Shown in pieces: positions 1 to 64,000 of a stretch of DNA of 64,000 bases (its first letter is position 1; every line of letters starts with the position of its first letter). The notes under the pieces are model-generated. The model searched no databases. It saw nothing but the letters and a program-made list of their open reading frames with translations, and was not told the DNA's origin. The translations under genes were made by a program, and so were the position numbers. Where the stretch lies: positions 372,001 to 436,000 of the forward strand of contig QAYZ01000015.1 of the NCBI GenBank assembly GCA_003054655.1, given 5' to 3'. This DNA is from Spartobacteria bacterium LR76 (GTDB lineage Bacteria; Verrucomicrobiota; Verrucomicrobiia; Chthoniobacterales; Terrimicrobiaceae).

Positions 1-1
1 C

Positions 2-535
2 GGCCCGCAGAGCCGCGAGGCGGGATCTTTGCTTATGCAGCGCGCTTTTGCAGAAAAGGTGCCGGTGTATTTCGATGGTAACTTCCGCAGCAAGCTCTGG
101 ACGCGCGAGGCCTTTCGCGATTGCGTCATGCCGCTGCTGCCGTGCATTCACACGCTCTTTGTGGGCGTGGAGGAGGGCCGCATTCTGACCGGAGCCAGCA
201 AAGCCGCCGACATCGCAAAGAAGTGCCTCCAGGCCGGGGTGCGGGAGATTCTCATCAAGGACGGTCCCAAAGGCGCATGGCAATATCGCAAAGGTCAGGC
301 TCCGCTACACGGCAAGGCCTTCAAGGTGACGCCGCTCGACACGGTCGGCGCGGGAGACGCCTTCAACGCGGGCTTCCTTTCCGCTCGGCGCGAGAAGCTG
401 GCGCGTCCCCTCACCCTCCGCGCCGCCAACGCGATGGGCGCGATGGCGTGCATGGGACAGGGTGACTGGGAATCGATGCCGACCCGCGAGGAGCTCGGGA
501 GCTTCCTGCGGGGCGACACCCAGGTGCGGCGCTAG
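2..535 (+). CDS. PfkB-family sugar kinase, probable 2-keto-3-deoxygluconate kinase (5' end outside window)
   Basis: This is the C-terminal part of a ribokinase/PfkB-fold kinase, which would phosphorylate a sugar or sugar acid with ATP in the cytoplasm. The frame is open from the first bases of the window, so the N-terminal sugar-binding half lies outside. The PfkB signature DTVGAGDAFNAGF is present; its GAGD loop forms the anion hole and its Asp is the catalytic base. The upstream SREAGSLLMQRAF stretch resembles KdgK-like members, so 2-keto-3-deoxygluconate is the likeliest substrate, but sugar specificity cannot be settled from this half. The stop codon overlaps that of the convergent reductase gene by three bases. 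Confidence 0.8.
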   Translation, partial: GPQSREAGSLLMQRAFAEKVPVYFDGNFRSKLWTREAFRDCVMPLLPCIHTLFVGVEEGRILTGASKAADIAKKCLQAGVREILIKDGPKGAWQYRKGQAPLHGKAFKVTPLDTVGAGDAFNAGFLSARREKLARPLTLRAANAMGAMACMGQGDWESMPTREELGSFLRGDTQVRR

Positions 536-2190
536 TCTTTCGTCACGGCGAGCAGGCGCTTCCCGGTGGTCAGGCCGCCGGAGAGATTGCGCGCCGGGAT
601 GCCGTGCTGGCGGAGCAGCCTCGTGGCGACGTAGCCGCGCTGACCCACCGCACAGTAGACGCGCAGGTCTCGCGAAGCCGGAACGCGATCCAGCGAATCG
701 CGCAGGCTTTCCAGCGGGTAATTCACTGCTCCGGGAGCGTGTCCGTTGGCAAACTCGCCCGGGCTGCGTACATCGAGCAGCACCGTGTCGGACGTGACCG
801 GTTCACTCCAGTGCGTGATCGGCATGTCTCCGCGCACCACGTCGGCGGCGATCATTCCCGCGAAATTTGCCGGGTCTTTGGCTCCGCCAAATTGCGGGGC
901 ATAGCACAGCTCGGCCTCCTCGAGGTCGTAGATCGTTCCGCCCATCTGGATCGCCATGGCGATGACATCGATGCGGCGGGCCACTCCTTTCACTCCCACG
1001 CCCTGGGCACCGAGCAACCGGCCGTCGGACGGACGAAAGAGGAGCTTCATACTGATCCCGGTCGCGCCGGGGTAGTAGCCGGCATGGTCATTGGGATGCA
1101 GGTAGATTTTTTCAAAATCCGTGTCGCCGATACGGCGAAGGGTCTTTTCGCTCGCTCCGGTACACGCCACCTCAAGGTCGAAAACCCCGCAGATCGCCGT
1201 GCCCTGCACGCCGCGAAACCGCGCGTCGCGCCCGCAGATATTATCCGCCGCGATACGTCCCTGCCGCGCCGCTGGTCCCGCGAGGGGAACGAGCGCGGCT
1301 TGGCCGGTAATGTAATCCGTCACCTCCACGGCATCGCCCACCGCCCAGATGGACGGGTCGCTGGTGCGCATATGTTCATCGACACGGATGCCTCCGCGTG
1401 AACCCAGCGCGAGACCCGCCTCGGCGGCGAGCCGAGTCTCCGGGCGCACTCCGATGGCGAGAATCACCATGCCCGCCTCGTGGTGCCTGCCGGATTGCGT
1501 ATGCACGACCAGCGCACCGGAGTCTGTCTGCCCGATGGATTTCAGCCCGTCGCCGAGGGCGAGTTGCACGCCCTTCTGCGTGAGCTGCTCCGCCACGAGC
1601 GAGGCCATCTCGGCATCAAAGGGCGGCATGACATGGTCGAGCATCTCGACGATGGTGACCTCCACTCCGCGATGGGTAAGGTTTTCCGCCATCTCCAGGC
1701 CGATGAAGCCACCGCCGATGACGACCGCCTTCTTTACCTCGCGCTCGTCGAGCCACTGGCGAATCTCCCGGCTGTCGGGAATGGTGCGCAGCGAAAACAC
1801 GCCAGGCAGATCGATCCCCTCCACCGGGGGCCGGAAAGGCGAGGCACCGGGCGAGAGCACGAGGTCGTCGTACGGTTCGACTCTCACGCGATCATTGCGG
1901 CGATCCAGCACCGAGACGGTTTTCTTTTCGCGGTCGATCGAGACCACCTCGGTTTCGGTATGAACGTCGATATTGAAGCGGTCCCGGAACAGCTTCTCGT
2001 CCGCGACCAGCAGGCTCTTTTCCTTCTCGATGACGCCGCCGATGAAGTACGGCAGCCCGCAGTTGGCGAAGGAAACAAAGGAACCCCGGTCAAAAATCAC
2101 GATCTCCGCCTGTTCATCCATGCGCCGCAACCGCGCGGCACAAGCCGCACCGCCCGCCACTCCGCCCACGATGAGAACTCGCTTGCTCAC
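532..2190 (-). CDS. CoA-disulfide reductase / NADH oxidase-like flavoprotein with C-terminal rhodanese domain
   Basis: A 552-residue class of FAD-dependent pyridine nucleotide-disulfide oxidoreductase. An N-terminal FAD-binding motif (VGGVAGG, about 8-14) is followed by SFANCGLPY with the single redox cysteine Cys44, typical of CoA-disulfide reductases and polysulfide/CoA-persulfide reductases. A second nucleotide-binding motif (VIGGGFIGLE) binds NAD(P)H. The last ~100 residues form a rhodanese domain with active-site CAVGQR (Cys513). The family reduces CoA disulfides or persulfides, and the rhodanese fusion favours persulfide/sulfane-sulfur handling. The start is a GTG that overlaps the stop of the upstream membrane rhodanese gene by four bases, so the two are translationally coupled. 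Confidence 0.9.
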   Translation of the reverse strand: MSKRVLIVGGVAGGAACAARLRRMDEQAEIVIFDRGSFVSFANCGLPYFIGGVIEKEKSLLVADEKLFRDRFNIDVHTETEVVSIDREKKTVSVLDRRNDRVRVEPYDDLVLSPGASPFRPPVEGIDLPGVFSLRTIPDSREIRQWLDEREVKKAVVIGGGFIGLEMAENLTHRGVEVTIVEMLDHVMPPFDAEMASLVAEQLTQKGVQLALGDGLKSIGQTDSGALVVHTQSGRHHEAGMVILAIGVRPETRLAAEAGLALGSRGGIRVDEHMRTSDPSIWAVGDAVEVTDYITGQAALVPLAGPAARQGRIAADNICGRDARFRGVQGTAICGVFDLEVACTGASEKTLRRIGDTDFEKIYLHPNDHAGYYPGATGISMKLLFRPSDGRLLGAQGVGVKGVARRIDVIAMAIQMGGTIYDLEEAELCYAPQFGGAKDPANFAGMIAADVVRGDMPITHWSEPVTSDTVLLDVRSPGEFANGHAPGAVNYPLESLRDSLDRVPASRDLRVYCAVGQRGYVATRLLRQHGIPARNLSGGLTTGKRLLAVTKD

Positions 2191-2762
2191 GCCCGGCCTC
2201 CCTTCACGCAGCAGGAGGGCAGCGAACGCCGGTTATTCCACGGCATGCGGGCGAGCAGCATTCCCATCCCGCAGGTATCCGTGATACCGGCGAAAACCAG
2301 TCCGGCTCCTACAAAACCCGAAAGAGCAAACCACGCCGGGTGGACGAGAAAGCCCAGCACCACGCCGGTCAGCACAAAGGAACCCGCCGCGATACGCACC
2401 TGACGCTCGAGGGAAATCACGCCTTTTCCGCGAATGAGCGGCATCCCGGCAGCATCCCACGCCTTCACGCCACCATCGAGGACAGAGAGCTTCACCGCAC
2501 CGCCCAGTTCCTTTTGCAGCCGCTCGGCCGCTCTCGTCGCCCGCTGTCCGCTGGCGCAAACGACTACACATTCAGACGCATTACCGAGGATGCTTTTCAC
2601 TTCCGCCGGATCGAGCTCCGTCAGCGGATGCAGCACCGAGCCGTCGATGTGCATTTCTTCATATTCCGCCGGGGTCCGGACATCCAGGAGCACCGCGTTT
2701 CCAATGCCCGCCGCCGGGACTTTGCGGATTGACTCTCCGCTGGTTGCAGTCGAGTTATTCAT
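2187..2762 (-). CDS. Rhodanese-domain protein with DUF2892-like membrane anchor (YgaP-like)
   Basis: A 191-residue protein. The first ~110 residues are a rhodanese domain (LLDVRTPAEYEEMHIDGS; active-site CASGQR with Cys69), and the C-terminal ~70 residues contain two hydrophobic segments followed by a cysteine-rich tail. This matches the architecture of E. coli YgaP, an inner-membrane sulfurtransferase. I chose the ATG at 2762 because the rhodanese domain starts about 10 residues later; the frame stays open further upstream but runs over the divergent regulator. It is followed by the flavoprotein gene with a GTGA overlap and faces an ArsR-type regulator, as ygaP does in E. coli. The role is probably detoxification or trafficking of sulfane sulfur (inference). 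Confidence 0.82.
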   Translation of the reverse strand: MNNSTATSGESIRKVPAAGIGNAVLLDVRTPAEYEEMHIDGSVLHPLTELDPAEVKSILGNASECVVVCASGQRATRAAERLQKELGGAVKLSVLDGGVKAWDAAGMPLIRGKGVISLERQVRIAAGSFVLTGVVLGFLVHPAWFALSGFVGAGLVFAGITDTCGMGMLLARMPWNNRRSLPSCCVKGGRA

Positions 2763-2765
2763 AAG

Positions 2766-2777
2766 GTATACGTATAC
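2766..2777. promoter_or_regulatory. Perfect 12-bp palindrome between rhodanese gene and ArsR gene
   Basis: GTATACGTATAC reads identically on both strands and lies in the ~37-bp gap between the two divergent starts. It is AT-rich and well placed to block both promoters, so it is the likely operator of the adjacent ArsR-family regulator. No binding data exist; the assignment rests on symmetry and position. Confidence 0.55.
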
Positions 2778-2799
2778 AACTATATTTCGATACAGCAAT

Positions 2800-3141
2800 A
2801 TGCAAGGGAAAAACAAACCATCCATGTCTGATGCCCAGATCAACGAGGCGGCACGGCTTTTCTCGATCCTGTCGGAACCCTCGCGGCTGAAACTGCTGCG
2901 TGCGCTGATGGATCGCCCGCTCACCGTCACTGAGTTGATCGAGGCGACGGAGATGAAGCAGGGCAATGTCTCGAAGCACCTCGGCGTGCTGCTCTCCGCG
3001 CGCTTCGTGGCGCGCGAGCGGGAGGGAAACTTCGCCCGCTACTGCATCGCGGATAAAAACGTCTACAAGCTCTGCGACGTCATGTGCTGCCGCATGGAGG
3101 AGGCGGCCCGCCGGGTGGCGGAGGAGTTCGGCGTGTCGTAG
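2800..3141 (+). CDS. ArsR-family winged-helix transcriptional regulator
   Basis: A small winged-helix repressor of about 105-113 residues, depending on whether the ATG at 2800 or 2824 is used. The helix-turn-helix region (TVTELIEATEMKQGNVSKHL) is canonical for ArsR/SmtB. Counting from the 2824 start, cysteines are at 74, 84, 88 and 89, the last two adjacent in DVMCCRM. The ELCVC-type metal motif of classical ArsR is absent, and helix 3 lacks the first cysteine of the BigR/SqrR/YgaV dithiol pair, so a different cysteine arrangement would have to sense sulfur. Its position opposite a YgaP-like operon suggests a persulfide-responsive repressor of the ygaVP kind (inference). Confidence 0.85.
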   Translation: MQGKNKPSMSDAQINEAARLFSILSEPSRLKLLRALMDRPLTVTELIEATEMKQGNVSKHLGVLLSARFVAREREGNFARYCIADKNVYKLCDVMCCRMEEAARRVAEEFGVS

Positions 3142-3159
3142 AGACTTCCGAAAAAGAAA

Positions 3160-3193
3160 AACGGCAGCCCCGCCGTGGGTCGGGACTGCCGTT
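3160..3193 (-). terminator. Rho-independent terminator of the GH18 gene
   Basis: Twelve-base arms (AACGGCAGCCCC and GGGACTGCCGTT, one G:T-type mismatch) enclose a 10-nt loop. On the minus strand the hairpin is followed by a T-rich run (the A-run at 3151-3160 on the plus strand). It begins 17 bases after the GH18 stop codon. Confidence 0.8.
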
Positions 3194-3210
3194 GGTATCT
3201 GCCTGGCCTG

Positions 3211-6200
3211 TTACTGAAGCTTGCTGAAGTAGTCGCTATAGGCGGCGGCAAACTCATTCGAGGCGGTGCCTCCGTCCGTCGTCTTGTCCCAGTTGACCGA
3301 CCACGTCATGATGCCGCGCAGTCCCGGGTATCCCGTGGTGCTGCGGAGCTTGTACGTATTGGCATATCCCGACGTGCCCGTAACCAGGTAGTCGAGCGCC
3401 TTCTTCACCGTCGCCGGGGCGATGTAGCCGCCGGCCGGAGCCGCCGAGGGCGTGGCGGGCAGGCCGATGGCGACCTTGTCCGCGCCGAGGCCGGGGAAGG
3501 CATTGGCCGCGTTGCGCGCCACCGGGAAGCCCGAGATTAGCATCTCCGTCATGGCGACCACGAAGTCCGGCGTGCTCTGGCTCAGGATGAGATCCTTGTT
3601 CGGATCATTCACCCCCGTGTAGGCGTACTGCGACCCCGTGTTGTAGTACTGCACGTGGACAAACGTGAGTTTGTCGCGCAGCGCATGCAGGATCGGGAGA
3701 TACCCGCCGAAGGCTCCCCCGTAGTTGCCGTAGCCGCCCTGGACGTACTGCGTCTCCGGTGCGGCGGTAAGGATGAAGTTACTGCCATATGCATCCGCGA
3801 TTTCCCGCAGGGCGCTGATCAGGTTCACGATCTTCGGTGTCTTCGGATTCTTGAAGTCCGTGTCGCCGCTGTCGAGGATCACGGATGTGCCTTCCAGGTC
3901 CACGTCGAGACCATTGAAGCCGTATTCATCGATGATCGCCTTCATCGAGGTGACGAACTGCTGCTTCTGGGCTGTGGTCTTGAGCTCGATGGGGGCGTTG
4001 GCTCCGCCGATCGAGATGACGACCTTGGTGCCGCGCTGCTTGAGGGCGGCGACGTCGGCCTTGAACTGCGTCTTGCTCTCCACCGCCGGGGCGAAGGCCA
4101 TGTCGGCTCCGCCTGAGGTGGCGGGCTCGGCAAAGGCGATGTTCACCTGGCTGTAACGGCTGTCTACGTTGCGCAGCGGGATGTACGGCGAGGCGGAGCT
4201 GTTCCAGTTATGCCAGTAGCCGACCACGGCGCGGGTCGCCGGGATGGTGGTCGAGCCGCCGCCGGTCGTGTCGGTGCTGCCGCCAGTGCTGCCTGTGCCT
4301 CCGGTCGTTCCGCCGGTATCCGTGGTGCCGCCCGTCGTGCCGCCGGTACTTCCGCCAGTGGTGGCCGTCGCGCCGTTGAGGGCGAAGTTCTCCGCCACCT
4401 TGTCCGCGCTCGACGAGGTCTGCACGCCGAAGGTCACCGATTTGCCGGGAGCGATGGTGCCGTTCCACGACTCATTGGTGAAGGTGTAGCGGTTGCCCAC
4501 CTTGGTGCCGCCCTTGGCACTCCAGAAGCTGGTGATCGGCACGTCGAGGTCGAAGCTCACCGTCCAGCCCGAGAGCGAGGTCGTGCCGTTGTTCGTCACG
4601 GTGACATTGGCGCTGTAGCCGCTGCCCCAGTCCGAACCCACCGCAAATGCCACGCTGCCCGTAGCGGTATTGTCCGTGCCGGTCGAGCCGCCCGTGGTTC
4701 CACCGGTGCTACCGCCGGTCGATCCTCCGGTATCCGTGCTGCCACCAGTCGATCCTCCGGTCTCCGTGCTACCGCCGGTGGAGCCGCCGGTGGAACCTCC
4801 TGTCGAGCCGCCGGTGCTTCCACCTGTGCTTCCGCTCGCCACGCCATTGATGACGAAGTTCTCCGCCGTCTTGTCGGCGCTCGAGGAGGTCTGGACGCCG
4901 AAGGTCACCGACTTCCCGGGGGCGATCACGCCATTCCACGACTCATTGGTAAACGTCGCTTTCGTACCGCTCTGCGAGCCCTTGGCGCTCCAGAAGCTGG
5001 TGATCGGCACGCCGAGGTCAAAGCTCACCGTCCAGCCGGTCACCGAGGCGGTGCCGTTGTTGGTCAGCGTGACATTGGCCGTGTAGCCGCTGCCCCAGTC
5101 ACTCACAACCGCGAAGGCCGCCGCAACCGAAGCCGAGCCGGAATCCGTGCTGCCGCCAGTCGATCCACCAGTGCTTCCTCCGGTCGAGCCGCCCGTGCTT
5201 CCGCCCGAGTCATCCGCCGGCAGCGGAATGCCGACAGGCGAGCTCACGAGAGCAACCGGGCTTTTGTAGTAGTTCTGGACCTTGCTGATCCAGTAGTAGC
5301 TCTCGCCCGAGCCGACGTTGTCGGTGCTGTCACCCACGCCGGGACCGAAGAGCGCGACGGTCACACCCGCATCGCGGGCGAGCTGGAAGTGCGAACCCCA
5401 GGTGAGATTGCTTCCGCTCGTGCTGACCAGGGACTGGCCGCCATCGGTCGTGCCGAAATACGTGGCGCGAGTTCCGGTCGTGGTGAAGGTATCACCGAAG
5501 AAGTACGTGGACGCCGAGTCCTCGTAGTTCTGCGTGGTATTCGTCAGGTCCGGGAACTTCGCGTTTGTATACGGGCTGATCGCGGTGGTCGAGTTGATGC
5601 GGCCCACCGGCACCTGCCACAGGGTCACCGGGAGCTGCGTGGTGTTATGCAGCGCATTGACAAAGATCAGGTAATTCGTCCAGTGCGTCGCATTCCAGAA
5701 CCACGTGGACTGCGCCGGATCGCTGTTCTTGTTCTCAAACCCCGCGTCGAGGCCGTACTTGTCGATGCTGATGAACTTGGCACCATGGGTCAGGATGCCC
5801 GCCGACACGTAGTAGTTTGCGATGGCCTTGGCCTCGTTGTAGATCGCATTGCGACCCTTCGCCAGGCCGAGCGTATCCGTGAGGCGCACGATGCCCTTGC
5901 CCGTGATACCCGCATTGGTGAAGCCACCCGCAGGCGAGGCCCAGAGGTTGAACTGCCAGCCGAAGATGGCATTAGGCTGGTATTTGCTAATGGTGTAGTT
6001 AATCGCCTCGACCAGTCCGCGCAGGGTGTTGGGGAACGTCGGATCGACGCCCTTCACCAGCACGCCGCTCGTATAAGCCGCGTCGGTCTGCGCGACGATG
6101 GTGTCGGGCGTACCGGTGTTGTTCTGCGCGAAGTAGCCCAGGAAATCCGGCTCGAGCACCCAGCCGATGGGTTCATCACCGCCCGCTTCCTTCGTGATCT

Positions 6201-7278
6201 CGAGGGCATGGCGAAGGTCGGCAAAGTAGCCTTCCATGTAGGTCTTGGACTCGATGTGCGCCTTGTCGGTGTAGTAGCTCTCGCCGCCGTCGGGGATGTT
6301 GTACCAGACGAAGTACGGGATCATGCCGAGCTTGACGCTCTCCTCGACGAAGCGCGTGGCGCGCTGGCCGTCGTTGAGCACGCGCCAGTTCCACCCGTCG
6401 CCAATGCTATTGGAGGCACCTCCATTCAGGTAGATGTAGCGCACGTCGACACGCTTGTTCTGCCCGGCATTGGCAAAGTCGGACCAGAAGTTCAGGTCCG
6501 CCGTGGAATCCTCACTCACCGAGCCGATGGCGAGATAGCCTGGCAGGCCGGGAGCCGAGCCGTCGGCATTGTTGATCCGTACGCCGAGGACACGGGTCTT
6601 GCCCGAGGTGGACTCGCTGATGCGCACCGAGGCACGACCAGCCTTTTTGCCGGTGATCTGGAGCGCGCCGCTCACGATGGCCGCAGCGGCGACATCCGGG
6701 TTGTTGGAGACGACCGCGTACGTACCGGTGTTTTTAAACGGGTAGGTCTGCACGCCCGGCACCTGCGAGAGCTGGAGCACCTCGCCCTGCGCATCGGCAT
6801 TGAGCACGATGTCCGGCGTGGTCGTTGTCGAGCCCGATCCGTTGCCGCTATCGGTGGTCGATCCGCTGGTGTTGCCCGTGGTGGAGCTCGCGATGGCTGC
6901 GTTGTTCAGCTTGGCATTCGTCAGCAGCGCGTCCTTCGCCGTGCCATCGACCTGGATGCCGAACGAAACCGAGCCGCCCGCCGGGATATTTCCGGTCCAA
7001 CTTTCATTGGTAAAGGTATACGTCGAACCCGATTTGCTCTTCTGGATCGCACTCCATGAACTCGTAATCGTGCGATTCAGGTCAAACACCAGCGTCCAGC
7101 CGCTAATGGCTGTCGTTCCGGAATTTGAGATGGTGACCTTTCCGGTAAAACCGGAGTCCCATTTGCTCTCGACCGAGAGAGCCACGGTGGGAGCCGCGTT
7201 GGCCGAGGCCTGAGACAGGAATGTCGTCAGCAGCCCCAGCAGGAGGGTTATAAACGGAAAAAGGGGATTCCTCTTCAT
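3211..7278 (-). CDS. Secreted multidomain GH18 chitinase-like enzyme with three CBM2 domains and an unassigned central module
   Basis: A 1355-residue exported protein. Residues 1-28 form a signal peptide (start at ATG 7278, chosen so the leader begins MKRNPLFPF). CBM2-type cellulose/chitin-binding domains lie at about 29-127, 716-813 and 873-970, separated by long GGST/TGGS linkers. Residues ~156-236 look like a small beta-sandwich, and ~244-680 form a large module (WNWRVLNDGQRATRFVEE, GWVLEPDFLGYF) that I cannot place in a family; it may be a second catalytic barrel. The C-terminal 1015-1355 is a GH18 barrel with the signature NGLDVDLEG, catalytic Glu1129, so hydrolysis of beta-1,4-GlcNAc polymers is expected. 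The gene is monocistronic, ends in a terminator, and is divergent from a LytS/LytTR pair. Confidence 0.88.
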   Translation of the reverse strand: MKRNPLFPFITLLLGLLTTFLSQASANAAPTVALSVESKWDSGFTGKVTISNSGTTAISGWTLVFDLNRTITSSWSAIQKSKSGSTYTFTNESWTGNIPAGGSVSFGIQVDGTAKDALLTNAKLNNAAIASSTTGNTSGSTTDSGNGSGSTTTTPDIVLNADAQGEVLQLSQVPGVQTYPFKNTGTYAVVSNNPDVAAAAIVSGALQITGKKAGRASVRISESTSGKTRVLGVRINNADGSAPGLPGYLAIGSVSEDSTADLNFWSDFANAGQNKRVDVRYIYLNGGASNSIGDGWNWRVLNDGQRATRFVEESVKLGMIPYFVWYNIPDGGESYYTDKAHIESKTYMEGYFADLRHALEITKEAGGDEPIGWVLEPDFLGYFAQNNTGTPDTIVAQTDAAYTSGVLVKGVDPTFPNTLRGLVEAINYTISKYQPNAIFGWQFNLWASPAGGFTNAGITGKGIVRLTDTLGLAKGRNAIYNEAKAIANYYVSAGILTHGAKFISIDKYGLDAGFENKNSDPAQSTWFWNATHWTNYLIFVNALHNTTQLPVTLWQVPVGRINSTTAISPYTNAKFPDLTNTTQNYEDSASTYFFGDTFTTTGTRATYFGTTDGGQSLVSTSGSNLTWGSHFQLARDAGVTVALFGPGVGDSTDNVGSGESYYWISKVQNYYKSPVALVSSPVGIPLPADDSGGSTGGSTGGSTGGSTGGSTDSGSASVAAAFAVVSDWGSGYTANVTLTNNGTASVTGWTVSFDLGVPITSFWSAKGSQSGTKATFTNESWNGVIAPGKSVTFGVQTSSSADKTAENFVINGVASGSTGGSTGGSTGGSTGGSTGGSTETGGSTGGSTDTGGSTGGSTGGTTGGSTGTDNTATGSVAFAVGSDWGSGYSANVTVTNNGTTSLSGWTVSFDLDVPITSFWSAKGGTKVGNRYTFTNESWNGTIAPGKSVTFGVQTSSSADKVAENFALNGATATTGGSTGGTTGGTTDTGGTTGGTGSTGGSTDTTGGGSTTIPATRAVVGYWHNWNSSASPYIPLRNVDSRYSQVNIAFAEPATSGGADMAFAPAVESKTQFKADVAALKQRGTKVVISIGGANAPIELKTTAQKQQFVTSMKAIIDEYGFNGLDVDLEGTSVILDSGDTDFKNPKTPKIVNLISALREIADAYGSNFILTAAPETQYVQGGYGNYGGAFGGYLPILHALRDKLTFVHVQYYNTGSQYAYTGVNDPNKDLILSQSTPDFVVAMTEMLISGFPVARNAANAFPGLGADKVAIGLPATPSAAPAGGYIAPATVKKALDYLVTGTSGYANTYKLRSTTGYPGLRGIMTWSVNWDKTTDGGTASNEFAAAYSDYFSKLQ

Positions 7279-7354
7279 AATTTTCTTTGCAGGAGGGTTA
7301 ACCGGGCATGTAAGGGGAGGCCACGCGAACTCGACCAAGCGTCGCGGATACTCG

Positions 7355-8494
7355 ATGAATCAGCCACAAACCGAACCGCGCTCCACCCCCCATCCGCCAC
7401 CGGCTCCGCTCGGCGACGTGGTGCTGCGCTGGCTGCGTCGCCAGATCATCCGCCGCAAGATCATCTCGCTCTCCTTCTGGCGGGTGAATCTCACGGCCTG
7501 GCTGGTCTTCGCCATGATGACCTTCCTCATTCGGTGCCTCTTTCACCTCGATGTGCCGAAAGCGTTGATTCTCACTATCTTGAACGAAAGCCTGGCGCTC
7601 GGGACCTCGCTCATCCTGCGCCGCTACTACCGTCACTTCGGCATCCCGTTTCGCTTGCGCACCGCCCTCTCGGTGGTCGCAGTCAGCCTGTTCTGGTCGG
7701 TCGTCCTCTCCCTGGCCACTTACCTCATCACCCTGGCCACCGGATGGCGGATGCAAAACATCACCGACCTGGAGTCGTCCATGCTGCGATTTACCATCAT
7801 GTGGACGGCTCTCCTGGGGTGGAGCCTCGGGTATTTCTGGTTCCAGGCGGAAAAGGCGTGGACGGCGGAGTCGCGCCATGCCGAGGAGGCGGAACATCAG
7901 GCTCACCGGATGGAACTCCAGATGCTCCGTGCCCAGCTCGACCCGCATTTTTTGTTCAACTCCCTCAACGGCATCGCCGCCGAGGTGCACGCCCATCCCG
8001 ATCAGGCCGTCGAGATGATCTGCCGCCTCTCGGACTATCTCCGCTACTCGCTCGAGCACCGCAAGCAGACCTTTACCGCGCTGGCATCCGAACTGGGAGC
8101 GATGCGCGCCTACCTGGAGATTGAAAAGGCCCGCTTCGGCGACCGCCTGAGGTTCTCTGTCGATGCCTCGTCCGACGCCCTCACCCACCGCGTCCCCACC
8201 TTCATCCTCCAACCGCTCGTCGAGAATGCCCTGAAGTGGGGGTTTCATCAGTCCGCCAAGACCATGACCGTCGACATCCACGCCTTTCAGACGGGCGGCG
8301 TCCTTGAGATCGAGGTGATGAATGGCGGCCACCTCGAGTCCACCCCTCGCGACAAGGCGGGCGGCCTCGGCCTCGACACCCTCAGCCGGCGACTCGATCT
8401 CTACTACCCGGGCCGCCACCACTTCACCCTTGAGCAACGCGGCGACAGCGTTTGCGCAACCATTCAACTCTGGGGAGCGGCCGAGGCGGTTTAG
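7355..8494 (+). CDS. LytS/YehU-type membrane sensor histidine kinase
   Basis: A 379-residue kinase. Four or so hydrophobic segments span residues ~45-165, then a short linker leads to the His_kinase domain (PF06580 type) with the phosphoacceptor motif LDPHFLFNSLN (His198) and a C-terminal GHKL ATPase containing the N-box LQPLVENALKWG and the GGLGLDTL loop. It has no recognisable extracellular sensor domain, so the stimulus probably acts in or near the membrane. It is followed 77 bases later by its LytTR response regulator. It is transcribed away from the large GH18 gene, with only 76 bases between the two starts. Confidence 0.9.
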   Translation: MNQPQTEPRSTPHPPPAPLGDVVLRWLRRQIIRRKIISLSFWRVNLTAWLVFAMMTFLIRCLFHLDVPKALILTILNESLALGTSLILRRYYRHFGIPFRLRTALSVVAVSLFWSVVLSLATYLITLATGWRMQNITDLESSMLRFTIMWTALLGWSLGYFWFQAEKAWTAESRHAEEAEHQAHRMELQMLRAQLDPHFLFNSLNGIAAEVHAHPDQAVEMICRLSDYLRYSLEHRKQTFTALASELGAMRAYLEIEKARFGDRLRFSVDASSDALTHRVPTFILQPLVENALKWGFHQSAKTMTVDIHAFQTGGVLEIEVMNGGHLESTPRDKAGGLGLDTLSRRLDLYYPGRHHFTLEQRGDSVCATIQLWGAAEAV

Positions 8495-8571
8495 TCCCGC
8501 GCAAAAAACTTCCCACCCCGCGCATTCGCTGGCAGAGTCGCGGGGTCAGTTCCCCAGGGTTCTACGCTGCC

Positions 8572-9384
8572 ATGAATTCGCCAGTCACTGTCACGCATCC
8601 GTCTGCCGAGATGACGACACCAGTCGCACCGGCTCGCGGCCCCATCCGCGTCATGCTCATCGACGACGAACGCCTCGCCCGACAGGGCCTGCGCGAGCTG
8701 CTGCACGAGTTTTCCGACGTGGAGATCGTCGGCGAGGCCGATACCGCCGCCTCCGCCGTGGCTCAGATCCCGGTGCTCTCCCCGGACGTGATCTTTCTCG
8801 ACATCCGGCTGCCGGGCGGCGACGGCTTCAGCGTCCTGGAGTCCCTCGACCGCGTGCCCTTTGTCGTCTTCGTCACCGCCTACTCCGACTACGCCACCCA
8901 GGCCTTTGACGTGGAGGCGGTGGATTATTTGCTGAAACCCGTGCGCCGTTCCCGGCTGGAGGAAAGCCTCCGTCGCGTCCGCGCGGAACTCGGCTCCGGC
9001 GACCAGCCGCCCTACACCCTCTCCGACCGCATCTGCCTGCGCACGCCCGAGCGCACCATCATCGCGCCATTGTCCAATCTCATCTCGCTCAAGGCCGAGG
9101 GCGACTTCACCCGCGTGAGCGTGGCGGAGCTTTCGCCTCTCCTCATCTGCCAGACGCTCGGCATCTACGAGCGCACCCTGCCCTCGCCGCCCTTTCTCCG
9201 CGTCGACCGCTCGCTCATTCTGAACCTCAACCGGCTGAGCTCGGTCGAGATCAGTCCCTCGCGCGGGGCTCGTGTCTTTATGGAGGGGGCAGAAGAGCCA
9301 ATACCGGTGGGCCGGACCGGCCTGCGCCGCCTGCGGGCCGCCCTGCCCCAGCATCTCTCCGGCATCCCGGAGACCGAGAGTTGA
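8572..9384 (+). CDS. LytTR-family response regulator
   Basis: A 270-residue protein with an N-terminal receiver domain (VMLIDDERLARQG acidic pocket; phosphoacceptor Asp77 in IFLDIRLPGGDG; conserved Lys in LLKPVRRSR) and a C-terminal LytTR DNA-binding domain (residues ~160-262, with ISLKAEGDFTRV and FLRVDRSLILNLNRLSSVE). I chose the ATG at 8572: the frame extends upstream, but those residues do not look like protein. It is the partner of the preceding LytS-type kinase. LytTR regulators usually control exported proteins, and the adjacent divergent chitinase is a possible target (inference). Confidence 0.9.
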   Translation: MNSPVTVTHPSAEMTTPVAPARGPIRVMLIDDERLARQGLRELLHEFSDVEIVGEADTAASAVAQIPVLSPDVIFLDIRLPGGDGFSVLESLDRVPFVVFVTAYSDYATQAFDVEAVDYLLKPVRRSRLEESLRRVRAELGSGDQPPYTLSDRICLRTPERTIIAPLSNLISLKAEGDFTRVSVAELSPLLICQTLGIYERTLPSPPFLRVDRSLILNLNRLSSVEISPSRGARVFMEGAEEPIPVGRTGLRRLRAALPQHLSGIPETES

Positions 9385-9410
9385 GTGGCTGGGCTGACCG
9401 GCCCGCCACT
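9384..9410. terminator. Hairpin between convergent genes, possible bidirectional terminator
   Basis: Ten paired bases (AGTGGC + GGGC against GCCCGCCACT, one bulged T) with a 6-nt loop sit in the 43-bp gap between the LytTR gene and the hybrid kinase gene. There is no clear T-run, so termination is only suggested by position and stem strength. Confidence 0.4.
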
Positions 9411-9427
9411 ATCCCTGCCAAGCAATC

Positions 9428-11125
9428 CTAAAGCATCTCCCGCGCCAGTTCCCCAATGAGGCGGTCGAGCCGCGCCGGGTCGACGGGCTTGGTCAGGTGA
9501 TGATCAAAGCCCGACTCCTTGCTCCGGCGCACATCCTCCTCCATGCCATAGCCGCTCACCGCGACGCCGCGCAATTTCGGATAACGGGTCCGCAACTGGC
9601 TCATCAGCTCCGCCCCCGAGATGTCGGGCAGGCCGAGATCGCTGATGACGAGATGGAAACCTGCGCTCTCCGCCAAAGCCAGAGCCGCATGGCCCGTACC
9701 CGCAGCCTCGACGGTGTGGCCCTTCTGCCGGAGGATCATTTGCAACAAATGGCGCGTATCGTCGTGATCCTCGACGAGCAGGATGTTAAGGCCTCGCCGC
9801 ATTGCGGTTTCCACCTCCGCCGCATCGGCGGACCTGACCGGCTGCACGCCCCTCCGCAAGGGGATCTCCACATGAAAGGTCGCCCCCTTGTTCGGCCCCG
9901 GGCTCTCGCCCCAGATGCGCCCTCCGTGCGCGGAGACAATCGACCGGCTGATCGACAGCCCAAGCCCCAGCCCGCCAAAGAGCCGCGTGATCTCGCGCCC
10001 CACCTGCTCAAAGGGCTGGAAGAGCTGCGGCTCCTCCGCCGCGTTGAAACCGATGCCCGAGTCGCGCACGGAAATCCGAAATGCCCCGGGCGCAGGATTC
10101 TCCGTGGTGATCTGGATGGAGCCGCCCGAAGGGGTGAACTTCACGGCATTGCGGATAACGTTCCAAAGCACCTGCTGGAGCCGCACCACATCGCCGACCG
10201 TGCGACTCTCGGCCGCGAGCCGCCGCACGGTGAGCTTGAGATTCTTTGCCTCCCAGGTCGAGTGGCAGATCTCCAGCACGCGATCCAGGACGGAGTCGAT
10301 ATCCAGTTCGGCATCCTGAAGCTCGAACTTCCCGTGCGCGATGCGCGTGAGATCGAGGAGATCGTCGATAAGACGGATCTCCAGCTCAATGTTGCGCCGG
10401 ATCATGGAAAGATGCGTCAATACACCATCGGGCAGCCCCCTCTCCTGCTGAAGCGTGGCGATGCCCATGAGCGCTGGCGTAAGCGGCGTGCGCAGCTCGT
10501 GGCTGAGGGCGGCGAGGAAGCTGTCCTTGGCCGCGCTGGAGCGCTCGGCGACCTCCTTGGCCAGCCGCAGGACCTCGCCCGATTTCTGCAGGCTCAGGTC
10601 GGTGACGACGAGACAGATCACCGTCTGGTCCATGAGAGGCAGCAAGCTCGCGGTGAAGTGTACCGGCAACTCCTCCCCGGTCGCGCATTGCAGGAAGCTC
10701 TCGTGCTTGGCCGCACCCTCGTGATCGTCGAGCACGGTCGAGATCGCGGCCCAGCTTTGCGCATCGAGGCGCGGGATGAGCTGCGAGCTGATCACCTGGT
10801 CGAGGGGTTCGCCCAGCATTTCCGCAAACCGCTGGTTGCAGTACAGGATGAGACCCTCCGGAGTCACGGTCACCGCGCCCTCCTGCATCTGCTCGACATA
10901 GATGCGATACGGGTGTTCCGCCCCGGAGAGGCTGTATATCTTGTTGCCCTGGCTGCCGGTGACGACCACCGCGTCGACCTCTCCGTTGCGAATGGCATTG
11001 AGCGTCTCCTGCGCCTCATGGAGGCTGGCCTGCAACTGCCCAAACTCCGTCGGACTCATCCAGACTCCGCGATTGCCAGCATTTTCGGCCGACTCGGCGG
11101 GCGGCTCCCCGGGATTTCCGTTCAT
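9428..11125 (-). CDS. PAS-containing hybrid histidine kinase with C-terminal receiver (kai operon)
   Basis: A soluble 565-residue hybrid kinase. A PAS domain spans roughly 70-180, a HisKA domain follows with phosphoacceptor His209 (LAALSHELRTPL), then a HATPase_c domain (NVIRNAVKFTPSGG; DSGIGF; GGLGLGLSIS), and a receiver domain at ~445-565 with phosphoacceptor Asp496 (ISDLGLPDISG). No membrane segment is seen. Its ATG overlaps the stop of the second kaiB gene by four bases (ATGA), so it is the last gene of the kai operon. By analogy with cyanobacterial KaiB-fold sensors and SasA it is a plausible output or input kinase of the Kai proteins; this link is inference from operon structure. Confidence 0.9.
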   Translation of the reverse strand: MNGNPGEPPAESAENAGNRGVWMSPTEFGQLQASLHEAQETLNAIRNGEVDAVVVTGSQGNKIYSLSGAEHPYRIYVEQMQEGAVTVTPEGLILYCNQRFAEMLGEPLDQVISSQLIPRLDAQSWAAISTVLDDHEGAAKHESFLQCATGEELPVHFTASLLPLMDQTVICLVVTDLSLQKSGEVLRLAKEVAERSSAAKDSFLAALSHELRTPLTPALMGIATLQQERGLPDGVLTHLSMIRRNIELEIRLIDDLLDLTRIAHGKFELQDAELDIDSVLDRVLEICHSTWEAKNLKLTVRRLAAESRTVGDVVRLQQVLWNVIRNAVKFTPSGGSIQITTENPAPGAFRISVRDSGIGFNAAEEPQLFQPFEQVGREITRLFGGLGLGLSISRSIVSAHGGRIWGESPGPNKGATFHVEIPLRRGVQPVRSADAAEVETAMRRGLNILLVEDHDDTRHLLQMILRQKGHTVEAAGTGHAALALAESAGFHLVISDLGLPDISGAELMSQLRTRYPKLRGVAVSGYGMEEDVRRSKESGFDHHLTKPVDPARLDRLIGELAREML

Positions 11126-11511
11126 TCGTCGTCTTCTCCGTGCTCAAGGGTTTCGTGGCTGAGATCGAGACCGACCAGGATGCGGTCGCGATCGGAAAGA
11201 TCGCCGATCAGACGCTTGTGCGGCAGCGGCTCCGACTTCACCAGGGTGGGCGCTGCGATGATCTGGTCGGCCTGGACCGCGGTGGGCTGCTGATAAATAT
11301 CCACCACCGTCAGCTCATAGTGACCTGCGAGATAATCGTCACACAGCGCCCGGATGGTCTCAATGGCCTTCGCCGAACGCAATGTCGTTCCCGTCACATA
11401 CAGGCGCAGAACATAGTGCTGTTCCCCGGAGGTTTTTAGCATCTCCTCAAACTCCCGGGTGCTGTCGATGTATTGGCTTCGCTCCCTCTGCATCATGTTA
11501 TCCCTTCGCAT
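11122..11511 (-). CDS. kaiB: KaiB-family protein (second copy, extended N-terminus)
   Basis: A KaiB-fold protein of up to 129 residues. The core YVLRLYVTGTTLRSAKAIE ... ELTVVDIYQQP ... QIIAAPTLVKSEPLP ... IGDLSDRDRILVGLDL matches KaiB from start to finish. About 30 N-terminal residues precede the core, so one of the internal ATGs at 11496 or 11493 may be the real start. It shares less than half its core residues with the neighbouring kaiB, so the two are old paralogues rather than a recent duplication. It is co-transcribed with kaiC and coupled by ATGA to the downstream kinase. Confidence 0.92.
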   Translation of the reverse strand: MRRDNMMQRERSQYIDSTREFEEMLKTSGEQHYVLRLYVTGTTLRSAKAIETIRALCDDYLAGHYELTVVDIYQQPTAVQADQIIAAPTLVKSEPLPHKRLIGDLSDRDRILVGLDLSHETLEHGEDDE

Positions 11512-11532
11512 GTCATCTGCGGGTGGATTCCC

Positions 11533-11874
11533 CTAGTTTGCTTTCAGGCTCTGGATGTCCATACCGACGATCACCTTTTCCGAGTTGGAAAGATCTCCGA
11601 CGATACGCTTGATCGGCTCGGGGAGTTTTCGCACCAGCGTGGGCAGGGCGACGATCTGGTCGGCCTGCGCCAGGTGCGGATTTTTCACGAGGTCGATCAC
11701 TTCGATCCGGTATTGGCCGGGCAGATGTTCCTCGCACAGCCGCTTGAGATTGGCAAAGGCTGTGAGGGATTTTGGGGTCTGCCCGGCCACGTACAGACGG
11801 AGGGAGAAGGTCTCGGCCTCCGGCGGTGAGCCGTTCGCGCCATTGACGGCGGTTTTCTGGTTTCTTTTCTTCAT
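11533..11874 (-). CDS. kaiB: KaiB-family protein (first copy)
   Basis: A 113-residue KaiB, close to the ~100 residues of cyanobacterial KaiB. The core [21 protein letters not shown], the [22 protein letters not shown] segment (thioredoxin-like half) and the C-terminal [17 protein letters not shown] are all present. KaiB is a metamorphic protein that binds the CI ring of KaiC and promotes dephosphorylation. Its ATG overlaps the kaiC stop by four bases (ATGA), which couples translation of KaiB to KaiC. There is a 21-bp gap to the second kaiB. Confidence 0.93.
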
Positions 11875-13595
11875 CTACGACGTTTCGGAGCAGTGGATTC
11901 AGAAGCGAGACCACGGCTCCGGCTCATGGCTTCCCGATCAGTAGAAATTCTTTGCAGCCGCGCCTGCTCGGCCTCGACCGCGCGCAGGAACTCCTCTTCC
12001 TCCGCCATCAGGCCGGCGCGAAGGGCCTCGATCTGCGCCTCGGTAGCACGGCGGCGATGTTCATACGCGAGCTTCTTGCGGGCGACCTCGTCCTCGGTCT
12101 TGCGCAGGTCTTTTGCGTTTCGCGCCTCCTGCGCCACGCGGGCGGAGCCGGTGAGCACACCCTCCGCGCCGAGATAGGCCTCCACGAGTTTGAGGCCTTG
12201 CGAGGTGATGAGAAATTCCCGCACCTGATTGGAGTGCGCCATGCCGCGCGATTTCAGGATATAAAGCAAACGGTTTCGCTCGCCGTTTGTCTCCACATCA
12301 CGCAGTAGCAGCCAGGTGTCGACGATGGAGCTGAGCCCTTCCTCGGTCGCCTCGACAGCCTTGCCACCGCCGCTCAGGCTCACCATGAACCCGAGGATGT
12401 TGTTCTTCCGCAGGTAGTCCACCATGCGGATCAGCATGTTGGTGGATTCCTCCAGCGTGCCGGCATTCTGCATGTTGGAGACCGGGTCGATGATGACCAC
12501 GGAGGGTTGGAAATCTTCTATTAGCTTATGCATGCGCACGAGGTGCATTTCGAGTCCGAAGACCGTGGGCCTCGTGGAGTGGAACTCCAGGGTCCCTTTC
12601 TTCACGTATGGCGCAAGGTCTACACCTATAGATCGCATGTTCCTCTGGATCTGCGCGGGCGATTCCTCGAAAGAAAAGTACATACACCTCTCGCCGCGCG
12701 CGCACGTGGCCCGCGCAAGCTGGGCCGCCACACTACTCTTTCCCGTGCCTGCCGTGCCCGAGAGCAGCACCGTGCTCCCACGGTAATACCCGTCGCCGCC
12801 CAGCATCTCGTCCAGACCATCCACCCCGCTGGAGATCCGCTCGTTGGAAACTTCGTAGTCCAGCCCCGAGGCCGTGATGGGCAGCACCGAGATGCCCTCC
12901 TCGTCGATGAGAAAGGGATACTCGTTGGTTCCGTGCGTGGTGCCGCGATATTTCACCACGCGCAGCCGCCGGGTGGAGATCTGGCCGATCACGCGATGGT
13001 CGAGCAGGATGACACAATCCGACACATACTCCTCCAGCCCCTGCCGCGTGAGCTGCCCCTCGCCGCGCTCGCCGGTGATCACCGTGGTCATGCCCCGCTC
13101 CTTCAGCCAGTAGAAAAGCCGCCGCAGCTCCGAGCGCAGCACCGCCTGGTTGGACAAGCCCGAGAAGAGCGTCTCGATGGTGTCGAGCACCACACGCTTC
13201 GCCCCGATCGACTGGATCGCATACCCGAGGCGGATAAAGAGTCCCTCGAGGTCGTATTCCCCATTCTCCTCGATCTCGGCCCGGTCGACCTTCACGTGGT
13301 CAATGACGAGCTTCTTTTCCGCAATCAGCTTGTCCACGTCGAAGCCGAGCGACGCCACGTTCTTGCGAATGTCGTCCGCCGTTTCCTCAAAGGTCATCAG
13401 CACGCCCGGCTCGCCAAATTCCATCGCGCCCCGAATGAGAAACTCCACCGCAAAGAGCGATTTTCCGCATCCCGCCGAACCGCAAACCAAAGTCGGCCGC
13501 CCCTGCGGCACTCCCCCGTTCGTGATCTGGTCAAATCCGTCAATACCTGTCGGGGCCTTTTTCAAGACAGGGAGAGATTTTTTTACTTTCGCCAT
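11871..13595 (-). CDS. kaiC: KaiC-family circadian/clock-like ATPase-autokinase
   Basis: A 574-residue tandem RecA-fold ATPase. CI has Walker A GSAGCGKS (39-46) and catalytic Glu pair in TFEET (70-71). CII has Walker A GTAGTGKS (280-287) and SFEES (310-311). The autophosphorylation site that is Ser431-Thr432 in Synechococcus aligns with Ser422-Ser423 here (GLSSIVDT). Residues ~480-574 form a charged coiled-coil tail not found in cyanobacterial KaiC. The start at 13595 is preceded by a good GGAGG ribosome site; the upstream extension is low-complexity Gly. It leads an operon with two kaiB genes and a hybrid kinase. No kaiA is present, so a KaiBC timer or stress switch is likelier than a full oscillator (inference). 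Confidence 0.94.
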
Positions 13596-13646
13596 GAGGC
13601 ATCCTCCCCCGCCCCCTCCCGCACCGTCAAACATCCCTGCCCCAGG

Positions 13647-13658
13647 AACCCTAGGGTT
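13647..13658. promoter_or_regulatory. 12-bp palindrome upstream of kaiC
   Basis: AACCCTAGGGTT is a perfect palindrome 52 bases upstream of the kaiC start codon. It could be an operator for the kai operon; there is no other support. Confidence 0.3.
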
Positions 13659-13828
13659 TCACCCCTACTGTTCCCTAATCAACCCGTCGCGAGGCGTCGT
13701 TATCGTCCCTCCAGCCGTAAAACCTCTGCCCCAGAGTCTATGCGCTTTCTGTCGGCGGCGGTGGTTCGCGCCGCCTGCCATGGGAGAAGGGCTTACGTTC
13801 CGTACTCAGGGGAAGCTGGCGGCGCTGC

Positions 13829-14077
13829 CTAAGCCTCGGCCAGCCGGGCCGCCAACGACATGGCCACGTGCTTTTTCAGAGACTCCGAGGGCTGAGCCGC
13901 GTCGGGAGGCGTAAAGGCTTCGTAAATATTTCGCAAAATCTGCACCGCCGTCAGCAGGAGGCCCACGGAAATCCCCACCAGCCAAATGCCGCCGAGCCCA
14001 CCCCGGAGAGAACCTGATTTTTCAGGCCACACGACCGGCAGCAAGTTCCGGCTTCCCTGAAGCTGAATGGGGCGCAA
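13829..14077 (-). CDS. Small single-pass membrane protein of unknown function
   Basis: An 82-codon frame with one clear hydrophobic segment (GIWLVGISVGLLLTAVQILR) flanked by polar ends. It lacks an ATG: the longest version starts with TTG at 14077, and an internal GTG is also possible, so the start is uncertain. It is on the same strand as kaiC, 233 bases upstream of it, with a palindrome in between. I do not recognise the family. The transmembrane segment and reasonable composition favour a real gene, but it could be spurious. Confidence 0.4.
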   Translation of the reverse strand: MRPIQLQGSRNLLPVVWPEKSGSLRGGLGGIWLVGISVGLLLTAVQILRNIYEAFTPPDAAQPSESLKKHVAMSLAARLAEA

Positions 14078-14143
14078 CAGTTAAGCGATCGGATGAAACT
14101 TGAACTCGAGCCATGCAATGAAGAGTGGTTTTCGATCGACCTT

Positions 14144-16213
14144 ATGAATTCAATGAAAGAACAAATCCCTCCAGCGTCATCCCGGCTTCGGCTGGTGCGG
14201 TCGGCAATATCTGCGCTTCTGGCATTCTTTGCGCTTGTCGCAGACGCCCGCAGTGGCTGGCAGGATGCGGTTCAGCCTGTGGGAACGTCGGCGCTTTCGA
14301 CCTCCTTGCATTACGCCGCAGGACTCGACCGAATGATTCCGACTTATTCGGGACCGACCTGCCGAATTAACGGCGCGGCCATCGGCGTGACTGCGTCCGG
14401 GACATTCGACGAATCTGCGGCGCTGATCGCCCTGCCCAAGGGAAGTCCGTCGCTTGAGGGAATTGAGGTCGAGCTGGCGTTGCAGCGTCCAGGCAAGACA
14501 GAGCCGATTTGGATGACGGTTCCGCCCGGTCAATCGAAACCGACCTTTGGCAAGGATGCCGCTGGCAATTGGTGTATTCACTTTGCGGGGAGCCGTGCGC
14601 TCTCGACGGCTCTTGAGGGGATGTCCTTCGCAACCGGCGGCGGCAAGTCCTTTACGGGCATTGTCATCAACCCGATTCGCAAGGAAAAGGGAGGCGCAGG
14701 CTCCCCGGACTACCCTTGGTCATACCGTGGCAGTGGCGGCGCGAACCAGGTGGACGTGCAACTGGGAGGAACCGGCGGTACGGCCCTCTTCTCCTGGCGC
14801 AACGGGGCGGCGCAGAGTCCGTCTTACAAGTCCGCAGAGGCTCTCCCGGAGGGCTCCCACAGTATCTTCACGCTCAACTGCGGTGCGGATGGATCTTTCG
14901 CCGTATTTCGGAACGGTGCGCAATTGAACACGCAGCAACGCGCGCCAGCGCCAGCGGCTCTGGAAGAGAAGGGGGGAACGCTTCGCCTCGGGATCGACAG
15001 CAGCGAGTCCGCCGCGGCCAACCAGGGCCAGGATTTCCTGCTGTACGGCATCATTGTCTCCGACCGGCTCTCGATCCCGGAAATACGCAGGCTGCACTGG
15101 GGGCTTGCCCGGCAGGCAGGATGGCGGCGGTCTCTGACTCTGGCGCAACTGCCGGCCCTCGGCGAAGTTTTTGATTTCGGGAAAACGACGGATGCCGGAA
15201 GCAAAACAGCGATTCCGGGGCTGTTCGGAAAGGCCAATCTGGTCCTCAATACAGCCGAAGTTCCCAACGGGAAGACGGTTTACCAACCGGCATTCTCTCC
15301 GGCTTCCGAGAGCGAGTATGGCATCCGCGGGCTCTATGCGGGTGACTACAAAAATGTGGCGAATGTTTTCCAGGCAGACACCGGCTATTTCTCCGACCAA
15401 TGGGAATGGACCGTCTGGATCATCGCCATGCTCGACCCGGCCATGGCGTCGAACAATTCCCTGGTCGACCTGCTGGGAATGCGCTCGGGGCCTATGACCG
15501 AGTCCGGCAGCCGCGGCAAGGGGGGAATCGAAGCTCCGTGGACGGTGGGTCGCCATCACAACAACTGGGTCTTTTACACCAACCCCACTGTAGCCATCGA
15601 CAACCCGCCGGAGATCAACTTTGAAACGGATTTCGCCAAGTGGCCGTGCAAAGTGGTTCAGGCTCCCATAGGAAAGACCGACCTGACCCACGACGAGTGG
15701 GGCAATGCCCACATCTTCGCCTACCGCGACCGCCTGCATTTGCAATGGGTCACCCAACCCGGCGACCCCAAGGACAATATCCCGCCAGCCATGAGCGTTG
15801 GGGATTCGGACGACCATAAGCCCGCTTCACTCCGTTATGGCGTTCCCTATCTGATCATCATCAAATACAAGCCGAACCCGGATCTGGACCGGAATAATCC
15901 GGCCACCTGGAGCGCCCACAAGCAAGACTCCTATAAACAGATCAAGGCGGCACCCCTGACCGAAGTGATGGCCTGGGATCGCACCGACTGCTCTGTGGCC
16001 ACCACGGCAAAGGGGGCGCTGGCGGCACCCGTGGCCGATGCACGCATCATGAGTTGTGGGAGGATGCACATGAAGTATTCCTTCCAGGGCTACCGGTTTG
16101 CCGCAGGTTTCATCCCCGGCCGCATTACCACAGACGAGGAAGATTTGGCGATTTTCTACAATGGCATGAACCTGGCCAACTACCTTTCTGCGCCGGGTCC
16201 CTCCTCGAAATGA
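14144..16213 (+). CDS. Large exported protein of unknown function
   Basis: About 689 residues. After a basic stretch (SSRLRLVRSAISALLAFFALVADA) with a hydrophobic core that looks like a signal peptide, there is no further membrane segment, so the protein is probably exported. I placed the start at ATG 14144; ATGs at 14093 and 14153 are also possible and none has a convincing ribosome site. Two halves can be seen: ~60-320, where beta-rich segments (GTGGTALFSWRNG, LRLGIDSS, FLLYGIIVSDRLS) resemble concanavalin/LamG-type sandwiches, and ~330-680, rich in Trp, Tyr and Asp (FSDQWEWTVWIIAMLD, YRDRLHLQWVTQPGD). I recognise no catalytic motif. It stands alone between kai and DUF5069 genes. Confidence 0.7.
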   Translation: MNSMKEQIPPASSRLRLVRSAISALLAFFALVADARSGWQDAVQPVGTSALSTSLHYAAGLDRMIPTYSGPTCRINGAAIGVTASGTFDESAALIALPKGSPSLEGIEVELALQRPGKTEPIWMTVPPGQSKPTFGKDAAGNWCIHFAGSRALSTALEGMSFATGGGKSFTGIVINPIRKEKGGAGSPDYPWSYRGSGGANQVDVQLGGTGGTALFSWRNGAAQSPSYKSAEALPEGSHSIFTLNCGADGSFAVFRNGAQLNTQQRAPAPAALEEKGGTLRLGIDSSESAAANQGQDFLLYGIIVSDRLSIPEIRRLHWGLARQAGWRRSLTLAQLPALGEVFDFGKTTDAGSKTAIPGLFGKANLVLNTAEVPNGKTVYQPAFSPASESEYGIRGLYAGDYKNVANVFQADTGYFSDQWEWTVWIIAMLDPAMASNNSLVDLLGMRSGPMTESGSRGKGGIEAPWTVGRHHNNWVFYTNPTVAIDNPPEINFETDFAKWPCKVVQAPIGKTDLTHDEWGNAHIFAYRDRLHLQWVTQPGDPKDNIPPAMSVGDSDDHKPASLRYGVPYLIIIKYKPNPDLDRNNPATWSAHKQDSYKQIKAAPLTEVMAWDRTDCSVATTAKGALAAPVADARIMSCGRMHMKYSFQGYRFAAGFIPGRITTDEEDLAIFYNGMNLANYLSAPGPSSK

Positions 16214-16282
16214 TCGACTCTTTTGCTTCGCCTGTTCCGCCTCTCTGGGACTGAACAGCTAATCGCTCCGCCTAAAAACAGA

Positions 16283-16348
16283 AAGCGAAGGAAGCCTCCA
16301 GCCCCGCGCCATCTCCACATAACGCCGGGCCCTTTGCTTCCTTCGCTT
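16283..16348. repeat. Inverted repeat with 13-bp perfect arms
   Basis: AAGCGAAGGAAGC (16283-16295) is matched by its reverse complement at 16336-16348, with a 40-nt loop. It lies in the 228-bp gap between the exported protein and the DUF5069 gene, which otherwise shows nothing. It could act as a transcription terminator between these convergent genes, but lacks a T-run. Confidence 0.5.
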
Positions 16349-16441
16349 CGTTGGCTCCGCCTGTCTCGCAGGCTCGGCTCGGTCAAACCGCGCCCGGGGC
16401 TCCAATTTCCCCGGGCGGCTTCTGCAAAAGAGGCTGCCCTC

Positions 16442-16888
16442 TTAGCTCTGGTAGCTCTGCTTGTCGTCGACTTCCAGCCAGTCGAGGAGCGTGACTTTCG
16501 CCGGATCGAGGCCGGACTTCGTCGCCTCGCCCACGAACCATTCGCGCTTCTCCGGGTCATCGTAGGGACGGTAGCCCTCGACGTTCTTGCCGAATTCCGC
16601 GATCTCCTCGGGCGTCTTGGCCGCGCCGTTGGCATTCAGCCAGGCCACCACTTCCTCGTCCGTCGCGCCCTTTTCCAGGAGGGCTTTGACGTCGCTGCCC
16701 TTCACTTCCTTGAAGCCGAAGAGGTAGTTGTCCAGCGGACAGTCGAAATGGTACTCGCCGTTCTTCCCGGCCAGCGTGGCGCGGCCCTTGTCGATCGCGC
16801 GGCCGAGGAGGATGTAGCCGCCTACGCGTTCACGCGGGCTGCGCGGGGCTTCTTTCGTCAGGTCTTTGTATTCCAGTGTCGTGCTCAT
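16442..16888 (-). CDS. DUF5069 domain-containing protein
   Basis: A 148-residue soluble protein made almost entirely of a DUF5069 domain: RVGGYILLGRAIDKGRATLAGKNGEYHFDCPLDNYLFGF is the hallmark N-terminal half, followed by an acidic helical C-terminus (TDEEVVAWL, PYDDPEKREWFV, LLDWLEVDD). The family is common in Verrucomicrobiota and has no established function. The gene is divergent from a TetR regulator across a 108-bp gap that contains a near-palindrome, so it is the likely regulatory target (inference). Confidence 0.85.
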   Translation of the reverse strand: MSTTLEYKDLTKEAPRSPRERVGGYILLGRAIDKGRATLAGKNGEYHFDCPLDNYLFGFKEVKGSDVKALLEKGATDEEVVAWLNANGAAKTPEEIAEFGKNVEGYRPYDDPEKREWFVGEATKSGLDPAKVTLLDWLEVDDKQSYQS

Positions 16889-16935
16889 GATGTGTGTCTC
16901 CAGTTCTGTTGATTTTCGACATCGCTTGTTTCTTA

Positions 16936-16951
16936 AACGACATCTGTTGTT
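16936..16951. promoter_or_regulatory. Candidate TetR operator
   Basis: AACGACA-TC-TGTTGTT is an inverted repeat of 7-bp arms with one mismatch, midway between the divergent DUF5069 and TetR genes. Position and symmetry make it a plausible binding site for the TetR protein. Confidence 0.4.
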
Positions 16952-16996
16952 AATCCATCACTAGACGGGAAGTTTGTCAAATGGTATGTTGCCTCC

Positions 16997-17596
16997 ATGG
17001 AGACGGAAGGTGCCTGCAACCTCGACCCTCGCGTGAAACGCACGCGGGAGATGCTGCTGCGCGCCTTTGAGGAGCTGTTGGGGACGAAATCGCTGCAAGC
17101 CATTTCCGTTCAGGATATTGCAGAGCGTTCCACCCTGAATCGCGCGACCTTTTACGACCATTACACGGATAAGTTCGCCCTCTTTCAGGACCTCATCGGG
17201 GAAAAATTTCGCTGCGCCTTCATGGCCCGCATGGCGGAACGCCCCGCCCAGTGCCCCCACGCCATCCGCGCGCTCATCGAGACGGTGTGCGATTTTCTGG
17301 CCGGGTTTCCGTCGCGCTGTCAGGAATTTCAACGGCAGGCCGGGCCATTGATCGAATCCACTATCCGCGAGCGCCTGCGCGAGTTTCTCGTCGCCGGGGC
17401 GCTGCGGGATTGCCCCGAGCGCGACCGCACCAACGCCGAGCTACGCGCCACCCTCGCCGCCTGGGCCATCTGCGGCGCGGCGACGGAATGGCAGCGCCAG
17501 CAAGCGCAGAGCCGCGACGAGTTTGTGAATGCCGTGCTCCCGATCGTCCTGCCCATCATGGGCATCGAAGCTGCGGGCGCGACGGCCTCGCACTAA
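16997..17596 (+). CDS. TetR/AcrR-family transcriptional regulator
   Basis: A 199-residue regulator. The N-terminal three-helix DNA-binding domain is clear: RVKRTREMLLRAFEELLG, then ISVQDIAERSTLNRATFYDHYTDK with the typical helix-turn-helix, followed by a C-terminal all-helical ligand/dimer domain (residues ~60-190) with several cysteines. The start ATG at 16997 gives a 10-residue leader before the domain. The ligand is unknown. Its divergent neighbour is the DUF5069 gene, and it probably controls that gene and itself. Confidence 0.9.
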   Translation: METEGACNLDPRVKRTREMLLRAFEELLGTKSLQAISVQDIAERSTLNRATFYDHYTDKFALFQDLIGEKFRCAFMARMAERPAQCPHAIRALIETVCDFLAGFPSRCQEFQRQAGPLIESTIRERLREFLVAGALRDCPERDRTNAELRATLAAWAICGAATEWQRQQAQSRDEFVNAVLPIVLPIMGIEAAGATASH

Positions 17597-17635
17597 AAGC
17601 CGCCCCTCGCGCCGCACCGAGCAGGGCGAAAATAC

Positions 17636-18775
17636 CTAGCCGAGTCTCAGCTCGGAAAAAGCATCGCTCACCACCACCGGCTCGCCGCCCGCCACCGTGT
17701 CCACCACGACGCGCTCGCCGTCGAGAGCCTTCACTGGCAACCCCGGCGTCTTTTCCACCCACAGCGTCGGCACCTCCGGGGCCTGATCCCGCGTAGCATC
17801 GCGCTCGAAGCCCCGGATCACGAAATTCTCCACCCGGCTCTCGCCGTCGATCAGCGCCTTGCGCTCGCCCGGCGTGCTCCACCACACCTTCAGCCCGTGG
17901 AACTCGATGTTCTCGATCCGCCCGACGCCCTGCGGGAAATCCTCGTCGCGGAAGAGCGGGGTGCGGCAATACCTCGCTCCGTCCATGTTGATGGCAAAGC
18001 ACCGGCAGCCCGCCACCACGTTTTCAAAACGCAGGTTCCGGATCGGCGAGACGTAGCTCAGCAGCCGCACCGCCGTATGGCAGTCCTCCGCGTAGAGATT
18101 GCGAAAGACGATGTTCTCGATCGGCCCGCAGGTCATTCCCGTATTCTCCAGCCGCGCCATGCTGTCGTCGGCATTCAACGCGATCAGGTCGTCGTTCGGC
18201 TGCCCCTTGGTCAGCGCGCGGATGTTTTCCACCACGCCATTGCGCACCCAGCCGTTGAAATGCAGCCCGTCCTGGTTGTTCTCGATGACCTCGCTCTGGA
18301 AGCCGATGTTGCGAATCTCAAAGCCATCCAGCATGCACATGCGCACGAAGTACACGACGCTGTTGGCCACGATGAGGTCGCTGAGCTTGAGGTCGCGCAC
18401 GTTGCGAAAATTCAGCACCGTTCCCGTGAAGGCCTTCAGGTTGAAAAGATCGGGGTCCTTGAAATTCGTCCGCCCCGTCTTGTTCCCGTCCCACGTCCCG
18501 CCCGTGATCTGAATCTCCGCGTTGCCAAAGACATGGTCGCGGTTGGTCAGGAGAAAATCCTCCGCCCCGTGCGGCGTCTCCCCGCAGTGAAAGAGCCGCG
18601 CCCCGGGGTCGGCCACGATCGTCGTGAAGGAATCCACCTTCAGCGTCTGCGCGATCCGGTACACCCCGGCCGGAATGAAGACCTCCTTCCGCCCTCCATC
18701 GAGCACTGCCTGAATAGCCACCGAGTCATCTGCGATTCCATCCCCGACCGCCCCGAGATTTCGAATGTTGTGCAC
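17636..18775 (-). CDS. GH28-like right-handed beta-helix protein (pectin/polyuronide family)
   Basis: About 379 residues. The N-terminus HNIRNLGAVGDGIADDSVAIQ is the classic entry of pectate-lyase-superfamily/GH28 parallel beta-helices. Repeated coils follow, with NNQDGLHFNG and PNDDLIALNADD corresponding in position to the NxD and DD catalytic segments of polygalacturonases. I chose the GTG at 18775, directly before the domain; the frame continues upstream for 90 codons, but those residues (Gly/Ala/Arg-rich) look like shadow of the plus-strand remnant. No signal peptide is seen, so the product is either cytoplasmic and acts on oligomers or has lost its leader. The upstream remnant suggests this end of the gene has been rearranged. 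Confidence 0.75.
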   Translation of the reverse strand: MHNIRNLGAVGDGIADDSVAIQAVLDGGRKEVFIPAGVYRIAQTLKVDSFTTIVADPGARLFHCGETPHGAEDFLLTNRDHVFGNAEIQITGGTWDGNKTGRTNFKDPDLFNLKAFTGTVLNFRNVRDLKLSDLIVANSVVYFVRMCMLDGFEIRNIGFQSEVIENNQDGLHFNGWVRNGVVENIRALTKGQPNDDLIALNADDSMARLENTGMTCGPIENIVFRNLYAEDCHTAVRLLSYVSPIRNLRFENVVAGCRCFAINMDGARYCRTPLFRDEDFPQGVGRIENIEFHGLKVWWSTPGERKALIDGESRVENFVIRGFERDATRDQAPEVPTLWVEKTPGLPVKALDGERVVVDTVAGGEPVVVSDAFSELRLG

Positions 18776-18880
18776 TGGCTGAAAAATTGGTCCGGCATCA
18801 TCCCCTTCCACCCCGCCCGCATCAAGCACGTTGAACCGACCCCACGCCGGGAATATCGGTCGAACTCCCCCCTCGCCAGC

Positions 18881-19234
18881 TTCTCCGACGGCCTCACCAA
18901 CGCCGCCACGGACGGCTTTCCCGGCATGGCGGGCAACCGCTGGCTCACCCCCTGGGCGCAAAACTCCGGCTCCGCCGCCAATATCGCGATCACCAGCCCC
19001 ATCACCTCGACCGCTCCACTCAACAGCGGCGGCCAGTACCTGCAAATCAACGTCTCAAACTCCAGCACCGCAAGCGATTACGCCGGAGCCATCGCCCGTT
19101 CCTTCGACACCCTCATCGGCGTGCAAAAGACCTCCCCCGACCTCAAGCCCCTCCTCGGCCTCGACACCTCCGTCACCACCCCCTTCTCCGACGACCCCGT
19201 CGTGGTGGATCTGGACGGGTACAATCTGCCGTGA
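18881..19234 (+). pseudogene. Remnant of a secreted PEP-CTERM/autotransporter-type protein
   Basis: A plus-strand frame reads FSDGLTNAATDGFPGMAGN, WLTPWAQNSG, PLNSGGQYLQINVS and IARSFDTLIG, which looks like the beginning of the mature part of a secreted Verrucomicrobial surface protein. It has no start codon or signal peptide of its own (the frame upstream is antisense to the GH28-like gene) and stops after ~117 codons. I read it as a gene fragment left by a rearrangement; it marks the left edge of the AT-rich island. Confidence 0.5.
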
Positions 19235-19513
19235 GGGGATAACTGAAACCCATCAGCGCAAAACCGACAGGCCACCACCTCGGCGGCGGCCTTCCGCCCA
19301 GATTTTTCTCCAAAACTTCATTGCGCCGTCGGTGCCATACACTGCCTCGCGCCTACTTCCCGTGGGTTCCTCTGGAACTGTTCGGTAAACGCACATCTCT
19401 GACTAAAGAAGTCCTGCCAATAAAGGTTCAAAATAATGCCAGCCTTGGTCGTCTAAAGAATTGTCGAGGCAAGCTTTTTATTATAAAAGCCATCCCTCCA
19501 CACAAATCGTACC
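19235..19513. other. Gene-free junction between gene remnant and methyltransferase island
   Basis: No convincing gene is visible. Base composition shifts from GC-rich to AT-rich at about 19.38-19.45 kb, which marks the left boundary of the island. I saw no tRNA or obvious attachment-site repeat here. Confidence 0.5.
19461..19490 (+). promoter_or_regulatory. Possible promoter/operator of the methyltransferase operon
   Basis: TTGTCG and TATAAA are spaced by 15 bases and lie ~27 bases before the TTG start. An inverted repeat (GCTTTT...AAAAGC, 19473-19490) covers the putative -10, which would suit autoregulation. The spacing is shorter than optimal. Confidence 0.3.
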
Positions 19514-20704
19514 TTGGCTCCGGAAGCTCCAAAATACATTGACCTTTTTGCTGGATGTGGCGGTCTTTCGCTCGGTCTCAAAAAATCCGGCTGGAGAGGA
19601 CTTTTCGCCGTCGAAAAAGATTCGTTTGCGTTTGAAACGTTAAAACACAATTTAATCATCCAAAATGGGCATTTCGATTGGCCAGAATGGCTTCCGAAGA
19701 AAGCTCACGATATCGATTCCTTTTTAAAAGTCTATAAATCGGAAGTTCGAGCCCTTGCCGGGAAGGTAAAAATGGTAGCTGGCGGGCCTCCTTGCCAAGG
19801 ATTTTCTGTAAATGGAAAGCGTCAACAAGCGGACAAGCGCAATCTTCTTGTCGACAGCTACATCGACTTTATCGAGCTAGTTCAACCTCAGGTAATACTT
19901 TTTGAGAATGTAAAAGGTTTTACAATGGAGTTTATTAAAAATGGTACTGGGACCATTTTTTCCGATCAAGTTGCAGAACGATTGCGCGGCCTCGGATACA
20001 ATATCGATGCTGACCTAGTTAATTTTGCAGAATTCGGCATCCCTCAAAGGAGGTTACGTTTTATTCTATTTGGCACCAAGAAAGGTTCTGCATCAGATTT
20101 CTTCGCTCTTCTGAAGAGCAATAAGGATCAATTCCTGGCAAAAAGAGGGATCACCGCACCGCAAACAGTCGCACAAGCAATATCTGATCTAAAAAGAACT
20201 CATGGTGCAACCCAATGCCCAGACAGTGAGAGCTTTGAATCCGGGATTTACGGCCCAAAAAGAACAGCCTATCAAAAGCTAATGAGGGCAAATTCCAACC
20301 AATGCTGTCCCGATAGCCATAGATTCGCAAGGCATACTCAAACCATCATTGACCGCTTCTCCGAGATATTAACCAGAGCGCCGAAGAACAAGCAACTTTC
20401 AGACTGCCTCCGAAAAGAATTTAATCTAAAAAAGCGATCAATCACCCCTCTATCTCCAGATTACACAAGTCCAACCATTACAAGTTTACCAGATGATTAC
20501 ATTCATTACAGCGAACCACGTATTTTAACGGTTCGCGAATGCGCCCGCATTCAATCATTTCCCGATAATTTTCTTTTTAAGGGAAAATATACATCTGGCG
20601 GCAATCGACGCACAAAAGAAGTACCGCGCTACACGCAAGTTGGCAACGCGGTCCCGCCGCTTTTTGCTGAACTAGCTGGAGAGATCATCAAACAACTCCT
20701 CTAA
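19514..20704 (+). CDS. C5-cytosine DNA methyltransferase (Dcm/HpaII-type)
   Basis: A 396-residue enzyme that would transfer a methyl group from SAM to C5 of cytosine in a specific DNA sequence. All main motifs are present: I (FAGCGG, 12-17), IV with catalytic Cys94 (GGPPCQGFS), VI (ENV, 131-133), VIII (QRR, 178-180), IX (RECARIQSFPD) and X (VGNAVPP). A variable region of ~150 residues between VIII and IX is the target-recognition domain. The best start is TTG at 19514, just before motif I. Codon use is AT-rich, unlike the flanking genes. It is followed 20 bp later by the GHKL ATPase gene; no restriction endonuclease or Vsr gene is adjacent. Confidence 0.93.
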   Translation: MAPEAPKYIDLFAGCGGLSLGLKKSGWRGLFAVEKDSFAFETLKHNLIIQNGHFDWPEWLPKKAHDIDSFLKVYKSEVRALAGKVKMVAGGPPCQGFSVNGKRQQADKRNLLVDSYIDFIELVQPQVILFENVKGFTMEFIKNGTGTIFSDQVAERLRGLGYNIDADLVNFAEFGIPQRRLRFILFGTKKGSASDFFALLKSNKDQFLAKRGITAPQTVAQAISDLKRTHGATQCPDSESFESGIYGPKRTAYQKLMRANSNQCCPDSHRFARHTQTIIDRFSEILTRAPKNKQLSDCLRKEFNLKKRSITPLSPDYTSPTITSLPDDYIHYSEPRILTVRECARIQSFPDNFLFKGKYTSGGNRRTKEVPRYTQVGNAVPPLFAELAGEIIKQLL

Positions 20705-20724
20705 ACTCGCATAAAAGTACAAAC

Positions 20725-23145
20725 ATGCCTGACGACTTAAAGCACTTCAAAGTCAGCTCCGGAATAAAAAACATCATTGGCAGCGAGTTAATTACCGATG
20801 ATTTCGTTGCGGTTTTCGAGCTAGTTAAAAATTCTTTTGATGCACATGCAAAAAACGTTCTCATTAAATTCGAGAACATCCATCAGCCAGACCTTAAAAA
20901 ATCACGACTTATCATTCAGGACGATGGCAAGGGAATGACCCGCCTTGATATCGAAAAGAAATGGCTATGGGTCGGATACTCTGCAAAAAAGGACAACTCG
21001 GAAGATTTGGACATCGAATCCAGCGATGATTACCGAAAAGAGCTAAGCGCAAAGCGCGCATACGCTGGAGCAAAAGGAATCGGAAGATTCTCATGTGATC
21101 GCCTCGGGCGATATTTAACGTTATACTCCAGGCGCGACCCCAATACCCCCGAACTTGAGTGCGTCATTGTCGATTGGAAAAACTTTGAAGAGGATGATCG
21201 AATACGGTTCGAAGATGTCGAAATTGATCATGACTCCATCACTTCTAATCCATTTAGTCTAAATAGAGGCACTGTTCTTGAGATAACCAATCTCCGAAAG
21301 ATCTGGACTCGCTCCGACCTCCAACTCCTACGAAAAGAGCTTCAAAAGCTTATCGTTCCTGAAGAAGGGGAAGCCGAAAAATCATTTAAAGTAGTACTGA
21401 GTGTTCCTGACGAATCCCAAAACGACCTCCGACACACGAAAGAGGAGCCCATTAATGGGCCTATTAAAAACTTCCTTTTTGAGCGACTCGAATTAAAAAC
21501 CACTCAGATTGTTTGCAAGGTTTCAGACTCCGGTAAATTCATCGAAACAACACTACTCGATCAAAACCGACTAATTTATCGGCTAGTAGAACAAAACAGA
21601 GAGTACCACCTTCTGCCCGGAGTGACATTTCGGATTTTCTACCTAAATCGAGCATCAAAACTTGCGTTCAATTCTCTAGTCGGGGTTGCTCCAATTAAGT
21701 TCGGCTCCGTATTTGTATACAAGAACGGATTCCGAGTACAACCGTATGGCCGAGAGGAGGACGATTCTTTCGCTATCGATCGAAGAAAAGTTCAAGGAAC
21801 AAGTCGCTTTCTCGGAAATCGAGACATTGTGGGGCGAATACAAATTCGCTGCAATGATTCTCGCTTCAAAGAGGCAAGCAGTCGCAACGCCGGCTTTATA
21901 GAATCACCTGAACTGGATCAACTATCCGACTTTTTGCGCCGTATTTGCCTTCGAAGACTTGAGCTCTACGTCGTCGATGTCATTAAGTGGGGTAATCCAA
22001 TCACTGAAACCTTCGATCAGTCTCAGCCAATTACATCTAGCAGCAATAAGGAGGAGCTACTAAAGCTAATCGCTAAACTAACCGACTCCAGCAATGTGGA
22101 AAACTTTGAGGTCGGACAAGACGTTATAGAAATTGTCTCGGCCAATCAAGAAAGCAGCGTAAAATCTGTACTAGCCAATTTTGAGCGCCTCGCCGCCCAA
22201 GGCAACAATCCAACACTCGAAAAAGAAGCTCGCCGTATAAGGCGCGAGATGGACGTCGTCCTTGAAGCTAAAGAGGAAGCTGAAAAATCTGAGAAGAAAG
22301 AAAGAGAGCGCGCAAAGCAAGCCGAAGACGAAGCTCAAAGGGCCTATTCAAAGGCAGCAGCCGCCGAAGAGGCGGCCAAACAAGCAACAATTTCGGCTGA
22401 CGAAGCTCAGGCGCGAGAGCAACAAGTTGTCACTCAAAATATCTTCCTTCGTTCGGTGCTCTCTCACGATCTAGATCACCTTCTAAAACTCCATCACACA
22501 ATTGGTCAAGACGCTTTAACGATTGAAAAATTTGTCCGAAACTTATTGGAATTGATCAATAACCCATCGGACATTAGGCCCGAAAACCTTAAAGTACCCC
22601 TAGAACGAATCAGCTTTAGAGCAAACCGAATTCTCTCAATCACACGATTCGCAACACGCGCAAACCATATCGCTGCAAGCGAGGAGCATACGGGCGATTT
22701 GCTTGAGTATATCCGTGAGTATATAGCTAACGTTTTGGATAACCATATCGCAGCACTTTCCCTCGACGATAGGAAAATTCCCATCTTCTTTTCAAATCCG
22801 GAAGATCTTAAATTTATAACTTCATTTTCGCCGCTCGACGTAAGCGTGGTATTCGACAACTTGCTCAGCAATTCACGAAAACACGCCAGTACCGAAATCC
22901 GTATAAAGGTCAACCGCTGCGACAACGAATCATTATCGCTTTCATTCCGCGACAACGGAAAGGGAATACCCAGGAAAAACGAGCCGCAATTATTTAATCC
23001 AGGATTTTCCACAACCGACGGATCAGGACTGGGCCTGTGTCATGTAAAAGAAATAATGGAAACCCTTCAAGGGAGCATTACTTATAGGAAACCCGACACA
23101 AGCGGAGCAGAATTTATTCTTACCTTTCCAAAAAATGAAAATTAA
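20725..23145 (+). CDS. Dual GHKL ATPase: MORC/HSP90-like N-terminal module plus histidine-kinase-like C-terminal module
   Basis: An 806-residue soluble protein with two GHKL ATP-binding folds. The N-terminal one (~10-200) has Glu32/Asn36/Asp39 in FELVKNSFDA, DDGKG (66-70) and GAKGIGRFS (115-123), as in HSP90/MutL/MORC ATPases; residues ~200-430 fit its S5-like transducer and linker. A long charged coiled coil runs ~495-570. A dimerisation/phosphoacceptor-like segment follows (SVLSHDLDHLLKLHH, His581 or His585), then a HATPase_c domain (FDNLLSNSRKH, 710-720; RDNGKGIP; DGSGLGL, 765-771). No membrane segment. The stop lies inside the next gene (11-bp overlap with the receiver-HEPN gene). MORC-like ATPases are known partners of DNA methylases in restriction-like systems; here one is fused to a kinase. 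Confidence 0.88.
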   Translation: MPDDLKHFKVSSGIKNIIGSELITDDFVAVFELVKNSFDAHAKNVLIKFENIHQPDLKKSRLIIQDDGKGMTRLDIEKKWLWVGYSAKKDNSEDLDIESSDDYRKELSAKRAYAGAKGIGRFSCDRLGRYLTLYSRRDPNTPELECVIVDWKNFEEDDRIRFEDVEIDHDSITSNPFSLNRGTVLEITNLRKIWTRSDLQLLRKELQKLIVPEEGEAEKSFKVVLSVPDESQNDLRHTKEEPINGPIKNFLFERLELKTTQIVCKVSDSGKFIETTLLDQNRLIYRLVEQNREYHLLPGVTFRIFYLNRASKLAFNSLVGVAPIKFGSVFVYKNGFRVQPYGREEDDSFAIDRRKVQGTSRFLGNRDIVGRIQIRCNDSRFKEASSRNAGFIESPELDQLSDFLRRICLRRLELYVVDVIKWGNPITETFDQSQPITSSSNKEELLKLIAKLTDSSNVENFEVGQDVIEIVSANQESSVKSVLANFERLAAQGNNPTLEKEARRIRREMDVVLEAKEEAEKSEKKERERAKQAEDEAQRAYSKAAAAEEAAKQATISADEAQAREQQVVTQNIFLRSVLSHDLDHLLKLHHTIGQDALTIEKFVRNLLELINNPSDIRPENLKVPLERISFRANRILSITRFATRANHIAASEEHTGDLLEYIREYIANVLDNHIAALSLDDRKIPIFFSNPEDLKFITSFSPLDVSVVFDNLLSNSRKHASTEIRIKVNRCDNESLSLSFRDNGKGIPRKNEPQLFNPGFSTTDGSGLGLCHVKEIMETLQGSITYRKPDTSGAEFILTFPKNEN

Positions 23146-23965
23146 TATCTGCATTTTGTGGATCGACGACAACAAGGATTTCGTTGATGCCTCAAAACCC
23201 AAAATAGAACAATGGATCGCAGATCAAGGATTTCAATTAAATGTCGTACATAAAAGAAACTCAACTGGAGTAATCGATCTATTAAAAACAGAAAACATTG
23301 TTTTTCTAGTCCTTGATTATCACCTTGGAAAAAAAGACGGCGACAAAGTCATTAAAGAGATTCGAAATGCCCAGCTCTATCAAGATATTGTCTTTTACTC
23401 TCAGGGCCTAGATAGGAATAATTTCAACCCGGAAGACGGCGTATTTTTTGTCGACAGAGGAGATCTTGAGAACAGAATAAAGAATTTACTCGATCTCAAA
23501 ATCCGGTCGGCCTGCGACTTCGCTACATTTCGAGGCTGGTTTGTCGCAGACTCAATTGAACTCGAGATTATCATGGGTCGAATTCTAGCAAAGTGCTTCG
23601 GCGATCAGCAGGAAACATTCCAATCCCGAGTACTAGAGCAGGACGGTCTATTTGATTTTTACAAAAAGCATCAAGTTCTCAACGGAATTATCAAGGATCG
23701 GCTTGGAAAAATGAGCGAAACGAGCCCTAACTATCATGCTCTTAAGTCTTTCAAAAAACTACTAGATTCATTCCCCGACGATATCATTCATCCCCGGAAC
23801 GGACTTGCCCATCAACCAGACGAACCCCACAAATCGGGAAAAAGGATTCGAACCCGCTCAAGGGTCTCAAAGGAAATTTTAGATACCCCTGAAAGCCTTT
23901 GTGAATTTCGAAAGAAGCTTCGCGTACACTACGAAAATTTGATCGCTCTAGAGAAGATTGTTTAA
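23135..23965 (+). CDS. Receiver-domain protein with C-terminal HEPN-like putative ribonuclease domain
   Basis: A 276-residue protein. Residues 1-120 form a CheY-like receiver: acidic pair Asp11-Asp12 (ILWIDDNKDF), phosphoacceptor Asp61 (VLDYHLGKKDG) and Ser89 at the switch position; the usual KP loop is replaced by VDRGD, so the conserved Lys seems missing. Residues ~130-276 are all-helical and contain HPRNGLAHQ, an R-x4-H motif (Arg221, His226) with the Asn and hydrophobic spacing typical of HEPN ribonucleases, preceded and followed by long helices. Start overlaps the kinase gene by 11 bp, implying translational coupling. It is most simply the phosphorylation-controlled effector of the preceding kinase. 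The HEPN call rests on motif and helix pattern only. Confidence 0.75.
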   Translation: MKINICILWIDDNKDFVDASKPKIEQWIADQGFQLNVVHKRNSTGVIDLLKTENIVFLVLDYHLGKKDGDKVIKEIRNAQLYQDIVFYSQGLDRNNFNPEDGVFFVDRGDLENRIKNLLDLKIRSACDFATFRGWFVADSIELEIIMGRILAKCFGDQQETFQSRVLEQDGLFDFYKKHQVLNGIIKDRLGKMSETSPNYHALKSFKKLLDSFPDDIIHPRNGLAHQPDEPHKSGKRIRTRSRVSKEILDTPESLCEFRKKLRVHYENLIALEKIV

Positions 23966-24159
23966 CTTCTCCTTCAAGTGAAGGTGACTGGTCCATCCGG
24001 CAGCAGTTTCTTATTGAGAACACATCTATATTGGACACTCTCTGACCTAAAGTCCGGCGAGCCGAGGCTCAGGACCTCGGGAAGTGCGCTTAATCTCTTC
24101 TAGTTCCGGCCCTTGCCAGCCGTGCCGGGATCGTCCAGAATGGGCGTTTTTCCTTTCCA

Positions 24160-26736
24160 ATGGCTGAACTTTCCAAAGCGTACGAACCGCAGGCGGTAGA
24201 AGACCGGCTTTATGCGTGGTGGCTCGAGCAACGTTGCTTCGAGGCGGACCCGCAGTCGGCCAAACCGGCGTATTCCATAGTCATCCCGCCGCCGAACGTG
24301 ACGGGCGTCCTCACGCTCGGGCATGTGCTGAACAACTCGATCCAGGACATCCTGGCCCGGCGCGCCCGCATGCAGGGGCACGAGGTGCTGTGGCTGCCGG
24401 GCACGGACCATGCCGGCATCGCCACCCAGACCGTCGTGGAGCGCAAGCTCCGCAAGGAGGAGCACAAGACCCGCCACGACCTCGGGCGCGAGGAATTCCT
24501 CAAGCGCGTGTGGGAGTGGAAGGAAAAGCACGGCGGCATCATCATCAACCAGCTGAAGAAGCTCGGGTGCTCGTGCGACTGGAGCCGGGAGCGCTTCACC
24601 ATGGACGAGGCCTACGCGCGGCGCGTGCAGGAGGTCTTCGTGGACCTGTACAACAAGGGCCTCATCTACCGCGGCGTGCGGATGGTGAACTGGTGCCCGG
24701 TTTCCCTCACCGCATTGAGCGACGAGGAGGTGATCCCGACGCCGCACAAGGGCTTCCTGTATCACTTCAAGGTCGAGGTGGTGGAGGAGCCCGGCACGTG
24801 GCTGGAGATCGCCACGACGCGGCCCGAGACGATCATGGGCGACACGGGCGTGGCGGTGAACCCGAAGGACCCGCGCTATGCCCACCTCATCGGCAAGCAC
24901 GTGCGGCGTCCGCTGCCGCTGGACAACCGCGCGGAGATTCCCATCGTGGGCGACGAGGCGGTGGATTTTGAGTTCGGCACGGGCGTGCTGAAGGTGACCC
25001 CGGCCCATGACAAGGTGGACTACGAGATCGGCCTGCGCCACGGGCTGGCGGTGATCGACATTTTGAACCCCAACGGGACGCTGAACGATCTGGCCGGCGA
25101 GGAATTCGCCGGGCTGGATCGCTTTGAGGCGCGCGAGGCCGCGGTGGAGAAGCTCCGCGAGCTGGGCCTGCTGGTGAAGGAGGAGCCGCACGAGAACAAC
25201 GTGGGCTACAGCGAGCGCGCGGGCGTGCCGATCGAGCCGAGGCTCTCCGAGCAGTGGTTCCTGAAGTACCCGATGACCGTGCAGGCGCGCGACGCCGTGC
25301 GCAATCAGCTCATCCGGTTCTTCCCCGACCGCTGGGAAAAAGTCTACGACCACTGGCTGGAAAACATTCAGGACTGGTGCATCTCGCGCCAGCTCTGGTG
25401 GGGCCATCGCATCCCGGTCTGGAACAAGGACGGCGAGGTGCGCTGCCAGGTGGACAGCCCCGGCGAGGGCTGGGTGCAGGATGGCGACGTGCTCGACACG
25501 TGGTTCTCCTCCTGGCTGTGGGCGCACGACACGATGGACGACGCCACGCGGGCGAAGTTTTACCCCACGAGCGTGCTCGTGACGGGGCCGGACATCATTT
25601 TCTTCTGGGTGGCCCGCATGATCATGGCGGGGCTGGAGTACATGGGCGAGGTGCCGTTTCGCCACGTGTACTTCACCGGCATCATCCGCGACAAGCAGGG
25701 CAAGAAGATGTCGAAATCGCTGGGCAACTCGCCCGACCCGCTCGATCTCATCGCCAAGGTGGGCGCGGATGGGTTGCGCTTTGGCATCATCCGCATCGCG
25801 CCGCAGGGGCAGGACATCCGCTACGACGAGCAGCAGATCGTCGAGGGGCGCAATTTCTGCAACAAATTCTGGAACGCCTGCCGGTTCCGCCAGATCCAGG
25901 GCGAGATCGACCCGGCGGCGGACCCGTCGAAGCACGAGCTCTCGCTCTTCGCGAAAGACCTTCTGGCCAGGCTCGACGCGACCATCCGGCGCATCGACAC
26001 GGCGTACGACGAATATCGCTTCAGCGAGGTGGCGCAGGCGCTCTATGACTTTGTCTGGGGCGACTTCTGCGACCGCTTCATCGAGGCGGCCAAGGCGGAT
26101 TTCCAAAACCCCGCCCGCCGCGAGGGCACGCTGGCCACGATCGACTACGTGATCGGCCGCGTGCTGCGCCTCCTGCACCCCTACGCGCCCTTTATCACCG
26201 AGGAGCTGTGGCACGAGCTGGGCTACGGCACGGGGAGCATTCAGTACGCGGAATGGCCCAAGGCCCACGGTTGGGCGGCCGACGCCCGCGCCGAGGCGGC
26301 CTTTGATGCCGCCGCGCAGGCCCGCAACCTCCGCGCGACCTACAACCTGCCGTCGAACAAGCGGCTCCGTTGGTTGCTCCAGCCGAGCGAACCCTGGGTG
26401 GCGGGCGAAACCGGCGTGCTTTCCGTCCTGCTGAATGCCGAGGCCATCGAGATCGTGACCGAGCGCCCGGCGGGTTCCGTCGCCTCGTGCCCGAGCCCGA
26501 TCGGCCTGCTCCTCCTCCCGCTGGAGGGCATCATCGACCCCGAGAGCGAAAAAACGCGCCTCGCCGGGGAGATCAAGAAGGTCGAGGTGGAAATCAAGAA
26601 GGTGCAGGGCAAGCTCTCGAGCGAGTCCTTCGTCAACGGAGCCCCCGCCGAGGTCGTCGCCGAACACCGCGCCCGCGAGGCGAGCTGGAAGGGGCGGCTG
26701 GAAGCGCTGCGCGACGCTGTGGCTAGCCTAGGCTAG
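24160..26736 (+). CDS. valS: Valyl-tRNA synthetase
   Basis: An 858-residue class I aminoacyl-tRNA synthetase that charges tRNA-Val. The HIGH-equivalent (PPNVTGVLTLGHVLNN, ~44-59) and GKKMSKSLGNSPDP (KMSKS at 516-520) are present, with the CP1 editing domain between (ATTRPETIMGDTGVAV) and the C-terminal anticodon-binding and coiled-coil tRNA-binding arm (LAGEIKKVEVEIKKVQGKL, ~795-858). Length is usual for a bacterial ValRS. The start ATG at 24160 gives the standard N-terminus. It stands alone, just right of the AT-rich island, and its stop codon lies inside an 18-bp palindrome. Confidence 0.97.
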   Translation: MAELSKAYEPQAVEDRLYAWWLEQRCFEADPQSAKPAYSIVIPPPNVTGVLTLGHVLNNSIQDILARRARMQGHEVLWLPGTDHAGIATQTVVERKLRKEEHKTRHDLGREEFLKRVWEWKEKHGGIIINQLKKLGCSCDWSRERFTMDEAYARRVQEVFVDLYNKGLIYRGVRMVNWCPVSLTALSDEEVIPTPHKGFLYHFKVEVVEEPGTWLEIATTRPETIMGDTGVAVNPKDPRYAHLIGKHVRRPLPLDNRAEIPIVGDEAVDFEFGTGVLKVTPAHDKVDYEIGLRHGLAVIDILNPNGTLNDLAGEEFAGLDRFEAREAAVEKLRELGLLVKEEPHENNVGYSERAGVPIEPRLSEQWFLKYPMTVQARDAVRNQLIRFFPDRWEKVYDHWLENIQDWCISRQLWWGHRIPVWNKDGEVRCQVDSPGEGWVQDGDVLDTWFSSWLWAHDTMDDATRAKFYPTSVLVTGPDIIFFWVARMIMAGLEYMGEVPFRHVYFTGIIRDKQGKKMSKSLGNSPDPLDLIAKVGADGLRFGIIRIAPQGQDIRYDEQQIVEGRNFCNKFWNACRFRQIQGEIDPAADPSKHELSLFAKDLLARLDATIRRIDTAYDEYRFSEVAQALYDFVWGDFCDRFIEAAKADFQNPARREGTLATIDYVIGRVLRLLHPYAPFITEELWHELGYGTGSIQYAEWPKAHGWAADARAEAAFDAAAQARNLRATYNLPSNKRLRWLLQPSEPWVAGETGVLSVLLNAEAIEIVTERPAGSVASCPSPIGLLLLPLEGIIDPESEKTRLAGEIKKVEVEIKKVQGKLSSESFVNGAPAEVVAEHRAREASWKGRLEALRDAVASLG

Positions 26737-26738
26737 CC
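26721..26738. repeat. 18-bp perfect palindrome across the valS stop codon
   Basis: GGCTAGCCTAGGCTAGCC is its own reverse complement and includes the last codons and stop of valS. With no loop and no T-run it is not a standard terminator; a protein-binding or transcript-end function is possible. Confidence 0.6.
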
Positions 26739-26766
26739 GAAGGCGGAAGTGGGATTTCGGAAGTGG

Positions 26767-26792
26767 GAAGTGTTTCGTGATGCGGAGCACTT
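26767..26792 (+). repeat. REP-like hairpin element, copy 1
   Basis: A 26-nt element with near-perfect inverted ends (AAGTGTT / AGCACTT) around TCGTGATGCGG. The same sequence, with one base different, occurs in the opposite orientation at 29503-29528. It lies in the valS-barstar gap among GGAAGT-rich sequence. The short, hairpin-forming, intergenic nature resembles REP/BIME elements. Confidence 0.6.
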
Positions 26793-26836
26793 TCTGAGCT
26801 TCCGCGCTTCTCGCATCCGCGCTGGCGAAGGCTTTT

Positions 26837-26856
26837 ACTTCCGACTTCCGACTTCC
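26837..26856. repeat. ACTTCCG intergenic tandem repeat (three units)
   Basis: ACTTCCGACTTCCGACTTCC ends one base before the barstar-like start codon. Similar GA/CT-rich heptamer runs recur at 27416-27449 and, in the other orientation, at 28564-28598, always between genes. Confidence 0.6.
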
Positions 26857-26857
26857 C

Positions 26858-27352
26858 ATGATTTCCTGGCTTGAAACCACGGCGGAGCCTCGCATTGCGC
26901 AAGTCAGTTCACTCCAGCCCGATATCCGGGAGGCATGGCTGGCGACAGCCGGGAGAAAATGGATCGACCTCAATGGCAGGCAGATGCGTGATTGGAATCA
27001 CGCTTATGAGCACCTCGCCGAGGCGTTTGAGTTGCCGGACTACTTTGGCCGTAACCTTGATGCCCTCAGCGACTGCCTTTCTGATCGGCACGTGTTACGA
27101 GGAGACGCCGTAGTGATCTGCATAGCGCATTCCTCCGAGGTATTGGCCGACGCGAGTAGCGATGCCTTGGCGAAACTGATGGATACACTGACGATGGTAG
27201 CGGACGAATTATCCGCTCCGGTTAAGGACGGGGACTCCTGGGATCGGCCAGCCATTCCATTTCACGTGCTTCTTGCTGGAGTCGATAACGACGCCCGGCT
27301 GCAAGGCTATCCTCCTGCTCCTGATTCTCGGTTTCCCGGCCCACTTAGCTGA
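26858..27352 (+). CDS. Barstar-family (RNase inhibitor-like) protein
   Basis: A 164-residue soluble protein. The central part DLNGRQMRDWNHAYEHLAEAFELPDYFGRNLDALSDCLSD is the barstar signature: the helix that plugs the barnase active site, then the YxGxNLDAL...L segment. An extra ~30 N-terminal and ~40 C-terminal residues flank the fold, the C-terminus being Pro-rich. Barstar binds and inhibits barnase-type ribonucleases in the cytoplasm, but no barnase-like toxin gene is nearby, so it is either an orphan immunity protein against toxins of neighbours or has another role. It lies inside the interval bracketed by the REP-like pair. Confidence 0.8.
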   Translation: MISWLETTAEPRIAQVSSLQPDIREAWLATAGRKWIDLNGRQMRDWNHAYEHLAEAFELPDYFGRNLDALSDCLSDRHVLRGDAVVICIAHSSEVLADASSDALAKLMDTLTMVADELSAPVKDGDSWDRPAIPFHVLLAGVDNDARLQGYPPAPDSRFPGPLS

Positions 27353-27415
27353 GTCATTTCCAAAAAAGAGGCCCATTTCCGCGAAAACTCACCCCGGCCC
27401 GTGGCCGGAAAAACT

Positions 27416-27449
27416 ACTTCCGACTTCCGGATTCCGAGTTCCGACTTCG
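27416..27449. repeat. ACTTCCG-type intergenic repeat run
   Basis: Degenerate tandem units of (A/G)(C/T)TTCCG fill the gap between the barstar-like gene and the mannose-1-phosphate guanylyltransferase gene. Related to 26837-26856 and 28564-28598. Confidence 0.5.
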
Positions 27450-27505
27450 CGCCGTTTTCAACTTCGGTTGACTTCTCGCTCTCCAGCCCCTACTTCCCAC
27501 CTTGC

Positions 27506-28552
27506 ATGGTCGAACATCTGCATATCTTTGTCATGGCCGGGGGAAGTGGGGAGCGGTTCTGGCCCATGAGCCGGACCAGGACGCCCAAGCACCTCCTGCG
27601 CCTCCTCAGCGAGCAGACCATGCTGGAAATGACCGTCCTGCGCATGGAGGGCGTGGCTCCGTGGGAGCGCATTTTCGTGCTGACGAATGCCTCGCAGGTC
27701 GACGCCATTCGCAGGGAACTCCCCTTTTTGCCGCCGGAGAACATCATCGCCGAACCCGCCAAACGCGACACCGCACCCGCCTGTGCGCTGGCCACCGGAC
27801 TCGCCCGCGCGCGCGATCCGCAGGCCATCTGCGCCCTGCTCCCGGCGGACTCCATGATTCACAATGTCCCCGTGCTGCGCCAGCAGGTGAGCGACGCCGC
27901 CCGCGCCGCCGCGGCCCATGACGCGCTGGTGACCTTTTCCATTACCCCGAATCACCCTGCCACGGGCTTTGGCTACCTGCACCTCGGCGAGGAAATCGAG
28001 CCGGGGCTGCATCAGGTGCGGCGCTTCGTCGAGAAACCCGACGCCGAGACCGCGCAAAAATACGTCGAGAGCGGCGACTACGGGTGGAACGCAGGCATGT
28101 TTGTCTGGCGCTCCGAGGTCTTCCTCGCAGAGTGCGACGTGAACGCCCCCGCGCTGGCCGACTTCATCCGCCAGTTCCCCGCCGCCGACGTGGACGCGTA
28201 CCTCGCCGGGTGCTTCGCCGAGCTTCCCAAGATCTCCGTCGACTACGCCATCATGGAAAAAGCCCGCCAGGTGCTGGCCGTGAAGGCGAAATTTGACTGG
28301 GACGACGTCGGCGCCTGGACCTCGCTCCCCGACCACCTCGGCTCCGACGGCGACGGCAACACGTCGCGCGGCGAAGTCCACCAGGTGAACTCCCACAACA
28401 ACGTCGTCCTCGCCAACACCCGCGTCGTCGCCCTCTGCGGCGTCAACGACCTCATCGTCGTCGAAACCCCCGACGCCCTCCTCGTCTGCCACCGCGACGC
28501 CGCCCAGGACATCAAAAAGCTCCAGGCCTTCCTCCCCGAAAACGTCAAGTAA
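27506..28552 (+). CDS. manC: Mannose-1-phosphate guanylyltransferase
   Basis: A 348-residue nucleotidyltransferase that makes GDP-mannose from GTP and mannose-1-phosphate, a precursor for cell-surface polysaccharides and GDP-fucose. The N-terminal pyrophosphorylase signature is MAGGSGERFWPMSR; PKHLL follows, then LLPADSMI (nucleotide-binding Asp region), FVEKP and NAGMFVW. It has the single-domain length of ManC without the type II isomerase domain. The frame is open further upstream into repeat sequence, so I took ATG 27506, 9 residues before the motif. Neighbours (barstar-like, small orphans) are not functionally related. Confidence 0.93.
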   Translation: MVEHLHIFVMAGGSGERFWPMSRTRTPKHLLRLLSEQTMLEMTVLRMEGVAPWERIFVLTNASQVDAIRRELPFLPPENIIAEPAKRDTAPACALATGLARARDPQAICALLPADSMIHNVPVLRQQVSDAARAAAAHDALVTFSITPNHPATGFGYLHLGEEIEPGLHQVRRFVEKPDAETAQKYVESGDYGWNAGMFVWRSEVFLAECDVNAPALADFIRQFPAADVDAYLAGCFAELPKISVDYAIMEKARQVLAVKAKFDWDDVGAWTSLPDHLGSDGDGNTSRGEVHQVNSHNNVVLANTRVVALCGVNDLIVVETPDALLVCHRDAAQDIKKLQAFLPENVK

Positions 28553-28563
28553 GCCGAAGCCTG

Positions 28564-28598
28564 CCGAAGTCGGAAGTACGAAACCGGAGGTCGGAAGT
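28564..28598. repeat. GGAAGTC-type intergenic repeat run
   Basis: Two CGGAAGT units (CCGAAGTCGGAAGT and GGAGGTCGGAAGT) lie directly after manC. They are the reverse orientation of the ACTTCCG units before barstar and manC. Confidence 0.5.
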
Positions 28599-28636
28599 TT
28601 TCGCTCCGGCGGGGCGGGCGCGAGACAAGAAAGCAA

Positions 28637-28999
28637 ATGGTCACAACTACGGATTTACGGTGCCTCAGGGTTCTCGATGGAATTCACCCTGACGCCACTC
28701 GAACGGTTGTGAAAATCTTTCTCGGACAGCCGTATCAGCCTTCGGAATCGAATAGCTACCGATGCCCGGTAAGAATTGAAGGATTGGATTATTTCCATGC
28801 ATTCCCGGATATCGGAGGCTGGGATGCCTTGCAGTCAATCGAGCTGGCCATCTCTTTCGCCAATTCAATGCTGCTCGACTATACGGTAAGAGGCGGAAGA
28901 CTTTATTATCCCGACACTGAGGAGGCTTACACTCCACCGGGGACCATGGATAAATGCCTCAAGAACGAGTCCGAAAAAATTGAGGAGGCTGGGGCATGA
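28637..28999 (+). CDS. Small conserved-looking protein of unknown function (possibly DUF6968)
   Basis: A 120-residue soluble protein. It starts at an ATG 84 bases after manC. Two parts are visible: a beta-rich N-terminus (RTVVKIFLGQPYQP, YRCPVRIEGLD) and a segment DIGGWDALQSIELAISFANSMLLDY whose shape recalls DUF6968/immunity-type proteins; I am not certain of that match. The C-terminus is acidic. Its neighbours in the repeat-bracketed interval are a barstar-like gene and a small membrane protein, so an immunity-like role is a possibility and no more. Confidence 0.6.
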   Translation: MVTTTDLRCLRVLDGIHPDATRTVVKIFLGQPYQPSESNSYRCPVRIEGLDYFHAFPDIGGWDALQSIELAISFANSMLLDYTVRGGRLYYPDTEEAYTPPGTMDKCLKNESEKIEEAGA

Positions 29000-29099
29000 G
29001 ACGCTCGTCGCACCGACCAATTCCCAAAACAAGGGGAGTCGCTTTATCTGACCTCAGAAAAATCAGAAACGTCTTTAGCCTCAGGTGCGTCAATGCCGT

Positions 29100-29426
29100 A
29101 TGCCCCTGATGTCCATTTTAACGTTCGGCGGACCGATTCCTCTCGCCGCTTTGTTTCTGCTCATCTCGGGAACCGTATTTTGCACTTTTGCCAAGAGGTT
29201 CCGATTTCGCACAGCAGCCTTCCTTTCGTTGCTGGCACTCTTTCAAGCAGCCATGCTGCTTTTTAGCTACGGCGCAATCCGCCTCGTCGAATACGAATAC
29301 AACCTCCAGATATCGGAATTTCAACTCCTCTATCGCGGAATAGAGTGCGGATGCATTCTCCTCTTCCTGTCATCGCCCATCTGGCAACGCATTCGGGAAA
29401 GCAAGAAACACAAAACCCAAGCATAG
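29100..29426 (+). CDS. Small membrane protein of unknown function
   Basis: About 108 residues with three hydrophobic segments (PIPLAALFLLISGTVFCTF; FLSLLALFQAAMLLFSYGAI; GIECGCILLFLSSPIW) and a basic C-terminal tail (RIRESKKHKTQA), so likely an inner-membrane protein with a cytoplasmic tail. The ATGs at 29100 and 29109 and a GTG at 29085 are alternative starts. I do not recognise the family. It is the last gene before the second REP-like element. Confidence 0.5.
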   Translation: MPLMSILTFGGPIPLAALFLLISGTVFCTFAKRFRFRTAAFLSLLALFQAAMLLFSYGAIRLVEYEYNLQISEFQLLYRGIECGCILLFLSSPIWQRIRESKKHKTQA

Positions 29427-29502
29427 CAGGGGAAGAACCATCCGAAGAGCGCAAGCCGTGATGGCATCGACTCATCCCGGATAACCCGCGCCGAACATCA
29501 GG

Positions 29503-29528
29503 AAGTGCTCCGCATCACGAAGCACTTC
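29503..29528 (-). repeat. REP-like hairpin element, copy 2 (inverted)
   Basis: The reverse complement of this 26-nt stretch matches 26767-26792 at 25 of 26 positions, with perfect arms here (AAGTGCT / AGCACTT). It lies 23 bases beyond the stop codon of the GH2 gene and could also serve as that gene's transcript-end hairpin. Confidence 0.6.
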
Positions 29529-29551
29529 CAAGTTCCAAAATCCGACTTCAG

Positions 29552-32500
29552 TCAGCTCACCGTCCACTGGAGATCGAGGGCGAAGCGTTTCGCCTTGATC
29601 CGGTAGGGTTCGGTGGTGTCGGGGCCGCAGCTGGCGGTGCCGAGGCCGCGGTGGGCGGCGTCGATTGAGAGCCAGACTTCGTCGCGCGGCACGAGGTCGA
29701 TGGTGTGCTTCGCCTCGGTGAGGTCCTGCGCGTGCAGGTGGCTCGCCGAGAAAGCGATGGGCGCGGCGGAGGTGACGCGGAGTTCGTTCTCGCCGTTGTT
29801 CAGCGCGATCCAGCGCGTGTCGCACTTCAGCCCGTGCTCCTGCGGCATCACGTAGGGCACATACTCATTGGTGACTGTGCTCTGGTGCACGGCTTCCCAG
29901 GAGGACGCCTGACGGTCGGGATAGTTCTCAAGCGGTCCGAGGCCGAGCCAGCTCAGGTCCTCAAAGCCCGGGGCGACCCGGAAGAGGAGTCCGACGCGCG
30001 GCAGGTCGGAGATTTCCTTGCCGGTCTCGATCTGGGCCGAGATGCGGACGACGCCCTCGCCCGGAAGCGACACGCGGTAGCTCCAGGAGAAGTCATCCCA
30101 TTTCTCGCGGCCCGTGGATTCGAACCGATACGTCCACACCGCGCCCGTGTCCTTCGACTGGCGGAACGTGGAGCTCACGAGGCGGGTGACGACCTTGTCG
30201 AGGCCCTGCGCCTTGTAGCGGCCAAGAGGCTTTCCGTCCTGGCCGGTCCAAAGCTTGATGCCGTCGTTATCGGTCGGGGCGCGCCAGACATTGAGCTGCG
30301 GTGCGGCGGTCAGCACGTCCTCGCCATGCACACGGATAAGCGAAAGCCCGCCCTCCGCCGGATCAAGGATGAGGTCGAGATCGCCCGTGCGCACCTCGAA
30401 GCGGTCGCCGGTGCGCTTGGTGATCTCAAAGCTCGGCACCAGGGCCGGAGCGGCCTTCGGCTGCGTGAGGAGCGAGCCGGGCAGCGCGAGGCTGTCCCAG
30501 GCCACGAGGTGGCCCTTGCCGCACCAGTCGGTATCCACGCGGGAGTAGAAGCGCACGAGGAGCGAAGCCTTCTCGCCGACGAGCTTTTTCGCCGGAGCCT
30601 TCCACGGCACTTTGGCCGAGGAGTGCGGGGTGATGTCGGGCAGGCGGAACTTGCCCGTGCCAGAAACCACGCCGTCGACGAGCAGTTCCCACTCGCACTC
30701 GAGCCAGCCGAGGGAGCGGAAGTCGTTCTTGTTCGTCACCTCGATGGCTAAGCCTCGGCTGTCGATGAGCTTCACGCCGACCGGCTGCGCGAGCTTCTTG
30801 AACTCAAACAAGCCCGGGTGCGGATTGCGATCCGGCCATACCATGCCGTCGCAGACGAAATTCGCATCATTCGGCGTGTCGCCGAAGTCGCCGCCGTAGA
30901 CCCAGTAGTCCGTGCCGTCCGCCGTCTTCTGTCGGATGCCGTGGTCGATCCACTCCCAGATGAACCCGCCCTGCAGGCCGGGGATGGTTTCAAAGAGTTT
31001 GTAATAATCCGCCAGGCCGCCGTTGCTGTTGCCCATGGCGTGCGAATACTCGCACATGATGAGCGGACGCCGCTGGTCGGGATGCGTCGGATCGGTCGCC
31101 CACTTCAGGAGATTGTCGAGACTCGGGTACATCGGACATACGATGTCCGTGGCCCGGTCGCCCATCGCGTAAATATGCGTCCAGGGGTGCTGCTCCTCCC
31201 ACAATCCCTGGATCCAGATCCCCGGTTCATAATGCAACGGACGTGTCTCATCTCGACCGCGCACCCACCCGGCCATGCCTTCCTGGTTGGGTCCGAGAGC
31301 GGTCTCATTGCCCAGCGACCAAAGGATGACGGAAGCGTGATTTTTATCGCGCTCCACCATGCGCACCGCGCGATCGAGGAATGCGGTGGCCCAGCGAGAT
31401 TCGTGGCCGAGCTGGTGGTAGTAGCCGTGGGCCTCGAGATCGGCTTCGTCGATGACGTAAAGGCCCAGTTCGTCGCAAAGATCGAGCCAGTAAGGGTCAT
31501 TCGGGTAATGCGAGCAGCGAACCGCATTGACGTTGAACTGCTTCATCATCAGCGCGTCGAGGCGCATGGTCTCGCGGTCGAGTGCCTTGCCCAGCGTGTC
31601 GTGGTGATCGTGGCGATTCACGCCGTGGATGAGGACGCACTTGCCGTTGACGAGAAGCTGCCGGTCGCGCACCTCGACGGAGCGGAAGCCGACGCGGGTG
31701 GAGGTCACCTCAACCTTTTCGCCAGCCGGGCTGATCAGGGTAGCGACCACCGTATAAAGATTCGGAATCTCCGCCGACCACTGGAGCGGCTTGCGCACCG
31801 GGAGAGAGAACCTCGCCAGCAGGCGGTCGATGACTCCCGAACGATCCGCGGGAATCTCCTTTTCGGTCGCCTTTTTCAGGACCGTCTTGCCCTTGGGATC
31901 AAAGAGCTGCACTGCGACCTTCCAGCCCACCTCGGGCGAACCAGGGAAACCGGCCCGCACGGTCAGGTCGAGGAGGCCGTCCTCATACTCCTCGTCCAGC
32001 TTGCCCTTGGCAAAGACGTCGGCGATGTACACCGGAGCGGTCGAGTAGAGGTAGACCTCGCGATGCAGGCCGCCCATCCACCACTGATCCTGATCCTCGA
32101 GGAAGGTGGCGTCCGACCACTTCACGACCACGGCGGCGATGGTGTTCGAGCGACCGATTTTGACAAAGTCCGTGATGTCAAACTCCGAGGGCAGGCGGCA
32201 GTCCTTGCCAAAGCCCACGGCTTTTCCATTCACGTAAAGAAACAGCACGCTCTCGGCTCCGCCAAAGTGAATGACAATGCGGCGGCCCTTCCAATCACGG
32301 GGAATGCGCACCTCGCGTACGTAGACGCCCGTCGGGTTTTCCTTCGGCACGGTCGGCGGCTCGTCGTTAAAGGGCATCTGCACGTTGGTGTAGTGCGGCG
32401 CGCCGTAGCCTTGCAGCGTCCAGTTTCCCGGCACGGCGACGTTGTCCCAATCCTCGCGATCCGTCTCCACCGCCACGTCGGCCTCCTTCAGCAGCTCCGG

Positions 32501-32704
32501 CCGGTCGACCATCTTGAAATTCCACTGCCCGTTGAGAAGCTGGAACCATGGGGACTTCTCGCGGTCGAGAGTGCGGGCGGTCTCCGCGTCCGGGAACGGA
32601 TAGGCGGTCGCGCGCATCGGCAGGCGGGCGGCACAAAGCAGCTCGGGTGACGTCCAGGTGTTGGCGGCACCGAAACTCAGGAGGGGCAGGAGAGATTGAG
32701 ACAT
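29552..32704 (-). CDS. lacZ: LacZ-type beta-galactosidase (GH2)
   Basis: A 1050-residue enzyme with the five-domain LacZ layout: sugar-binding jelly roll (~50-220), immunoglobulin-like domain, TIM barrel (~340-620), second Ig-like domain and the large C-terminal beta-galactosidase small-chain domain (~730-1045). Acid/base Glu467 (WSLGNETALG) and nucleophile Glu552 (IMCEYSHAMGNS) are intact. The first ~16 residues are weakly hydrophobic (SLLPLLSFGAA) but not a convincing signal peptide, so I expect a cytoplasmic enzyme hydrolysing lactose-like or plant-derived galactosides. It is transcribed alone; no permease is adjacent. Start ATG at 32704. Confidence 0.95.
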   Translation of the reverse strand: MSQSLLPLLSFGAANTWTSPELLCAARLPMRATAYPFPDAETARTLDREKSPWFQLLNGQWNFKMVDRPELLKEADVAVETDREDWDNVAVPGNWTLQGYGAPHYTNVQMPFNDEPPTVPKENPTGVYVREVRIPRDWKGRRIVIHFGGAESVLFLYVNGKAVGFGKDCRLPSEFDITDFVKIGRSNTIAAVVVKWSDATFLEDQDQWWMGGLHREVYLYSTAPVYIADVFAKGKLDEEYEDGLLDLTVRAGFPGSPEVGWKVAVQLFDPKGKTVLKKATEKEIPADRSGVIDRLLARFSLPVRKPLQWSAEIPNLYTVVATLISPAGEKVEVTSTRVGFRSVEVRDRQLLVNGKCVLIHGVNRHDHHDTLGKALDRETMRLDALMMKQFNVNAVRCSHYPNDPYWLDLCDELGLYVIDEADLEAHGYYHQLGHESRWATAFLDRAVRMVERDKNHASVILWSLGNETALGPNQEGMAGWVRGRDETRPLHYEPGIWIQGLWEEQHPWTHIYAMGDRATDIVCPMYPSLDNLLKWATDPTHPDQRRPLIMCEYSHAMGNSNGGLADYYKLFETIPGLQGGFIWEWIDHGIRQKTADGTDYWVYGGDFGDTPNDANFVCDGMVWPDRNPHPGLFEFKKLAQPVGVKLIDSRGLAIEVTNKNDFRSLGWLECEWELLVDGVVSGTGKFRLPDITPHSSAKVPWKAPAKKLVGEKASLLVRFYSRVDTDWCGKGHLVAWDSLALPGSLLTQPKAAPALVPSFEITKRTGDRFEVRTGDLDLILDPAEGGLSLIRVHGEDVLTAAPQLNVWRAPTDNDGIKLWTGQDGKPLGRYKAQGLDKVVTRLVSSTFRQSKDTGAVWTYRFESTGREKWDDFSWSYRVSLPGEGVVRISAQIETGKEISDLPRVGLLFRVAPGFEDLSWLGLGPLENYPDRQASSWEAVHQSTVTNEYVPYVMPQEHGLKCDTRWIALNNGENELRVTSAAPIAFSASHLHAQDLTEAKHTIDLVPRDEVWLSIDAAHRGLGTASCGPDTTEPYRIKAKRFALDLQWTVS

Positions 32705-33003
32705 GATGGTATGGCGAAAACGAGGAGAGCGAATTCGAAGCTCAGGGAATCATCACATTGCGCCACGGAGATAAAGCCGAAAAGAGCCAAAAGTCCCAGA
32801 AAACACCCGGGAAACCGATATCTACAAGCCCGGCAGCCCATCGCACCCGCCTCCGCTCCTGCCCCGGCGACGAAAACCCGGACACAACCCAAGCGGCTCC
32901 CTCACCGCGGGGAGCGACTCACCTTTCGCCAAGGAGGGAGACGCTTGGCTGGATAGTCGTCGATGCCTCGCGAACTACCGAAGTCTCTCGGAAACACGCA
33001 GGC
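32705..33003. other. Gene-free stretch upstream of the GH2 gene
   Basis: The promoter of the GH2 gene and the 3' region of the GH32-like gene must lie here. I see no convincing gene, palindrome or repeat in it. Confidence 0.5.
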
Positions 33004-34647
33004 TCATTCGTCGATCAAGCCCGCGCATCCGGGACCGCCTGCGGCGAGATAGCCACCGCTTTCTCCGCGCTCGGAACGGGACACCCAAAAGGAGTAGAGA
33101 TCGCCATTCCGGAGATGGAAGCGGAACCGGATATTCTGTCCCGCCAGATCCGCCAGACTGCGCCCGGATCTCCATGCAAGCAGCACTCTCGTATGATCGC
33201 CCTGTACCGGGATGGAGTCCTCGACGCCGAAGCCCTCAAAAACATGCCCATTTTCATCCAGCACCTCAGCGCGCAGTTCGCCTGATGGGCAAGCGGCATT
33301 GGCGAAGAGATACGCCCCGGAGAATCGAAGCGGACGAGTCAGCAGCGTACCAACGCGCTCTCCTGCGTGCATCGACGCAAACCCATCGCGGCGTAATTTT
33401 GCAATGCCCATGCTCCGGTTGGCGTACATTCCCCCCTCGGGGTCGCGGTCCTTGTCCCCGCCCTGAGCGCCACTGTAGAAAAACCACAATTCGTCTCCAA
33501 CGACGGCGCAGACGCCGCCAACCGACTGAATGTATCCCCGGTCCCAATCGCCCTCTCTGTTCGTCGAGGCAATGAAAGACCGGCGATCGGGCCTGTGCCA
33601 ATGAAAGCCGTCCCGGCTGTAGGCGAGGGTCAAATCCGTGATCTTGGGGCGCCCCGCGGCCGCGCAATCCGCGTTATTGGGGCCGCGCAGGATCTCAAAG
33701 AGCCCCACCATGACGCTTTCATAGGCGACCGCATCGAGGTTGTATAACTGGGTCGGGACGCCCACCTGAGGATCGGGCAGATCCAGATCGTCCGCAGAGG
33801 CCCAGAAAACCGGCTCGTCATCTCGCCACTGCGTTCCCTGCAAAAAGTCGTCATGCTCATAGTAGTGGCGGGTGCGGCCGTATGCCAGAGAACGGATGCT
33901 AAAGATCCATTTCTTCCGAAACGGATTATAAAACATCGTGCTTCGGTCATTCATCAATCCGGTTTCCACGGCCTCCGACCAGTTCAGCCCATCCCCCGAT
34001 ACCATCGCAAAGCCGCTCTCCCAACTGCCGGGTCGTCTCAAAAGCATTTTGAAACGCTCTCCGGAGGACCTCGCCCACGGATCGTAGAAAACGGTCACGG
34101 AATCCGGCGGATACTCGGGAACGATACGGTTCGATCCGCCCAGATCGGGGCGTGTCCAGTGCAACCCATCCGCGCTCGTCGCGTAAGCGGTGGCTTCGCA
34201 CCATCCAGCCTCATACCAAAGTTTGAAGACTCCCTCCTCAGGGCTCCACCAGAGTCCGCCGCTTTTGGGAGCCGCCCCCGCCATGCGGCCCTCCGGTTTT
34301 TCCAGGGCGGTCTCGGATCGCAACACCGGATTGCCCTCATACTTTCGCGCCAGGTGGTATTCCCTGACCAAGTCGGTCTCCTCGACCAAAAAATCGTCGA
34401 TGAACAACTGCCGCCCGACATCGATGAGAACGACCTCTGGAGGGTGATCGAGATAGGGCACAGCCGGGGGGAGCCTCCTGGCCGTCAGCTCCCGGGGATC
34501 GTCCACCGCATAGGCCGTGCCGAGGTCCGGGAAGGGAAGTTCCTCCGAAACCCGGAGGGAGGAGGGAGGCCAGTCGACCGAAATTTCGATGCCATTATAC
34601 AGCCTGACTGTATTTCCTTTTCCCTCAGGCAATAATACGCTCTTCAT
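33004..34647 (-). CDS. GH32/GH43-like five-bladed beta-propeller protein
   Basis: A 547-residue protein with no signal peptide. Repeated blades carry the hallmarks of sucrose/arabinan-type propellers: RQLFIDDFLVEETDLVREYH, GLWWSPEEGVFKLWYEAG, ATSADGLHWTRPDLG, SGDGLNWSEA, YSRDGFHWHRPDR, DELWFFYSGAQ. Such proteins are annotated as glycosyl hydrolase family 32-like in Planctomycetes and Verrucomicrobia; the true substrate is unknown. The C-terminal ~110 residues form a beta-sandwich (LRFSGAYLFANAACP...). It is the last gene of a minus-strand run with the prepilin-like, GH71 and PEP-CTERM genes, 25 bp after the prepilin-like stop, so it probably acts on products of the GH71 enzyme (inference). 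Confidence 0.75.
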   Translation of the reverse strand: MKSVLLPEGKGNTVRLYNGIEISVDWPPSSLRVSEELPFPDLGTAYAVDDPRELTARRLPPAVPYLDHPPEVVLIDVGRQLFIDDFLVEETDLVREYHLARKYEGNPVLRSETALEKPEGRMAGAAPKSGGLWWSPEEGVFKLWYEAGWCEATAYATSADGLHWTRPDLGGSNRIVPEYPPDSVTVFYDPWARSSGERFKMLLRRPGSWESGFAMVSGDGLNWSEAVETGLMNDRSTMFYNPFRKKWIFSIRSLAYGRTRHYYEHDDFLQGTQWRDDEPVFWASADDLDLPDPQVGVPTQLYNLDAVAYESVMVGLFEILRGPNNADCAAAGRPKITDLTLAYSRDGFHWHRPDRRSFIASTNREGDWDRGYIQSVGGVCAVVGDELWFFYSGAQGGDKDRDPEGGMYANRSMGIAKLRRDGFASMHAGERVGTLLTRPLRFSGAYLFANAACPSGELRAEVLDENGHVFEGFGVEDSIPVQGDHTRVLLAWRSGRSLADLAGQNIRFRFHLRNGDLYSFWVSRSERGESGGYLAAGGPGCAGLIDE

Positions 34648-34672
34648 GGGTTATCTTTGAACACTCTACGGT

Positions 34673-35395
34673 TTATTTCTGATATCTGGGATTCCAGTAC
34701 CTGGGGTCCTGGATGTCGGGATGAGATGCAGGACTCACGGATATCACGCTCCCATTGGCGAGGAGGGCATGAGCGCCCTCCGGGTGAATATCTTTAGGGA
34801 TCTTGCAATTCGCAGAGTCCCAACGGAGATGAGTGGGGTCTGTGGCATAGATCGAGCGGCTCCCATTGACCGTGCTATCAATCAGGAGAATGGCGCCTCC
34901 ATTGACCACGGCTCCGATGGGAACCCGCTGCGGAGAGACTGTCCGCTCCCCCCAGTAAACATTCATCGCGTAGCTGGGGTAGACAGGGTATGGCGCACTG
35001 GTCCAGGGATAGGGTTCCTTCTTCAATATCTTGTTAGCAGGACAGAGAAGAGAGGAGGCCTGCAGGCAGTTCACCCCGCCGATGCGGACCGCCGAGGTGT
35101 CGACATACTGGTCGCGCACAAGGGGAACGAACCAGAGTTGAGTTCCCTCCCCGGTCGGAGTCGTCTCGTGGTTCATGTTCACGGACGGCCAGCTCCCGGC
35201 ATCTGCGGCAAACGCGCTGAGCGCCACATGGCTGGCGCGCAGATTGGCAACGCATCCCGCCGAGGTCGCTTTGTCGCGGAGTTTCCCCACGTAGGGAAAG
35301 ATCATCGCCGAGCAGATCGCAATGATCGCAATCGCCGTGAGGATCTCCATCAAGGAAAATCCCTGTGGCACTCGTGATGGCCTGGAGGGGAGCAT
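34673..35395 (-). CDS. Prepilin-like secreted protein (type II/IV secretion pseudopilin N-terminus)
   Basis: A 240-residue protein starting with a short basic leader and the prepilin peptidase site G-FSLMEILTAIAIIAI, a hydrophobic helix that anchors it in the membrane. The remainder (CVANLRASHVALSAFAADAG, then WDSANCKIPKDIHPEGAHALLANGSVISV near the C-terminus) matches the large family of Verrucomicrobia/Planctomycetes H-X9-DG-type pseudopilins. These proteins are abundant in such genomes, often beside glycoside hydrolases; their function is not established. It starts 14 bases after the GH71 stop. Confidence 0.88.
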   Translation of the reverse strand: MLPSRPSRVPQGFSLMEILTAIAIIAICSAMIFPYVGKLRDKATSAGCVANLRASHVALSAFAADAGSWPSVNMNHETTPTGEGTQLWFVPLVRDQYVDTSAVRIGGVNCLQASSLLCPANKILKKEPYPWTSAPYPVYPSYAMNVYWGERTVSPQRVPIGAVVNGGAILLIDSTVNGSRSIYATDPTHLRWDSANCKIPKDIHPEGAHALLANGSVISVSPASHPDIQDPRYWNPRYQK

Positions 35396-35409
35396 GTTCA
35401 GACGGGTGT

Positions 35410-37449
35410 TTACAAGTTGGACGAGGAAAAGTAGTTGAAATTCCCCCAGGCTGAGTCCCCGCTGATAGGCATCTCGGCGGTTTTGGCCAGGACAACCTGA
35501 TCATCGCGAATCACCTGAAAACGAGGCGTTCCCTGCGCAAACTCGCTGGAGACATGATGCACGCCCGCCTCAAGCGGAAATCGCGCGGAGACATCGCCGC
35601 ATTCTATCGTGAATACGGCTGGAGCTTTGAGAAACACGGTGGCGTAGATGCGATCCTCCGCGTTCTCCACCCCACGAGGGAATCGACCGTCCGGTGCCGG
35701 AGTCGTCTTCGGATGGACGCGATAGAAGTAGAAAAACCGGTCCTCTGTGATCGCGGGTTGCTTAGCGTCCTTGAACCATTTGATGTAGTGCTTGCTCGCC
35801 TCAGCAAACCCGCGATGCGACAGCATCTTGCCATAGTGATCGTCCCAGAACTGAGTATCCGCGGGGGTCCCAAACTGCGCGATGTAACTGGACTCCGCCC
35901 AATCATTCCAGGTGACGATCTCAACCCAGTCCACCCCGAGATTAATCGCATTCTCCCACTGCATGGCCATGCCCTCAAAGCCCCGGCTTTCAAACATCCG
36001 GAAATTCTTGCCCCGTCCGCGGTAGTAGGGAGTGACGGGGGCCATGAAAACCTTGCCCGCGCCCATCCACACCCCTGCCATGCGTTTCGTCGCGGCACAG
36101 AGATCCTGAGGGCTTCCCGCCGCACCAAAATCAAAAAAACCATCGAGATCCTGATTGGCGCGAAACACCCCTTCCACCAGCTCCTGGGAAGGAAGCTCGG
36201 CCTGGGGATTTGAGCGCAGGAACGGAATGAGGAAGATGGCGTTCTCATCGGTGAATGCCGTACGGGCATTGCGAGTCAGGTCGATATTCTCCCCTTTGTA
36301 GCTCGAAATGACGGCCTTGCCATCCACCTTGAGCTGATTGGGATGATCTCGAAATGACAGAACCATGTCCGTGAACTCCGGGAAGTTCAGCTTGGTGGCA
36401 AAATCAGCCGAGATAAAAAGTTTGAACCCCGTGCCGAGCTGCTTTGCCGCCTCATAGATACGCCTGGTCCGCTCCTTGTAGGAGGGGATCTTTTTCTCAA
36501 TCGTCCAGCCTCCGGAGTTCAAAGCGAAACCGTCAATACCCAGAGCCTGCGCCTGTTGAATCTCCCTTTTATAATCCTCGACGCTGGCGTCTCCTCCCGC
36601 CGTGGGCAAAGCCACCATGTAGTGAGCAAAGACCATGCGCGGCGGACGTACGGCCTTCGCTACGTTGCGAGCAGGCTCTTGGGGAAGGGCGGATTGGCGG
36701 GGGGCCTGGGCCAAAGCCCGGATATTCTCATCGGAAAGAGCACTCCCGAAAATATTGACCTCGGCAAGCGAGCCATTGAGAGGCAGATAGGCGGCCTCGT
36801 CCATCACGCCAAGGATGAGATTGAGCCCGCTCTTCTTGATCGGACCGCCGCCGGTCCATTTTTCATTCACCCCCACTGGCTCGCCATTGATAAAAAACTC
36901 CAGTCCGCCCGATTTCTCCCCGCCCTGCCACCGTATGGCGACATGAGTCCACTGGTTCTCGGCCAGACTCGCACTCGACGTACGGAAACTGCCCCCCTTT
37001 TCGTTGACCCAGTTGAACTGAAGCCGTCCGTCCTCGAGAATCGAGAACGCCCAGCCCGCATCCTTTTTGGCAGGCATGGTGCTGACGAGTCCGTGACGTT
37101 TATCGGCATGAGCGTGAGGTCCGCGCCACTTCACCCACATGGCGAGGGTAAGTTCGTCACTCAAGCCGCCGAGTTGGAGCCGCGAGCCGCTCTCTGGAAA
37201 GGCCAGAGCGCCTCCCTGGCTGCCATTGGCCGACATTTTCAGATTTGCCGCATAGATACCCAGGTCCGCATCGATCACGACATCGACCAGCGAAAGGATG
37301 CCTGCCTGCTGGGCCTCGCCGCCCGCCGAGCCGGTGTTCTTGAGTTCACCGGCGTCGAACCGGAGTTGATAGACAGGCTCCGCCGCATGGGAGCGCAGGG
37401 CCGCCGCACAAAGGACGGCAAGGGCGAGATGGATAAGTTTTAACTTCAT
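35410..37449 (-). CDS. Secreted GH71-like alpha-1,3-glucanase with N-terminal LamG domain
   Basis: About 679 residues. A signal peptide (LIHLALAVLCAAALRSHAAEP) follows ATG 37449, which I prefer to the GTG 21 bases upstream. Residues ~25-240 are a concanavalin-like LamG domain (FDAGELKNTGSAGG, LTLAMWVKWRG, WTHVAIRWQGG, NIFGSALSDENI). Residues ~270-570 match GH71: MVFAHYMVALPTAGGDASVE, IQQAQALGIDGFALNSG, TGFKLFISADF, VEIVTWNDWAESSYI. GH71 enzymes cleave alpha-1,3-glucan (mutan, fungal cell wall) and are best known from fungi. A small beta domain closes the protein. It is co-directional with the PEP-CTERM gene upstream and the prepilin-like gene downstream. Confidence 0.85.
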   Translation of the reverse strand: MKLKLIHLALAVLCAAALRSHAAEPVYQLRFDAGELKNTGSAGGEAQQAGILSLVDVVIDADLGIYAANLKMSANGSQGGALAFPESGSRLQLGGLSDELTLAMWVKWRGPHAHADKRHGLVSTMPAKKDAGWAFSILEDGRLQFNWVNEKGGSFRTSSASLAENQWTHVAIRWQGGEKSGGLEFFINGEPVGVNEKWTGGGPIKKSGLNLILGVMDEAAYLPLNGSLAEVNIFGSALSDENIRALAQAPRQSALPQEPARNVAKAVRPPRMVFAHYMVALPTAGGDASVEDYKREIQQAQALGIDGFALNSGGWTIEKKIPSYKERTRRIYEAAKQLGTGFKLFISADFATKLNFPEFTDMVLSFRDHPNQLKVDGKAVISSYKGENIDLTRNARTAFTDENAIFLIPFLRSNPQAELPSQELVEGVFRANQDLDGFFDFGAAGSPQDLCAATKRMAGVWMGAGKVFMAPVTPYYRGRGKNFRMFESRGFEGMAMQWENAINLGVDWVEIVTWNDWAESSYIAQFGTPADTQFWDDHYGKMLSHRGFAEASKHYIKWFKDAKQPAITEDRFFYFYRVHPKTTPAPDGRFPRGVENAEDRIYATVFLKAPAVFTIECGDVSARFPLEAGVHHVSSEFAQGTPRFQVIRDDQVVLAKTAEMPISGDSAWGNFNYFSSSNL

Positions 37450-37476
37450 AGAGGGGACCTTCGCATTCACGCACGA

Positions 37477-38529
37477 TCAAAGCTTCGCACGCCGGCTGAA
37501 TCTCAGCAACAGAACGCCTGCCGCGAGACCCAGCAGAACCACCGTGCCAGGCTCGGGCACGCTCGTCGCAACGAGGCCTGCGGCATTCAAAGCATCTCCC
37601 GAGAGCCACATGTAATAATTGCCACCGCTCTGCCACGTATCGCCAAGGGACCGGCCTGAAACATTCAACCCGGTCGCCTGAGTCCAGTTGAGAGCATCGA
37701 TCGTGGCGCTCGACGATGTCCCGCCCGCCACGAGGAAAAGCTGATTCATGACCCCTGCATTATATCCGTTCAGCAGAGTCGGCGCGGTCACCAGCGCGCG
37801 GACCTCGCCGGCACCGAGAGCGGTGTCCCACATGGCCATATCATCCATGTTGCCATTGAGCGAATTGTACATCGAGTTGGTGGTTACGCCCAATCGGATC
37901 GGCTCGGCATTGCTGGCCAGAGAACTCGCGCCGGTTGCGGTCGACCCCAAAGAAAGACCGTTAGCATAGAAGGTGAGCGGATTTGCCTTCGAGCCATCCC
38001 ACGTCACAGTGAGCAAAGTCCACTGTCCGGCCACCACGGCGCCGGTCGAGCTTTTCCGGTTGGTCGAGCTTGTTCCCGTGCCGTAGTTGAAACGGATCTC
38101 CCCGACATCGGTGATGGAAATGCCCCAGCCGCTATTAGATGATGAGGCATAGTTATTCACGACCCCCGAGAGCTGCCCCGCAGCCAGAGCGCCGTTCCAG
38201 TACACCCAGGTCGAGAAGGTCATCTTCTGGCTGCTGGAGCTCAGGCGAAACTCGGTGGTGCTGGACGGCAGCACAACGGTTCCGGCATTGACGCCAGAGC
38301 CTGTGAATCGCTCCGAATACGTGGAGCCAAGATTCGGGGCGACCGATGTCGAGGCAGTCGGCGCAGCGCCTCCTCCGCCGCCGGTTACTGCCGTGGCCGT
38401 GCCGGAGACGGAACCCATGTTTGCCAGAGAGGCCGAGCCATTTTGATCAAACGGCAGGTAATAGAGCATCGTCGCGTTTGCCAGGACGGGACTCAATAGC
38501 ATTAGGATGGTGGAAATCCAAAGTTTCAT
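37477..38529 (-). CDS. PEP-CTERM sorting-signal protein with LamG-like domain
   Basis: A 350-residue secreted protein. A signal peptide (MKLWISTILMLLSPVLANA) is followed by a concanavalin-like LamG domain (YYLPFDQNGSASLANMGS, MTFSTWVYWNG, WTLLTVTWDGS, LNGNMDDMAMWDTALGAGEV), then a C-terminal VPEPGTVVLLGLAAGVLLL-RFSRRAKL segment: PEP motif, hydrophobic helix and basic tail that direct the protein to an exosortase for surface or polysaccharide-matrix anchoring. I took ATG 38529, which begins the signal peptide. It is the first gene of the GH71 run and faces a LacI regulator, so it may bind the same glucan (inference). Confidence 0.9.
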   Translation of the reverse strand: MKLWISTILMLLSPVLANATMLYYLPFDQNGSASLANMGSVSGTATAVTGGGGGAAPTASTSVAPNLGSTYSERFTGSGVNAGTVVLPSSTTEFRLSSSSQKMTFSTWVYWNGALAAGQLSGVVNNYASSSNSGWGISITDVGEIRFNYGTGTSSTNRKSSTGAVVAGQWTLLTVTWDGSKANPLTFYANGLSLGSTATGASSLASNAEPIRLGVTTNSMYNSLNGNMDDMAMWDTALGAGEVRALVTAPTLLNGYNAGVMNQLFLVAGGTSSSATIDALNWTQATGLNVSGRSLGDTWQSGGNYYMWLSGDALNAAGLVATSVPEPGTVVLLGLAAGVLLLRFSRRAKL

Positions 38530-38614
38530 GATTTTTCGGGGGTTAGGGAAGTTCGCTTGGTGTTGCTGAGCAGAAGTATCGGCTTGAACCTGCTTCAACA
38601 ACTGGTTTTATACC

Positions 38615-38624
38615 TAACACGTTA
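38615..38624. promoter_or_regulatory. Weak candidate LacI operator
   Basis: TAAC-AC-GTTA lies in the 103-bp gap between the divergent PEP-CTERM and LacI genes, 8 bases before the LacI start codon. A second small inverted repeat (TTGAA...TTCAA) is at about 38584-38598. Both are short; the assignment rests on position. Confidence 0.3.
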
Positions 38625-38632
38625 TTACCAAA

Positions 38633-39763
38633 ATGAGCCGCCCCACCTACCGTCAGATCGCAGAGATCGCCAAGGTCAGCATCTTTTCCGTGAGCTGCGC
38701 GCTGCGGAATCGACCGGGAGTCTCGCCAGAAGCACGCAAGAGGATCACCGAGGTGGCGAGGACACTGGGCTATAAGCCCAACCCGATGGTGACAGCACTG
38801 ATGGCAGGCCACCGCCGCAGCAACGCCCGCCGCCAGATGCGAGCGATCATAGCCTGCCTCACCGACCGCAAGACGCGACGGAATCGGGGCCTGATCTCCA
38901 CCAACCGGGAGTCCTACCAGGGATATCGCGATACGCTCGATGAGGCGGGATTCAGCATCGATGAGTTTCTCATCGAGGACTACGCCGACAACCCGCGGAA
39001 GCTGTTTACGGCGCTCACGGCCAGGAGAGTGCCGGGGATCATCATTCAGGCCGGAGTGATTCCGCCCTGGGATGCGGCCTTTTGGAAAAACTACGCCATG
39101 GCATCGGTCGGCAACCGGCAGTTGAATGTCCCCTGCCATTTTGCAGGAACCGACCACTACCGAAACGCCTGGCTGGCGATGACGCAGCTCGCGTCCCTGG
39201 GATATCGCCGCATCGGGCTGGCCATGAGCCGTGCAGACTGGATCGCCACGGTGGACTATCGGGCTCTCTCGGCATGTCTCGGCTGGAGTTTGCAGGGGGG
39301 ACTGACCATCATCCCTCCTCATTGGACGGAGACCTGGGAGCGTACGGGATTCCTGCGATGGATCGAGAAACACCGACCTGACGCCGTGCTGGCGGCGGAG
39401 CATGAGCCGCTCATTTACCTACAGGAGGCAGGAGCGAAAATACCGGGGGAAATCGGCTTCGCGCATCTCGGCCTGGACTCAACCTGGACCAATCTCGCGG
39501 GGATCCGGCAGAACAACTTTGAGGTCGGGCAGGCCGCCGCCAAACTCGTCATCGATCAAATCAACCGCAACGAATATGGCGTGCCGGAGCATCCCTGCTC
39601 GGTACAGATCAGCGGCACCTGGTTTGCCGGTCCGAGCGCAATTCCACAGGACAGAACGCCGTCCTCCTCGCCGGGTGAAAATCACCGGAGCAAACCCCGC
39701 CGCGCCGCCCGAAAATCCCTCGGCGAGCACAAGGCAAAACGCCGAAAAACCCGCGAGAAGTAA
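38633..39763 (+). CDS. LacI-family transcriptional regulator
   Basis: A 376-residue regulator. The N-terminal helix-turn-helix and hinge (TYRQIAEIAKVSIFSVSCAL, then VARTLGYKPNP) are typical of LacI/GalR. The periplasmic-binding-protein-like core (residues ~65-340) binds an unknown sugar, and a ~40-residue Lys/Arg-rich tail (SKPRRAARKSLGEHKAKRR) follows the usual end. That tail is antisense to the last 82 bp of the convergent AraC gene. It is divergent from the PEP-CTERM/GH71 run, which is the likely target. The slightly unusual recognition helix (SIFSVSCALRN) recurs in Verrucomicrobial LacI proteins. Confidence 0.92.
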   Translation: MSRPTYRQIAEIAKVSIFSVSCALRNRPGVSPEARKRITEVARTLGYKPNPMVTALMAGHRRSNARRQMRAIIACLTDRKTRRNRGLISTNRESYQGYRDTLDEAGFSIDEFLIEDYADNPRKLFTALTARRVPGIIIQAGVIPPWDAAFWKNYAMASVGNRQLNVPCHFAGTDHYRNAWLAMTQLASLGYRRIGLAMSRADWIATVDYRALSACLGWSLQGGLTIIPPHWTETWERTGFLRWIEKHRPDAVLAAEHEPLIYLQEAGAKIPGEIGFAHLGLDSTWTNLAGIRQNNFEVGQAAAKLVIDQINRNEYGVPEHPCSVQISGTWFAGPSAIPQDRTPSSSPGENHRSKPRRAARKSLGEHKAKRRKTREK

Positions 39764-40569
39764 TTTGAGTCATTAAAGCCGCAGGCGAACGCAATCTCGG
39801 TGATCGTCTCGGCGGCGGGCGAGCGCATCAACAGGCGCTCGGCGCGGCGGACTCTCGCACGCAGCACATAGTCGACGGGAGATAGTCCGGTCGCTTCCCG
39901 GAAGCTGCGCAGAAAGGATCGCTCCGACATCCCGGCCTCGCGGGCGAGTTGGGCAAGCGTCACGGGAGTCTCTGGGCTCTTGTCGATACGCGCCAGCACA
40001 CCGCCGATGCGCGCGTCGAGGTTCTGCTTCTCCTCGTCGCCGGCCTGGTAACGACGCGCGAGGAAGCCCAGGAGGAGCTTCAGCCAGACCCGCGTCATGG
40101 CATCGCCGCCATCCTCCAGCCGCTTTCCCTCGGCCTCCATGGAATCAATCAGGTACTCCACCCGCACAAGGTCTTGCGACCCGAGATGAATCCGTGCATC
40201 GCCTCCTCCGGAATTTCGGCGGACAGGCTCCATGGTGAAGAGCGCATGGTAGCCGGGCATGGTTCCCAGCTCCGCCTCCGCATCGCGCATCACCTCGTCA
40301 GCCACCAGGATGTTGGCGATATCCAGCCCCAGCGTATCGCGATATCCGTGGCTCTGCCGCCGATTGACCACCAGCACATCGCCGGTCACGATCGGCTTCT
40401 CACCGCGGGGAGTGACATGGAGACCACTGCCACCGAGCACGATGACGATCTCGAAGAACTCGTGCCCATGCAAATCCATGGGAGCCTGATCCCTTTGCCT
40501 CGACACGACAGCCCCCAGACTGGAATCGGAGAAGAACGCCTCTCTCAGGAGATTGAAGCGGCGGCGCAT
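39682..40569 (-). CDS. AraC-family transcriptional regulator with cupin sensor domain
   Basis: A 295-residue regulator. The N-terminal half is an AraC-type cupin (DLHGHEFFEIVIVLGGSGLHV, ITGDVLVVNRRQSHGY-like), and the C-terminal ~100 residues contain two helix-turn-helix motifs (VTLAQLAREAGMSERSFLRSF; ITEIAFACGFNDSNYFSRVF), the standard XylS/AraC pattern. It is divergent from the GH78 rhamnosidase gene across a 71-bp gap, so rhamnoside response is likely, as for RhaS/RhaR (inference). The last 27 codons overlap the 3' end of the convergent LacI gene. Confidence 0.92.
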   Translation of the reverse strand: MRRRFNLLREAFFSDSSLGAVVSRQRDQAPMDLHGHEFFEIVIVLGGSGLHVTPRGEKPIVTGDVLVVNRRQSHGYRDTLGLDIANILVADEVMRDAEAELGTMPGYHALFTMEPVRRNSGGGDARIHLGSQDLVRVEYLIDSMEAEGKRLEDGGDAMTRVWLKLLLGFLARRYQAGDEEKQNLDARIGGVLARIDKSPETPVTLAQLAREAGMSERSFLRSFREATGLSPVDYVLRARVRRAERLLMRSPAAETITEIAFACGFNDSNYFSRVFRRFALCSPRDFRAARRGLLR

Positions 40570-40640
40570 GGCGGGATCATGCTAAAATATGGCGACATCC
40601 TCAAGGATTCATCAGGAAAAACCCGCTAACATCGCAAATC

Positions 40641-42899
40641 ATGCCCTCCCATTCTTCAAGCCCCAAATGGATTTCCTCGACCATATGCGGTGATGAAAAG
40701 CAGTTCGTCCCCGCGCCATTCTTTCGCAGGGAGTTCTGGCTGGATCGTCTCCCATCGCAGGCCGCCCTGCGCATCACGGCGCTGGGCCTCTATCACGCGA
40801 AAATCAATGATCACGTGGTCGGGGACCGGGCGCTGGCACCGGGATGGACGGATTACCGCGTCCGCGTGCCGCTTCAGAGCTACGACGTTTCCTCACTGCT
40901 GAAGCCGGGGAAAAACGTGATCGGCGTCATCCTCGGCGACGGTTGGTATTGCGGGCGGGTTGGCTGGTTCGACCGCCAACGATACGGGGAGAAACCCGAG
41001 CTTCTCGCCCGACTTGAGATGGAGTTCCCCGACGCCACCCGCGTGCAGATCGCCACGGACGGGTCCTGGAAAACGACCTCCGGCCCCATCCTTGAGAACG
41101 ACCTCCTCATGGGTGAGATCCATGATGCCCGCAAGGAGCTAACCGGCTGGACCACACCCGGCTATGACGACAGCGCATGGACACCGGCACAGGAGGGACC
41201 GGACCGAGACGTCATTCTCGACACAATCGACTATCCCGGCGTGCGGCGAACTGCTGAAATCATCCCGACCCCGCTCGATGGCGGGCGCTACGACATGGGG
41301 CAGAACTTCAGCGGCCGCATCCGCATCCAGGTCACGGCTCCACGCGACACCGCACTCACCTTCCGCTTCGCCGAGACCCTCGATCCGGACGGTTCACTCT
41401 ACACCGAGAACCTCCGCTCCGCCCGGGCGACGGACACCTACATCTGCAAGGGAGGCGGAGAGGAAACCTGGGAGCCGCTTTTCACCTTTCATGGATTCCG
41501 TTACGTCGAGGTGGACGGCCTCCCCGCTGATGCACGACTGAACATCACGGGACTCGTCCTGCAATCCGACACTCCCCCGACCGGGGAGTTTTCCTGCTCC
41601 CATCCGCTCCTCAACCAACTCCAGCACAACATCACCTGGGGCCAGCGCAGCAATTTTCTCGAGGCTCCCACGGATTGCCCGCAGCGCGACGAGCGGCTGG
41701 GTTGGACGGGCGATGCCCAGGTGTTTATCCGCACGGCTGCATTCAACATGAATGTCCGCCGTTTCTTTCACAAATGGGTGCAGGACATCCGCGATGCCCA
41801 GCGAGCGAGCGGCGGCGTTCCTGAGATCATTCCCTGCCCCAGGCCCTGGGACAACGAAGACGGCGGCCCGGCCTGGTCCGATGCCACGATCATCTGCCCC
41901 TGGACCGTGTATCTCTGTTATGGTGATACGCAGATCCTGTCCGATCACTACGACTCGATGCGTCGGTATCTCGAGTTCATCGGCAGAGAGGCCACCATCG
42001 GCTTGATCCGTGCGCATCCAGACTCAAAAGTGTACCGCGGTTTTGGCGACTGGCTCGCCCTCGATGGCAGCGGGAAACTGGAAGGCGCGACGCCAAAGGA
42101 CCTGATCGGCACGGCATTTTACGCCTACGATGCCTGCCTCATGGCGAAAATCGCCGCAGTGCTCGGGAAACCCGATGAGGCCCGCGCGTACACGGAGTTG
42201 CATGCCGGGATCGTGAAGGCCTTCCAGCGCCGCTTCGTCACTCAGGATGGCTTGATCGACTCGGGCACGCAGACCGCCTATACGCTCGCCCTTCATTTTG
42301 ATCTGATTCCAGAAAACGTCCGAGCGGCGGCGGCTCGCGCACTTGTGCAAGACATCAGGCAGCGGGACTATCACATCGCAACGGGCTTCGTCGGCACCCC
42401 ATACATCCTCGACGTCCTCACGCGGGCAGGCTACCTCGATATCGCCTACCGCCTTCTGGAGCAGGAGACCTTTCCCTCCTGGCTCTTCCCGGTCAAGAAT
42501 GGTGCCACCACCATCTGGGAACGATGGGATGGATGGACTCCCGAGCGCGGATTTCAGGACAAGGGGATGAACTCCTTCAATCACTACGCCTACGGCGCGG
42601 TAGGCGACTGGATGTACCGCCATCTCGCCGGACTCGAGCTCGATGAGGATGCTCCCGGCTATCGTCATATCATCTTCCAGCCGAAACCGGGTGGCTCCAT
42701 TACCTGGGCCAGCGCCCGCCTGGAGACCGCGCAAGGAATGGCGGGCATATCGTGGAAAATCTCCGGCGGCACACTGGAGGTGGAATTAACGATTCCTGAG
42801 AATGCGAGGGGAACATTCGTTCCTCCGGCGGGCTTCCCTCAACCATCCTTCCCGGCATTTGGCCCCGGAACCCACGTTCTGCGGCTGCAGTCCGAGTGA
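40641..42899 (+). CDS. Alpha-L-rhamnosidase (GH78)
   Basis: A 752-residue enzyme that removes terminal alpha-L-rhamnose from plant polysaccharides and glycosides. The N-terminal jelly-roll domains (FRREFWLDRLPSQAALRITA..., LKPGKNVIGVILGDGWYCGR) precede the (alpha/alpha)6 barrel (~330-660) with the catalytic segment EAPTDCPQRDERLGWTGDAQ, where the acidic residues of DER and GD are conserved in GH78. A C-terminal beta domain ends the protein. No signal peptide is seen, so rhamnosides are probably imported first. It is expressed opposite an AraC regulator. Length agrees with the shorter GH78 enzymes. Confidence 0.94.
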   Translation: MPSHSSSPKWISSTICGDEKQFVPAPFFRREFWLDRLPSQAALRITALGLYHAKINDHVVGDRALAPGWTDYRVRVPLQSYDVSSLLKPGKNVIGVILGDGWYCGRVGWFDRQRYGEKPELLARLEMEFPDATRVQIATDGSWKTTSGPILENDLLMGEIHDARKELTGWTTPGYDDSAWTPAQEGPDRDVILDTIDYPGVRRTAEIIPTPLDGGRYDMGQNFSGRIRIQVTAPRDTALTFRFAETLDPDGSLYTENLRSARATDTYICKGGGEETWEPLFTFHGFRYVEVDGLPADARLNITGLVLQSDTPPTGEFSCSHPLLNQLQHNITWGQRSNFLEAPTDCPQRDERLGWTGDAQVFIRTAAFNMNVRRFFHKWVQDIRDAQRASGGVPEIIPCPRPWDNEDGGPAWSDATIICPWTVYLCYGDTQILSDHYDSMRRYLEFIGREATIGLIRAHPDSKVYRGFGDWLALDGSGKLEGATPKDLIGTAFYAYDACLMAKIAAVLGKPDEARAYTELHAGIVKAFQRRFVTQDGLIDSGTQTAYTLALHFDLIPENVRAAAARALVQDIRQRDYHIATGFVGTPYILDVLTRAGYLDIAYRLLEQETFPSWLFPVKNGATTIWERWDGWTPERGFQDKGMNSFNHYAYGAVGDWMYRHLAGLELDEDAPGYRHIIFQPKPGGSITWASARLETAQGMAGISWKISGGTLEVELTIPENARGTFVPPAGFPQPSFPAFGPGTHVLRLQSE

Positions 42900-43087
42900 T
42901 CTCGCTTCGTCCGCCGCCCGACCCCCCGCAAGGCGGCTCCTCGGAAGGTTGGGACAATCACTGAAATCTTGTTGCCAACCCGGTCAACGGATGATAACCG
43001 TTCAGACCCTCGTTTTGGCGCTCCCAAGCCCAAGACGAAAAACCGCTGAAACGAAACACGCAAGTCGTTGAGTTCCAGACCACAAAT

Positions 43088-43161
43088 TGCCTCGTGGTGT
43101 AACGGTAGCACAAGTGATTCTGGATCACTTTGTCATGGTTCGAATCCATGCGAGGCAGCCA
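43088..43161 (+). tRNA. tRNA-Gln (anticodon CUG), CCA encoded
   Basis: A complete cloverleaf: acceptor arms TGCCTCG / CGAGGCA with discriminator G and encoded CCA, D-loop GGTGTAACGGTAGCAC, anticodon stem AGTGA/TCACT around loop TTCTGGA (anticodon CTG), and T-arm with GGTTCGAATCC. The gene is 74 nt with no intron. Confidence 0.95.
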
Positions 43162-43347
43162 ATTTGAACTTCAATGGGATTATACAGCAATCCCCACAGG
43201 TCGATCAGCGGGTTGAGCATGCCTTCTTCCAAGATTTTCGGCACCTCACGCCGCTTTGCCCCCCCTTTGGCGGGAATCTCAGCTCCAGATCGGGCGGAGG
43301 GGTTTGTGATTGCCCGAAAAACCGTCAAACACCGCCGTTCCCGGTCT

Positions 43348-43581
43348 CTAGGTTTGGACTGCGTACTGGAAAAAGGCCACCACGAGCGCAAGACCCAGCA
43401 GCACAAAAATCCAGAGGAAGCTCGCGACGAAGAAGTTCTTCTTGCTCGGTTTCGTCCCGGACGACAGCGCCCAATAGACGGCCATGATGAGATTGAGGAT
43501 GGGAATGGAGAGAATCAGCATGGTCCAAAACCAATCTGAGATGCTCACCTCGTCCCGATTACGATGTGGGGGCGTGCTCAT
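43348..43581 (-). CDS. Small two-helix membrane protein
   Basis: A 77-residue protein with an acidic/polar N-terminus, two transmembrane helices (WFWTMLILSIPILNLIMAVYW; FVASFLWIFVLLGLALVVAFF) and a short basic loop (SSGTKPSKKN) between them. This pattern, with the WxxxxIxxIPxxNxIxxxxW first helix, is shared with several small Bacteroidetes/Verrucomicrobia envelope proteins of unknown function. The ATG is at 43581. It lies between the tRNA-Gln gene and the next small membrane protein gene, on the opposite strand. Confidence 0.65.
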   Translation of the reverse strand: MSTPPHRNRDEVSISDWFWTMLILSIPILNLIMAVYWALSSGTKPSKKNFFVASFLWIFVLLGLALVVAFFQYAVQT

Positions 43582-43718
43582 ACCAATGGGCCGCAGCCTA
43601 GCAAAGTTTGCCCGAGGGTATGAGCGGAAAATGCAACCGATTAAGTCCCCTGATTTCCCTCCGGAAATTCGGTATCGCTTCGCTCCTTGATTATAAATAA
43701 GTTGCCCTCAACGCCGTG

Positions 43719-43949
43719 ATGTCTATCCCGTTCATAGTGTTCCCGATTTTTGCCGGGCTGGGCCTGCTCCTCGGAGTGATCGGCCTGTTTTTTCCGAAGG
43801 CGATCTGGTGGCTGCGCGAGGGATGGAAATTCCGCGACGCCGAGCCTTCCAACACGGCGTTGATCATCACGCGCATTGGCTCCTTGCTGGCGACGGGAAT
43901 GGCCGTAGCACTGCTGTATATGTTTATTTATGTTTTGCCTCGCTGGTAA
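43719..43949 (+). CDS. Small membrane protein, DUF6199-like
   Basis: A 76-residue protein with two transmembrane helices (IPFIVFPIFAGLGLLLGVIGLFF and IITRIGSLLATGMAVALLYMFIYV) linked by PKAIWWLREGWKFRDAEPSN, which resembles the conserved loop of DUF6199 proteins (W..EGWK..DAEPS). The function is unknown. I use the ATG at 43719; a GTG directly before it is also in frame. No partner gene is adjacent. Confidence 0.65.
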   Translation: MSIPFIVFPIFAGLGLLLGVIGLFFPKAIWWLREGWKFRDAEPSNTALIITRIGSLLATGMAVALLYMFIYVLPRW

Positions 43950-44018
43950 CAACCGCCTTCCCACCGGACAGGCCGAGCCAAAACCTCCCGCGCCCTAAGA
44001 CTTCGAGGCAACAAGCTC

Positions 44019-45038
44019 ATGCCCAACCAAAAGGACATCGCCCGCGCGTTGGGAATCAGCCAGGGCGCGGTTTCACTCGCTTTGCGAGGAGAGAGTTCGG
44101 TCTCAGCCGAACTCCGTCGCAAAGTCCGGGCCATGGCAAAAAAGCTCGGCTACCGTCCCAACCCTTACGTAAGCAGCCTCATGGCGCAGATCCGCGTCTC
44201 GCGCAAGCCGAGCGAGCAGGGAGCCATCGCACTGATCGTCGACCGCTATGAGGAGGACGAGTGGCTCCGGCACGAATCCTACAGCGTCTATTATCAAGGC
44301 CTCGTCCGCCGCGCGCATGAGCTGGGGTTTCAGATCGAGACGTTCTTTCTCCAGAGTCCCGGGCTCACCGCCAAGCGCATCGATCACATCCTGTACACCC
44401 GTGGCATTCGCGGCCTGATCCTGGCTCCACCCTATTTCGGCAACCGCCGGCTCGGCATGACGTGGCAACGCTATGCGTGTGTCGGCACGGGCTATGCGTG
44501 GGAGCAGCAGCAGTTTGACCGGGTCGCCCATGATCACGACCAGAATGTCTTTCTCGCTGTACAGAACCTCCGGCGTCTCGGCTATGGGCGCATAGGTCTG
44601 GTCCTCCCCAGCTTTTTTGCCAATGGACGCGGGACACGCTGGCTCGATGGCTTCCTGCTTTGCCAGCATCGAATGCCTGCATCCGAGCGACTGCCAGTCT
44701 TCGTCGGCTCGCCGGAGGAGAATTCCCTTCCGGGATTCCGGCGCTGGCTGGGCCGATGGAAACCCGATCTCCTCCTCACGCTCTACGGGCACGAGCAGCA
44801 GTGGCTCGACACCCTGGGGCTCTCGGTCCCTCACGACATCGGGTTGGCTTGCCTGATCCGACCACAGGGCAGGCTCCTCGCCGGTATTGACGACCGCTAT
44901 GGCGCGATCGGCGCAGCCACGGTGGAACTCACCGCCTCAAAGATCGGTTTCAATCACTACGGCATTCCCGCCATCCCGCGCCTCATCCTCATCGAAGGAC
45001 GCTGGGTCTCCGGGCGAAGCGTACGCAAGGTTCCATAA
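44019..45038 (+). CDS. LacI-family transcriptional regulator of the downstream catabolic operon
   Basis: A 339-residue LacI/GalR regulator: helix-turn-helix (NQKDIARALGISQGAVSLALRG), hinge (AMAKKLGYRPNPYVSSLM) and a sugar-binding core (~65-335). It is 94 bases upstream of, and in the same direction as, the DapA-like/epimerase/dehydrogenase operon, and a perfect 14-bp-arm palindrome lies between them. I infer that it represses that operon through this site and releases it when the substrate binds. The ligand is unknown. The start ATG at 44019 gives the usual three to four residues before the first DNA-binding helix. Confidence 0.92.
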   Translation: MPNQKDIARALGISQGAVSLALRGESSVSAELRRKVRAMAKKLGYRPNPYVSSLMAQIRVSRKPSEQGAIALIVDRYEEDEWLRHESYSVYYQGLVRRAHELGFQIETFFLQSPGLTAKRIDHILYTRGIRGLILAPPYFGNRRLGMTWQRYACVGTGYAWEQQQFDRVAHDHDQNVFLAVQNLRRLGYGRIGLVLPSFFANGRGTRWLDGFLLCQHRMPASERLPVFVGSPEENSLPGFRRWLGRWKPDLLLTLYGHEQQWLDTLGLSVPHDIGLACLIRPQGRLLAGIDDRYGAIGAATVELTASKIGFNHYGIPAIPRLILIEGRWVSGRSVRKVP

Positions 45039-45051
45039 GGGATTTTTTTAC

Positions 45052-45083
45052 GGCGCGTTACTAATCGATATTAGTAACGCGCC
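45052..45083. promoter_or_regulatory. Large palindromic operator upstream of the catabolic operon
   Basis: Perfect 14-bp arms (GGCGCGTTACTAAT and ATTAGTAACGCGCC) flank a 4-nt centre CGAT. It starts 13 bases after the LacI stop and ends 49 bases before the DapA-like start. No T-run follows on either strand, so an operator is more likely than a terminator. The inner TTACTAAT..ATTAGTAA part fits the length of a LacI-family site. Confidence 0.65.
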
Positions 45084-45132
45084 ATTTGAAAACCGCAAAT
45101 GAGCGGCCCTACCTTGCGAGCGTTAATCGCGT

Positions 45133-46206
45133 ATGACTCGCAAAGACCTTCCCCAAGACATCCTCGATCAGATCGCCCGCGGCGTGGTGATTCCCGCCTG
45201 CCCCCTGGCTCTGACGAGCTCCCGCAAGTTTGACGAACGCCGCCAGCGCGCCCTCATGCGCTACTACATCGATGCCGGAGCTGGTGGCGTCGCGGTGGGC
45301 ATGCACTTCACGCAGTTCGAAATACGCAAACCGGGCGTCGACCTTTTCGAGCCGGTTCTGCGTGTTTGCTCGGAGGAGATCGACCGTTACAGCGCCGAGG
45401 TGGGACGCCCCATCGTCAAGGTCGCAGGGATCAACGGCCTCACCGAGTCCGCGCTCAAGCAGGCGGAACTCGCCCGCGAACTCGGCTACCATGTTTCCAT
45501 CGTCTCGATGGCGGCCTTTGGCAATGCCATGGAGCAGGAGCTGATTCATCACATCCGCGAGCTGGCCAGGGTCATGCCGCTCTTTGGCTTTTATCTGCTC
45601 ACCGGCGTGGGCGGCATCAAACTGCCCTATGCCTTCTGGCGCGATCTCGTGGAAGTCGAGAACGTGGTCGGCATCAAGATCGCCCCCTTTGATCGTTACG
45701 GAACCATCGACGTCGTGCGGGCGCTGGCGGATTCCGGTCGCGAAAAGGATGTGACGCTCTATACGGGCAACGACGACAGCATCATCTACGACTTTGTCAC
45801 TCCGTATCGCTTCGGCTCGGCGGAGACGGCCCGCACCGTGCGCATTCGCGGCGGCCTCCTCGGCCAATGGGGCTGCTGGACCAAGCGCGCAGTGGAACTC
45901 CACGAGCGCCTGCTCGGCATCGTCGATAATGGCGATCCGGTCACGCCCGAGCTGCTGACCCTCTCCGCCCAGATCACCGACGCCAACGCCGCGCTCTTTG
46001 ACCCGGCCCACGGCTATGCGGGAAGCATTCCCGGCGTGAACGAAGTTCTCCGCCGCCAGGGTCTGCTGGAAGGCATCTGGACGCTGAAACGCGAAGAGGT
46101 TCTTTCCCCCGGCCAGGCTGAAGAAATCGACCGCGTCTACGCCGCCTATCCGCACCTGAACGACGACGACTTCGTCAAAGCCAACCTCGATCGCTGGCTG
46201 GCCTAG
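45133..46206 (+). CDS. DapA/DHDPS-family class I aldolase/lyase
   Basis: A 357-residue pyruvate-type aldolase-superfamily enzyme. The TIM barrel carries the Schiff-base Lys182 (VVGIKIAPFDRYGT), Tyr154 at the position of the helper tyrosine (FYLLTG) and an early barrel segment AGAGGVAVGMHFTQFE. It is ~60 residues longer than DapA, with a helical C-terminus. It is not the biosynthetic DapA: it sits first in a LacI-controlled catabolic operon. Members of this class cleave 2-keto-3-deoxy sugar acids to pyruvate and an aldehyde, which would feed the two dehydrogenases downstream (inference). Confidence 0.85.
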   Translation: MTRKDLPQDILDQIARGVVIPACPLALTSSRKFDERRQRALMRYYIDAGAGGVAVGMHFTQFEIRKPGVDLFEPVLRVCSEEIDRYSAEVGRPIVKVAGINGLTESALKQAELARELGYHVSIVSMAAFGNAMEQELIHHIRELARVMPLFGFYLLTGVGGIKLPYAFWRDLVEVENVVGIKIAPFDRYGTIDVVRALADSGREKDVTLYTGNDDSIIYDFVTPYRFGSAETARTVRIRGGLLGQWGCWTKRAVELHERLLGIVDNGDPVTPELLTLSAQITDANAALFDPAHGYAGSIPGVNEVLRRQGLLEGIWTLKREEVLSPGQAEEIDRVYAAYPHLNDDDFVKANLDRWLA

Positions 46207-46231
46207 TAATCTCTACCCCCCTTTAAACCCC

Positions 46232-47284
46232 ATGAGCAAAATTCTCACTCTGGAAGACGCCCCGGCACCTTTTTCGTTCCGGGACGAAGCACATATCGAG
46301 GAATTCCTCTCCATCCCGACCCGAGGTCTGGTGGAGGACTATTCCAAAATCAGCGGCGACATCCTCGTCCTCGGCGTGGCCGGCAAAGTCGGCCCGACGC
46401 TCGCCATGATGGCGAAGCGCGCAGCGCCTCACAAGCGGGTCATCGGCGTGGCTCGGTTTTCCGATCCTGATGTGAAGCGCCGCTTGGAGGCCGCGGGCGT
46501 GGAAACCATTGCCTGCGATCTCCTCGACCGCGAGGCCGTCGCCGCGCTCCCTCGGGTGGAAAATGTCATCTACATGGCCGGGAAGAAATTCGGCACCGTC
46601 GGCGGCGAGCCGTTCACCTGGGCGATGAATGCCGTCGTCCCGGCTTATGTGGGCGAATTCCTTGCCAACACGCGTTTCGTCGCCTTCTCGACCCTCTGTG
46701 TGTATCCATTCTCTCCGGTCAACGGCCCCGGCGCCACGCCGGACGATACGCCACCCACTCCACTGGGCGAATACGCCAACTCCTGCGTCGCCCGCGAACG
46801 CGTGTTCCAGTACTTCTCGCACAAGACCAACAGCCCCGGTCGCCTGGCCCGGCTGAACTACGCCATCGACTGCCGCTACGGCGTGCTCATGGACGTGGCG
46901 CTCCATGTTTACAACGGCACGCCCATCGACATCCGCACCGGCGTGGCCAACTGCATCTGGCAGGGAGACGCCATCTCCCACATCCTGCGCAGCCTCGTGC
47001 ACGGAACCGTGCCCGCCCGCGCCATCAATATCGGCGCGCCGCAGACCACCAACATCCGGGAGGCAGCCAATCGCTTCGGCGAGATCTTTGGCCGCAAACC
47101 CGTCTTTCTCCACAGCGAGGAAGGCAAGGCTTGGCATAATGACTGCTCCGAAGCGCAAAACCTCTTCGGCGACCCTGTCATCGACCTCGACACCATGATC
47201 CGCTGGAACGCCGACTGGCTGCAGCGCGGCATGCCTCTCCACAACAAACCCACCCACTACGAAGAGCGCGAAGGCGCATTCTGA
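46232..47284 (+). CDS. NAD-dependent epimerase/dehydratase-family protein
   Basis: A 350-residue extended-SDR protein. The Rossmann nucleotide-binding motif is GVAGKVG (48-54), followed by the conserved CDLLD, NVIYMAG and FSTLCVYPF strands. In place of the usual YxxxK the catalytic segment reads EYANSCVARE, so the Lys is a Cys here; either the reaction is unusual or another residue takes its role. It could be a sugar-acid dehydrogenase, epimerase or dehydratase of the pathway. It starts 25 bp after the lyase gene and ends 5 bp before the aldehyde dehydrogenase gene. Confidence 0.85.
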   Translation: MSKILTLEDAPAPFSFRDEAHIEEFLSIPTRGLVEDYSKISGDILVLGVAGKVGPTLAMMAKRAAPHKRVIGVARFSDPDVKRRLEAAGVETIACDLLDREAVAALPRVENVIYMAGKKFGTVGGEPFTWAMNAVVPAYVGEFLANTRFVAFSTLCVYPFSPVNGPGATPDDTPPTPLGEYANSCVARERVFQYFSHKTNSPGRLARLNYAIDCRYGVLMDVALHVYNGTPIDIRTGVANCIWQGDAISHILRSLVHGTVPARAINIGAPQTTNIREAANRFGEIFGRKPVFLHSEEGKAWHNDCSEAQNLFGDPVIDLDTMIRWNADWLQRGMPLHNKPTHYEEREGAF

Positions 47285-47289
47285 TATCC

Positions 47290-48765
47290 ATGTCCCCCAC
47301 GCTTCTCCACAACTACATCGGCGGCTCCGCGTCCGCCTCCGCCGGAGCCTCCACCGCACCGGTCTACAATCCCTCCACCGGCGAGGTCATCGCCCTCACG
47401 CCGCTCTCGCCCGCCGACGATGTCGATACCGCCGTGCGCGCTGCGACCGAGGCTTTTGCGAAATGGAAGGAAACTCCTGTCTATAACCGTGCGGCCATCC
47501 TTTTCCAATACAAGGCGCTGCTTGAGCAGAACTTCGCGGAGTTGAGCCGACTCATCACGCGTGAGAATGGAAAGACGCTCGCCGAGGCCCAGGGTGACCT
47601 GCGGCGCGGCATCGACGTCGTGGATTTCGCCTGCGGCATTGCGCATCTGATCAAGGGCGAATCGGTCGGGCAGATCGCCTCCACCATCGACGGAGTGAGC
47701 ACCTATGAGCCGCTCGGCGTCTGCGCGGGCATTACCCCGTTCAACTTTCCCGCCATGGTGCCGATGTGGATGTATCCCGTGGCGATCGCGTGCGGAAACA
47801 CCTTCGTTCTCAAGCCGAGCGAAAAAGTGCCGCTCACCGCTCTGCGCCTGACCGAGCTTTTCACCGAGGCGGGCCTGCCTGCAGGCGTCCTGAATATCGT
47901 AAACGGAGGCCGCGAGGTGGTGGAGTCGCTCTGTACTCATCCCGGCATCTCGGCAGTGAGCTTCGTGGGTTCCTCCCATGTGGCTGAGCGAGTGTACCAG
48001 CTCGGCTGCAACACGGGCAAGCGCGTCCAGGCTGCAGGCGGCGCAAAGAACGTCATGCTCGTCATGCCGGACGCCGAACCCGACTCCACCGTGCGCGCCA
48101 TCATGGGCGCGGCCTTCGGCTGCTCGGGCCAGCGGTGCATGGCCGGATCGATCGTCATGGGTATTGGCGAGGCTGGACAAGGTGTAGCCAACCGCCTGCG
48201 AGACGCCGCCGATGCCCTCAAGGTTCATCCCACCGATACCGCGCCCGACAGCGAGATGGGACCCGTCATTGACGGCTCGGCGCGTGATCGGCTTTTCGCC
48301 GCCATCCAGAGCGGAGCCGACGAGGGAGCCCGCATCGTGCGAGATGGGCGTGAGTCCATTCCGTCCCAAGGCTTCTTTGTCGGACCGACCATTCTCGACG
48401 AGGTGACTCCCGGAATGAATCTCGCCCGCACCGAACTCTTCGGCCCCGTCCTGTCCATCGCCCGCCCGGATTCCCTCGCGGCCGCGATCGACTGGGTCAA
48501 CAGCAGCTACTACGGCAATGGCGCCGTCATCTTCACCCGCAGCGGCGCGGCAGCCCGCGAGTTTTCCCGCAAGGTCCAGTGCGGCATGATCGGCGTCAAC
48601 GTCGGTGTGCCGGCCTCCATGTCGGTATTTCCTTTTTCCGGCTGGAATCGCTCGTTCTTCGGCGACCTGCATGTGCAGGGCCTCGAGGGCATTCGGTTCT
48701 ACACCCGGCAAAAGGTGGTCTTCAGCCGCTGGGACGACGCGTACGTCCGCACGATGGGCTGGTAA
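47290..48765 (+). CDS. mmsA: CoA-acylating methylmalonate-semialdehyde dehydrogenase-type aldehyde dehydrogenase
   Basis: A 491-residue aldehyde dehydrogenase of the MmsA/IolA subgroup. It carries the group signatures YEPLGVCAGITPFNFPAMVPMWMYP, the GGAKNVMLVMPDA segment (where other ALDHs have a general-base Glu) and AFGCSGQRCMAG with catalytic Cys283. MmsA/IolA enzymes oxidise malonate- or methylmalonate-semialdehyde to acetyl- or propionyl-CoA with CO2 release; in this operon the substrate may be a related semialdehyde from the lyase reaction (inference). It overlaps no neighbour, with 5 bp to the epimerase gene and 15 bp to the alcohol dehydrogenase gene. Confidence 0.92.
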   Translation: MSPTLLHNYIGGSASASAGASTAPVYNPSTGEVIALTPLSPADDVDTAVRAATEAFAKWKETPVYNRAAILFQYKALLEQNFAELSRLITRENGKTLAEAQGDLRRGIDVVDFACGIAHLIKGESVGQIASTIDGVSTYEPLGVCAGITPFNFPAMVPMWMYPVAIACGNTFVLKPSEKVPLTALRLTELFTEAGLPAGVLNIVNGGREVVESLCTHPGISAVSFVGSSHVAERVYQLGCNTGKRVQAAGGAKNVMLVMPDAEPDSTVRAIMGAAFGCSGQRCMAGSIVMGIGEAGQGVANRLRDAADALKVHPTDTAPDSEMGPVIDGSARDRLFAAIQSGADEGARIVRDGRESIPSQGFFVGPTILDEVTPGMNLARTELFGPVLSIARPDSLAAAIDWVNSSYYGNGAVIFTRSGAAAREFSRKVQCGMIGVNVGVPASMSVFPFSGWNRSFFGDLHVQGLEGIRFYTRQKVVFSRWDDAYVRTMGW

Positions 48766-48780
48766 CACGCTCCTGACACC

Positions 48781-49956
48781 ATGACTGCTCCCATCCTCCC
48801 GGCGCGATTCGACGCTCCCTCTCCGATCATTCACGGAGGCGGGTCACGCAACCGCCTGCCGGATCTCGTCAGGGAACTCGGCGGCTCGCGCGTCCTCATT
48901 GTCACCGATCCCGGCATTGTTCAGCTCGGCGTTGCCGCCGAAATCAGCCAGCTCCTGAAAGCTTCAGGTTTCAGCGTTGCGGTATTTGACCAGGTGCAAC
49001 CCGACCCGACGGATAAGAACGTCGAAGCCGGAACTGCCGCGGTCACAGACCATCGCGCCGATCTCATCGTCGCACTTGGGGGAGGTTCTCCCATCGACAC
49101 CGCAAAGGTGGTGGCTGTGCGTCAGGCCAACCCCCAGCCGCTGCCGGAATTCATGGGGCTTCATAAAATCAAGAATGCCGGTCTGCCCCTGATCGCAATT
49201 CCTACCACCGCCGGCACCGGAAGCGAGGCGACCAAGGTGGCAGTCATTACCGACACGGCGCGGCAGGTCAAAATGATGATGCTCAGCGCGCCGCTGCTGC
49301 CCACCGCCGCCATCGTCGATTTCGAGCTGACCATGGGCATGCCCCGCGCTCTCACCGCCGCCGTCGGTGTCGACACCCTTACACACGGCATCGAGGCTTA
49401 TGTATCACGCAAGGCCAACGCCCTGACCGACCCTCTCGCCCTCCAGTGCATCGCCCTGAGCGCACGGCACCTGCTGGAGGCATGGCGCGATCCCGCAAAC
49501 CGCGCCGCGCGCGAAGGCATGATGCTCGCCGCCACTCTGGGCGGCATGGCGTTCTCCAATAGCAGCGTGTGTCTGGTGCACGGAATGAGCCGCCCCATCG
49601 GCGCGGTCTTTCACCTGCCGCATGGTTTGTCCAATGCGGTGCTCCTTCCCGCCGTCACGCGGTTCTCCATTGAGGCGGCTCTGCCTCGCTACGCCACCAT
49701 CGCACGGACAGCAGGATGCGCCTTGCCGGAGGATTCGGACGACGACGCCTGCGCCAGGCTGATCGCCTGGCTGGAAACTCTGAATACAGCCATGGAGATT
49801 CCGAAACTTTCCGAATGCCAGGGCGTCACCCGGGAGACCTTCGACGCAAACATCGAAAAGATGGCCGGCGACGCCCTCGCCTCCGGCAGCCCGAATAACA
49901 ACCCCAGGGTTCCCACTGTCGCCGAGATCGCCCGGATCTATCGGGCGGTATGGTGA
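48781..49956 (+). CDS. Iron-containing alcohol dehydrogenase
   Basis: A 391-residue group III (FucO/AdhB-like) dehydrogenase. The NAD-binding GGGSPIDTAK segment (~97-106), the TTAGTGSE motif (~141-148), DTLTHGIEAYVS with metal-binding Asp/His, and SSVCLVHGMSRPIGAVFHLPHGLSNAVLLP with the second and third metal His are all present. Such enzymes reduce aldehydes such as lactaldehyde to alcohols, or oxidise alcohols, with NAD(H). As the last gene of the operon it probably disposes of the aldehyde released by the lyase (inference). The next gene is convergent, 7 bp away. Confidence 0.93.
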   Translation: MTAPILPARFDAPSPIIHGGGSRNRLPDLVRELGGSRVLIVTDPGIVQLGVAAEISQLLKASGFSVAVFDQVQPDPTDKNVEAGTAAVTDHRADLIVALGGGSPIDTAKVVAVRQANPQPLPEFMGLHKIKNAGLPLIAIPTTAGTGSEATKVAVITDTARQVKMMMLSAPLLPTAAIVDFELTMGMPRALTAAVGVDTLTHGIEAYVSRKANALTDPLALQCIALSARHLLEAWRDPANRAAREGMMLAATLGGMAFSNSSVCLVHGMSRPIGAVFHLPHGLSNAVLLPAVTRFSIEAALPRYATIARTAGCALPEDSDDDACARLIAWLETLNTAMEIPKLSECQGVTRETFDANIEKMAGDALASGSPNNNPRVPTVAEIARIYRAVW

Positions 49957-49963
49957 CGCGGAG

Positions 49964-50887
49964 CTACCGCGGACAGACAGCCGCGTTCAGAAGCGAGTTC
50001 CATTCGCCGAGGCGCTCAGGCTCAGGCGGTGCGACAGCGAGACAAAGCTCGCCACGGTCGTCGAAGCACTTCAGCACGGAAACCGGAGGATGATCCTGCA
50101 ACTCGGGCAGATGGTGAACGACCACGCTCTCGAAGGTCTCCGGGTCATAGTGCAACCCGGTCGTGTCGTCGCTGGCAAACATCCAGCCATTCGACGGCGC
50201 CAGCCGCTGCGGAGTCATGATTGCCGCCTGGACCACCCCTTCATTACCCGCCATGAGACGGATGGGGAACCTTCGCTTGCGGGCTTCCAGCAGGAGCAGG
50301 GACAGGGCATTTTCCTGCACCTCATCTGCCTCCTCGATGCCGAACCAGTGGCGCTGCTGGACCCGCCTCCAGCGATGCGCCAGCGCGGCCATGGGAGCAT
50401 CGGCAGGCCGGGAAAAGCCCTGATGAAATTCCGTCCAGACCACCATCTGCTCCATATCGGAGGCGGTGGTGGTGCAGACCTTGTGCAGCACCTCCCCGCG
50501 CGCATCCAGAAACTCGGCAAAATAGGCAAAGCTGTCGTCCCGCTCCTCGATCACCATGCGGGCGGAATGCCATGGGGGAAAGTCAATATCGAAGGTATCC
50601 TCGGGGCTTCGCGCGTGAATATCGTCGTGCGAAAACCGCAGTTCCGGGTATTCCCGCGTCTGGCCGAGAACGGCGCTGCCATTGCGGGTGATGACAAGGG
50701 AGCCGCCCCAGGCGCGCAGCCCGTGAAGCATCTGCGGCCAGTGATCATGGAGCGAAATTTCCATGCGCTGCCCGCGCACCCGGATGTAGTTCGGCGAGAC
50801 CAGCTTCATCAACAGGCGGTTGATTTCACCGCATCCCTCGAGACGCGAGACAGTGGCACGATTGAGCGGGAAGCGGTCCGATGACAT
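49964..50887 (-). CDS. HemS/HmuS-like haemin-utilisation protein
   Basis: A 307-residue soluble protein. Segments such as SLVITRNGSAVLGQTREYP (haemin-degrading-factor repeat: MALTRNESAVHE in relatives), SFAYFAEFLDARGEVLHKVCTT (SLQFFDxxGxAVHKVY in relatives) and VVHHLPELQDHP fit HemS/ChuS, which bind haem after uptake and pass it on or degrade it. The usual two-repeat protein is ~345 residues, so this one is short and divergent. It follows the ferritin gene by 85 bp and is last in the iron operon. No haem transporter is present. Start ATG at 50887. Confidence 0.65.
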   Translation of the reverse strand: MSSDRFPLNRATVSRLEGCGEINRLLMKLVSPNYIRVRGQRMEISLHDHWPQMLHGLRAWGGSLVITRNGSAVLGQTREYPELRFSHDDIHARSPEDTFDIDFPPWHSARMVIEERDDSFAYFAEFLDARGEVLHKVCTTTASDMEQMVVWTEFHQGFSRPADAPMAALAHRWRRVQQRHWFGIEEADEVQENALSLLLLEARKRRFPIRLMAGNEGVVQAAIMTPQRLAPSNGWMFASDDTTGLHYDPETFESVVVHHLPELQDHPPVSVLKCFDDRGELCLAVAPPEPERLGEWNSLLNAAVCPR

Positions 50888-50972
50888 AAGCCGAAAATTC
50901 GATATTTCCGAGGGGAGGTATCCACGGCAGCGGCCCTATATGTTCCCCCCGCTACCGTGGATGGTGGTGAGA

Positions 50973-51485
50973 TTATTTGGCGGTCGGCGAGGCGGGGGCG
51001 GCAGGGATCGCCTTCTCGTCGAGTTCCAGCAGCGCTACCGCGTGGCCGGCGGCGAGTTCGACATAGCCGAGGAAATCCTGCGCGGTCTTTTCCTCCTCGA
51101 CCTGCTCGTCGAGGAACCACTTCAGGAAGGAGAGCGTTTCAAAGTCCTCGTCCTTCTGCGCCTGCGAGTAGATCCTGCGGATCTGCGCGCTGACCGTGCG
51201 CTCCTGCTCGAGAGCGGCCTTGGCGGCGCTCACGACAGACTCGTATTCGAAGGGCGGCTCCGGCACGGCGAGCACCTTGATGCGGGCGTCGCGGTCGGCC
51301 AGATACGTATAGAAACGCATGGCGTGCCCATGTTCCTCGAGGGCGGCGGCGTGGTACTTGGCGGCAAAGCCCTTGAAGGGCGTCGTCTCGTACCATCCCG
51401 ACATCGCGAGGTAGATGGCGTGGGAGTAGAGTTCATTTCGAATCTGCTCGTTGAGCAGGTCGACCAGGGTTTGGCTGCTGATCAT
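50973..51485 (-). CDS. ftnA: Ferritin (FtnA-type iron storage protein)
   Basis: A 170-residue ferritin. The four-helix bundle carries the ferroxidase ligands: LLNEQIRNELYSHAIYLAMSGW (Glu17 region), KYHAAALEEHGHAMRFYTYL (Glu-Glu-x-x-His, Glu50/His53 region) and FLKWFLDEQVEEEKTAQDF (Gln/Glu of helix D). It is therefore the non-haem, oxidising type that stores ferric iron in a 24-mer. It sits between the degenerate flavodoxin and HemS-like genes, with the iron permease two genes earlier in the operon. The Ala/Pro-rich C-terminus (PAAPASPTAK) is disordered. Confidence 0.95.
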   Translation of the reverse strand: MISSQTLVDLLNEQIRNELYSHAIYLAMSGWYETTPFKGFAAKYHAAALEEHGHAMRFYTYLADRDARIKVLAVPEPPFEYESVVSAAKAALEQERTVSAQIRRIYSQAQKDEDFETLSFLKWFLDEQVEEEKTAQDFLGYVELAAGHAVALLELDEKAIPAAPASPTAK

Positions 51486-51500
51486 AATAGATAAGTAAGG

Positions 51501-51944
51501 TTACGCCGCCCGTCGTAGCCCAAGCCCGACCGTGGCGCAAATGGTTTCCTCCCAGGCACCGATAAGTGCGAAATCCGTCACATCCGCCGATACGTGACGG
51601 GCCAGACGCCGGGCACCGGCGGCATTGAGGATAGAGTCAATACCCCGCCCGGCCTCCCCCTCCCCGAGCGACAGGGCAGCGTACTGGAGGCGGGACAGGC
51701 TGCCGGGGTCAAGGGAACCCGCGAAGTCGACAAAATCAAGCACCTCCTCGGGGGTTGCCGGCTGAGTTTCATCCGTGCAAAGAATGAGGGTGCGCTCGGT
51801 CAGCACGTGGCTCGCCAGGTAGCGGGAGAAGCCGGCCACCGTCACGTCGTGGCCATTGCCGAACAGCGCCGCCGCCAGATCGAAGGCGACGCTCATGGCG
51901 GCATCGCCTGCTTCCGTGTAAAGAACCACGATGCTGCGGTTCAT
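51501..51944 (-). CDS. Degenerate flavodoxin-like protein
   Basis: A 147-residue protein that aligns along its length with the preceding flavodoxin: SIVVLYTEAGDAAMSVAFDLAAALFG at the FMN phosphate loop, TLILCTDETQPATPEEVLDFVDF, SLSRLQYAALSLGEGEAG and IDSILNAAGARRL. The phosphate-binding TQTGNAE loop of its neighbour is changed to TEAGDAA, and the STFGDGEPP loop to CTDETQP, so FMN binding is probably lost or altered. The ATG at 51944 overlaps the stop of the flavodoxin gene by four bases. It may be a regulatory or partner paralogue; function unknown. Confidence 0.65.
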   Translation of the reverse strand: MNRSIVVLYTEAGDAAMSVAFDLAAALFGNGHDVTVAGFSRYLASHVLTERTLILCTDETQPATPEEVLDFVDFAGSLDPGSLSRLQYAALSLGEGEAGRGIDSILNAAGARRLARHVSADVTDFALIGAWEETICATVGLGLRRAA

Positions 51945-52393
51945 ACCGCGCCGGCTTTCTCCGCGAGGAGCGGAAGGAGTTGGTCCGCCCAGGGCGGGAG
52001 CTTCACGTCCTGATCGAGATCGCATTCCTCCAGGGCGAGGAGGCGCTCCGCTCCCAATCGCTCAAGCTGCGCGTCAATATCGCGGCCAAACTTGCAGAAT
52101 TCGTCGTAGCATCTGTCGCCAAGCGCGAAGACGGCGTACTTGAGTCCCGGCAGCGAGCCATCGGCCATGGCCTGCAACCCCTCGTGAAAGGGAATCGCGT
52201 CATCCGGCGGCTCGCCATCGCCGAAGGTGCTGACGACGAACACGGCGACCTGCTCTTCAGCGAGCTTGCCGGCCTTGTAGTCGTAGAGGGTCTTGGTGCG
52301 GGCAGCCAGGCCGCCCCCGGTCAGGCGCTTGAGAAGGGTCTCAGCGCTCTCCTCGGCATTTCCCGTCTGGGTCGCGAAAAATATGGTTATCAT
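51941..52393 (-). CDS. Flavodoxin
   Basis: A 150-residue FMN electron carrier. The FMN-phosphate loop FFATQTGNAEESAE, the STFGDGEPPDDA 50s-type loop and YAVFALGDRCYDEFCKFGRDID with the 90s-loop tyrosine are intact, and the ECDLDQD segment is as in the flavodoxin-like domain of sulfite/cytochrome reductases. Flavodoxins replace ferredoxin when iron is short or supply electrons to reductases. I take ATG 52393; the frame runs on upstream but overlaps the permease gene. It starts 8 bp after the FTR1 stop and is coupled to its paralogue by ATGA. Confidence 0.9.
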   Translation of the reverse strand: MITIFFATQTGNAEESAETLLKRLTGGGLAARTKTLYDYKAGKLAEEQVAVFVVSTFGDGEPPDDAIPFHEGLQAMADGSLPGLKYAVFALGDRCYDEFCKFGRDIDAQLERLGAERLLALEECDLDQDVKLPPWADQLLPLLAEKAGAV

Positions 52394-52401
52394 AAATAGT
52401 A

Positions 52402-53394
52402 TTAGCTTTCGCTCTGCTTCTTCGCGAGGAAGAACGAGCCGATGACAAGTGCCGCGGCGATTGCCTGCGCCGCCAGGGTTTCCACGGTGGGAAACACGGA
52501 GAACCAGAGCCCCAGCCAATCCGGCATCCAGGAGAGCCAGGAAATCTCCGTGGTGGGAATCCAGTGCGCGAGCTGCATCTCCTGCGCCTGCTCGCCGACC
52601 ATGATCAGCAGCACGCCGCCGAGCATGATACCCGTCAGCTCCAGCATGCGGCGATAGGGCAGCTTGTGATGCGCGATGAAGGTCAGAATGGCCACGATGC
52701 CCGCAAAAAAGACGCCGACCAGCGCGCCGAGATACACCGTCTGCGCGCCGAGGCGCAGGTAATACGATTGCAGGAATAGCACCACCTCCACCCCCTCGCG
52801 ATAGAAGGAGGCAAACCCGAGCAGCCCCAGCCCCCAGGCTACGCGAGCGGCGGTAACCTCGTGCTTTTGCTCGCTCGCGAGCAGTTCCTTTTTCTTCTTG
52901 TTGTGCATCGCGATCCACCCGCCCCAGTAGAGCTTGTGAAAGAACCAGTTCATCACGACCAGGAGGACGACGACGGCGAGCAGCCCCGTCCAGGCCTGCA
53001 CCTGGAGGGCATCGAGATTCGTCGAGAGATCATGGACGAGATTGATGGCAATGAACCACGTGACGATCGTGGTAAAGGCCCCGACACCGGCGCCGACACC
53101 GACCATCTTGCGCCCGCTCTCATTCTTGCCCACCATGCTGGCCGTGATGGCGGCCAGGACGAGGATGCACTCCAGCCCCTCGCGAAAAACCAGAACGCCG
53201 ATGTCGAGGATCGCGGCGAGTGAACCATCCTGCCGGGCTGTCGGATCGGGATTCCCGCCCGAGGTCAGAAAAACCCACCCCATGAGCGCGAGGAGGGCGA
53301 GGAGCGAAACGCCCAGCGCCGACTTGACCCAGACAGGCAGCGGCCGGACCTTGACCAAGGCGATATCCGGAGTAATGGCGGCTTCGGTATTCAT
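52402..53394 (-). CDS. FTR1-family high-affinity iron permease
   Basis: A 330-residue inner-membrane protein with about eight hydrophobic helices. The two iron-binding REGLE-type motifs of the FTR1/EfeU family are FREGLECILVLAAI and FYREGVEVVLFLQS. A cytoplasmic Lys-rich loop (NKKKKELLASEQKHE) lies between. FTR1 transports ferric or oxidised iron, normally with a periplasmic oxidase or P19-type partner, which is not encoded next to it. It is the first gene of the iron operon (flavodoxins, ferritin, HemS-like), which points to coordinated uptake, storage and haem use. I saw no convincing Fur box in the 66 bp upstream. Confidence 0.93.
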   Translation of the reverse strand: MNTEAAITPDIALVKVRPLPVWVKSALGVSLLALLALMGWVFLTSGGNPDPTARQDGSLAAILDIGVLVFREGLECILVLAAITASMVGKNESGRKMVGVGAGVGAFTTIVTWFIAINLVHDLSTNLDALQVQAWTGLLAVVVLLVVMNWFFHKLYWGGWIAMHNKKKKELLASEQKHEVTAARVAWGLGLLGFASFYREGVEVVLFLQSYYLRLGAQTVYLGALVGVFFAGIVAILTFIAHHKLPYRRMLELTGIMLGGVLLIMVGEQAQEMQLAHWIPTTEISWLSWMPDWLGLWFSVFPTVETLAAQAIAAALVIGSFFLAKKQSES

Positions 53395-53460
53395 GGATGG
53401 CGAACGTGCGCCATCTATGCCTCAAACCGCCAAACTCCGCTGCCGGATGCTTGCGTTAGT

Positions 53461-53486
53461 TTAGCCCCGACTTGCGATGGGGCTAA
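53461..53486. terminator. Hairpin between the KamA and FTR1 genes
   Basis: Perfect 8-bp arms (TTAGCCCC / GGGGCTAA) with a 10-nt loop start four bases after the KamA stop codon. The T-run lies on the plus-strand side, so termination of the minus-strand KamA transcript would rely on the stem alone; it still separates the two transcription units. Confidence 0.5.
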
Positions 53487-53490
53487 GTTT

Positions 53491-54672
53491 TTAGCGAAAC
53501 AACTCGACCTCGCGGTGGCTCACCACCGGCAGACCCGGCTCGGGATACTCAAAGATCTTCCCCTCGTAGTTGCGGATCACGACCTTTTCCTGGTCGTGGT
53601 AGAGCACGTAGGAGGGATTGATCGGCACCTTGCCGCCGCCGCCGGGAGCGTCGATGACAAACTGCGGCACCGCGTACCCCGTGGTAAATCCGCGCAGCGC
53701 CTCAATGATCTCGACGCCCTTCGCCACGGACGACCTCAGGTGTGAGGATCCCTGGATGAGGTCACATTGGTAAAGGTAATACGGGCGCACGCGGCAGAGC
53801 AGGAGCTTGTGCACCAGTTCGCGCATGGTCTCGACATCGTCGTTCACCCCGGCGAGGAACACGCTCTGGTTGCCGAGCGGGATGCCATGGTCCACCAGAC
53901 GCCCCAGCGCCTCGCGCACCTCGGTGGTGAGTTCACGCGGGTGGTTCACATGCACGCTCATCCAGAGCGGGTGGTACTTTTGCAGCATCCGGCAAAGCTC
54001 CGGCGTGATGCGTTGCGGGAGAAAGATCGGCACACGCGTGCCGATGCGGACAAACTCGATATGCGGGATGGCACGTACCCGGCTGAGCAGGCGCTCCAGC
54101 TTGTCATCCGAGAGCAGCAGGGCATCACCGCCGGAGAAGAGCACGTCACGCACCTCGGTGTGTTTCTCGAGATAGGCAAAGGCTTCGTCAAAGTCGGTAT
54201 GCAATTCCTGATCCCCCGCCCCGCTGACCACGCGGCTGCGGGTGCAGTAGCGGCAATACGAGGCGCAGCGGTCGGTCACGAGGAAGAGGACGCGATCCGG
54301 GTAGCGATGCACCAGCCCCGGCACGGGCATGTGGCTGTCCTCCCCGCAGGGATCAGCCATTTCCCAGGGAGCGGTATACCCCTCCTCCATGCGCGGGATG
54401 ACCTGGCGGCGGATCGGGCAATCCGGGTTATCGGGTTCGATCAGGTTGAAAAAGTGCGGCGTGATGGCGAGCGAGAGCTTGTTGCCGGCAAGGAGCACAC
54501 CCGCGCGCTCCTCGGTCGTGAGCGGGATCAACTCTTCCAGACGGGCCAGAGTCGTTACGCGGTTTTTCAACTGCCATTTCCAGTCATTCCACTGGTCAGG
54601 CGCCACATCAGGCCAGTGACCGGGCGCATGGGAGACAAACCGCGCGTCCGAGGGTCGGATTGGGTGAGACAT
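53491..54672 (-). CDS. kamA: Lysine 2,3-aminomutase/KamA-family radical SAM protein
   Basis: A 393-residue radical SAM enzyme. The 4Fe-4S motif is CASYCRYCTR (C-x3-C-x2-C), followed by FSGGDALLL (the GGE-type SAM-binding segment) and PQFVIDAPGGGGKVPINPSYV with the Lys that holds PLP. These features define KamA-type aminomutases, which convert L-lysine to beta-lysine by a radical shift; some relatives act on other amino acids or on EF-P lysine (EpmB), and EpmB-like proteins are shorter. I use ATG 54672 because the upstream 41 codons overlap the promoter of the phosphoglucomutase gene. Single gene, divergent from that mutase. Confidence 0.88.
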   Translation of the reverse strand: MSHPIRPSDARFVSHAPGHWPDVAPDQWNDWKWQLKNRVTTLARLEELIPLTTEERAGVLLAGNKLSLAITPHFFNLIEPDNPDCPIRRQVIPRMEEGYTAPWEMADPCGEDSHMPVPGLVHRYPDRVLFLVTDRCASYCRYCTRSRVVSGAGDQELHTDFDEAFAYLEKHTEVRDVLFSGGDALLLSDDKLERLLSRVRAIPHIEFVRIGTRVPIFLPQRITPELCRMLQKYHPLWMSVHVNHPRELTTEVREALGRLVDHGIPLGNQSVFLAGVNDDVETMRELVHKLLLCRVRPYYLYQCDLIQGSSHLRSSVAKGVEIIEALRGFTTGYAVPQFVIDAPGGGGKVPINPSYVLYHDQEKVVIRNYEGKIFEYPEPGLPVVSHREVELFR

Positions 54673-54807
54673 TTTCTGTGCGAAATAGGCTAGGCGGCCC
54701 GGGTCCATTGTCAACAAGGGGTGTACCCCCATATGAGAGTCGGGGACGGAAAGATATTCCCTGCCTCGACATTTGAGTGTCATGCTGGTAGGCAAGACCT
54801 CCCTGCA

Positions 54808-56769
54808 ATGAGCGAGCTTACCACCACGATTGCTGCCGCGGCTGCGGCCGGAAAAATCCTCGAGTCTTCAGCCCAGAACATCCAGGCCCTGCTCAGCAAG
54901 AGCACGTCGCCCCTCGATCAGGCTGTCATCCAGGAACTGGTCGACACGGAAAACTGGAAGGAGCTGGATAACAGGTTCTTCCGTACGCTCGCCTTTGGCA
55001 CCGGCGGCCTCCGGGGCAAGACCATAGGCGCAACCCTGACCAAGGCCGAGGCCGGTTTGCCCCAGCCGCTCGATCGCCCTGAGTTCCCCTGCGTGGGAAC
55101 CAACGCGATGAACTACTACAACATCAGCCGCGCCACCCAGGGTCTGGTCGCCTATGTGAAGGAACATTTCGCGCGCAGCGGTCGCGAGGGAAAACCCTCC
55201 ATCTGTATCAGCCACGACACCCGCTATTTCTCCCGGGAATTCGCCGAGCTCGCCGCCAAGGTGATGGTGGAAAACGGAGTGGACGCCTATCTCTTTGAGG
55301 GGCCCCGCTCGACTCCCGAGCTGTCCTTTGCCGTCCGTTACACGAATTCCCAGGCTGGCATCAACATCACCGCCAGCCACAACCCGCCGCAGTACAACGG
55401 GTACAAGGTGTACTTTGAGGACGGCTGCCAGGTCACCGAGCCCCACGCCTCCGCGATCATCGACAAGGTCAACGCCGTCGAGAGCGACAACTACGCCCCT
55501 GTCCCCGCTGCCGAGCAGGGCAGGGTCATTCCCATGGGCGAGGAAGTCGACGAGGCCTACATGGCCCGCCTCGAGAAGCTCCCGCTCAATCCCGAGCTCA
55601 TCCGCAAGGAGAACTCGCTCAAGGTCGTTTACACCCCGCTCCATGGCGTCGGAGGAGTCATCATCAAGCCGATGCTCCAGCGTCTCGGCTTCCAGTTTCT
55701 CACCGTCGAGTCGCAGGAGGTGCCGGATGGTCGCTTCCCGACCGTCAAGTCACCCAACCCCGAAAACGCCGAGGCCCTCAGCCTCGCAGTGAAGCTCGCG
55801 GAGGAGACCGGTTCCGACCTCGTCATCGCCACCGACCCGGATGACGACCGCATGGGCATCGCCGTTCGCAACGATGAGGGCAAGATGGTCCTCCTCACCG
55901 GCAACCAGATCGGCTCGCTCATGGCGTGGTATCGCGCCTCGCAGCACTTTGCCCTCGGCATCCTGACCAAGGAAAACGCCTCGCGCGGCGTCATCATCAA
56001 GACCTTCGTCACCACGGACTTGCAGAAGGCGATCGCCGAGAAATTCGGCCTCCGCACCGTAGAGACGCTCACCGGATTCAAGTACATTGGCGAGAAGCTC
56101 GGCAAGTACGAGGAGCAGATTCCCGCCGAACTCCGCCAGGAATACCGCCAGCTCTCCGAGGACGCCACCCGCGATCTCCGCATCAAGTACTCCTCGCTCT
56201 ACGTCTTCGGCGGCGAGGAAAGCTACGGCTACAGCGGGTCCGACTTTGTCCGCGACAAGGACGGCAACTCTGCCGCCGTGATGATCGCCGAGGTCGCCGC
56301 CTACGCCAAATCGCAGGGCCTCACTCTCGTCGGCCTCCTCGACAATATCTACCGCGAGTACGGCTACTACCTTGAGCGCGGTGAATCCCTCACCATGGAG
56401 GGCGCGGAAGGCGCGGCCCAGATCAAGAAGCTCGTCGATTCCTACGCCGCCAACCCGCCGACCACCCTCGACGGAGCCGCCGTGGTTTCCGTACAGAACT
56501 TCGCCACGGAGGAAATCTACGACAGCGAGGGCGTCCGCATCCCGGCCGAGGCCATGCTCATGATCACGCTCGCCGACAATCGCCGTATCGCGGTGCGTCC
56601 GTCCGGCACCGAGCCCAAGATCAAGTACTACATGTTCGCCGCGCAGAAGCCCGCGGAGGGCCAATCCTTTACCGCCGAGGAGCTTGCCGCGATCAAAACC
56701 AAGGTCGCCGCGTCGATCCAGAGCCTCTGGGAGACCCTCAAGGCCGACGCCGACGCCCGGCTGAAGTAA
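54808..56769 (+). CDS. pgm: Phosphoglucomutase/phosphomannomutase (alpha-D-phosphohexomutase)
   Basis: A 653-residue phosphohexomutase that interconverts hexose 1- and 6-phosphates. The phosphoserine loop is TASHNPPQYNGYKVYF, the Mg-binding loop DPDDDRMG, the sugar-binding loop GGEESYGY and the phosphate-binding loop RPSGTEPKIKYY, so all four domains are intact. The length (~100 above PgcA-type 580-residue enzymes) comes from N-terminal and inserted segments. ATG 54808 begins MSELTTTI; the frame upstream contains no recognisable protein. The product links glycogen, GDP-mannose (manC in this window) and central metabolism. It is followed 163 bp later by rpoA. Confidence 0.92.
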   Translation: MSELTTTIAAAAAAGKILESSAQNIQALLSKSTSPLDQAVIQELVDTENWKELDNRFFRTLAFGTGGLRGKTIGATLTKAEAGLPQPLDRPEFPCVGTNAMNYYNISRATQGLVAYVKEHFARSGREGKPSICISHDTRYFSREFAELAAKVMVENGVDAYLFEGPRSTPELSFAVRYTNSQAGINITASHNPPQYNGYKVYFEDGCQVTEPHASAIIDKVNAVESDNYAPVPAAEQGRVIPMGEEVDEAYMARLEKLPLNPELIRKENSLKVVYTPLHGVGGVIIKPMLQRLGFQFLTVESQEVPDGRFPTVKSPNPENAEALSLAVKLAEETGSDLVIATDPDDDRMGIAVRNDEGKMVLLTGNQIGSLMAWYRASQHFALGILTKENASRGVIIKTFVTTDLQKAIAEKFGLRTVETLTGFKYIGEKLGKYEEQIPAELRQEYRQLSEDATRDLRIKYSSLYVFGGEESYGYSGSDFVRDKDGNSAAVMIAEVAAYAKSQGLTLVGLLDNIYREYGYYLERGESLTMEGAEGAAQIKKLVDSYAANPPTTLDGAAVVSVQNFATEEIYDSEGVRIPAEAMLMITLADNRRIAVRPSGTEPKIKYYMFAAQKPAEGQSFTAEELAAIKTKVAASIQSLWETLKADADARLK

Positions 56770-56801
56770 CTCCGGCCACCACAATTCCCGGTATTTTCTC
56801 C

Positions 56802-56829
56802 TTGCTTTCGCGCAGGGTGCGACTAGCGT
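56802..56829 (+). promoter_or_regulatory. Possible sigma-70 promoter before rpoA
   Basis: TTGCTT and TAGCGT are separated by 16 bases in the 163-bp gap between pgm and rpoA, leaving a ~100-nt leader. The -10 match is weak. Confidence 0.25.
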
Positions 56830-56932
56830 GTCCACCCTTGCGCTGAAATAACGCGCCGTTGGTCCTGCGGCAGGCATCTTCGATGATCTGCCACTAGCGC
56901 ACAGGGAAACCCGGCGAAATCATTAAGTACCC

Positions 56933-57937
56933 ATGCCAATTCGTCTCGGACGATTCGAAATGCCCAAGAGCCTCACCAAAGATGAGGCAACGGCGACAGA
57001 CACGTACGCGAAGTTCATCGCGGAACCCTTTGAAGCCGGTTACGGCCACACGCTCGGCAACTCGCTGCGCCGCGTGCTCCTCTCCTCGCTGGAAGGCGCC
57101 GCCATCACCTCGGTCCGCATCGAGGGAGCTTCGCACGAATTCACCAGCCTCCCGGGCGTGGTGGAAGACGTCGTCGACATCATTCTCAACCTCAAGAAGG
57201 TCAAGTTCAAGGCCCCCGACCATGAGACCCGCACCGTGACCCTGTCGGTCACCAAGGAAGGAGCCATCACGGCCGCCGACCTCCAGCTCGTGCAGGGCAT
57301 CGAGGTCGTCAACCCCGACCAGCACATCGCCACCCTCGACAAGAAGCAGAAGTTCGAGGCGGAATTCGAAGTCAAGGTCGGTCGCGGCTTCGCCACCGGC
57401 GACGAGAACAAGTCCTCGGACCAGCCGATCGGCGTCATCGCCATCGACTCGATCTTCTCGCCTGTCACCCGCGTCAAGTACGCCGTGGAAAACACCCGTG
57501 TGGGTCAGCGTACGGACTACGACAAGCTCATCCTCGACATCTGGACGGACGGCCGCATCACGCCCGACGAAGCGCTCCTCCAGGCCTCGGCCATTCTTCG
57601 CCATCACCTCGACGTGTTCGTCGGTTACGACGACACCAAGGTCGAGTTTGACGAAACCCCGGAGGAAGTCAGCCAGGAGAACACCCGACTCAAGAAGCTG
57701 CTCAACATGAGCGTCAACGAGATCGAGCTCTCCGTTCGCGCTGCGAACTGCCTCAACAACGCCAATATCACCACCGTCGGCCAGTTGGCCATGAAGACGG
57801 AGGCCGAAATGCTGAAGTACCGCAACTTCGGCAAAAAGTCGCTCAACGAGATCAAGGACAAGCTCCAGCAACTCGGTTTGGGCCTCGGCATGAAATTCGA
57901 ATCCGGCCTCGTCGACCCCGTCGGCGAGCTCAAGTAA
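56933..57937 (+). CDS. rpoA: DNA-directed RNA polymerase subunit alpha
   Basis: A 334-residue alpha subunit with the N-terminal assembly domain (~20-230: FIAEPFEAGYGHTLGNSLRRVLLSSLEGAAI) and the C-terminal DNA/activator-binding domain (~262-325: IELSVRAANCLNNANITTVGQLAMKTEAEMLKYRNFGKKSLNEI). It is the common bacterial length. It forms the usual rpoA-rplQ pair with a 6-bp gap, but the other spc-operon genes are not upstream here; pgm is. Confidence 0.98.
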   Translation: MPIRLGRFEMPKSLTKDEATATDTYAKFIAEPFEAGYGHTLGNSLRRVLLSSLEGAAITSVRIEGASHEFTSLPGVVEDVVDIILNLKKVKFKAPDHETRTVTLSVTKEGAITAADLQLVQGIEVVNPDQHIATLDKKQKFEAEFEVKVGRGFATGDENKSSDQPIGVIAIDSIFSPVTRVKYAVENTRVGQRTDYDKLILDIWTDGRITPDEALLQASAILRHHLDVFVGYDDTKVEFDETPEEVSQENTRLKKLLNMSVNEIELSVRAANCLNNANITTVGQLAMKTEAEMLKYRNFGKKSLNEIKDKLQQLGLGLGMKFESGLVDPVGELK

Positions 57938-57943
57938 CCAGCC

Positions 57944-58447
57944 ATGCGCCACCAAAAGAAAACTGTCAAACTCGGCCGCACCGCCGAGCACCGCAACGCG
58001 CTGCTCGCCAACCAGGCCTGCAGCCTCATCGAGCACGGTCGCATCAAGACGACCCTGGCCAAGGCCAAGGCCGTCAAGCCGCTCGCGGAGAAGATGATCA
58101 CGCTCGCCAAGCGTAACAATCTGCACGCCCGCCGCCGCGCCCTCGCCCTGCTCCACAACAACAGCACCCGCACCGTCAAGGCGGTGAGCAAGCTGTTCAC
58201 CGAGCTCGGGCCCCGCAGCGCCACCCGCAACGGCGGCTACACCCGCATCATCAAGCTTGGGCCCCGCCCGAGCGACTCCGCTCCGATGGCTTACATCGAG
58301 TGGGTAGACCTTGCAGTTGCCGTGGAGGAAACTCCCGTAACCGCGACACCTGAGACGAAGCCCGCCAAGGCGAAAGCCGCGAAAAAGCCCGCTTCCAAGG
58401 CCAAGGCCGAGGAGAAGGCTGAGGATTCGTCCGAGAAGACGGAATAA
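57944..58447 (+). CDS. rplQ: 50S ribosomal protein L17
   Basis: A 167-residue L17. The core MRHQKKTVKLGRTAEHRNALLANQACSLIEHGRIKTTLAKAKAVKPLAEKMITLAK and RNGGYTRIIKLGPRPSDSAPMAYIEWVD is universal. The C-terminal ~45 residues are a Lys/Ala/Glu-rich low-complexity tail (KPAKAKAAKKPASKAKAEEK) absent from the ~120-residue E. coli protein but common in this phylum. Ends in a strong terminator. Confidence 0.98.
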   Translation: MRHQKKTVKLGRTAEHRNALLANQACSLIEHGRIKTTLAKAKAVKPLAEKMITLAKRNNLHARRRALALLHNNSTRTVKAVSKLFTELGPRSATRNGGYTRIIKLGPRPSDSAPMAYIEWVDLAVAVEETPVTATPETKPAKAKAAKKPASKAKAEEKAEDSSEKTE

Positions 58448-58472
58448 GGTCGTCTTCCGATACCTCCCGTTG

Positions 58473-58505
58473 AAAAGGCGGACAGTTCACGCTGTCCGCC
58501 TTTTT
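58473..58505 (+). terminator. Strong rho-independent terminator of rpoA-rplQ
   Basis: Thirteen-base perfect arms (AAAAGGCGGACAG / CTGTCCGCCTTTT) with a 6-nt loop and a T-run, starting 26 bases after the rplQ stop. Confidence 0.95.
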
Positions 58506-58569
58506 CTTTGCCCTCATTCCCCCTTTTCGAGATACATTGACTCTCCGCCCTCAAACCCGACGACACTGA

Positions 58570-59277
58570 ATGGAAGGTAGTTACGCCGATTTTCTGGCAC
58601 ATTCGCTGGAGTGGATCCGCCATAGCGGATGGGTTGGCGCAGTCTGGTTCGTCGTCCTGTTCAGCGGCACCTCGTTTCTCTTTCTGCCCGCGTCGTTTCT
58701 GACGGTGGGCGCAGGCGCGATCTACGGATTCTGGATCGCCGTCCCCCTCGTCACCGCCGCCTCCACCCTCGGCGCGGCCGCCAGCTTTCTTACCAGCCGC
58801 TATCTGGCCCGCAAGTGGATCATGCGCAAGCTGGGGCAGGACGCCCGCATGCAGGCGCTGGAAAAGGCCGTGGGCAGCGAAGGGTGGAAATTCATCCTCA
58901 TCAGCCGCATCTCGCCCATCGTGCCGCATACCTTTGTCAGCTATGCCGCCGGATTGACCCAGATCGGGTTCTGGCGGTTTCTCTTTGCCTCGTTCCTGGG
59001 CTTCATTCCCATGAGCGCGGCATATTCCTATGTAGGTGCCCTCCTCGGCTCCGCCGTGCGCTCCAGCGCCAGCCTCACTCCGCATGACCCCGTGACCTGG
59101 ACGCTCTATATCCTCGGTCTCGTCGCCACTGTGGTCGTCATCGCCTGGTCCGGCATCGCCGCCTCCCGCGTCTGGAAGGCGTGGGTGACCACCCGCGAGG
59201 AGCGAAAGGCTAGTTCCACTCCGGATGATCCGGAGCTTCCGAGAGAAGCTTCAGCGAGGGACTCGACGCCCGCATAA
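58570..59277 (+). CDS. TVP38/TMEM64 (VTT-domain) membrane protein
   Basis: A 235-residue inner-membrane protein of the DedA/VTT superfamily. Hydrophobic helices include VGAVWFVVLFSGTSFLFLPAS, FWIAVPLVTAASTLGAAASFL and VTWTLYILGLVATVVVIAWS. The family core is FLPASFLTVGAGAIYGFWIAV, then ILISRISPIVPHTFVSYAAGLTQIGFWRFLFASFLGFIPMS with the conserved re-entrant FxxRxxPxxPxxxxxY-like helix. VTT proteins are linked to lipid scrambling or flippase activity and membrane homeostasis. The C-terminal ~20 residues are polar. Its 3' end overlaps the convergent yqgE gene by 68 bp. Confidence 0.9.
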   Translation: MEGSYADFLAHSLEWIRHSGWVGAVWFVVLFSGTSFLFLPASFLTVGAGAIYGFWIAVPLVTAASTLGAAASFLTSRYLARKWIMRKLGQDARMQALEKAVGSEGWKFILISRISPIVPHTFVSYAAGLTQIGFWRFLFASFLGFIPMSAAYSYVGALLGSAVRSSASLTPHDPVTWTLYILGLVATVVVIAWSGIAASRVWKAWVTTREERKASSTPDDPELPREASARDSTPA

Positions 59278-59767
59278 TCCCGCGCCAGGCATCGTCCGGC
59301 GACGCCATCTCGATCAGGTCGCGTGTCGGCGGCATGATGATCCAGGCCTTTTGCTCGATCTCTCCTTCCAACTGTCCAGCCGTCCAGCCCGCATAGCCCA
59401 GGAAAACTCGCAGACTCGGGAGCCAGCCATTTCCAATCTCGATCTCCTCCAGGCCAGTATAGCTGTGAAAGACGACGGATGAGGGATTCTCCTGCCATTC
59501 GATATTGGCGACAGTGACCTGATCCATCGCCACCGGACCGCCGTAGAAAGTCTCTGCCTGCTGGAGGGCAAAAGGCACCTTGGAAGCCGCGATCTCGCCG
59601 AGCGTCTTGCGCAGCGGGCGGTTCAGCACCAGGCCCACCGCACCATCCTCGGCGCTGTGATGGGAGAGAAACAAGATGGTGCGCCGGAAATTCGGATCGG
59701 TCAGGCTCGGGTGCGCGATAAGCAGCGAGCCTGTCAGATTTGCCGGGGCGGAACCATCATACGCCAT
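59210..59767 (-). CDS. yqgE: YqgE/AlgH-family protein (DUF179)
   Basis: A 185-residue soluble protein. LTGSLLIAHPSLTDPNFRRTILFLSHHSAEDGAVGLVLNRPL is the DUF179/YqgE signature, followed by FYGGPVAMDQVT and LGYAGWTAGQLEGEIEQKAWI near the C-terminus. The function is unknown; the gene is conserved across bacteria. I chose ATG 59767 (AYDGSAPANLTG) because the ORF upstream has an unlikely composition. The last 68 bp are antisense to the VTT-domain gene. Confidence 0.93.
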   Translation of the reverse strand: MAYDGSAPANLTGSLLIAHPSLTDPNFRRTILFLSHHSAEDGAVGLVLNRPLRKTLGEIAASKVPFALQQAETFYGGPVAMDQVTVANIEWQENPSSVVFHSYTGLEEIEIGNGWLPSLRVFLGYAGWTAGQLEGEIEQKAWIIMPPTRDLIEMASPDDAWRGIMRASSPSLKLLSEAPDHPEWN

Positions 59768-59854
59768 GGAGTCCACTATTGCCCCGCTCCGGTTTGCGCT
59801 CAAGTGCGCTCTTTGCATTCGCGTCGTGGGAACTCCCGGGTATCATTGTTTGCC

Positions 59855-60277
59855 GTGGTCCCGCCGCCCTCTCCATCCGTCGGCCTCCTGGAAACCTGCC
59901 TGGAAGTCGACGACCTTCCCCGCTCACTGGATTTTTACACCCGGTTCTTCGGCTTCCCCGTCCTGGTCAATGAAGGCCACTTCTGCGCGCTCGATGTCGC
60001 GGGCCGCAGCATATTGTTGATCTTCTGTCGCGGCCACCAGCACGGCGGCCAGATGTCCTGCGGCCGCATCCCGCCTCATGGCGGCACCGGAACATCGCAT
60101 ATTGGCTTTTCCACCTCGGAAGCCGACCTCCCCGCCTGGGAGTCCAGGCTCGCCGAATGGAACATCCCGGTGGAAAGCAAATTCACCTGGCCCACGGGAG
60201 GCACGAGCGTATTCTTCCGCGATCCGGACGGCCATTTGCTGGAGTTTCTCACCCCGCATGTCTGGCCGACGTATTAG
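59855..60277 (+). CDS. Glyoxalase/VOC-superfamily protein
   Basis: About 140 residues. The two beta-alpha-beta-beta-beta modules of the VOC fold are visible: SVGLLETCLEVDDLPRSLDFYTRFFGFPV and GHFCALDVAGRSILLIF, then GTSHIGFSTSEADLPAWESRLAEWNIPVE and GTSVFFRDPDGHLLEFLTPHVW. His/Glu metal ligands (His of TSHIGF, Glu of LLEFLT) are present, so it may be a metal-dependent lyase, dioxygenase or fosfomycin-resistance-like protein; the fold alone does not tell. No ATG is suitably placed; GTG 59855 is the best start. Confidence 0.85.
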   Translation: MVPPPSPSVGLLETCLEVDDLPRSLDFYTRFFGFPVLVNEGHFCALDVAGRSILLIFCRGHQHGGQMSCGRIPPHGGTGTSHIGFSTSEADLPAWESRLAEWNIPVESKFTWPTGGTSVFFRDPDGHLLEFLTPHVWPTY

Positions 60278-60313
60278 GGCACGCAGGCCCTCATCCCGCC
60301 GCGGGGGATGATG

Positions 60314-61585
60314 TTAACGATCCTCTCCGATCGCCGCCGACAGAATGACGCTTCTTTCTGCGAGCGCGTTCGCCGCAGAGTCAGGCAGGCCCTGGCGACA
60401 AAGGAGTGACTCCAGATCAACTCTCTCCGCCGGCCGGGCCCATGGACTTCCGAGTTCCGAGGGAAGGAGTTCGCCGTCAAAAGCCGTCTGAAAGGTCTCA
60501 ACCAGCCCCGGCAGATACACCAGCATGTCATCGGCAGAATGAAGCGGCCGCCGGGCCAGCTCCTTCGACGAAAAACGATGTACCGGCATACGCTGGATGC
60601 CGTCGACACAGACGGTCAGCGCGACGGCTGCCTCCGGACCGCAAAAGGCAGGCTCGGGCAGCGAGTACCTGCATCGCTCCAGGCAATACCGGAGCTTTCC
60701 CATGGGATCGGCCTCGGGATCTCCGTAGTTGATGCGTCGGCCCGTGGTGAGGACAGCCTCGATGGAACCTCCGGTCGAGTAGCGAATAGTCCCCTGCTCA
60801 AACTTCAGCTCAAAAAACGGCCCGTCATTTCTCTCAACGCAGTGAGAGGTGAAGAAAAGGATCTCCGGCACCTCATCCGTTGTGATCCGGCAGCAAGCCG
60901 TGTCAAAGTTCTCGATCTCATTGCCACGATAGCACTCTGCCTCCAGGAAAACGGGACTTGCCGCACTCTCCATGCGGCCTCCGCCGAGGAAGAGCATATT
61001 GTGGAGATAATGCGCCGTCGCGTTGTTTACCGGACTGTCATAGACCGGCCTGCCCGCATCATTCACAATGCGTCCGCTCCAGTCGTTGCGCCCGTAGTAC
61101 GCGCTGCCCCGCGGCCAGGCGACACGAGTTTTAAAAAGCAGGGGCGCACCAAAAATCCCGGCGAGGATGTCCCCCTTGAGTTTCCGGATGGCCGGACTGA
61201 ATGACCACTGGTAGCCGATCTCAAGAAACCGCCCGGCCGCGTCCCGGGCGTCGATCATGCGCAGCGCCTCCTGCACGGTGGCGCTGATGGGCTTTTCGCA
61301 AAGCACGTTCATTCCCGCCTGCAGGGCGAGACAGGACTGCTCTTCATGAAATGCTATGGGCGACGAGATCACGGCCAGGTCCGCCTGCCCGCCAGCAGCG
61401 AGAAAATCATCGAGCGTCTTGAATTGCCCGATCCCCCTTGCCTGAAGTCTGCTCCAGTGCTCGGTGGATTCCGCCGCCGGATCGACCGCTGCGACGAGCC
61501 TGGCTCCGGGAAGACCATTCAACGCCTCGACGTATCTGGCACCATACCCCCCGATGCCCACCAAAATCACATTTACCAATGTCAT
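60314..61585 (-). CDS. Gfo/Idh/MocA-family oxidoreductase
   Basis: A 423-residue NAD(P)-dependent dehydrogenase. The Rossmann motif GIGGYGARYVEALN is at the N-terminus, then VVDP-like AAVDPAAE, and the catalytic CEKPISATVQEAL segment (EKP motif, with its Lys) near residue 100; the C-terminal alpha/beta substrate domain starts at ~125 (LEIGYQWSFSPAIRKLK). Family members oxidise sugars, inositols or glycosides. It is co-directional with the prepilin-like and beta-helix genes (104 bp from the former), so a sugar released from a polysaccharide by that cluster is a likely substrate (inference). Confidence 0.9.
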   Translation of the reverse strand: MTLVNVILVGIGGYGARYVEALNGLPGARLVAAVDPAAESTEHWSRLQARGIGQFKTLDDFLAAGGQADLAVISSPIAFHEEQSCLALQAGMNVLCEKPISATVQEALRMIDARDAAGRFLEIGYQWSFSPAIRKLKGDILAGIFGAPLLFKTRVAWPRGSAYYGRNDWSGRIVNDAGRPVYDSPVNNATAHYLHNMLFLGGGRMESAASPVFLEAECYRGNEIENFDTACCRITTDEVPEILFFTSHCVERNDGPFFELKFEQGTIRYSTGGSIEAVLTTGRRINYGDPEADPMGKLRYCLERCRYSLPEPAFCGPEAAVALTVCVDGIQRMPVHRFSSKELARRPLHSADDMLVYLPGLVETFQTAFDGELLPSELGSPWARPAERVDLESLLCRQGLPDSAANALAERSVILSAAIGEDR

Positions 61586-61688
61586 GCTCTGTGAACTGTC
61601 TGAGTTCCGGGGAGAACATCGTGCAGTTGAAATTCAGAACGAGATTGTCAGGTCTTCATAGGTTCGTTTGACATCGTCCACCGGATAC

Positions 61689-62399
61689 CTATTGGATGGC
61701 CCCCCAGAACGGGTTCAGCCTTTGCTCGGTAGGGTTTCCCTTGGGCAGGTTGGGCCGGGAAACGAGTTCGAGATGTCCATCCAGGAAGACGACGTTGGCT
61801 CCCTTGCCGGTATGCTGATCGTAAAACCCGGTCTTTTGCTGGCTGTTCCACAGGTTCTCAACACTGGCGGGGCCGACCTTGCGCTCGGGGGCTCCGCCAG
61901 CCAGGAAGTTACCGTCCATGAAAAAAGCCATTCGTCCTGGAGTCGCGACCTGCTGGATGCGGGCAACACCCCGGTCGAACGGGCTGTAGCGCTGGCCGTT
62001 CTCGGTGCCGCAGGCGTAGATGTTGATGGAGTAGCTGCGGTTCCAATCCGCGTTCGGACCGACCGCACGAAGGGAAGCCGGGCAGCTCAGCGTAGTGGGT
62101 CCCTTCTGGTTTAGCATCGTGTCCCGATATCCCAGGTAGGGCAGGATGGAGCCATCGTGATTTTCGCTGGGGTATCGCCAATACATCGCATCCGGCATCG
62201 CGCCGCCGTGATCGTTGATCCAGCCAAGGCTGGCCGAGGCAAGATTTCTCAGCCGGGAGGCGCACTGCGCCTGATCAGCGTTGGCGCGAACGCCATTCCA
62301 TGCAGGCAGGGCAAGGGAAGCCAGTATGCCGATGATACCGATGGCAACGAGGAGCTCGACGAGGCTCCAGGCGGAAGGGTGACTGCGGTGGTGTTTCAT
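61689..62399 (-). CDS. Prepilin-like secreted protein
   Basis: A 236-residue pseudopilin-type protein. A short basic leader precedes AWSLVELLVAIGIIGILASLALPAW, a prepilin N-methylation-like segment, although the residue before the cleavage position is Ala-Trp-Ser rather than the usual Gly-Phe. The rest (CASRLRNLASASLGWINDHGG, SYSINIYACG, GKGANVVFLDGHLELVSR) matches the H-X9-DG family, with the terminal VFLDGHLE motif. Same type as the gene at 34.7-35.4 kb. It lies 20 bp after the beta-helix gene. Confidence 0.88.
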   Translation of the reverse strand: MKHHRSHPSAWSLVELLVAIGIIGILASLALPAWNGVRANADQAQCASRLRNLASASLGWINDHGGAMPDAMYWRYPSENHDGSILPYLGYRDTMLNQKGPTTLSCPASLRAVGPNADWNRSYSINIYACGTENGQRYSPFDRGVARIQQVATPGRMAFFMDGNFLAGGAPERKVGPASVENLWNSQQKTGFYDQHTGKGANVVFLDGHLELVSRPNLPKGNPTEQRLNPFWGAIQ

Positions 62400-62419
62400 G
62401 GGGGAATGAAATGATGAGG

Positions 62420-64000
62420 TTACTCGCGCGGTCCTGTTTCCGGCATTTTCCAGGGTCGTCCATTCAATCCTGCACCCACCGTGCCGATCTCCGCAGCACC
62501 GGGAAATGCCGCGGCGGCGGAGGGCACTCCCGTGCCCGGCAGGTCCTTCCAGGGCGCACCTTCCAGGATGGCCTCGACATTATCCGACATCGCGGCAATC
62601 CACGCTGCGCTGGATTCGGAAAAGACGGTGCCGTCCGCTCCGGCAAACACCTGTCCCCGCACGCCCCCTTCCGGAGCATAGGCCCAGGCATTGTGAGAAA
62701 AGGCAATACCTCCACCGAGATCCTCCTCCTGGCGGGAGAATCCCGCAGCGACACTCACGTTATTGACGAAGCGAAAATTCTCAAACTTCCGCTCCGGCGG
62801 CTGCACCCGGGTCAGGAACTCTCCGCCCGGAAAGAAAACCGTGTTGTTAAAGACGACCACCCCATCGCCGGGCGCACGCACGACATCCCGGGAAACATCT
62901 TTCATATGGCTGTTCCAAGGCGCCTCCCAATTCTGGCTGCTCGCACCCGCCTTGAACCATCCGGGCGTCCAGTCGCTGACCGCGGTGATGAGTTGATTGA
63001 GAGCAAGGTCGCTCTGGACCACATTGTCATAGATATAGACCGATCCCGGCCAGGGCTCGCCACCCAGCGGCTGCCAGGAAAAGGGCTCGACGACATTGAA
63101 GATGTAGTTTCCGTAAATCTTCATGCCAAAGGCATGATCCTCGCTCTCGACCGCATTGTCGACCAGCCTCTCCAGCCGGTTGTGCGCCACCACCAGGCCC
63201 TTGCTCCAGCGAATGGCCCAGGTGGAAAGGCCTTCAAACGCATCATGGATATCGTTGTTGCGCACAATCCAGTCGGACCCCACGAGATTGCAGATCCCGG
63301 TCTCGTAGGTCTTGTTGTTGCCTGCGCCATTACCCTTGCGCGACCACCAGAAAAGAGGGAATTTCTTCTCGGCCACCGAAACGCGACCCGCCTTCCTGAG
63401 TTCCAGCAACTCGATCATGTCATCATAGGCTGGATATTGACTATAGTCAGAGAACTCCACGGTCACGCGATTGGAGGTCACCGATGGGTCGGCAGACTCG
63501 CGCCGACCGGAAACCCCCGCGCGGCAGCCGAGAAACCACGAGTTTCGTACCACCACATCGCTTCCGTCGACGTACACGCCAGCGTATCCCGGCGTCTCAA
63601 ATGTGAACCCGTCGACAACGACATGCAGAGGCCTGTTGCCGCGCAAGCCGAGATTGAAGAACAGGGGGCCGTCGTAATTGTTCCCCGCCGAGCCTCCGCC
63701 CGTCCGCGGTCCCGCACTGATCAGGTGGTCCGCCGGATTCGGCGAGCCATACTTGCCCGAGGCATGCAAACGGACGTAGAGCATTTGCTCCTTCTCGTTG
63801 TAATAGTAGCCGTGCCGCGGACCAGGGTTCCCATCCAGGCCGACAAAGGCTTTGAGGGCCTCGAGGGAGGCGTACGGCTGAAGATCCACGCCGGAATACA
63901 GGATGCGGCAGGTGGGACGCGCCATCGGAGCGCGATAAAGACCCAGGCTCTCGTCAACCAGCGTCCAGGGCACAGCGCCCTTCCGAAGAGCCGGTTCGGC
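62420..64000 (-). CDS. Right-handed beta-helix protein (5' end outside window)
   Basis: At least 526 residues; the frame is open to the window edge, so the start is missing. Coils of a parallel beta-helix are visible: RPLHVVVDGFTFETPGYAGVYVDGSDVVVRNSWFLGC, WIVRNNDIHDAFEGLSTWAIRWS, LVVAHNRLERLVDNAVESEDHAFGMKIYGNYIFNV. The first residues (LYSGVDLQPYASLEALKAFVG) and the C-terminal globular part (VEAILEGAPWKDLPGTGVPS...) flank the helix. Such proteins are usually polysaccharide lyases, hydrolases or binding proteins of the pectin/alginate type; no catalytic motif can be named. It heads the minus-strand cluster with the prepilin-like and Gfo/Idh/MocA genes. Confidence 0.8.
   Translation of the reverse strand, partial: AEPALRKGAVPWTLVDESLGLYRAPMARPTCRILYSGVDLQPYASLEALKAFVGLDGNPGPRHGYYYNEKEQMLYVRLHASGKYGSPNPADHLISAGPRTGGGSAGNNYDGPLFFNLGLRGNRPLHVVVDGFTFETPGYAGVYVDGSDVVVRNSWFLGCRAGVSGRRESADPSVTSNRVTVEFSDYSQYPAYDDMIELLELRKAGRVSVAEKKFPLFWWSRKGNGAGNNKTYETGICNLVGSDWIVRNNDIHDAFEGLSTWAIRWSKGLVVAHNRLERLVDNAVESEDHAFGMKIYGNYIFNVVEPFSWQPLGGEPWPGSVYIYDNVVQSDLALNQLITAVSDWTPGWFKAGASSQNWEAPWNSHMKDVSRDVVRAPGDGVVVFNNTVFFPGGEFLTRVQPPERKFENFRFVNNVSVAAGFSRQEEDLGGGIAFSHNAWAYAPEGGVRGQVFAGADGTVFSESSAAWIAAMSDNVEAILEGAPWKDLPGTGVPSAAAAFPGAAEIGTVGAGLNGRPWKMPETGPRE

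Follow-up and report, generated by a model that had tools for sequence, protein, structure and literature searches.

A KaiA-free kaiC-kaiB-kaiB-kinase operon in Spartobacteria bacterium LR76 and its kaiB-linked kinase module as a candidate timer reader

Results and Discussion

Organization of the kai locus

The window analyzed in this study, the whole 64,000-nucleotide stretch of contig QAYZ01000015.1 from Spartobacteria bacterium LR76, contains a tight minus-strand operon of four open reading frames (13595–9428), in which kaiC is followed by two kaiB genes and a hybrid histidine kinase. The genes and their features are as follows.

11871..13595, minus strand: kaiC, KaiC2 type, 574 aa, two RecA-like ATPase domains
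13458..13481, minus strand: CI Walker A motif, GSAGCGKS, residues 39-46
12735..12758, minus strand: CII Walker A motif, GTAGTGKS, residues 280-287
12327..12332, minus strand: Ser422-Ser423, equivalent by alignment of the R. sphaeroides KaiC S413/S414 phosphorylation pair
11874..12155, minus strand: 94-residue C-terminal tail of KaiC from LTGSAR, which aligns to the 8dba coiled-coil tail
11871..11874, minus strand: ATGA overlap, kaiC stop and start of the first kaiB (kaiB-a)
11533..11874, minus strand: kaiB-a, 113 aa
11122..11511, minus strand: kaiB-b, 129 aa
11122..11125, minus strand: ATGA overlap, kaiB-b stop and kinase start
9428..11125, minus strand: hybrid histidine kinase, 565 aa (N-module, PAS, HisKA, HATPase_c, REC)
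10880..11047, minus strand: kaiB-linked N-module at kinase residues 27-82, spanning 56 model positions and matching no Pfam family
10601..10897, minus strand: PAS domain, kinase residues 77-175 (Pfam)
10331..10531, minus strand: HisKA dimerization/phosphoacceptor domain (Pfam)
9854..10195, minus strand: HATPase_c catalytic domain (Pfam)
9461..9784, minus strand: receiver domain (Pfam)

An earlier note on this DNA had described a row of four genes with two ATGA overlaps, which was confirmed by the open reading frames and by a Pfam scan that identified two KaiC ATPase domains in KaiC (8e-113) and the order PAS-HisKA-HATPase_c-REC in the kinase; kaiB-a and kaiB-b are separated by 21 nt. Family matches and conserved gene order rule out chance or spurious reading frames, and a scan for promoters and terminators gave no signal above shuffled sequences. 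The same note's reading of the locus as a non-cyanobacterial KaiB/KaiC system that lacks KaiA and has a kinase in the same gene row was borne out as well. No match to KaiA (PF07688) was found in the genome, which is 96% complete, and the Synechococcus elongatus positive control gave a match. The only KaiB matches in the genome are kaiB-a and kaiB-b. No second double-domain KaiC was found in it, and two other ATPase matches were weak. A canonical KaiABC (KaiC1) clock was rejected because KaiA was not found and KaiC scored 365 bits against TIGR02655 (circ_KaiC), below the cut-off of 546.

Assignment of KaiC

Both ATPase sites of KaiC are kept (Walker A at residues 39 and 280) and a Ser-Ser pair is present at 422-423, as the earlier note had stated. 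The coiled-coil tail it described is also present, with 94 residues from LTGSAR to the end, but its figure of about 95 added residues is an overstatement, since the KaiC2 extension relative to other KaiCs is approximately 50 residues (PMC10076222). The closest solved protein is R. sphaeroides KaiC (8dba, 685 bits), with an alignment that covers most of the tail, to residue 555 of 568; the best KaiC chain besides the R. sphaeroides constructs reached 384 bits. Membership among RadA or other RecA-like ATPases, which had been named as the contrary outcome, was rejected, with the NCBIfam KaiC model PRK09302 passed at 746 bits (cut-off 408) and the RadA (sms) model at 61 bits (cut-off 403). In the phylogeny that had been suggested, built from 34 rows with cyanobacterial KaiC1 and KaiC3 not included, the operon KaiC fell with R. 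sphaeroides KaiC and other SS-type KaiCs on a branch separated from three ST-type KaiCs with 100/100 support. By its two ATPase domains, two serines, approximately 50-residue extension and clustering with R. sphaeroides KaiC, the operon protein is a KaiC2 as judged from sequence.

The earlier note's tone of unusualness did not hold up. Published work names both the Ser-Ser pair and the coiled-coil tail as hallmarks of KaiC2 (PMC10076222). They are also near-universal among the 81 KaiC rows compared, where each occurs in 80 (the exceptions being L035, which has SA, and L010, whose frame is broken in a draft record), so neither can be counted as a novelty. The order kaiC-kaiB followed by a PAS kinase or other signalling gene is likewise on record (PMC3164672 and PMC4794148), and two KaiBs at the locus are usual (61 of 80 related loci).

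The two KaiB lineages

Both KaiBs match PF07689 (93 and 82 bits, 9e-27 and 2e-23, cut-off 27) and fall short of the two NCBIfam KaiB equivalog thresholds (110 and 145 bits). KaiB-a shares 65% identity with R. sphaeroides KaiB across the domain compared, and KaiB-b, which is 42% identical to KaiB-a, belongs in the KaiB tree to the lineage of distal copies. The branch uniting the distal KaiBs received a bootstrap value of 87 (not converged) and an SH-aLRT of 99 over 92 columns. Most of these proteins share the residues T15, Y48, Q49 and K67, and on this sequence evidence they represent an old lineage marked by its own residue signature.

Folds were predicted by running AlphaFold on each KaiB together with the ten relatives of highest identity, an approach modelled on PMC10808063, where the scheme uses the ten relatives closest by evolutionary distance. 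KaiB-a was predicted in the ground-state KaiB fold with modest confidence (pLDDT 65). The switching (C-terminal) half of KaiB-b had a pLDDT under 50 and was assigned no fold state; therefore, a split in which one KaiB is in the ground state and the other is fold-switched is not claimed. At positions 23 and 26, which PMC6769508 places at the lateral KaiB-KaiB contact, KaiB-a is mostly neutral and 48% of KaiB-b proteins have Arg at 23, a charge pattern that is a lead only.

A kaiB-linked module at the head of the kinase

The N-module has conserved residues at kinase I45, G48 and D51. No published description of it was found, and a literature search with its letters GEVDALVV returned no match. 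A SasA-like KaiB-kinase fusion was rejected, as the kinase has no KaiB match and no KaiB occurs among the 25 listed of 35 families matched in 70 N-module carriers; the SasA model PRK09303 gave 134 bits (cut-off 342), over residues 177-425 only. Behind the module, in the 70 of 71 carriers scanned, the most common domains were PAS (70), HATPase_c (44), HisKA (42) and REC (20), followed by HWE (4), HisKA_2 (3) and HisKA_3 (3), with non-kinase outputs represented by GGDEF (2), EAL (2), a sigma-54 activator (1) and HD (1). Thirteen carriers, all from Bacteroidota, are closed frames of 222-227 aa without a kinase. In R. sphaeroides KD131, the HWE kinase encoded immediately downstream of kaiB likewise starts with the module (47 bits).

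Linkage to kaiB was examined in the best 80 of at least 573 loci, ranked by likeness to the operon KaiC and not an even sample. Seventy-five of these loci contain kaiB, two of which stop at a contig edge, and the N-module follows kaiB in 71 of the 73 testable loci; none of the five KaiC loci without kaiB has it. Three of those five were placed in the KaiC tree, where they form one clade nested among loci with both kaiB and the module, and the lack of both looks like one joint loss. Across 1192 genomes, 66 of 68 N-module copies adjoin kaiB. In the phylum of LR76, the module was found in 16 of 387 genomes, all with KaiB (15 of 16 copies beside it); in Bacteroidota, it was found in 28 of 395 genomes, again all with KaiB (28 of 28 copies adjacent); and in Pseudomonadota, it was found in 11 of 398 genomes (11 of 11 copies adjoining KaiB). 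The fifteen genomes of chosen loci gave 15 of 16 copies adjoining KaiB, and the operon's own genome has one copy. These counts, with E up to 0.001 accepted in the whole-genome search, are not independent because the genomes are related, and distant copies elsewhere may be missed since the model was built from kai loci and the large searches scored the best 16-17 first-look candidates per genome.

Exceptions occur in both directions. L058 has two KaiBs and a kinase and L086 has KaiB, both with the N-module absent, and L127 and L147 have the module with no KaiB nearby. Two full genome tables contained 13 genomes with KaiB over the cut-off and no N-module (4 of 20 and 9 of 37). Three of the 13, G293, G876 and G1057 (L091, L207 and L203), count against a strict link because their KaiC is of the SS type with a tail. 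KaiC is of the ST type in G126, G803 and G885, no KaiC appears in the stretch examined in G119, G812 and G982, G216 stops at a contig edge, and G975 and G1015 have partial KaiB matches only; the thirteenth is G1170. The module was absent from all three ST-type KaiC loci with KaiB (L087, L198 and L202), with no match in their genomes either. Four loci with an SS-type, tail-less KaiC (L089, L179, L211 and L212, for each of which the draft record may contain a broken frame) keep the module, so that recognition of the KaiC tail by the N-module is unlikely.

Comparison with known systems

The KaiB-KaiC pair of Rhodobacter (Cereibacter) sphaeroides KD131 is an ATP/ADP-driven hourglass that has been solved (PDB 8DBA, 8FWI, 8FWJ; PMC10076222). 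It resembles the LR76 locus in its KaiC with Ser-Ser and coiled-coil tail, its kaiC-kaiB-kinase order, the N-module heading the kinase and the lack of KaiA, but has one KaiB instead of two and an HWE kinase where LR76 has HisKA-HATPase_c-REC. The Rhodopseudomonas palustris operon of kaiC, kaiB and a PAS histidine kinase, by its published description, shares the gene order and the PAS kinase, whereas one kaiB is reported there (PMC4794148). Double-domain KaiC, KaiB and a partner kinase are shared with cyanobacterial KaiABC and SasA; in contrast, LR76 has no KaiA found, no KaiB-like kinase domain, Ser-Ser instead of Ser-Thr, a long tail and a different N-terminal kinase module. The Ramlibacter-group Nt_HK kinases also lie downstream of kaiC and are proposed KaiC readers, but their group is described as lacking kaiB and as having an N-terminal domain likened to SasA/KaiB, compared to the module of approximately 56 residues linked to kaiB here (PMC3164672). 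The operon is of a kind already described; the kaiB-linked N-module is the part for which we found no published account.

Proposed mechanism and alternatives

The sequences and gene linkage suggest that this operon probably encodes a KaiC2 timer that works without KaiA and includes a dedicated reader, in which the kinase N-module docks on KaiB-KaiC and drives interchangeable outputs as a counterpart of SasA. By analogy with R. sphaeroides, KaiC would act as a two-ring ATPase that, by means of an extended A loop, autophosphorylates Ser422/Ser423 at high ATP, with the coiled-coil tail joining two hexamers and governing dephosphorylation; its autokinase activity and period would be expected from this one relative. 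As ADP rises, KaiC would be dephosphorylated, and fold-switched KaiB, as shown in R. sphaeroides, would bind the ADP-state CI ring and accelerate ATP hydrolysis, keeping KaiC unphosphorylated. The new step is that the N-module of the downstream kinase may dock on the KaiB-KaiC complex and set kinase activity through the adjoining PAS domain, so that the receiver and any partner it acts on would be phosphorylated in step with the state of the timer. The N-module is a good candidate for the timer-reading part, and by analogy we take it as playing the role of the KaiB-like domain of SasA in cyanobacteria. Since the same front end is joined to many output domains in relatives, N-module-PAS may be a general output adaptor of KaiC2 systems. 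In the least-supported step, the two KaiB lineages may split labor on the CI ring, for example with one resetting KaiC and the other presenting the kinase or competing with it.

There are several potential alternatives to a timer read out through the N-module. A possible though somewhat doubtful one, itself compatible with N-module docking, is an energy-state switch with no timer and no day-night role, in which KaiC2 follows ATP/ADP directly and the kinase feeds a response to stress or starvation. In R. sphaeroides, the ATP-to-ADP ratio resets the system (PMC10076222), the KaiB of another bacterium is tied to stress rather than rhythm (PMC10808063), and the host looks heterotrophic because a gene in the window encodes cellulose-binding and GH18 domains. 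However, R. palustris is described as showing kaiC-dependent adaptive growth in rhythmic environments only (PMC4794148), and the modelled ground state of KaiB-a matches that predicted for known fold-switching KaiBs.

It is rather unlikely that the PAS kinase is instead an input, sensing an oxygen- or redox-like cue through PAS and setting or resetting the timer by way of KaiB-KaiC. In favor of this direction, in which the kinase would act on KaiC instead of reading it, PAS is conserved in every scanned carrier, standalone N-module-PAS proteins exist, and a PAS kinase near kaiBC has been proposed to pass redox/oxygen signals to the clock (PMC10931921). Nevertheless, fusion of the module to effectors as chemically diverse as HisKA, HWE, GGDEF/EAL, a sigma-54 activator and HD is a better fit to an output adaptor. 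That the N-module is a mere kinase dimerization helix kept by inheritance, and the two KaiBs redundant copies, appears distinctly improbable. The module opens with a heptad-like stretch (by eye), and it is also found where a locus has just one KaiB, whichever the lineage, and thus does not depend on one particular copy; however, it is kept across unrelated kinase classes and non-kinases and is rare away from kai genes, and the signature of the distal KaiBs also argues against redundancy.

Significance

KaiA-free KaiB-KaiC systems occur in some archaea as well as across many bacterial phyla. Although the core of one such system has been solved, we found no settled account in the literature of how this core signals to the cell. 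As a tentative broader proposal, the N-module may be an undescribed receiver of the KaiB-KaiC2 state and the output connector that Kai systems without KaiA have been missing, plugged into the effector of each lineage (several kinase classes, c-di-GMP enzymes or a sigma-54 activator), with two old KaiB lineages sharing the KaiC ring, where one would reset the timer while the other controls whether the module gains access. A short N-module with near-exclusive kai linkage would offer a direct handle on timer output, and the two-KaiB arrangement would provide a natural system in which the resetting and output roles of KaiB may be split.

Organization of the kai operon

The four-gene row with ATGA overlaps claimed in the earlier note is present on the minus strand, where the first and third junctions overlap and a gap of 21 nt separates the two kaiB genes.

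13595-11871, minus strand: kaiC (ORF and Pfam, two KaiC ATPase domains)
11874-11533, minus strand: first kaiB, encoding KaiB-a (ORF and Pfam KaiB)
11511-11122, minus strand: second kaiB, encoding KaiB-b (ORF and Pfam KaiB)
11125-9428, minus strand: kinase (ORF and Pfam PAS-HisKA-HATPase_c-REC)
11047-10880, minus strand: N-module of the kinase (56-position model, kinase residues 27-82)

A GGAGG motif, read from the sequence, lies close upstream of the kaiC start (13595) on the coding strand. Within the 4.75-Mb genome (96% complete), KaiB matches were confined to the kai operon, no second double-domain KaiC was found, and a KaiA search returned zero matches, in agreement with the earlier description of an operon without kaiA.

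Outside the operon, a His_kinase (LytS-like) and LytTR response regulator pair (7355-9384, plus strand) converges on it, the facing ORF ends being 43 nt apart. A large protein (3211-7338, minus strand; 3214-7257 scanned) that combines a GH18 chitinase-like domain with three cellulose-binding CBM_2 stretches is consistent with a polysaccharide-degrading heterotroph as host. On the upstream side of kaiC lies a 706-aa protein with zero Pfam matches (14093-16213, plus strand), and 16442-16888 (minus strand) encodes a DUF5069 protein.

KaiC type

The window KaiC scored 746 bits against NCBIfam PRK09302 (KaiC; cut-off 408) and 365 bits against the cyanobacterial TIGR02655, below its cut-off of 546. 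Its closest solved relative is R. sphaeroides KaiC (a 685-bit match that spans residues 12-562 and takes in most of the tail), with 384 bits for the next-best KaiC chain outside the R. sphaeroides constructs, and its nearest relatives among the matches listed are from Verrucomicrobiota (L007-L010, 71-76% identity). Across the window and the 80 top-ranked of at least 573 relatives, 80 of 81 rows carry the Ser-Ser (SS) pair (L035 has SA), and in 80 of 81 the stretch that starts with LTGSAR is 84 residues or longer (the frame of L010 is broken). Passages of PMC10076222 describe a clade, mostly kaiC2, with two serine phosphorylation sites and about 50 extra residues in the C-terminal tail.

The KaiC phylogeny proposed earlier for placing the protein among KaiC1, KaiC2 and KaiC3 covers 34 rows, none of them a cyanobacterial KaiC1 or KaiC3, so the class assignment itself is based on model scores, on the SS pair and on the tail. 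Three Verrucomicrobiota rows join the window KaiC in that tree (100/99), within a 31-row set that includes R. sphaeroides KaiC, is SS-type except for L035, and is separated from three Ser-Thr (ST-type) KaiCs (100/100).

Two KaiB lineages

Named genomes were scanned for KaiC relatives, and the best 80 of at least 573 were kept; these include Verrucomicrobiota, Bacteroidota, Pseudomonadota, Planctomycetota, Acidobacteriota, Nitrospirota, Chloroflexota, Myxococcota and Methanoperedens archaea, among other groups. Two kaiBs follow kaiC in 60 of these 80 loci, three in 1, one in 14 and none in 5, so that a double kaiB is usual among close relatives of the window KaiC; in contrast, the R. sphaeroides KD131 locus has one.

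A KaiB tree of 142 rows unites 60 of the 62 distal copies with five single copies in a lineage of 65 rows (SH-aLRT 99; bootstrap 87, unsettled in a tree of just 92 columns); R. sphaeroides KaiB, two cyanobacterial KaiBs and the proximal copies fall outside it. Between the 72 proximal-side and 65 distal-lineage rows (T. elongatus numbering), residues differ at positions 8 (W 81% versus Y 89%), 15 (A 100% versus T 80%), 48 (L 76% versus Y 92%), 49 (mixed versus Q 88%) and 67 (R 90% versus K 86%). The tree and these differences therefore make an old a-then-b pair the most likely basis of the gene order. Two rows of the tree, L055_b and L056_b, are aberrant: these second KaiBs, from Ectothiorhodospiraceae bacterium (L055, 6039-6311) and Proteobacteria bacterium 005FR1 (L056, 8041-8313), are extremely divergent (branch 3.83) and have G-R-L in place of the G-D-L or G-D-M of other KaiBs.

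Each KaiB was predicted together with its ten most identical relatives, following an approach in PMC10808063. The C-terminus of KaiB-a was predicted as helix-helix-strand (pLDDT 65), described in part of PMC11185700 as the ground topology of KaiB, and in structure comparison the model is matched best by ground-state KaiBs (TM by target 0.66-0.77, versus 0.42-0.52 for fold-switched KaiBs). The prediction left the switching half of KaiB-b unmodelled, at pLDDT below 50.

A shared N-terminal module in the kinase

The N-module model was built from 24 rows, with the consensus E...LR.RL.EAEETL.AIR.GEVDA.VV.G..G.QVYTL..AD.PYRVLVE.M.E; for each of these rows, Pfam gave nothing better than E 0.02. Three positions, which correspond to I45, G48 and D51 of the kinase, are invariant in the 24 rows; over 70 rows D alone among them remains invariant, with I and G at 90% or more. 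Among the 80 top-ranked of at least 573 loci, the module comes after kaiB in 71, at a median of 57 nt past the last KaiB domain (27 to 270, n=71); the other nine comprise two contig edges (L007, L069), two loci with kaiB (L058, L086) and five without. Seventy of the 71 carriers were long enough for a domain scan, and all 70 contain PAS, accompanied by HATPase_c (44), HisKA (42), REC (20), HWE (4), HisKA_2 (3), HisKA_3 (3), GGDEF (2), EAL (2), Hpt (2), a sigma-54 activator (1) or HD (1). Thirteen carriers, every one from Bacteroidota, are closed, kinase-free frames of 222-227 aa. The HWE kinase after kaiB in R. sphaeroides KD131 starts with the same module (47 bits), as found also in Rhizobium sp. 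BG4 (68 bits).

Genome-wide matches were accepted at E up to 0.001, with every candidate scored in the window's genome and fifteen chosen genomes, and the best 16-17 per genome in three large samples.

Genomes with the N-module and copies beside KaiB
Verrucomicrobiota: 16 of 387 genomes, one copy each; KaiB within about 1.5 kb of 15 of 16 (exception L127); KaiB over cut-off in 20 genomes, including all 16
Bacteroidota: 28 of 395 genomes; 28 of 28 copies adjoin KaiB; KaiB over cut-off in 37 genomes, including all 28
Pseudomonadota: 11 of 398 genomes; 11 of 11 adjoin KaiB and KaiC (L157 weak, 24 bits)
Fifteen genomes of selected loci: 15 of 16 copies adjoin KaiB (exception L147)

Pooled, 66 of 68 copies lie beside KaiB in 1192 genomes (three double-counted genomes removed). 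Fisher values (2e-35 in Bacteroidota, 5e-25 in Verrucomicrobiota, 1e-6 on 78 loci) are too small because the genomes are related, and serve as a guide alone. L147, the second copy carried by the L042 genome, sits in a 1776-aa frame with no kaiB or kaiC in the stretch examined.

The module is missing from three kaiB loci with ST-type, short-tailed KaiC (L087, L198, L202), whose genomes gave zero matches, which suggests that it goes with KaiC2. Four SS-type KaiCs without the coiled-coil tail keep it (L089, L179, L211, L212), and the tail thus seems dispensable; these apparent tail losses, with KaiB and module kept, are natural controls for the tail's role. Within the 80 loci that ranked highest of at least 573, it occurs in 13 of 14 with a single KaiB of either lineage, and therefore needs neither copy in particular, and is absent from all five kaiB-less loci. 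Three of the latter, placed in the KaiC tree, form one clade (100/100) nested in a six-row set (99/97) whose remaining members have kaiB and module, as if both had been lost jointly in a single event. Thirteen Verrucomicrobiota and Bacteroidota genomes have KaiB over cut-off without the module; in a breakdown covering all but G1170, three are those of the ST-type KaiC loci just named, three show no KaiC in the stretch examined (G119, G812, G982), one ends at a contig edge (G216), two have partial KaiB matches (G975, G1015), and three are true exceptions with SS-type, tailed KaiC (G293, G876, G1057; loci L091, L207, L203).

Potential role of the module

According to passages of PMC10076222, R. 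sphaeroides KaiC is a dodecamer held by its coiled coil, which acts in dephosphorylation and stability; it autophosphorylates independently of KaiA through an extended A loop, a step for which the coil is dispensable; ADP-state KaiC is bound by KaiB on its CI ring; and the cue that drives the system is the ATP-to-ADP ratio. By analogy with R. sphaeroides, KaiC2 would autophosphorylate without KaiA in an ATP-rich phase and shed phosphates as ADP rises, while KaiB on the CI ring would accelerate ATP hydrolysis and hold KaiC unphosphorylated. The kinase's N-module-PAS front end may read one of these states and then govern phosphate flow toward the receiver domain, with the KaiB-KaiC complex, at its rings, as the likeliest dock. 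Others have proposed the opposite direction, in which the PAS kinase is a sensor that feeds the clock, as part of PMC10931921 suggests for a PAS kinase near kai genes.

Kinases downstream of or near kaiC-kaiB genes are on record in parts of PMC3164672, PMC4794148, PMC6627678 and PMC10931921, and passages of PMC5520375 report that KaiB2 and KaiC2 co-occur and that one Bacteroidetes group encodes KaiB2/KaiC2-like proteins only. A check of an open-licence library turned up no account of the shared N-terminal module, nor of the KaiB-a/KaiB-b pairing, which is weak evidence of novelty. The operon is a further example of a timer kind already known, its two-KaiB form is common yet little described, and the N-module is the component most worth following.
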